The notes under the pieces: generated by a model
The model's database searches: none
Told to the model about the DNA's origin: nothing
What the model saw: the letters and a program-made list of their open reading frames with translations, nothing else
Part shown: one piece after another, positions 1 to 20,266 of the stretch
Numbering within the stretch: the stretch's first letter is position 1
How the letters are laid out: every line of letters begins with the position of its first letter
Program-made: the position numbers and the translations under genes
Virus record (IMG/VR): IMGVR_UViG_3300048822_000001
Coordinates: 1-20,266 of that record
Strand: one strand, 5' to 3'
Source of the DNA: a virus
DNA length: 20,266 nucleotides

Positions 1-738
1 ATACATCCTATTCCATTCGATAATCGCGTGGTTCCAATTGATCCATATCTCCTTGGGGTACTCTTGGGCGATGGGGGTATGACCTCCGATACCGTCAGGC
101 TATCATGTGCCGATCCTGAGATTATCGAGGGCTTACGTTCTGTCCTTCCTGCTGACCACAAGATTATCAAGTGCAAAGGTGAAAATTGTGATTGGTCGAT
201 CACATCCGGAAAAGCTGCAAGTCGGGTCAAGAATGAAAATAGGCACATCCGACAAATGGTTCGCGCCCTCGGGGTGGACGGCTATTCTTTTAATAAGTTC
301 ATCCCCGATATATACAAAATTAATAGCATCGAGGTACGCCGTGCCGTTCTTCAAGGCTTGCTCGATACTGATGGGTTCGTGGATAAGCACGGGCAACCGG
401 GGATTGAGCAGACATCTGAGCGCTTGGCGACAGATATTACATGGCTAGTGCGCTCGCTGGGTGGGACTGTCCTTACGAGAAAGCGTAATAATAATGGATA
501 CCGTAAAAATGGGAAATACATCCCGTGTCGCGCCGTATATCGTCAGGTCATTAGGTTCAGCGACGCTCAATGGTGCTTTCGGCTCACCCGCAAACGCCTA
601 AAGGTGCGAGACAAAATAAAGCCCGGTCATCGTATGTTCAGGGAAATCACATTCTCCCGCATGGCACAAGCTCAGTGTATCGAGATCGACCATCCCTCGC
701 ATCTTTACCTTACCGATGACTTTATCCCTACCCACAAC
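1..738 (+). mobile_element. Intein (C-terminal part) with LAGLIDADG homing endonuclease
   Basis: This is an in-frame protein-splicing element inside the terminase gene. Two LAGLIDADG-type motifs are visible: LLGVLLGDGG at about 49-78 (intein block C) and LQGLLDTDGF at about 349-378 (block E), separated by some 90 residues as in two-motif DOD endonucleases. The end carries block F (CIEIDHPSHLYL, about 676-711) and block G ending Thr-His-Asn at 730-738, with the penultimate His and terminal Asn needed for Asn cyclisation. The next residue, Thr at 739, would be the +1 nucleophile. The N-terminal splicing blocks A and B lie before base 1. Composition is somewhat AT-richer than the extein, consistent with separate origin. 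All visible splicing residues are intact, so the element looks active, but the N-terminal half cannot be checked. Confidence 0.92.
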
Positions 739-1815
739 ACCGTCGGCGGCATGACGTGGCTCGTCGAGATGGGGCTGCGTGGGAGGCCGGGTGAAAACCG
801 CTGGTGGGTAGCACCAGTCGTCCCCCAAGCCGAAATTGCTTACAACCGCATAAAGCGTGGGCTGCCCGGTAATCTGATCCGGTGCTGGGAGACCGACCGT
901 CTTATCGAACTCCCAAATAAATCCCTGCTGCAGTTCAAGTCCGGGGAAAAGCCTGACAACCTGTACGGAGAGGACGTGTGGGCCTGTGTTATCGACGAAA
1001 TGACCCGCATGCGCGAGGAAGCCTTCGTCGCCGTGCGCTCTACCCTCACGGCCACTCGTGGGCAGTTGCGCATGATCGGCAACGTCAAGGGGAGGCAAAA
1101 CTTTGCTTATCGCTTGGCGCGTAAGGCCGAGGCGGGAGAGCCAGACTGGTATTACGACAAAATTACATGGAAAGACGCCGTAGCAGCCGGGATACTGCAG
1201 GAATCTGAAATAGACGACGCCCGCCGAACGCTACAGCCTCACGTATTCAAGGAACTTTACGAGGCAGAACCATCAGACGATGGTGGAAATCCTTTCGGGC
1301 TTCAATTTATAGCCCAGATCGTGGCCCCCCTTTCGAATCAGCCCCCCGTTGTCTGGGGGATCGACTTGGCCAAGTCTTTCGATTGGACGGTGGCGATCGC
1401 CCTTGACCGACAAGGACACACTTGTCGATTCGAACGATGGCAGGGGCCGTGGCCGGAAACCAAGACTAAGATTCATCGCATGGTCGGTGCTACAAAAGCG
1501 TACGTTGACGCCACCGGCGTGGGAGACCCCATAGTTGATGATCTGCAGCGCATGGGCGGTCGATCAACCTACGAAGGATTTAAGTTTACGTCGCAATCCA
1601 AACAGATGCTTATGGAAGGACTCGCAGCCGCGATACAGGGAAAGAAAATCACGATACCGGACGGAATCATTAAACAGGAACTTGAGACATTCGAATATAA
1701 ATACACACCGACGGGAGTCCGTTATACTGCGCCCGTCGGTCTCCATGATGACTGTGTTTGCGCTTTGGCTCTCGCGGTGTATCATAACAACCCGCGCAAC
1801 TCGTTGTTCTCATAA
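1..1815 (+). CDS. Terminase large subunit (3' part), interrupted by an intein
   Basis: TerL is the ATP-driven motor and nuclease that packages phage DNA through the portal. The frame is open from base 1 without a stop, so the gene starts upstream; the GTG at 28 is an internal valine, not a start. Codons 1-738 are intein (separate entry) and 739-1815 are the C-extein (358 residues). Extein landmarks: a Walker B-like ACVIDE with Asp-Glu at 994-999; a coupling motif IGNVKG near 1075-1092; and an RNase H-type nuclease with three acidic sites, GIDLAK (Asp at 1363), YVDATG (Asp at 1507) and GLHDDC (Asp-Asp at 1747-1752). Walker A lies upstream of the intein: the extein resumes with Thr-Val-Gly-Gly, consistent with insertion after Gly-Lys of a GK-T P-loop. 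The portal follows after 8 bases, the usual order. Family identification is firm; the small subunit and N-extein are not visible. Confidence 0.93.
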   Translation: MHPIPFDNRVVPIDPYLLGVLLGDGGMTSDTVRLSCADPEIIEGLRSVLPADHKIIKCKGENCDWSITSGKAASRVKNENRHIRQMVRALGVDGYSFNKFIPDIYKINSIEVRRAVLQGLLDTDGFVDKHGQPGIEQTSERLATDITWLVRSLGGTVLTRKRNNNGYRKNGKYIPCRAVYRQVIRFSDAQWCFRLTRKRLKVRDKIKPGHRMFREITFSRMAQAQCIEIDHPSHLYLTDDFIPTHNTVGGMTWLVEMGLRGRPGENRWWVAPVVPQAEIAYNRIKRGLPGNLIRCWETDRLIELPNKSLLQFKSGEKPDNLYGEDVWACVIDEMTRMREEAFVAVRSTLTATRGQLRMIGNVKGRQNFAYRLARKAEAGEPDWYYDKITWKDAVAAGILQESEIDDARRTLQPHVFKELYEAEPSDDGGNPFGLQFIAQIVAPLSNQPPVVWGIDLAKSFDWTVAIALDRQGHTCRFERWQGPWPETKTKIHRMVGATKAYVDATGVGDPIVDDLQRMGGRSTYEGFKFTSQSKQMLMEGLAAAIQGKKITIPDGIIKQELETFEYKYTPTGVRYTAPVGLHDDCVCALALAVYHNNPRNSLFS

Positions 1816-1823
1816 GGTACGCG

Positions 1824-3443
1824 ATGGCTTTCTTCGACATATTCCGCAAGAACAAGAAGTCCGCGAGGGAGACGGCAATCGTGCCTATCGGCGGGAGGTC
1901 GACGCTTTTCTCTACCGATATCGACACCCCCGGGATTGAGGACTGGCCCGATATTCTCGCGCGCAGCTTTCAGGTACTCCCGGACGCTTTCAAGCGAGTA
2001 GACTCCTCCGGCCACGAGACGGACAAGATAACCGTCTCCTCTGCAGCCCCGAACGGCGCGCGCTTTACGCATGCGATGGACGCCCCGAGCGAGGGCAATC
2101 CTCTCTCGATGAAGCCGATCCTCAACCCGATGAATTCTATCCCTCCCGCGCAGATCGCGTGGTACGCCACGCAGGGCTTTATCGGGTATCAGGTCTGCGC
2201 GATACTTAACCAGCACTGGCTGATCGATAAGATTTGCACCAAGCCCTGCCGCGACGCCATGCGCCACGGGTACGAACTGGCCACCGACGACGACGAGGAG
2301 ATTGACGTTAAGGTCTTTTCGGAAATCCGTAAGCTGGATCGTAAATTCAAGATCAAGAAGGAGTGCGTCGAGTTTGCGCGCTTTAACCGCATATTCGGGC
2401 TACGCATCGCCCTCCCCGTGGTCGATTCCCCTGACCCGTTCTATTACCAGAAGCCTTTCGACATCAAGAACGTGAAGCCCGGCAGCTATAAAGGAATATC
2501 GCAGATCGACCCTTACTGGATCACTCCCGAACTTGATATTGACGCCGCGGCTAACCCAGCGTCGATCCATTTCTACGAGCCCACATGGTGGCGCGTAAAC
2601 GGTATTCGTATCCACCGCACCCACCTCGTTATCATCAAAAACGGTGTGCCAGCCGACGTTCTTAAGCCGACGTACTATTTTGGCGGTATCCCCGTCCCGC
2701 AAAAGATCGCGGAGAGGGTCTATGCCGCGGAACGCACCGCCAACGAGGGGCCGCAGCTTGCCCTAACCAAGCGCACGACGTGGATGAAGGTGGACATCTC
2801 GCAGGCCCTTGCGAATCTTCAGACCTTCCTCCAAAAGATAAGTTTCTTCTCGAATATGCGGGATAACTACGGCGTCAAGATAGGTGGACTCGACGACGAA
2901 ATGCAGCAGTTCGACACGAACCTCACCGACTTCGACGAAATGACCATGACGCAGTACAAGATCGCCTGCGCTGCAGGAGACTGCGACGCCGCGACGATTA
3001 TGGGAGACAGTCCGAAAGGTGGTCTCGGCAGCGAGGGCCAGTTCAACACCGACGCCTATAACGAATTCAAGGAATCCATACAGAGCGACTTCATGGAACC
3101 CCTGCTCGAACGCCACCACGAGTTGCTTATGGTGTCCGAAGTCGCCCCCATGTTTGGAAGCGAAATCCCTACCGGGTGGAAGCCCGTCATCAAGTGGAAC
3201 TCGGTCGACACCCCGAGCGCCAAAGAGCAGGCCGATATCAAAGAGATCGAATCGCGCATCGGGAATAACCTTGTCAACTCCGGCGCCATAGATGGCGTCG
3301 ACGAGCGCAATCGCTTAATGGCTGATAAAAAATCGGGCTACAACGGCCTCGCGGATCGGGAGCCGGAAGAGGAAGACCTCTCCGAAGAGCAGGACGTGAC
3401 CGGGGATATTAAATCGGACAAATCGGAGAGCGGCGAAAAATAG
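1824..3443 (+). CDS. Portal protein (DUF1073-type)
   Basis: Portal proteins form the dodecameric ring at one capsid vertex through which terminase drives DNA and on which the neck assembles. The 539-residue product has the usual portal length, directly follows terminase and precedes the gpF-like gene. Resemblance to the DUF1073 portal family is seen in the aromatic-rich middle (DPYWITPELD and the following FYEPTWWRVNG region) and in the late segment GDSPKGGLGSEGQFNTDAYN near residues 393-412, followed by an amphipathic helical stretch. The C-terminal 40 residues are very acidic and polar (EPEEEDLSEEQD), probably a disordered tail. The ATG at 1824 has AAGG six bases upstream. Some DUF1073 proteins are labelled anti-CBASS Acb1 in databases because of fused domains; I see no phosphodiesterase-like H-T/S pair here and call it a plain portal. 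Confidence 0.85.
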   Translation: MAFFDIFRKNKKSARETAIVPIGGRSTLFSTDIDTPGIEDWPDILARSFQVLPDAFKRVDSSGHETDKITVSSAAPNGARFTHAMDAPSEGNPLSMKPILNPMNSIPPAQIAWYATQGFIGYQVCAILNQHWLIDKICTKPCRDAMRHGYELATDDDEEIDVKVFSEIRKLDRKFKIKKECVEFARFNRIFGLRIALPVVDSPDPFYYQKPFDIKNVKPGSYKGISQIDPYWITPELDIDAAANPASIHFYEPTWWRVNGIRIHRTHLVIIKNGVPADVLKPTYYFGGIPVPQKIAERVYAAERTANEGPQLALTKRTTWMKVDISQALANLQTFLQKISFFSNMRDNYGVKIGGLDDEMQQFDTNLTDFDEMTMTQYKIACAAGDCDAATIMGDSPKGGLGSEGQFNTDAYNEFKESIQSDFMEPLLERHHELLMVSEVAPMFGSEIPTGWKPVIKWNSVDTPSAKEQADIKEIESRIGNNLVNSGAIDGVDERNRLMADKKSGYNGLADREPEEEDLSEEQDVTGDIKSDKSESGEK

Positions 3444-3457
3444 GAACAGGGTTCGCG

Positions 3458-3775
3458 GTGGGTCTTATAAGCCAGTTTTTGCGAAAGTCAGAGGGCGGTT
3501 ATTTCCATTACTGCCCCGCATGCCGCGAAATGCACGACATCCACACCGACTGGCAAAACCCTCAAGGATGTAGATGGGAGTGGGACGGTAATATCATCGC
3601 CCCCACGTTTTCCCCTCATATTGTGATAGAGCGGTCCGTGCAAAAGCGTCTCGTTTCACGCTGCCATTACACGCTAATCCGGGGGCAGCTTTCCTATCAG
3701 TCCGATTGCACCCACACCCTCAAAGACGTTACTATGCGCCTCCCGGCAATACCGGATTACTTGAGGGATAGATGA
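3458..3775 (+). CDS. DUF6527-like small zinc-ribbon-type protein
   Basis: The product is a 105-residue protein of unknown function. It carries a Cys-Pro-Ala-Cys knuckle (HYCPACREMHDIH, about residues 17-29), a core WEWDGNIIAPTFSPHI, a second cysteine and histidine in RCHYTLIRG, and a closing SDCTHTLKDVTMRLP. That order (CPxC, GDxxxPTFSP, RCHxxxxxG, SDCTH) matches what I recall of the DUF6527 family, common in phage and bacterial genomes and without established function. The paired Cys/His residues suggest metal binding, which is inference. The start is GTG at 3458, 14 bases after the portal stop, with an AGGAACAGG stretch upstream; its stop overlaps the ATG of the gpF-like gene (ATGA), implying translational coupling. 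Its place between portal and minor head genes suggests co-expression with head assembly, not necessarily a virion role. Confidence 0.7.
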   Translation: MGLISQFLRKSEGGYFHYCPACREMHDIHTDWQNPQGCRWEWDGNIIAPTFSPHIVIERSVQKRLVSRCHYTLIRGQLSYQSDCTHTLKDVTMRLPAIPDYLRDR

Positions 3776-4614
3776 ACAAAAAGAAACAAGCGTGGGCAAA
3801 TCAGCGCAAGCCGGAATATCTTCGGGGCAAAGCCTTAAACCCGAATGCCGCTATTGAGGCGCGATATCACGCAGCCCTGTCTTTGCTGATAACCCGCATG
3901 TGCCGGCAGACTGAAAAAGAGATCAGGGCGCTATTCGCCGAGCCTCACGCGAAAGAGTATTTTGCGCAGGATGAGACAATATCGGCGCAGGCCAAATTCG
4001 TGATGAAGGCGTTACGCGCGCGCACGAGCCAGATATTCAACATTGCGGCAAAGCCTATCGCCGAAAAGATGACCCACGCCGAGTCGAAGTCCAGCGCGCT
4101 ATCGCTTAAGACAAGCCTCGAGGCACTCTCGGAAGGTCTTTCGCTCAAGACCGACTTTATAACCGGCGACCTCAAGGAAGTGCTGGCGGCCACGATTACG
4201 GAGAACGTGGGGCTTATTAAATCGATCCCCGAGCAATACTTCACGCAGATCGAGGGGGCCGTAATGCGGTCTATTACCACGGGCAACGGCCTGCAAGACC
4301 TAGTGCCGTTCATTAAGAAATACGAGGGGATTACGCTCCGGCGCGCGCGGATCATAGCCAGAGATCAGACGCGTAAAGCATTCTCAAACCTTAACTTCGC
4401 GCGCATGGATAAGGTCGGGGTCAAACAATACGAGTGGCTCCATTCGTCAGGTGGACAAAAACCCCGTAAACTCCACCAGCGCATGAGCGGAAAAGTCTAC
4501 CGGATAGACAACCCTCCGGTAATAGATGATAAGACCGGCCAGCGTGGAAAGCCCGGCGACCTGATTAACTGCCGGTGCAGAGCCATCCCAATAGTCTCTT
4601 TTGCCGAGGCGTAA
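3772..4614 (+). CDS. Minor head / head morphogenesis protein (Mu gpF, SPP1 gp7 type)
   Basis: This 280-residue protein is expected inside or at the portal vertex, where Mu gpF and SPP1 gp7 homologues act in head assembly or DNA ejection. The N-terminal 180 residues are mostly helical and charged. The C-terminal part has the family signature: RRARIIARDQTRKAFSNLN, then ARMDKVGVKQYEWLHS, the PRKLHQRMSG stretch, a PPVIDDKTG loop, and the closing Pro-Gly-Asp-Leu-Ile-Asn-Cys-Arg-Cys-Arg with cysteines at residues 267 and 269. The conserved Arg-Asp, His and NCRC residues are all present. The ATG overlaps the preceding stop (ATGA), and the stop overlaps the next ATG (TAATG), so it is coupled on both sides. 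The family call is strong; the exact role differs between phages. Confidence 0.85.
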   Translation: MNKKKQAWANQRKPEYLRGKALNPNAAIEARYHAALSLLITRMCRQTEKEIRALFAEPHAKEYFAQDETISAQAKFVMKALRARTSQIFNIAAKPIAEKMTHAESKSSALSLKTSLEALSEGLSLKTDFITGDLKEVLAATITENVGLIKSIPEQYFTQIEGAVMRSITTGNGLQDLVPFIKKYEGITLRRARIIARDQTRKAFSNLNFARMDKVGVKQYEWLHSSGGQKPRKLHQRMSGKVYRIDNPPVIDDKTGQRGKPGDLINCRCRAIPIVSFAEA

Positions 4615-4973
4615 TGTCCGGGATCGACCTCCAGCCGCTTTTCAGTAAGGAAAGTTGCTTCTGGTGCGACGGACCAATGTTCGACCGCGAGACGATAGAG
4701 GCATATCCCGAACTCCATCAATTCCGGCGGCACATAAAAACGCGAGATCACCTCGTCCCTCTAAAAGACGGCGGCGCGGGCTTTACGGTGCCGTGTTGTT
4801 TTAACTGCAATCACGCGAAGGGTAGTCTCGACCCAATGGAGTTCCGCGATAAATACCGTCCCGATGTTCCGGTCGAGAAAGTGGTTCAAGCGTTGCTCGA
4901 CGCGAAGCTGGCACACGTTGCGGTCGCCCCGCGCAAAAAACGGGTGACGAAGCGTCGGCGCGTGGTAAGATAA
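4614..4973 (+). CDS. HNH endonuclease
   Basis: This is a 119-residue HNH-fold nuclease starting at the ATG that overlaps the upstream stop (TAATG). An earlier in-frame ATG at 4575 lies inside the preceding gene and is less likely. Visible motifs: zinc knuckle half CFWC (Cys15, Cys18), the catalytic first strand TRDHLVPL (Asp45-His46), and the second half CCFNCNHAKG (Cys62, Cys65, Asn66, Lys69-Gly70). The C-terminus is very basic (PRKKRVTKRRRVVR), fitting DNA binding. Phage HNH proteins of this size are either free-standing homing enzymes or packaging-associated nucleases acting with terminase. The position between two head genes fits both, and the base composition is like its neighbours, unlike the GIY-YIG gene further on. 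The HNH call is secure; the biological role is not. Confidence 0.88.
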   Translation: MSGIDLQPLFSKESCFWCDGPMFDRETIEAYPELHQFRRHIKTRDHLVPLKDGGAGFTVPCCFNCNHAKGSLDPMEFRDKYRPDVPVEKVVQALLDAKLAHVAVAPRKKRVTKRRRVVR

Positions 4974-5001
4974 TCATTCACTTACTCAAAAAGGAGACGC
5001 T

Positions 5002-5196
5002 ATGTCGAAAGCACCGAAAATCACCGACCCCGTAATCATCAAGGGCGTGTACGACCTTCTTGGTCTCACCGCGGCACCAGATCGCGCCCTCGTGAAAGTC
5101 GTGGTTATCCTTGAACCGGGAAAGCCCGTCCTCGTAACGGAAAATAGCCTACCGCTTATCGACATGCCAGACGACGCGGAAAAACAGCAGGGTTAA
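5002..5196 (+). CDS. Small hypothetical protein in head module
   Basis: This 64-residue product is not recognised. It starts at an ATG with a strong AAGGAG five bases upstream, so translation is likely. The sequence has a short helix-like start (ITDPVIIKGVYDLLGL), two beta-like stretches (ALVKVVVILE and KPVLVTE) and an acidic polar tail. There is no signal peptide, membrane segment or metal-binding pattern. It sits 28 bases after the HNH gene and 3 bases before the protease-scaffold gene, clearly within the operon. A role as a small capsid accessory protein is possible but is only an inference from position. Confidence 0.6.
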   Translation: MSKAPKITDPVIIKGVYDLLGLTAAPDRALVKVVVILEPGKPVLVTENSLPLIDMPDDAEKQQG

Positions 5197-5199
5197 ATC

Positions 5200-6393
5200 A
5201 TGGGAAAGACGAGCGGACACACGCTAGACCTATTCGGGATGGACTCCGCTCGTCACCTCGATGTGAATGGATGGCCAGAAATAAAGGATAACCCGATAAG
5301 CAAAGCCGGGGTTTTTCCCTATCTAGGTCGTCAGATCAGCCCGGACTTAGACCCCGATAAGACGTACATGGTCTTGCGTTCGGAGGAAGAACTCTCCGCG
5401 CCGGAAACAATCGAATCGCTCAAACTGCTTCCGTGGATCGATGAACACGTCATGCTTGGGCCGGTCGAATCGGGAATGACCCCGCCGGAGTATAAGGGCG
5501 TCGAAGGAGTAATCGGCGAGAACATTCATTTCGATAAAGCGAGCGGCAGGCTCCTCGCCAACATCAAAGTGTTTTCCGACAACATGGACGATCTGCTCGC
5601 TTCAGGAAAACGGGAACTCTCGCTCGGCTACCGTTGCAAATACAAAATTTCCTCTGGTGTTTGGAACGGACAGCAGTATGATGCGATTCAGACAGACATT
5701 CGGGGTAATCACCTCGCGCTCGTTAAAGAAGGGCGCATGGGGCCGGATGTAGCGGTTTTAGACCACCTAAGTTTCACCTTTGACGCGAAGGATATCATCA
5801 TGGCCGATAAAGAAGACGAAACCAAGAAAGCCCTCGACGCGATTGGCAAGATGGTTGCCGACGGCTTAAAGGCTATGGACGAAAAAATGGATGAGAAATT
5901 TGAAGCCCTCGACAAACGCGTGAAAGACGCGATGGAAGAGGAAGACCCCGACGCCGCGGGCGACAAGAAAGCCAAAGACGAAGCCGAGGAAAAGAAGGAA
6001 GAAGAGAAAAAGGCCGAAGACCGCAAGGCGATGGACGCCTCGATCAAGGCCGCTATGGACGCCGCTATCGCTCCTATTGCCCAAAAGATCGAAGCCATAT
6101 CGAAGATCGTCGAGACGCAGACCATCGCGCAGGACGCAAAAGTACACGGCGAACTGCTCGGGAAATTGTCCGCATTCGGTTACGCGGTCGATGGCGCGGA
6201 CGGTATGACGCTCTCCCAGTTGCGCGAGGCTGCTGTCGCCAAGATCGGCTTGCCTGCCGCGAAGGGCAACGAGCAGACCGCTTTGGACAGTTTCTTCTAC
6301 GGTCGCACTCCGGCGGTCGATGAAGTCGGGTTCGCCCTCGATTCGCGCACAAGCGCGAACGGCAGCAAAATCGACGAGTTGTTCAAGAACTAA
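5200..6393 (+). CDS. Prohead protease (DUF2213-like) fused to capsid scaffold
   Basis: This 397-residue protein combines a maturation protease (about residues 1-195) and a scaffold (about 200-397). The protease part matches the DUF2213 / assemblin-like group: His83 in WIDEHVMLG, Ser141 in [10 protein letters not shown] and His171 in [12 protein letters not shown] are a plausible Ser-His-His catalytic set, and the block from ELSLGY to GPDVAVLD is the best conserved stretch. The scaffold part is highly charged and coiled-coil prone (runs rich in K, E, A and D from residue 201 to about 285), ending in a C-terminal domain that finishes KIDELFKN and may contact the capsid protein. It lies just before the cement and capsid genes, as expected. 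The protease is expected to cleave the scaffold and itself during capsid maturation; an internal start for scaffold alone is listed separately. Confidence 0.82.
5800..6393 (+). CDS. Nested scaffold protein from an internal in-frame start
   Basis: At codon 201 of the protease-scaffold gene there is an ATG (5800) preceded by AAGGA at 5788-5792 with a 7-base spacer, a better ribosome site than that of the full-length gene. It falls at the junction between the protease fold and the charged, coiled-coil scaffold, so initiation here would yield a free 197-residue scaffold beginning [12 protein letters not shown]. The arrangement copies lambda C/Nu3, where a scaffold is translated from within the protease gene so that many scaffold copies accompany few proteases. 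The site and its position are seen in the sequence; use of the start is inferred. Confidence 0.65.
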
Positions 6394-6419
6394 GAATCTA
6401 ACCACGAAAGGGTTTCAAA

Positions 6420-7394
6420 ATGGGTTTTCCTAATGTCGTAACCGTACAAAATGCCTTCGGTATTCCCGGGGAGTTGTACGATGATAGCCCCGAACGCTCG
6501 GCCCCATGGACGCTTAATTCAGCCTCGGCTTCCTATAACTTAATCGGCTCGACCGCGTTTACCGCGCTGACGGCTGACCCCGGCAATGCCTATTCTTCCG
6601 GCACAGCCAAAGCGGGCGGCACCGGCCAGTTCTGTGGAATCTTGACCGGGCCAAAACAGTACGCCACGCAAGGCCCCTCGACCGGACCGCTTGATCCGAG
6701 CCTCGTTTTACCGAACCAAGTCATCGGCCAGTTGACCACGATGGGTCATCTGATCGTTGTTCTGCCCGGGCCTGCGAATCTCGGCGACTCGGTGTGCTAC
6801 GACACGACCACTGGCGCTCTGGCGTCTTTTGCAAAGACGACCTCCTTTACCGCGACCCTAAACGCCACAACGGGCGTCCTCGCGGTCTCGGCTATCACGG
6901 CGGGCGCTATCGTCCCCGGGATGACCATCGCTACGGGTACTGGCGCTGCCGGTGTCGTGATTACCGGATACGACGGTAGCTACGGCGGCACGGGAAATTA
7001 CTACACAAATTACGCTGGAAACGGCGGCGGCAATATCTCGTCTACCGTTATGACAGCCGCGTCCTTGCCTCCTCCCGCCACGTCCTTTACGGCTAGCATC
7101 GCCACTACCGGCGTAATGACCGTTTCGGCTGTCGGGTCGGGCGAAATCCTGCCGGGGCAAGTCCTCGCGGGTACCAACGTCCCGGCGAATACCGTCGTGC
7201 AGCCCTACGGAACGGGTGGCACCAGCGGCGAAGGTAATACCGGCACCTATCAGGTCACGCCCGCCCCGGCTGTGGCGGTAACGTCTACAACGGTTACGGC
7301 GGACGCTCAAACCGCTATCCCCCGCGCGGAAGTTATTCTCTTCCAGCCCGCAGGGAACGGCGGTCTCGCGGTAATCTCGCTGACCAACGCTTAA
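6420..7394 (+). CDS. Capsid cement/decoration-type protein with two inserted beta domains
   Basis: This 324-residue protein directly precedes the major capsid gene. Its N-terminal part (MGFPNVVTVQNAFGIPGELY, the following segment containing NAYSSGTAKAGGTG, and QVIGQLTTMGHLIVVLPGPANLGDSVCYDTTTGAL) and its end (AIPRAEVILFQPAGNGGLAVISLT) resemble structural cement proteins that sit on capsid surfaces upstream of the capsid gene in similar phages. Between residues 141 and 294 two copies of a Gly/Thr-rich beta domain are inserted (separate entries), enlarging a protein that would otherwise have about 165 residues. AAGGG lies seven bases before the ATG. The inserted domains probably project from the virion surface, which is inference. 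The cement assignment rests on position and core similarity. Confidence 0.7.
   Translation: MGFPNVVTVQNAFGIPGELYDDSPERSAPWTLNSASASYNLIGSTAFTALTADPGNAYSSGTAKAGGTGQFCGILTGPKQYATQGPSTGPLDPSLVLPNQVIGQLTTMGHLIVVLPGPANLGDSVCYDTTTGALASFAKTTSFTATLNATTGVLAVSAITAGAIVPGMTIATGTGAAGVVITGYDGSYGGTGNYYTNYAGNGGGNISSTVMTAASLPPPATSFTASIATTGVMTVSAVGSGEILPGQVLAGTNVPANTVVQPYGTGGTSGEGNTGTYQVTPAPAVAVTSTTVTADAQTAIPRAEVILFQPAGNGGLAVISLTNA
6840..7058 (+). repeat. Inserted virion beta domain, copy 1
   Basis: Coding repeat of 73 residues in the cement-like protein. It starts TSFTATLNATTGVLAVSAIT, continues with GMTIATGTG and a Gly/Tyr-rich loop (YDGSYGGTGNYYT) and ends STVMTA. It shares the pattern S-F-T-A-x-(I/L) ... 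(L/M)-x-V-S-x-(V/I) ... G ... GTG ... G-x-Y ... MT-A/S with copies at 7080-7301 and 10771-10974. The loop is longer and more Gly-rich than in the other copies. Confidence 0.8.
7080..7301 (+). repeat. Inserted virion beta domain, copy 2
   Basis: Coding repeat of 74 residues, separated from copy 1 by a seven-residue linker with three prolines (ASLPPPA). It starts TSFTASIATTGVMTVSAVGS, continues GQVLAGTNVPANTVVQPYG and TGTYQVTPAPAVAVTSTTV, ending TA. It is closer to the copy in the neck protein (10771-10974) in its second half than copy 1 is. The copies are diverged at DNA level, so this is not a recent tandem duplication. Confidence 0.8.
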
Positions 7395-7420
7395 TAAAAC
7401 CAAGAGGGAGTTAAATCGTC

Positions 7421-8581
7421 ATGGATAAAAAAATAGCATCGAAGGTTCACTTCGCGCTCGACGCTGCTCCCTCCCGGGACGGTATTAAGCGTCCCTATGT
7501 GCATCAATTGGGGATGGACGCGATTCAAGAAGCGTTTTCTTCCGAGGTGAGTTTTCGAGACCTCTTGCGCAAAGTCGGCATCAGCGTACCGAACAGCGTC
7601 GCCCGCGACATGATGAACGCCTACGCGATGGACTCGGTGCAGGGGCCGGTCACGACCCCATCCGTGCCGGGTCTGATCCAGTTCTTACAGAACTGGCTCC
7701 CCGGTCAGGTCTTCACGATGACCGCCGCCCGCGAGATCGATAACCTTATCGGCATCAACACACAGGGCGAGTTCAGCGACGCCGAGATCGTTCAGGCCGT
7801 GCTTGCGATGACCGGCTATCCCCGTCCCTACACGGACGACGGTAATTCCCCTCTGGCAAGCTGGAACCAGACCTATGTCCCCCGTACGAACGTCCGTTTC
7901 GAGATGGGTATGCGCGTCGGCGTCTTGGAAGAAGAAACCTCGGCCCGCGTTCGCGTCAACAGCGCCCAGACGAAGCGCGAATCGTGCGGAGAGCAGCTTG
8001 AAATCACCCGCAACCTCGTCGGCTTTTACGGCTACAACAGCGGCGCGAACAACACCTACGGCTTCCTGAACGACCCGGGCCTCTTGCCTATCGTGACGGC
8101 GGCTAATGGAGCGACAGGGCATACCGAATGGTCGACCAAGACCATGCTCGAGATCATCCAAGATTTGCTCAACATGTTTGTCCAACTCCGCACACAATCT
8201 TTGGGCCGCATCGACCCCAAGAAAATGGCGACGGTTTTGGCGGTTCCTACCAACGCGATCGACTATCTCTCGACCCCGTCCGATCTGGGCTACTCGGTTC
8301 TCAAGTGGCTCAAAGACAACTATCCTCTGGTACGCGTTCAGGACGCGATCCAGTTGGAAAACGGCGCGGTCGGCAATGGTCTTGTCTACCTCTACCCGGA
8401 ACGTATCGCCGACCTCTCCACCGATGACGGCAAGGTATGGATTCAGGTCGTCCCGATGAAGTTCCGCGTCCTCGGAGTTCAAAAGCTGACCAAAGCGTGG
8501 CAGGAAGATTATGCGAATGCCACAGCAGGTGCCATGTGCAAGCGTCCGTGGGCCGTAACCGTGCTTGAAGGGGTATCGTAG
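7421..8581 (+). CDS. Major capsid protein (DUF2184-type, HK97 fold expected)
   Basis: This 386-residue protein forms the capsid shell. The order after protease-scaffold and cement genes, the length and the sequence all fit the DUF2184 family of major capsid proteins. Recognisable segments are QLGMDAIQEAFSSEVSFRDL near the N-terminus, the FTMTAAREIDNLIGINTQGE stretch, a FEMGMRVGVLEEETSARVRV beta segment, FYGYNSGANNTYGFLNDPG in the middle, DPKKMATVLAVPTNAIDYLS, and the closing MKFRVLGVQKLTKAWQEDYA with KRPWAVTVLEG. The N-terminal 30 residues may be removed by the protease (inference). GAGGGAG lies upstream of the ATG. The next 160 bases contain a terminator, in keeping with a highly expressed gene. 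Confidence 0.85.
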   Translation: MDKKIASKVHFALDAAPSRDGIKRPYVHQLGMDAIQEAFSSEVSFRDLLRKVGISVPNSVARDMMNAYAMDSVQGPVTTPSVPGLIQFLQNWLPGQVFTMTAAREIDNLIGINTQGEFSDAEIVQAVLAMTGYPRPYTDDGNSPLASWNQTYVPRTNVRFEMGMRVGVLEEETSARVRVNSAQTKRESCGEQLEITRNLVGFYGYNSGANNTYGFLNDPGLLPIVTAANGATGHTEWSTKTMLEIIQDLLNMFVQLRTQSLGRIDPKKMATVLAVPTNAIDYLSTPSDLGYSVLKWLKDNYPLVRVQDAIQLENGAVGNGLVYLYPERIADLSTDDGKVWIQVVPMKFRVLGVQKLTKAWQEDYANATAGAMCKRPWAVTVLEGVS

Positions 8582-8583
8582 GC

Positions 8584-8611
8584 TTTACTTAATATCAATA
8601 ATTTCTATAAT
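8584..8611 (+). promoter_or_regulatory. Promoter-like -35/-10 pair after the capsid gene
   Basis: TTTACT at 8584-8589 and a perfect TATAAT at 8606-8611 are separated by 16 bases, just after the capsid stop codon, in an AT-rich patch. A start would be expected near 8618, only about 10 bases before the terminator hairpin. It could drive the neck and tail genes when the terminator is read through, make a very short RNA, or be a chance match in AT-rich spacer. Confidence 0.35.
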
Positions 8612-8627
8612 GGCGTTATGGATTATC

Positions 8628-8657
8628 AAAGGGCGGGGAGCAATCTCCGCTCTTTTT
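8628..8657 (+). terminator. Rho-independent terminator after the major capsid gene
   Basis: The arm AAAGGGCGGGGAG (8628-8640) pairs with CTCCGCTCTTT (8645-8655) around a CAAT loop, with one G-U pair and a small bulge, followed by more Ts (TCTTTTT at 8651-8657). Position directly behind the capsid gene suggests partial termination that lowers transcription of the neck and tail genes relative to capsid. Confidence 0.75.
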
Positions 8658-8698
8658 CGTTGTGCGGCACAAGGGGTCGGCATAACATAACCATGTCG

Positions 8699-8734
8699 CC
8701 CGCAATCAAGCGGGAGCGAAAACCTCGAGAGGTT
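8699..8734 (+). other. Two small hairpins in the leader of the next gene
   Basis: CCCGC (8699-8703) pairs perfectly with GCGGG (8710-8714) around AATCAA, and AACCT (8721-8725) with AGGTT (8730-8734) around CGAG. The second hairpin includes the GAGAGG ribosome site of the gene at 8740, so it could dampen its translation or be a processing site. Both stems are only 5 base pairs, so this is tentative. The rest of the 8582-8739 gap holds nothing else I recognise. Confidence 0.4.
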
Positions 8735-8739
8735 ACAAC

Positions 8740-9168
8740 ATGCGCAATTTCGTATATTCCACACTTTCACGGAGCCGCCATTATACCGGGTGGTCTCGCC
8801 CATCCGAGAAGACCATGAAGCCGGAAATCATCTGGCAAGTCCTGATCCACGGTGGGGCTAACATTCCTACATCCCCCGAATCGGAGCGCGGCCGCTTTAC
8901 CCCGAAGGGCATCCGCACGGAGATCAGCGAGGAACAACTCGCGCAATTGCAGCAAAATTCGGTGTTCTTAAAGCATCAAGAGCAGGGCTATATCATCGTT
9001 GTCTCGAGCGAGATCGACCCCGATATCGTCGCCCGCGACATGAAGGAAAAAGACGCCTCTGCGCCTCTTACCGATAAGTCCCCGGCGTTTAACCAGCCCC
9101 TGACCGAGGATATTATCCCCGTCAAGGAAGAGGGCATCATGAGCAGGGTCAAGAAGGCCTTTAACTAA
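8740..9168 (+). CDS. Hypothetical protein between capsid and neck genes
   Basis: This 142-residue product is not recognised. The ATG at 8740 has GAGAGG seven bases upstream; an internal ATG at 8815 (MKPEIIWQVLIHGG) is possible and would remove 25 residues with no clear domain. The central region (IIWQVLIHGGANIP ... GRFTPKGIRTEISEEQLAQL ... GYIIVVSS) reads as a small alpha/beta domain, followed by a charged linker (ARDMKEKDASAPLTDK) and a basic tail ending SRVKKAFN. It is the first gene after the terminator and ends directly before the DUF4054-like gene (TAA-ATG). In related phages this slot often carries a small accessory head or neck protein; that role is only positional inference. Confidence 0.6.
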   Translation: MRNFVYSTLSRSRHYTGWSRPSEKTMKPEIIWQVLIHGGANIPTSPESERGRFTPKGIRTEISEEQLAQLQQNSVFLKHQEQGYIIVVSSEIDPDIVARDMKEKDASAPLTDKSPAFNQPLTEDIIPVKEEGIMSRVKKAFN

Positions 9169-9600
9169 ATGACGGCACCCCCCGCCTTTTTCTACAACGA
9201 CGCCACCTTTCGGGCCGCGTTTCCCGCATTCGGGAACGCGCTCGTCTTTCCAACACCCGTCCTAGAAATGTACTACGACACGGCGGGTCTATTCGTGGCA
9301 AACTCGAATTACGGTTTCTTGGCGCAGGCGGGGGCGACGCCGTATTGCCTTTATCTCATGACCGCGCATCTGGCCCAGATCGGCAGTCAGGTCGCGCAAG
9401 GGGAAAATTCGGATGTTCCCATCTCTGCGACCATCGACAAGATAAGCGTTTCTGTGCAGGCGGTCGCGCTCAAGAATCAGTGGCAGTATTGGCTAAACTC
9501 GACCGAATACGGCAAGCAACTGCTCGCGCTCTTACAGGCGCAATCGGTCGGAGGTTTCTATTCACCGGGTGGTCTGGGGCGCGCTGGGTTTAAGTATTGA
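9169..9600 (+). CDS. Head-tail connector protein (DUF4054-like)
   Basis: This 143-residue protein probably forms the adaptor ring under the portal. The opening FFYNDATFRAAFPAFGNALV with the later LEMYYDTAGLFV, the QAGATPYCLYLMTAHLAQIG helix, a SVSVQAVALKNQWQYWLNST region and the C-terminal STEYGKQLLALLQ are typical of DUF4054 connectors: a mainly helical core in which the tyrosine-glycine YGK segment is conserved, and a glycine-rich end (GGFYSPGGLGRAGFKY) that matches the family. The ATG immediately follows the upstream TAA. Its position as the first recognised neck gene after the capsid fits a head-completion role. Confidence in the family is good, in the exact ring position moderate. Confidence 0.75.
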   Translation: MTAPPAFFYNDATFRAAFPAFGNALVFPTPVLEMYYDTAGLFVANSNYGFLAQAGATPYCLYLMTAHLAQIGSQVAQGENSDVPISATIDKISVSVQAVALKNQWQYWLNSTEYGKQLLALLQAQSVGGFYSPGGLGRAGFKY

Positions 9601-9609
9601 GGTATCGCT

Positions 9610-10206
9610 ATGCCGAAAAGCGGACGCCAGAACCCTCAAGTTTTCCAGCAGATATCCGCACGGATTAAAGAGCTTGATGGAGTCGAGACGCGCGCGGGTT
9701 GGTTCGAATCGTCGAAATACGAGGACGGAACTTCAGTCGCAGAGGTCGCGGCGGTTCAAGAGTTTGGCGCCACGATCGCGCACCCCGGTGGGACGCCGTA
9801 TAAGATCGGCCCGGACGGTAGGGCGATATTCGTGACTAAGGCCGACGGCGCGGGTCTTCCCGTCACCCAAGCCCACACAATTGTAATACCTCCGCGCCCC
9901 TTCATGAGACCGACCGCCGATCGCGAGAAAAACAACTGGCTCACGATTATGTACGACGGCGCAAAGGCCATCGTGCGCGGTGCGGCGACAGGAATTCAGG
10001 TCATGGACGCTCTAGGGTCGCGTGCCGCGGGAGACATCGCGAAAAGCATCGTTGCAGTAACGTCGCCTCCGTTAAAGCCCGGGACGATCGCCGCGCGCCG
10101 CAGGGCGCTCACTGATAAAATAACGATAGGCTCTTTGGATAAACCGCTTGTATCATCCGGCATCATGCTCGACACGGTCAGCCACACAGTAGGGAAAGAA
10201 TCGTGA
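9610..10206 (+). CDS. Tail-completion / HK97 gp10-like neck protein
   Basis: This 198-residue protein resembles HK97 gp10-like and Mu virion-morphogenesis proteins, which act at the head-tail interface. Signature parts are ARIKELDGVETRAGWFESSK near the start, SVAEVAAVQEFGATI (a hallmark of the group), IPPRPFMRPTADREKNNW in the middle, then a helical region and a C-terminal LVSSGIMLDTVSHTV. Between EFG and IPPRPFM lies an extra segment of about 35 residues (HPGGTPYKIGPDGRAIFVTK ... VTQAHTI), longer than the short loop of minimal family members. GAGGT lies before the ATG, overlapping the previous stop. The next gene's GTG overlaps its TGA, implying coupling. Confidence 0.75.
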   Translation: MPKSGRQNPQVFQQISARIKELDGVETRAGWFESSKYEDGTSVAEVAAVQEFGATIAHPGGTPYKIGPDGRAIFVTKADGAGLPVTQAHTIVIPPRPFMRPTADREKNNWLTIMYDGAKAIVRGAATGIQVMDALGSRAAGDIAKSIVAVTSPPLKPGTIAARRRALTDKITIGSLDKPLVSSGIMLDTVSHTVGKES

Positions 10207-10574
10207 GCGTTCCGGGATCAAACCTTTTGAAAAAGGCCTTTAGGCTGATCGCCGCGCAAACGATCATCTACAAGGCATTCGTCTCGCGCACGGCGAACGG
10301 GATAGGCCTGTGGAACGCGGCGTATGCGATGCCAGTATGCACGAAGGGAAGCGTCCAGCCGGTTCCGCGCCAGCTTATGGAATTGCTCGGCCTCGACCTT
10401 CAAAAGCACTACGTTTATATTTATGTTTCTCAAAGCGTGGTCGATATCCGGCGGGATGTAACAAGCGATCAGTTTCTTTTTGGGGGCGCAACGTATCAGG
10501 CGCTTTCAATAACGCGCTGGGTGCAAATAGACGGGTGGAACAGCGTTCTTTGCGTCGAGGTGCCGAATGCTTGA
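10203..10574 (+). CDS. Putative collar / head-closure protein
   Basis: This 123-residue protein starts at a GTG overlapping the TGA of the preceding gene, with AGGGAAAG upstream. It has a helical start (NLLKKAFRLIAAQTIIYKAF), a central QPVPRQLMELLGLDLQKHYV stretch, and beta-rich segments YIYVSQSVVDIRRDVTSDQF, FGGATYQAL and WVQIDGWNSVLCVEV. The layout, a small beta-barrel-like core with a 'GATYQAL...DGW' close, fits collar or head-closure (stopper) proteins, which have this length and position between the gp10-like and tail-terminator genes. I cannot name the family with certainty. Its stop lies within the start of the next gene (overlap of 8 bases), so the two are likely co-translated. Confidence 0.5.
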   Translation: MSVPGSNLLKKAFRLIAAQTIIYKAFVSRTANGIGLWNAAYAMPVCTKGSVQPVPRQLMELLGLDLQKHYVYIYVSQSVVDIRRDVTSDQFLFGGATYQALSITRWVQIDGWNSVLCVEVPNA

Positions 10575-11313
10575 TAACGCCCTGTTTGCCCTTATCCTAT
10601 TGACGCTTAAGAGCGGGTTGCAATCCATAGGACAAAACGGAATTACCGTCGTTCAAAATAACCAGCCTACCCAGCAGGGAACGCCGAGCGGTCCATCGAT
10701 ATTTATTTACAAGGTGTCCGACGAGCGCATGGGCTTTCCTCAAAGGATATCGGTGCAAGGTAGCGGGGCTGCGTCTTTTACCGCATCGATTGCGGGTAAC
10801 GTCCTTACCGTATCATCCGTGGCCAGCGGCGCGCTTGCCGCGAATCAGCTTATATCGGGTACCGGATTGCCATCAAACGTGATTATTACGTCGCTTGGAA
10901 CAGGAACCGGCGGGGCGGGAACCTATATCCTCAATTACGCGCCGGGAACATTATCAGCACGGGCTATGACCTCAATCGGCGCGCAAGGCTATACCGAGAC
11001 CCAGCAATACATATCCACTTTCCAGATGAGCGCTCTAGCGACGCAAGACCCGTCGAACGTCGAATCGCTTACGGCCTCTGATATTCTGAATTACGGGGTC
11101 TACGTCATGCAAACCGGATCGACCATTGCCAGTTTCGAGGCGCAGGGTGTCGGTATTCTGAATATAGCGCAAGTCAGGAACCCCTATTTTTCAGACGACC
11201 GAGTACGCTATGAAGCGAGTCCGAGTTGCGACTTTCGCCTGACACATAAACAGATTGTAACGAGCGTAATCCCAGTTATACTGTCGGACGAACTCCAAGT
11301 TTTGTCCGTCTAG
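10567..11313 (+). CDS. Tail terminator / neck protein with inserted beta domain
   Basis: This 248-residue protein resembles neck terminator proteins of the gp12-like (LIC_12616) type, which cap the tail tube and join it to the neck. The core is split: residues 1-68 (LLTLKSGLQSIG, GPSIFIYKVSDERMGFPQRI) and residues 137-248 (GYTETQQYISTFQMSALA, LTASDILNYGVYVMQ, NPYFSDDRVRYEASPSCDFR, ending VILSDELQVLSV). Between them sits one copy of the Gly/Thr-rich beta domain also found twice in the cement protein (separate entry). Without it the protein would be about 180 residues, the usual size. The ATG overlaps the preceding stop. The next gene is the GIY-YIG endonuclease, where the sheath gene would normally follow. 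Confidence 0.68.
   Translation: MLDNALFALILLTLKSGLQSIGQNGITVVQNNQPTQQGTPSGPSIFIYKVSDERMGFPQRISVQGSGAASFTASIAGNVLTVSSVASGALAANQLISGTGLPSNVIITSLGTGTGGAGTYILNYAPGTLSARAMTSIGAQGYTETQQYISTFQMSALATQDPSNVESLTASDILNYGVYVMQTGSTIASFEAQGVGILNIAQVRNPYFSDDRVRYEASPSCDFRLTHKQIVTSVIPVILSDELQVLSV
10771..10974 (+). repeat. Inserted virion beta domain, copy 3 (neck protein)
   Basis: Coding repeat of 68 residues placed between GFPQRISVQGSG and IGAQGYTETQQY of the neck protein. It starts ASFTASIAGNVLTVSSVASG, continues NQLISGTGLPSNVIITSLG and TGTGGAGTYILNYAPG, ending ARAMTS. It shows the cleanest form of the pattern seen at 6840-7058 and 7080-7301, with the GTGTGGAGTY block complete. Confidence 0.8.
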
Positions 11314-11326
11314 GGAGGCCGCCATT
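11312..11326 (+). promoter_or_regulatory. Strong Shine-Dalgarno followed by an ATT codon
   Basis: AGGGAGG (11312-11318) overlaps the stop of the neck gene, and ATT follows at 11324 after a 5-base spacer. The frame from this ATT is the GIY-YIG frame. No ATG, GTG or TTG occurs in that frame between its upstream stop (11267) and the TTG at 11372, so this site decides the start. Confidence 0.55.
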
Positions 11327-12058
11327 CCTGTCGTCGCCCTAAAAATACAATCAATTCCATACACTTATATATTGGAATGGACATCCCATAAGAAGCGTTA
11401 TATCGGGGCGCGTTGGGCTAAAAATTGTCATCCAGATGACCTATGGAAAGATTACTTTACTAGTTCCGAATACGTTAAAAAATTCGTTGAGATTAATGGC
11501 CCACCGGACATTATTTTAATTGATAAAATATGCTCTACGCCCCAAGAGGCAATGCAGCGCGAACAGGAATTACAGTATAAATTTGATGTTAGGCACAACG
11601 ATCAATTTTTAAATAAAAGTATTACAGGCGTTTGGAATCATTCAGACCCAGAAATTATTGAAAAAGGAGTTTCCAAAAGGCGCGGTCGAAAAGCTTCCCC
11701 CGAATGGGTAGCTTGGGTCACAGAATTTCATCGCACACGCAAACGTTTGCCAGAAACTGGTCGACGAATCAGTAAGGCAAACAAAGGAAGGAAACTAACG
11801 CAAGAACAAGCTAAAAATTGCGGTAATGCTTGGCGTGGTAAAAAACAACCTGCAGAAATGATTTTAAAAAGATCAGTGGCTTTAATCGGAAACAAAAGCC
11901 GCACTGGACAAACTTTTTCAGAAGAGACGCGTCAAAAAATGAGAATGGCTAGCCGTCATCTACCTAACCCCATTGTAACTTGCCCGCATTGTGATAAAAG
12001 TGGAGGCAAGGGGCCGATGATTAGGTTTCACTTTGATAAGTGTAAGCAGAGGAAATAA
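11324..12058 (+). CDS. GIY-YIG homing endonuclease with NUMOD3-like repeats and zinc finger
   Basis: This is a free-standing homing endonuclease. Counting from the ATT at 11324 (244 residues), the GIY-YIG domain is complete: Tyr-Thr-Tyr-Ile at 13-16, Tyr-Ile-Gly at 26-28, Arg30, and later a Glu in QREQELQYKF and an Asn in DQFLNKS. Next come NUMOD3-type DNA-binding motifs (GRRISKANKGRKLTQEQAK, then QTFSEETRQKMRMAS) and a terminal zinc-finger-like CPHCDKSGG with HFDKC. Starting at TTG 11372 would remove the first catalytic strand (YTYIL), and that TTG has no ribosome site, so I favour ATT. The gene is visibly AT-richer than its neighbours and separates neck and sheath genes, both signs of later insertion. 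A decayed start codon (pseudogene) or a sequencing error remain possible. Confidence 0.85.
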   Translation: MPVVALKIQSIPYTYILEWTSHKKRYIGARWAKNCHPDDLWKDYFTSSEYVKKFVEINGPPDIILIDKICSTPQEAMQREQELQYKFDVRHNDQFLNKSITGVWNHSDPEIIEKGVSKRRGRKASPEWVAWVTEFHRTRKRLPETGRRISKANKGRKLTQEQAKNCGNAWRGKKQPAEMILKRSVALIGNKSRTGQTFSEETRQKMRMASRHLPNPIVTCPHCDKSGGKGPMIRFHFDKCKQRK

Positions 12059-12063
12059 CTCTC

Positions 12064-13596
12064 ATGCCAATCCCAATTTCTAATTACTGTTTAATCACCA
12101 GCGGTGTCGGCGGTGGCAATAACGTCTCGACGCGCAGTCTCGGTGCGTTGGTCATCAGCGGAAACCCACTCATCCCGACCGGCGCGGTTGTCAGCTTCAC
12201 ATCTGCCGCAGCGGTTGGGACGTATTTCGGAACATCGTCCGAGGAATATCTGCGCGCTGTATTTTACTTTGGCTGGATCAGCAAGAATATCTCGCAAGCG
12301 AATCAGATCAGCTTCTGGAACTGGAACAACGACGCAGCGACCGGGTCTCTCATTTACGGGGCGCAGGAAACCTTCAATCTCTCGACATTTACGTCCATTA
12401 CCACGGGCGATTTTACCCTCACGCTGGGCGGCTATACAGACCACCTTACGGGCGTTAATTTTAGCGGCGACGCCAGCCTTGCCGCGGTCGCGGCGACCCT
12501 CCAAGCGGCTATACGCGCGGTCTCTGCGGGCGGTGCGGCGTGGACGGGTGCGACGGTTGCCTATAACGCTACCCCCACGCAGGGCGGCCTGCCTCAATTT
12601 ACCCTCACCAGCGGCACAACCGGAACGGATGTCGTATCGGTCACGGCTGGCTCAATAACCGACATGGCGGGGCCACTGGGGTGGCTCACGGGCGCTATCC
12701 TCTCCAACGGTACGGCAGCGCAGACGATCACTACCAATCTTAATAACCTGATTAACCTGACCAACAATTTCGGCTCGTTCTGCTTTACGACCGCTCTGGC
12801 GCCAGTATTGGCGACCATCGAAGCGGCTGCGAACTGGAACAACAGCCTCACGCCGAATAACCAGTTTATGTTCCTCGTCTCGATCACGGCGGCCAATGCA
12901 TCGACGTGGTGCGCGGGCCTCGCCACTATCGGCGGGTGCGCTGGCGTTCTCGTCTCCCCTCAAGCGGGCGCATATTCCGAGATGGAACCGATGATGATTC
13001 TGGCCGCGACAGACTACACGAAGCGGAACAGCGTCCAGAACTATATGTACCAAGAGTTTAACGATACAGCCTCCGTTACGACCGGCGCGCTTCAAGCCAC
13101 GTACGACGCGCTTTTGCTCAATTACTACGGCAACACCCAGACCGCAGGGCAACTCCTCTCGTTCTTCCAGCGCGGCGTGATGTTCGGTATCGCGACCAAC
13201 CCGCAGGACATGGGTATCTACGCAAACGAGATTTGGCTAAAAGACGCTATCGGCGCGGCGATCATGACGCTGTTGCTTTCGCTTGCCGAAGTGCCGGCCA
13301 ATACGACCGGGCAGGCCCAGCTTACGACCGCTGTTCAAGCGATTATTAACCAAGCCAAGTTTAACGGCACGATAAGTTCCGGCAAGACGCTCACGACCAC
13401 CCAGCAGCTTTACATCACGCAAGCTACCGGCAGCGCAACGGCGTGGCAGCAAGTCCAGAGCATCGGTTATTGGTTTAACGTCGTCATCACGCCGTATGTC
13501 GTCAACGGACTGACCCAGTACAAGGCCGTCTACACGCTTATCTATTCCAAGAACGATGTCATCCGCTTTGTGAGCGGCACCGACGTACTCATCTAG
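12064..13596 (+). CDS. Contractile tail sheath protein (DUF3383-type)
   Basis: This 510-residue protein polymerises around the tail tube and contracts at infection. The order sheath-tube-chaperone-tape measure supports the call, and the sequence resembles DUF3383 sheath proteins: LGALVISGNPLIP and VGTYFGTSSEEYLRAVFYFG near the start, the FTLTLGGYTDHLTGVNFSGD domain with the LAAVAATLQAAIRA helix, and a C-terminal half with SVQNYMYQEFNDTASVTTG, YANEIWLKDAIGAAIM and the final IYSKNDVIRFVSGTDVLI. The last segments are the conserved sheath core that interlocks neighbouring subunits. The start ATG lies 5 bases after the GIY-YIG stop with AGAGGA 10 bases upstream, a weaker site than the AGGGAGG at 11312 that probably served this gene before the endonuclease arrived. 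Confidence 0.85.
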   Translation: MPIPISNYCLITSGVGGGNNVSTRSLGALVISGNPLIPTGAVVSFTSAAAVGTYFGTSSEEYLRAVFYFGWISKNISQANQISFWNWNNDAATGSLIYGAQETFNLSTFTSITTGDFTLTLGGYTDHLTGVNFSGDASLAAVAATLQAAIRAVSAGGAAWTGATVAYNATPTQGGLPQFTLTSGTTGTDVVSVTAGSITDMAGPLGWLTGAILSNGTAAQTITTNLNNLINLTNNFGSFCFTTALAPVLATIEAAANWNNSLTPNNQFMFLVSITAANASTWCAGLATIGGCAGVLVSPQAGAYSEMEPMMILAATDYTKRNSVQNYMYQEFNDTASVTTGALQATYDALLLNYYGNTQTAGQLLSFFQRGVMFGIATNPQDMGIYANEIWLKDAIGAAIMTLLLSLAEVPANTTGQAQLTTAVQAIINQAKFNGTISSGKTLTTTQQLYITQATGSATAWQQVQSIGYWFNVVITPYVVNGLTQYKAVYTLIYSKNDVIRFVSGTDVLI

Positions 13597-13605
13597 GGGG
13601 AATAA

Positions 13606-14052
13606 ATGTCTTTGGACGTCTCCGGCTTTGGCCTCGTATGTAGCTTGATCGCCAGCAACACGTTTCCCAACGGGCTTGTCATCACGCAATTCGCGGCTGA
13701 TACCGACCCTCTGGATTTAAACACGGTCGATATTGCCGACGCGGAGATGGGGCTGAACGGCGACCTGATAACATGGGCGAAGGCCGTCCGTTTAAACGCT
13801 ATCCTCGCCGTCATCCCCGGAAGCACCGACGACCAGAACCTTCAAATCCTTTTTGACGCTAACCGCGTCGCGCAGGGCAAAAATAGCGTTCAGGACATCT
13901 TGACCATTACGGTCGTCTACCCCGACGGTTCTCAAGTCACTCTGACGGGCGGTAAGCTGCTCTCGGGTATGCCCGGACGCTCGGTATCGAGCAGCGGCAA
14001 GCAAAAGACGAAAGTCTACGGCATGGCCTTCCAGAGCAAGGTCGGCGGATAA
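13606..14052 (+). CDS. Tail tube protein (DUF3277-like)
   Basis: This 148-residue protein forms the inner tail tube. It follows the sheath gene after 9 bases with AGGGGGA before its ATG, and has tube-protein size and beta-rich character. Recognisable parts are SGFGLVCSLIASNTFPNGLV, the ADTDPLDLNTVDIADAEMGL region, the GDLITWAKAVRLNAILAVIP strand followed by TDDQNLQILFDANR, and a closing LTGGKLLSGMPGRSVSSSG with a terminal YGMAFQSKVGG. These fit the DUF3277-type tube proteins found next to DUF3383 sheaths. Its stop overlaps the next ATG (TAATG). Confidence 0.8.
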   Translation: MSLDVSGFGLVCSLIASNTFPNGLVITQFAADTDPLDLNTVDIADAEMGLNGDLITWAKAVRLNAILAVIPGSTDDQNLQILFDANRVAQGKNSVQDILTITVVYPDGSQVTLTGGKLLSGMPGRSVSSSGKQKTKVYGMAFQSKVGG

Positions 14053-14489
14053 TGATCGACCAGCACACCGAAGCGACGTTCGAGGACGCCTCCGGCAAGT
14101 CCCATAAATATCTGCTCTACAAAATCCCTGCCGTTGCTGGCCGTGAGATTCTGTGCCAGTGGCCGCTTACTGCGCTCCCTAAGGTCGGTGACTATTCGGC
14201 GAATGAAGGGGTAGCCCTTAAGATGCTGTCGTACGTCGCCGTCGAAAAGAACGGGACCCCTATTCGCCTATCGACCACGGAACTCGTTGATAACCACGTC
14301 CCTGACGCTGTGGTCATGATGCGTATTGAACGGGAGATGTTCAAATATAACTTCGGTTTTTTTTTGGAAGAAAAAGTCTTAACTTTCTTCGAGCGGCTGA
14401 CGGGGATGATCGACAGCAAGATTTCAGAAATGTTGACGGCTTCATTGCAACGATCATCGCCGACGGAAAAGCGACCCTCCACGAATTAA
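14052..14489 (+). CDS. Tail assembly chaperone, short (unshifted) form
   Basis: This 145-residue protein lies between tube and tape measure, the invariable position of tail assembly chaperones (lambda gpG analogue). The N-terminal part (HKYLLYKIPAVAGREILCQW, then NEGVALKMLSYVAVEK, PIRLSTTELVDNHVPD) is a compact domain; the region before the stop (EEKVLTFFERLTGMIDSKIS) is helical and the last 15 residues (SLQRSSPTEKRPSTN) are low-complexity. The chaperone coats the tape measure before tube polymerisation. Its ATG overlaps the tube stop. The gene contains a T9 run (14357-14365) from which the longer product listed next would arise. Confidence 0.8.
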   Translation: MIDQHTEATFEDASGKSHKYLLYKIPAVAGREILCQWPLTALPKVGDYSANEGVALKMLSYVAVEKNGTPIRLSTTELVDNHVPDAVVMMRIEREMFKYNFGFFLEEKVLTFFERLTGMIDSKISEMLTASLQRSSPTEKRPSTN

Positions 14490-14587
14490 GAACCATCTAT
14501 TCACTTGAGGACGCATTCTTGCTCTGGGAATGCGTAGTGATACCGCGCTATAATGCGTGGGTAGCTTCCCGGAGGCGCGCACCATGA
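14052..14587 (+). CDS. Tail assembly chaperone, -1 frameshifted form
   Basis: The -1 frame is open from 14351 to a TGA at 14585-14587. From about 14441 it reads FIATIIADGKATLHELRTIY then SLEDAFLLWECVV and PRYNAWVASRRRAP, a protein-like sequence typical of the C-terminal half of tail chaperones (GKAT...EL...YSLEDAFLL). That frame has no ATG, GTG or TTG before the TTG near the tryptophan-rich end, so it can hardly be translated other than by frameshifting from the upstream gene. With slippage at the T run the product has about 178 residues (104 before and 74 after). The TGA overlaps the tape-measure ATG (ATGA), as expected for a real gene end. This is the lambda G/GT arrangement; without the shift 95 bases before the tape measure would be unexplained. 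Confidence 0.8.
14357..14390 (+). promoter_or_regulatory. Probable -1 frameshift signal: T9 run and stem-loop
   Basis: Nine Ts at 14357-14365 give a slippery T-TTT-TTT heptamer in the right phase (14357-14363). A perfect 7-bp stem follows, GAAGAAA (14367-14373) with TTTCTTC (14384-14390) and a 10-base loop. The spacer after the heptamer is short (3 bases) and the stem is AT-rich. Transcriptional slippage on the T run is an alternative. Confidence 0.6.
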
Positions 14588-15969
14588 CCACCGTTGACAC
14601 CTTCGTCTATCTTTTTAAGTCGGACACTAAGGGCGCGAGCGACGACGCGAATAAGCTCGACCAGCAGATCAGCCAGCTTGCGGCAAAGGGCGATAAGCGC
14701 ACCGAGAAAGAGGAAAAGCAGCTTAAGGAGTTGCGGAAACAGCGCGTCGCCTACACCCAAGACCTTCGCGACCAGACCAAACTTATCGACAAGCAGGCCG
14801 AGAGTACCGATAAACTCGCTGATTCGCTCGTCAGCGTCGGTGTTTCAGCGATAGCGGCGTTTGCCGGATTCGAGGGGATAAAATCAATAGCTTCGGATGC
14901 GCTTAACTTGAACCTCAACCTCCAACAGACGCGCGCCCTTACGGGGCAAAACGCCGAGGAGATACAGGCGTGGGATCAGGCCTTCGAGCGCCTCGGAGCG
15001 CCCGGTGGGGCTTTTACAAAGTGGTTTACGACCTATTCCCAATACCTCCAGCGGACGGGGCAAGATACCAAGCAAATCCTCCCTTTCCTGCGGTCGCTTT
15101 CCGACGAAATTAAGAACCTCCCCGAGGATCAGGGTCGCCAGCGTTTCCAGCAAGCGGCACAGGCTTTCGGTCTGCCACAGGAGTTTTATCTCGCTTTACG
15201 CGAGGGCGGCGCGGCGCTTGATGATTTAATCCAGACACAAGAAAAATTCATAAAGGCAAACAAGGCCAGCGAGGACTCGACACGCTCTTTCGTGGCGTCT
15301 TTACAGAACCTCGGATCGTCGCTCGTCGGGCTTTTCTCTCGAATTCTCGGGCCGCTGACGGGGTTCCAGACATCGTGGAACAATATCCTTGCAACTCTGA
15401 TATCCGGGAATTTTAGCGCGGGGTCTTTGATAAGCGCAGCGCTCACTGGTTTTAAGGGCCAGTCGAACCCTGACAATGGAAATAATGCGTCAAAAGTTCT
15501 GCCCTTAATCTCACAATACGAAAGCGGCAACAGAAACGTCTTAAACGCCAGCGGCCCGGGAGGAACTCCTGCCTCTACCGCAAGCGGCTATTATCAGATC
15601 ACCAACGGAACGTGGCAAGATTTTGCTCCGAAAGCCGGGGTTTCCTTAAAGCAATACCCGACGGCCATGTCCGCCCCCCAAGACGTACAGCAAAAAGTTG
15701 CCGCTCTCCTTTATAACCAACGCGGAATCGAGCCGTGGTCGTCCGATACGAGGCTGCTTGCGGCATTAGGGAAAGACACGGTCGCGCAGGCCGATTCGAG
15801 CAGCTTTAATGCGCCGACCGCGGGCGGTGGAGGTTCTATCTCAATCGGAAAGGTCGAGGTACACACGCAAGCGAAGGACGCGCCCGGCATTGCCGACGCC
15901 ATTGTCTCGGAACTGCATCGCGCGTATCGTTCGGTGGTAAGCAACTGGGACGACGGGGTCGTTAAATAA
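14584..15969 (+). CDS. Tape measure protein with muralytic domain
   Basis: This protein sets tail length and reaches into the cell envelope at infection. I choose the ATG at 14584 (461 residues), with GGAGG eight bases upstream and an ATGA overlap with the chaperone stop, over the GTG at 14557. Order: a charged coiled-coil region (about residues 15-80), a hydrophobic segment (LVSVGVSAIAAFAGFEGIKS, about 80-100), a helical middle, a second hydrophobic stretch (LATLISGNFSAGSLISAALT, about 270-290), a lysozyme/transglycosylase-like domain (about 305-400) with Glu313 in ISQYESGNRN as catalytic candidate plus SGYYQITNGTWQDFAP, and a C-terminal motif KVEVHTQAKDAPGIADAI common to tape measures. At 461 residues it is short, implying a short tail. 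Confidence 0.85.
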   Translation: MTTVDTFVYLFKSDTKGASDDANKLDQQISQLAAKGDKRTEKEEKQLKELRKQRVAYTQDLRDQTKLIDKQAESTDKLADSLVSVGVSAIAAFAGFEGIKSIASDALNLNLNLQQTRALTGQNAEEIQAWDQAFERLGAPGGAFTKWFTTYSQYLQRTGQDTKQILPFLRSLSDEIKNLPEDQGRQRFQQAAQAFGLPQEFYLALREGGAALDDLIQTQEKFIKANKASEDSTRSFVASLQNLGSSLVGLFSRILGPLTGFQTSWNNILATLISGNFSAGSLISAALTGFKGQSNPDNGNNASKVLPLISQYESGNRNVLNASGPGGTPASTASGYYQITNGTWQDFAPKAGVSLKQYPTAMSAPQDVQQKVAALLYNQRGIEPWSSDTRLLAALGKDTVAQADSSSFNAPTAGGGGSISIGKVEVHTQAKDAPGIADAIVSELHRAYRSVVSNWDDGVVK

Positions 15970-16685
15970 TGGCTATTTTGGGGAGCATCGCCGTTACCGC
16001 CGTTGACCTTTTTTTGTCGACGCAAGCCTACGACTCGGTCGCCGTTCTCGACGGCTTCACCCAAATTTTCGAGGCCGCGCGCCCGATGCGCGCTACCGTC
16101 CGGCAGCCTTCGCGCCTGCTTGACCACCCTATTGAAACGGGGCAGGTCATCACCGACTATAGCATAAACCTCCCCGTCGAGATCGATTTAACGGTCATCG
16201 TGCAGGCGCAAGACTACCGCAGCACCTACGCCGAGATTTATCAGTATTTCCAGACTAAGGGTCTGCTCACCGTTCAGCTTAAGACCGCGAACTACGCGAA
16301 CATGGTCATCGCGGACATTCCACACGAGGAAACGACGCAGCTTTACGATGCGTTCCAGATGGTCATAAAATTTCGCCAGATACTCGTTAATCAGGCGGCG
16401 ACCTCCTCCAACTTCTCGCCGGCCGACCCCACCCAGTCCAACACGCAGGCGCTAGGGCAACAAAACAGCTACGCGCCGACCAGCACCCAAACAACGCTCG
16501 GGACGCAGACGTCTCCCGGGACGGCTTATTCGAGCGTCTACCCACCCACGGCCACGGCCAACCAAGTCCAGCAGGGGCCGCAGACGGTGGGAATACCCCA
16601 GATCGACAATGTCCCAACGGGGAGCATTCAGACGCTCACAAGCGAACAATCGCTCTCGACCTCGTTTGGTGGAGGTGGATCGTAA
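15969..16685 (+). CDS. Dit-like baseplate / distal tail protein
   Basis: This 238-residue protein probably forms the ring at the tail tip to which the hub attaches. Residues 1-140 resemble Dit-like N-terminal domains: ARPMRATVRQPSRLLDHPIE, TGQVITDYSINLPVEIDLTV, the YRSTYAEIYQYFQTKGLLTV stretch and the ADIPHEETTQLYDAFQMVIK segment, the last being the most conserved. The remaining ~95 residues are low-complexity, rich in Gln, Thr, Ser and Pro, and end in a Gly-rich tail (FGGGGS); a disordered linker is likely. Its ATG overlaps the tape-measure stop (TAATG). Confidence 0.75.
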   Translation: MAILGSIAVTAVDLFLSTQAYDSVAVLDGFTQIFEAARPMRATVRQPSRLLDHPIETGQVITDYSINLPVEIDLTVIVQAQDYRSTYAEIYQYFQTKGLLTVQLKTANYANMVIADIPHEETTQLYDAFQMVIKFRQILVNQAATSSNFSPADPTQSNTQALGQQNSYAPTSTQTTLGTQTSPGTAYSSVYPPTATANQVQQGPQTVGIPQIDNVPTGSIQTLTSEQSLSTSFGGGGS

Positions 16686-17101
16686 TGCCGGTAGGACTTC
16701 CCCTCCAACAGACCGCCAATCAGTCATTCACGACGACGCTTGATGGGAACCTCTACGACTTGACGGTCCGCACCTGTAACGGCGTAACGACGGTGAGCAT
16801 CACTTTAAACGGCACGGACGTCGTCGACAACGCGCAAGCACCCGCAAGCGGGCCGATCATCCCTTCCCAGTACCTTGAGGCCGGAAATTTCTCTTTCCTG
16901 ACGGCGAACCAGCAGCTTCCGACGTACGAGCAGTTTACCTTGACGCAGTCGCTCTTTTATTTTACCGCAGCGGAGTTAGCGGCGTTCCGCACACCGCCTG
17001 TAGCAGCTTCTCCACAAGTCCCCACGGTCACCGAATCATTCTTTAATCCAATTGCGGCTCTCCCTTTGCGTTTTTCGCCAGTCGGCTATGTGGGGGTGTA
17101 A
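16685..17101 (+). CDS. Baseplate plug protein (Pam3 gp18-like)
   Basis: This 138-residue protein resembles the plug of cyanophage Pam3-type baseplates. The opening LPLQQTANQSFTTTLDGNLY followed by DLTVRTCNGVTTVSITLNGT gives the two-hairpin pattern of that domain, and IIPSQYLEAGNFSFLTANQQ is the conserved centre. The plug is thought to seat in the tube lumen over the hub. The C-terminal 40 residues (TESFFNPIAALPLRFSPVGY) extend beyond the core. GGAGG lies nine bases before the ATG, which overlaps the preceding stop. Family recognition is from memory of the motif and is fairly confident. Confidence 0.72.
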   Translation: MPVGLPLQQTANQSFTTTLDGNLYDLTVRTCNGVTTVSITLNGTDVVDNAQAPASGPIIPSQYLEAGNFSFLTANQQLPTYEQFTLTQSLFYFTAAELAAFRTPPVAASPQVPTVTESFFNPIAALPLRFSPVGYVGV

Positions 17102-17103
17102 TC

Positions 17104-17964
17104 ATGAAGGCGTTCGACGACCGCCTCATTCGGCTTCAGATCAGCCTTAACGATACAGGCGAGACGTTTGTGTACGACCAGAATTATTTTATCTCGGCGA
17201 GCGGGACGAAGTACGTTAACGGCAATTTTGCCGACTTCGCAATTCGAATCGATAATATCAACAAAACCACACGCGACCTTTTGATTAACCGGACGTCTTT
17301 GTGGGCCAAGAACAAGACCGTCGCGAATATATCTCTCGAAGTTGGAAGGCAGTCCTACGGGACGTTCCAGATCGCCGCCGGTCAGTCAATCGCATGCACC
17401 CCGACCCAACCGCCGGACATAGGTCTGATATTTAAATCTCTCTCCCAAGTCGGGGCGATGGGACTTATTGGCGCCTACAGTGCGGCCCCGATAACGACCC
17501 TCAAGGTCATCGCCCAGCAGATCGCGACCAGCAACAGCCTAACGCTTGATTATCAAGCGAGCCAGAATCCAACTATCGGGAATTACCATTTTACGGGCGC
17601 CGCACCGGTTCAGGTCAAAAAATTGCAGGAACTAGGCTATATAAACGCGTACATCGACGACACGAGCAAGAGCCTTGTGGTCACAGATAACGGGGTCGCT
17701 CGAGCCGTTCCTCCTATCGACGTAAATCCTCAAACGGGGATGGTCGGAGTCCCACAACTCACCGAAATCGGCGCGCGCGCGGTGCAATTAATCAAAAACG
17801 AAGTCAAGATCGGAGCGCCTGTTAACTTACAAAGCCAGATCAATCCGGGGGTGAACGGAAAATACCTGATCGCGAAACTAGGATTTGACGTAGCGAGTTG
17901 GCAGACGCCATTTTACTGGATCATGGACTTGCGTATTCCCCTTTCGACGGGTAGCCCGCAATGA
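17104..17964 (+). CDS. Baseplate hub protein
   Basis: This 286-residue protein occupies the hub position (Mu gp44 / T4 gp27 analogue, smaller), between plug and spike. Supporting features are the N-terminal RLIRLQISLNDTGETFVYDQ, IRIDNINKTTRDLLINRTSL (a frequent hub segment), VANISLEVGRQSYGTFQIAA, the middle domain ITTLKVIAQQIATSNSLTLD typical of hub/VgrG-like second domains, then INAYIDDTSKSLVVTDNGVA and a C-terminal PVNLQSQINPGVNGKYLIAK. The hub trimer binds the spike below it. A GGGGGTG stretch lies close to the ATG. Its stop overlaps the spike gene's ATG. Confidence 0.75.
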   Translation: MKAFDDRLIRLQISLNDTGETFVYDQNYFISASGTKYVNGNFADFAIRIDNINKTTRDLLINRTSLWAKNKTVANISLEVGRQSYGTFQIAAGQSIACTPTQPPDIGLIFKSLSQVGAMGLIGAYSAAPITTLKVIAQQIATSNSLTLDYQASQNPTIGNYHFTGAAPVQVKKLQELGYINAYIDDTSKSLVVTDNGVARAVPPIDVNPQTGMVGVPQLTEIGARAVQLIKNEVKIGAPVNLQSQINPGVNGKYLIAKLGFDVASWQTPFYWIMDLRIPLSTGSPQ

Positions 17965-18659
17965 CTTTTAACTTTGGCCCACCCTCACGGAACCCTACGA
18001 ATGACGACTCGATGGTCGGCATGTTCGACGTCGTTCTCGCAAAATTTCTCCAAAACTTTGTCGATGACATGATTCCGGCGCAAGTCGTCGCGTACAGTCG
18101 GACGAGCAATACCGCACAGGTTCAACCGCTTATTTCTCGGGTGACGACACAAGGTGTGACGGTCAAACGGGCGGCAGTCCAATCGGTGCCGGTCATCCAG
18201 ATAGGTGGGGGAGGATTTGTCCTAAACTTCCCGATAAAGACCGGAGACCTCGGGTTCTTAAAAGCCAACGACGTGGATATTTCGCTTTTTAAACAGTTCT
18301 GGAACATGGTCGTCCCCAATACCGCGCGAAAGCATAATTTTGCGGACAGCGTGTTTATTCCAGCCGCGCTTACCGGCGTTACGATCCAGACTGCCGACGC
18401 GTCGAACGTCGTTCTCCAAGCCCTCAACGGTTCGGTGCGCATCAGTCTAGGCACGGGGAACGCTTGTATCACCGACCAGTCGGCCTACGCGCAAAGTCCG
18501 AACGCGATCCTCGACATCCAATCGACGACGCGAGCTTTTAAACTGCCCGTAATGACGACAACGCAAAAAAATGCTATCCCTTCTCCGAAGCAAGGATTCA
18601 TGGTTTACGACTCCACGGAGAACGGAGTTTCAACTTATAACGGAAGTGCATGGTCGTAG
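17961..18659 (+). CDS. Central baseplate spike (Gp138-type OB domain) with fibre-like C-terminus
   Basis: This 232-residue protein is the membrane-piercing spike at the tail tip. Residues about 35-115 resemble the Gp138 N-terminal OB-fold (DMIPAQVVAYSRTSNTAQVQ, VQSVPVIQIGGGGFVLNFPI, TGDLGFLKANDVDISLFKQF), followed by the HNFADSVFIPAA link and a short beta-rich shaft. The last ~55 residues (SPNAILDIQSTTRAFKLPVM, TTTQKNAIPSPKQGFMVYDS, YNGSAWS) are not a pointed tip but match the motif commonly found near the ends of phage tail fibre proteins. No His-x-His metal site typical of spike apexes is visible. The ATG overlaps the hub stop (ATGA). The spike call is good; the C-terminal assignment is by motif. 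Confidence 0.78.
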   Translation: MTFNFGPPSRNPTNDDSMVGMFDVVLAKFLQNFVDDMIPAQVVAYSRTSNTAQVQPLISRVTTQGVTVKRAAVQSVPVIQIGGGGFVLNFPIKTGDLGFLKANDVDISLFKQFWNMVVPNTARKHNFADSVFIPAALTGVTIQTADASNVVLQALNGSVRISLGTGNACITDQSAYAQSPNAILDIQSTTRAFKLPVMTTTQKNAIPSPKQGFMVYDSTENGVSTYNGSAWS

Positions 18660-18660
18660 A

Positions 18661-19029
18661 ATGACCCAGACATTCGGAACAACGGCATTCCCCGCAAACG
18701 ACATTTACTTATTGCCGAACGGAAACGTCGCTATTTTGCAGGGCCAGTCCGCAGTCGAGGCGGCGTGTCAATCCACTTCTCTCCTTCGCTTAGGTGAAGC
18801 TATCCTTCAAACGACTTTAGGAATTCCGTACTTCCAAGCGGTATGGGCCGGGGTGCCTAATCTATCCGTCTACGAGAGTTACCTCCGCAATGCGATTACA
18901 AGCGTCAACGGCGTTGTGGGAATCCAAAGTTTAACTATCAGCGTTTCGCAGGGGACGTTATCATACACAGCGACGATTGAATCCGTGTATGGCGAAATTT
19001 ATCTTACGCAGGAGATTCCCCTCTCATGA
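18661..19029 (+). CDS. Baseplate wedge protein (gp25 / Mu gp46-like)
   Basis: This 122-residue protein fits the gp25-like wedge family that links sheath and baseplate. The region QGQSAVEAACQSTSLLRLGE, then AILQTTLGIPYFQAVWAGVP and YESYLRNAITSVNGVVGIQS, followed by beta strands (LTISVSQGTLSYTATIESVY), matches the helix-loop-strand pattern of the family. I use the ATG at 18661, one base after the spike stop; the frame extends upstream into the spike gene but that part has no domain. The ribosome site is weak (GGAAG 14 bases upstream), so coupling to the preceding gene is likely. Its stop overlaps the next ATG. Confidence 0.72.
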   Translation: MTQTFGTTAFPANDIYLLPNGNVAILQGQSAVEAACQSTSLLRLGEAILQTTLGIPYFQAVWAGVPNLSVYESYLRNAITSVNGVVGIQSLTISVSQGTLSYTATIESVYGEIYLTQEIPLS

Positions 19030-20240
19030 CCCAGACCGCGTATTTGTACCTAACCGATCAAGGCGTCATAGTCTCGGACACCAGCGGGACTTTGGCTCAA
19101 GTTCAATCGGAATGGTTGCAGGCCTTTGGAGCGGATTTAATCGTAACGCCCGACACCCCGCAGGGCGTCATGATTACCGCCGAGGCGCTGGCGCGGAATA
19201 ACGTCATCAACAATAACGCGGCGCTTGCAAATCAGATCAACCCTAACGTGGCCGGAGGTACTTTTCTTGACGCTATAGGCCTGCTGACCGGAATCCAGCG
19301 GACGCCGGGGTCGCCGACGGTCGTGCCGAACGTCACCCTTTCGGGCGTTGCTGGTACCACGATCCCATCTGGGGTTCAGGCGCAGACCGCCGCCGGAGAC
19401 CTTTTCGTGTCCACCGCCGCCGTTACTTTAGGGGCAGGGGGAAGCGCGACCGTGAATTTCCAGTCTTCCGCAAACGGGGCGATTCCGTGCGCGGAAAACG
19501 CGCTTAATATCATCGTGACCGGAATTCTCGGCTGGGAGACGGTAAATAACACGACAGCAGGGACTGTAGGGGCCACAACGCAGAGCGACCAAGCGTTTCG
19601 TGCTTATCGTTTAAATACCCTCGCTTTTAACAGCATATCTCTCGCCGCCGCAATCACATCGGCGCTCTATGAGACGCCGGGCGTGACAAGCCTCACCTTC
19701 CAAGAGAACATCGCCGCCACGACCGAGACGATCAACGGCATCTCGATGGTCGCGCGCTCCGTTTACGCTTGCGTGGAAGGGGGAACAAACACAGCGGTCG
19801 CGGCAGCTCTCCTCGAAAATAAATCCAGCGGTGCGGCTTGGAACGGCAGCACGTCGGTCTCCGTTATCGAACCAGCCAGCGGCCAGACCTACACCGTCCT
19901 CTTTGACCGCCCCACCGCCGTCCCCATTCAGGTCACCGTCACGACCCCCAACGGTAACGCGGACGCGATCACCCAATCGATTCTCGACTACGCCGCCGGT
20001 CTCGTGCAGATCATCGACCAGAACGGCACTAGCCAAACTCTACCGGGTTTTATCGTCGGATCATCCGTATCACCGTTCGATATTTCCGGGGCGATTATGG
20101 CTGAAAATCCGGGGGTCTATCTCTCGAACGTCCAAGTCGGAACGGTCGCCAGTATGACGGTCTCGAACACGCCAGTCGCCATCGCGGTTAATCAGATCGC
20201 GACGGTAAGCGCGAACAACATAAGCGTTATCATTACATGA
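19026..20240 (+). CDS. Baseplate J-like protein (Mu gp47 / T4 gp6 type)
   Basis: This 404-residue wedge protein forms the baseplate ring with the gp25-like protein. Landmarks: ALANQINPNVAGGTFLDAIG with the LTGIQRTPGSPTVVPNVTLS strand, GVAGTTIPSGVQAQTAAGDL (the J-family beta domain), the SSANGAIPCAENALNIIVTG segment, the conserved QSDQAFRAYRLNTLAF helix followed by AAITSALYETPGVTSLTFQE, and a final PFDISGAIMAENPGVYLSNV. All are hallmarks of baseplate J proteins. The ATG overlaps the stop of the gp25-like gene and the gene's own stop overlaps the next ATG (ATGA). Confidence 0.88.
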   Translation: MTQTAYLYLTDQGVIVSDTSGTLAQVQSEWLQAFGADLIVTPDTPQGVMITAEALARNNVINNNAALANQINPNVAGGTFLDAIGLLTGIQRTPGSPTVVPNVTLSGVAGTTIPSGVQAQTAAGDLFVSTAAVTLGAGGSATVNFQSSANGAIPCAENALNIIVTGILGWETVNNTTAGTVGATTQSDQAFRAYRLNTLAFNSISLAAAITSALYETPGVTSLTFQENIAATTETINGISMVARSVYACVEGGTNTAVAAALLENKSSGAAWNGSTSVSVIEPASGQTYTVLFDRPTAVPIQVTVTTPNGNADAITQSILDYAAGLVQIIDQNGTSQTLPGFIVGSSVSPFDISGAIMAENPGVYLSNVQVGTVASMTVSNTPVAIAVNQIATVSANNISVIIT

Positions 20241-20266
20241 CCCAAGTCATAGGCACCGAAAATTAC
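20237..20266 (+). CDS. Start of the next tail gene (partial)
   Basis: An ATG overlapping the preceding TGA (ATGA) opens a frame reading MTQVIGTENY up to the end of the window. In similar phages the gene after the J-like protein is another baseplate/tail protein (Mu gp48 position) or a fibre gene. Only ten codons are visible, so the function cannot be judged. Confidence 0.5.
   Translation, partial: MTQVIGTENY

Follow-up and report, generated by a model that had tools for sequence, protein, structure and literature searches.

How does a phage make the protein domain encoded between its tail assembly chaperone gene and its tape measure gene when the open frame there lacks a start codon? The question is raised by a fragmentary viral contig of 20,266 bases, called the window here. 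The chaperone gene sits between the tube and tape measure genes, as in the lambda G/GT type, and the sheath and tube genes upstream and the tape measure gene downstream of it identify a contractile-tail module:

12064-13596, + strand: contractile tail sheath, DUF3383 (PF11863 1.9e-94, phrog_205 4.5e-55)
13606-14052, + strand: tail tube, E217 gp32-like (PF22764 8.1e-54, phrog_2420 1e-50)
14052-14489, + strand: tail assembly chaperone, short form G, 145 aa (homologues in more than 170 loci; AlphaFold model)
14351-14587, + strand: -1 frame without start codon, encoding the extension T of a putative 178-aa GT fusion (phrog_3976 9e-15)
14429-14584, + strand: conserved, predicted helical core of the T domain (NVDGFIATIIADGKATLHELRTIYSLEDAFLLWE...; alignments and model)
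14584-15969, + strand: tape measure protein (phrog_2276 5.8e-7, phrog_9570 3.2e-6)

The tail tube of E217 is gp32 (PMC10329688). No Pfam TAC family matched the window's own G, and 2 of 52 relatives weakly match Phage_TAC_15. The -1 frame overlaps G over 139 nt, and its stop codon TGA (14585-14587) overlaps the tape measure ATG at 14584 as ATGA. The first-pass annotation had described this frame as open from 14351 to 14587, devoid of a usable start and filling the space after the chaperone stop at 14489; the coordinates and a start-codon scan agree, the latter finding no ATG, GTG or TTG in the window's -1 frame before the conserved core. The locus is very probably a tail-assembly-chaperone gene with programmed -1 frameshifting of the lambda G/GT type, resembling E/E+E' of phage P2.

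The evidence for this reading comes from relatives. A nucleotide-level comparison of the window with phage records found no match, nor did a single-protein search of viral contigs; profile searches did succeed. Using tblastn, G retrieved isolate phages of Erwinia, Yersinia, Stenotrophomonas, Pseudomonas, Leptolyngbya, and Bordetella, and T retrieved the same phages plus many others. Profile scans by tube, by chaperone and by T domain added several hundred loci; the scan pattern for the chaperone overlaps the slip motif and is biased, while the tube and T-domain scans are unbiased. T was located in the -1 frame of G in all 173 loci with both domains other than L128 in the first round of searching, and in 107 of 107 loci that were found via the T domain and carry this G. 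The same held in all three scan sets wherever both domains are complete.

This frame relation bears on the possibility that the T run was misread and that a correct sequence, with 10 (or 7) Ts, would contain GT as a single uninterrupted gene. Homopolymers are error-prone and the window is a contig fragment, yet the relation is shared by more than 170 loci, among them isolate phages and bacterial genomes whose run has just 6 Ts, and five other T9 loci exist, some with about 50% G identity to the window. An error is thus extremely improbable, and at the level of the family it is already refuted. It had also been proposed that a genome with 8 Ts would show a continuous frame; one T fewer does not join the frames, and 10 or 7 Ts would.

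Mismatch rates at the three codon positions were 0.36/0.27/0.61 for G in frame 0 and 0.35/0.25/0.62 for T in frame -1, flattened to 0.37/0.32/0.46 in the overlap and reduced to 0.15/0.10/0.14 at the slip. By this measure frame 0 is coding upstream of the site, both frames are coding in the overlap, and frame -1 is coding past the frame-0 stop. An open frame of 79 codons is unremarkable by itself, and one might suppose that it arose by chance; the conservation of the domain, its coding periodicity in -1 and its match to phrog_3976 (9e-15) leave that supposition with a negligible probability. The earlier proposal that the -1 frame encodes a chaperone C-terminal domain is supported. Homologues lacking this domain had been named as a finding that would speak against frameshifting, but both frames and, in most loci, the T run were kept in the alignment. 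In L047 and L075, 25-28 nt separate the opening of the -1 frame from the end of frame 0, which confines the switch to the T run. The features at this position in the window are:

14357-14365, + strand: T9 slip run (aligned position T6, T7 or T9 in 145 non-redundant loci)
14357-14363, + strand: slippery heptamer T TTT TTT, in phase (sequence phase)
14360-14366, + strand: second in-phase slippery heptamer T TTT TTG, as in P2 E/E+E' (sequence phase; PMC3091744)

The first-pass annotation had placed T TTT TTT in correct phase at 14357-14363, which is right, and had missed the second heptamer. A slip at either one leads to a 178-aa fusion, with one residue being different (GFFFGR or GFFLGR). T9 is the longest homopolymer of the window. 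Under an order-1 Markov model the probability of a T run of at least 9 anywhere in the 20 kb is 0.065, so its length by itself is weak evidence; the weight lies in its position, its phase and its homologues.

To examine the conservation of the site, one locus was taken from each cluster at 90% identity, 99 in all. In 95 of these non-redundant loci the last base of the codon preceding the slip is T, as against 24 expected, and 92 of 98 use TTT for the first Phe of the slip, as against a background of 60% (P 1e-14); P values for the slip codons overstate independence as a consequence of shared ancestry, and the locus set spans deep divergence. The nucleotides of the aligned motif N-x-[SG]-F-F vary much less than its amino acid sequence would allow. 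A T6 or longer run was present in 90 of 94 loci from T-domain-based searches, which are unselected for the slip. Among the 145 non-redundant loci with at least 6 Ts, the run is T6 in 84, T7 in 55 and T9 in 6. A pure T run, which had been regarded as a less usual slip site, is therefore the rule in this family, and TTTTTTG is also used by P2 (PMC3091744).

T could also be a separate small gene that is translated by coupled re-initiation. Upstream of the core, the -1 frame of about half of the relatives contains a GTG or TTG, rarely an ATG, and a start candidate with an SD-like motif is seen in 20 of 99 loci. Against this, the window and 52 other loci have no start codon there, the slip codons themselves are conserved, and G and T form one ORF in PB1-like phages; re-initiation is accordingly very unlikely.

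In these PB1-like phages, G-T genes without a frameshift were found. When aligned by hhalign, the fused product of the window matched a single-ORF protein encoded by Luteibacter phage Pluto and Burkholderia phage WTB, the match spanning the junction (probability 96%, E 2.6e-9), and the T profile alone matched this protein at 98.7% and 1.8e-16. E217 gp42 and Bm1 CDS_0035 are further members of this family, and PLUTO_00020, the WTB protein and E217 gp42 are in-frame G-T genes that align across the junction. The fused product also matched phrog_20369, a tail assembly chaperone, with 7e-8 over residues 71-174, as compared to 0.03-0.05 for the separate pieces. A separate G gene is present as well in E217, Pluto and Bm1, the three PB1-like phages examined throughout. 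It immediately precedes the transglycosylase/tape-measure gene in E217 (gp39) and Pluto (PLUTO_00050), and Bm1 CDS_0030 lies in the corresponding stretch. The two E217 genes (locus L186; Pluto is L185 and Bm1 is L184) are:

L186:23723-24148: E217 gp39 (G)
L186:27594-28124: E217 gp42 (GT)

The domains of gp39 and gp42 (phrog_4627 and phrog_4774) are homologous to those of the window and stand in the same order, but G and GT are two genes that flank the tape measure gene: the same problem has been solved by two genes. The paper on the E217 structure names neither gp39 nor gp42 (PMC10329688). Their counterparts by gene order in phage Pa193, gp40 and gp43, are absent from the list of virion proteins (PMC11042391), which fits the expectation for chaperones.

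Possible stimulators of the slip were looked for around the T run. The first-pass annotation had pointed to a perfect stem 3 bases after the slip:

14367-14390, + strand: 7-bp arms GAAGAAA (14367-14373) and TTTCTTC (14384-14390), perfectly complementary

The complementarity is indeed there, and base shuffling gives P ~0.02 for a stem of at least 7 bp. A role as a stimulator was not supported: the 28 nt after T9 fold at -5.4 kcal/mol with a z of only -0.53, and the stem is retained only in part by the T9 relatives L020 and L022, absent from L053 and L030, and different from the hairpin of the relatives. The arm TTTCTT recurs throughout the family, as loop sequence in the relatives, a conservation plausibly owed to the coding of both frames at this place, and the window's 7-bp stem is on that ground taken as probably incidental.

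Across the family, the RNA from 6 nt after the slip is more stably folded than shuffled sequence, with a mean z of -1.46, versus -0.06 to -0.42 in control windows. Many loci carry a GC-rich hairpin GGGCGA...UCGCCC, or variants of it, at that distance. RNAalifold yielded no single consensus for 76 aligned downstream segments. A test of the named stem gave 57% paired cells, versus 50±2% after row shuffling, and just 25 of the 76 loci could form five or six of its six pairs; the hairpin is thus limited to a subset of loci and not universal. The window was found to have neither this GC-rich hairpin nor a stable structure 5-9 nt after its slip (z -0.6 to +1.0).

Upstream of the slip, an SD-like motif at 7-14 nt occurs in 39 of 99 loci where 15 are expected. 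GGAG at 11 nt was seen in 34 of 99 loci, about three times the prediction from codon usage, and the Glu at that distance is encoded by GAG rather than GAA in 46 of 64 cases, versus about one third elsewhere. The window has no SD-like GGAG upstream of its slip.

The T9 run may also allow RNA polymerase slippage leading to the same fusion, as had been suggested earlier: transcripts with one extra U (or two fewer) would encode GT, alone or in combination with ribosomal slippage. Its length favours this, as T9 exceeds the homopolymer length of 8 from which programmed transcriptional realignment is typical (PMC3711429). The suggestion is weakened by the T6/T7 relatives, which reach the same frame at the same codons with runs below that length (PMC3711429). 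The T9 loci lack the downstream hairpin (mean z +0.46, versus -1.31 and -1.72 in T6/T7 loci, P 4e-4), but the six of them form one weakly supported cluster in a tree and are not independent events. Pooling them as independent evidence was rejected once the tree had shown this single lineage, and their missing hairpin, amounting to about one event, is no more than suggestive. Nor does it argue against the ribosome, since TTTTTTG of P2 frameshifts without predicted downstream structure (PMC3091744). Upstream of T9 no convincing hairpin of the kind reported to promote polymerase slippage was found (z -1.0). Altogether, a contribution of the polymerase in the T9 loci is conceivable but unlikely. 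A more specific version is somewhat less likely again, namely that one lineage exchanged a T6/T7 site, where a hairpin stimulates ribosomal slippage, for a T9 without hairpin, where much of the GT mRNA arises by slippage of RNA polymerase. If true, another machine would be setting the same protein ratio.

The simplest reading would be that the ribosome slips by -1 on T TTT TTN, by analogy with P2. The frame, the site, their conservation and the coding of both frames are supported by comparison of the relatives; we infer that the slip is mainly ribosomal, and likewise its efficiency and the roles of the proteins. The majority of ribosomes would complete G (145 aa). A minority would slip back one base on TTT TTT or TTT TTG in T9, and would then read the -1 frame as far as the stop at 14585-14587 to give GT (178 aa). 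By analogy with gpG/gpGT of lambda, the G part may coat the tape measure protein and the T part may recruit tube subunits, a fixed minority of GT then starting the polymerisation of the tube.

Structure prediction supports G as a tail assembly chaperone. In the AlphaFold model of G, confidence is good as far as about residue 100, the position of the slip. In a Foldseek search of the PDB with this model, the top match was the HK97 tail assembly chaperone 2ob9 (E 0.034, prob 0.95). VIA Z scores were 9.4 for 5ir0 (PICI ORF19), 6.8 for YqbN (3klu) and 6.6 for 2ob9, versus 3.9 for the next row. The model of G thus resembles the HK97 chaperone-type fold, with matches of moderate score that stand clearly above the rest. 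The T extension is modelled as a small helical domain with a pLDDT of ~90-95 for residues 31-70. No useful match to the T-domain model was obtained in the PDB; among viral structures it weakly matched small phage proteins (ctxpQ22, ctqZP6) that were also in the list for G.

Several known systems are comparable. In lambda, gpG/gpGT have the same gene order, -1 direction, G and GT products, and a T without its own start (PMC5009743). Many T6/T7 relatives of the window have a hairpin 6 nt downstream, a point of difference from lambda, and no sequence relation between the two has been shown. The slip site of lambda is GGGAAAG, which differs from that of the window. P2 E/E+E', and its equivalents in the P2-like phages KS5, KS14, and KL3, share with the window a contractile tail and a -1 frameshift between tube and tape measure. 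The P2 slip is TTTTTTG, with no predicted downstream structure (PMC3091744), whereas in most relatives of the window the downstream RNA tends to form a hairpin; the window's run is a T9 with two registers, and sequence similarity to P2 has not been demonstrated. For TAC-N/TAC-NC of the Vandenendeviridae and Andersonviridae (phage Adele), the same comparative inference was made from a conserved poly-T (GTTTTT) slip (PMC12846349), albeit in another phage family and with a shorter T motif; the downstream TAC ORF is usually misannotated in these families (PMC12846349).

A direct homologue with a similar tail module is present in Shewanella phage 1/41 (S141_46 / S141_47), the only one of nine frameshifting phage records examined in which a joined -1 product is annotated. 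Its G is only 16% identical to that of the window, and its T run is not in the phase that X XXY YYZ requires. The window is soundly regarded as a further case of the well-known chaperone frameshift with a slightly unusual, longer slip run. This reading restores a tail protein that almost all of the deposited relatives examined leave without annotation. It also suggests functions for three so far uncharacterised PHROGs, namely G for phrog_4627, in-frame GT for phrog_4774 and T for phrog_3976. The family supplies several natural versions of the recoding site: T6/T7 followed by a hairpin, T9 lacking one, an A AAG-like site and, in PB1-like phages, two genes. With these, the way in which phages set the G:GT ratio becomes directly testable.

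The A AAG-like variant was seen in an enterobacterial clade of six loci (L001, L002, L055, L080, L090, L176), for which no nucleotide-level match was found in E. coli genomes. The -1 T domain is retained there without the T heptamer, so T TTT TTN is not universal. The heptamer is replaced by TTC TTC G[AC]A AAG TT[CT], with AAG in 6 of 6, and A AAG is possibly a tetramer slip site followed ~6 nt later by a short hairpin. In L308-L342, retrieved by the T-domain search, a T domain of the same family follows a G that the G profile does not recognise; here too T is in the -1 frame, and a heptamer, T TTT TTN or G GGT TTT, usually lies in the overlap. In L128 and L238, two records of one prophage, an indel inside T returns its C-terminal half to the G frame, as a consequence of either decay or sequencing error.

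Elsewhere in the window, the terminase large subunit ORF (1-1815) starts inside an apparent LAGLIDADG homing-endonuclease intein (PF14528, PF05204), its N-terminal part being lost at the contig end. An HNH-like ORF with a weak match lies among the head genes (4575-4973), and a homing endonuclease-like ORF (11372-12058; phrog_314 3.6e-20, NUMOD3) is located between a tail gene and the sheath gene.
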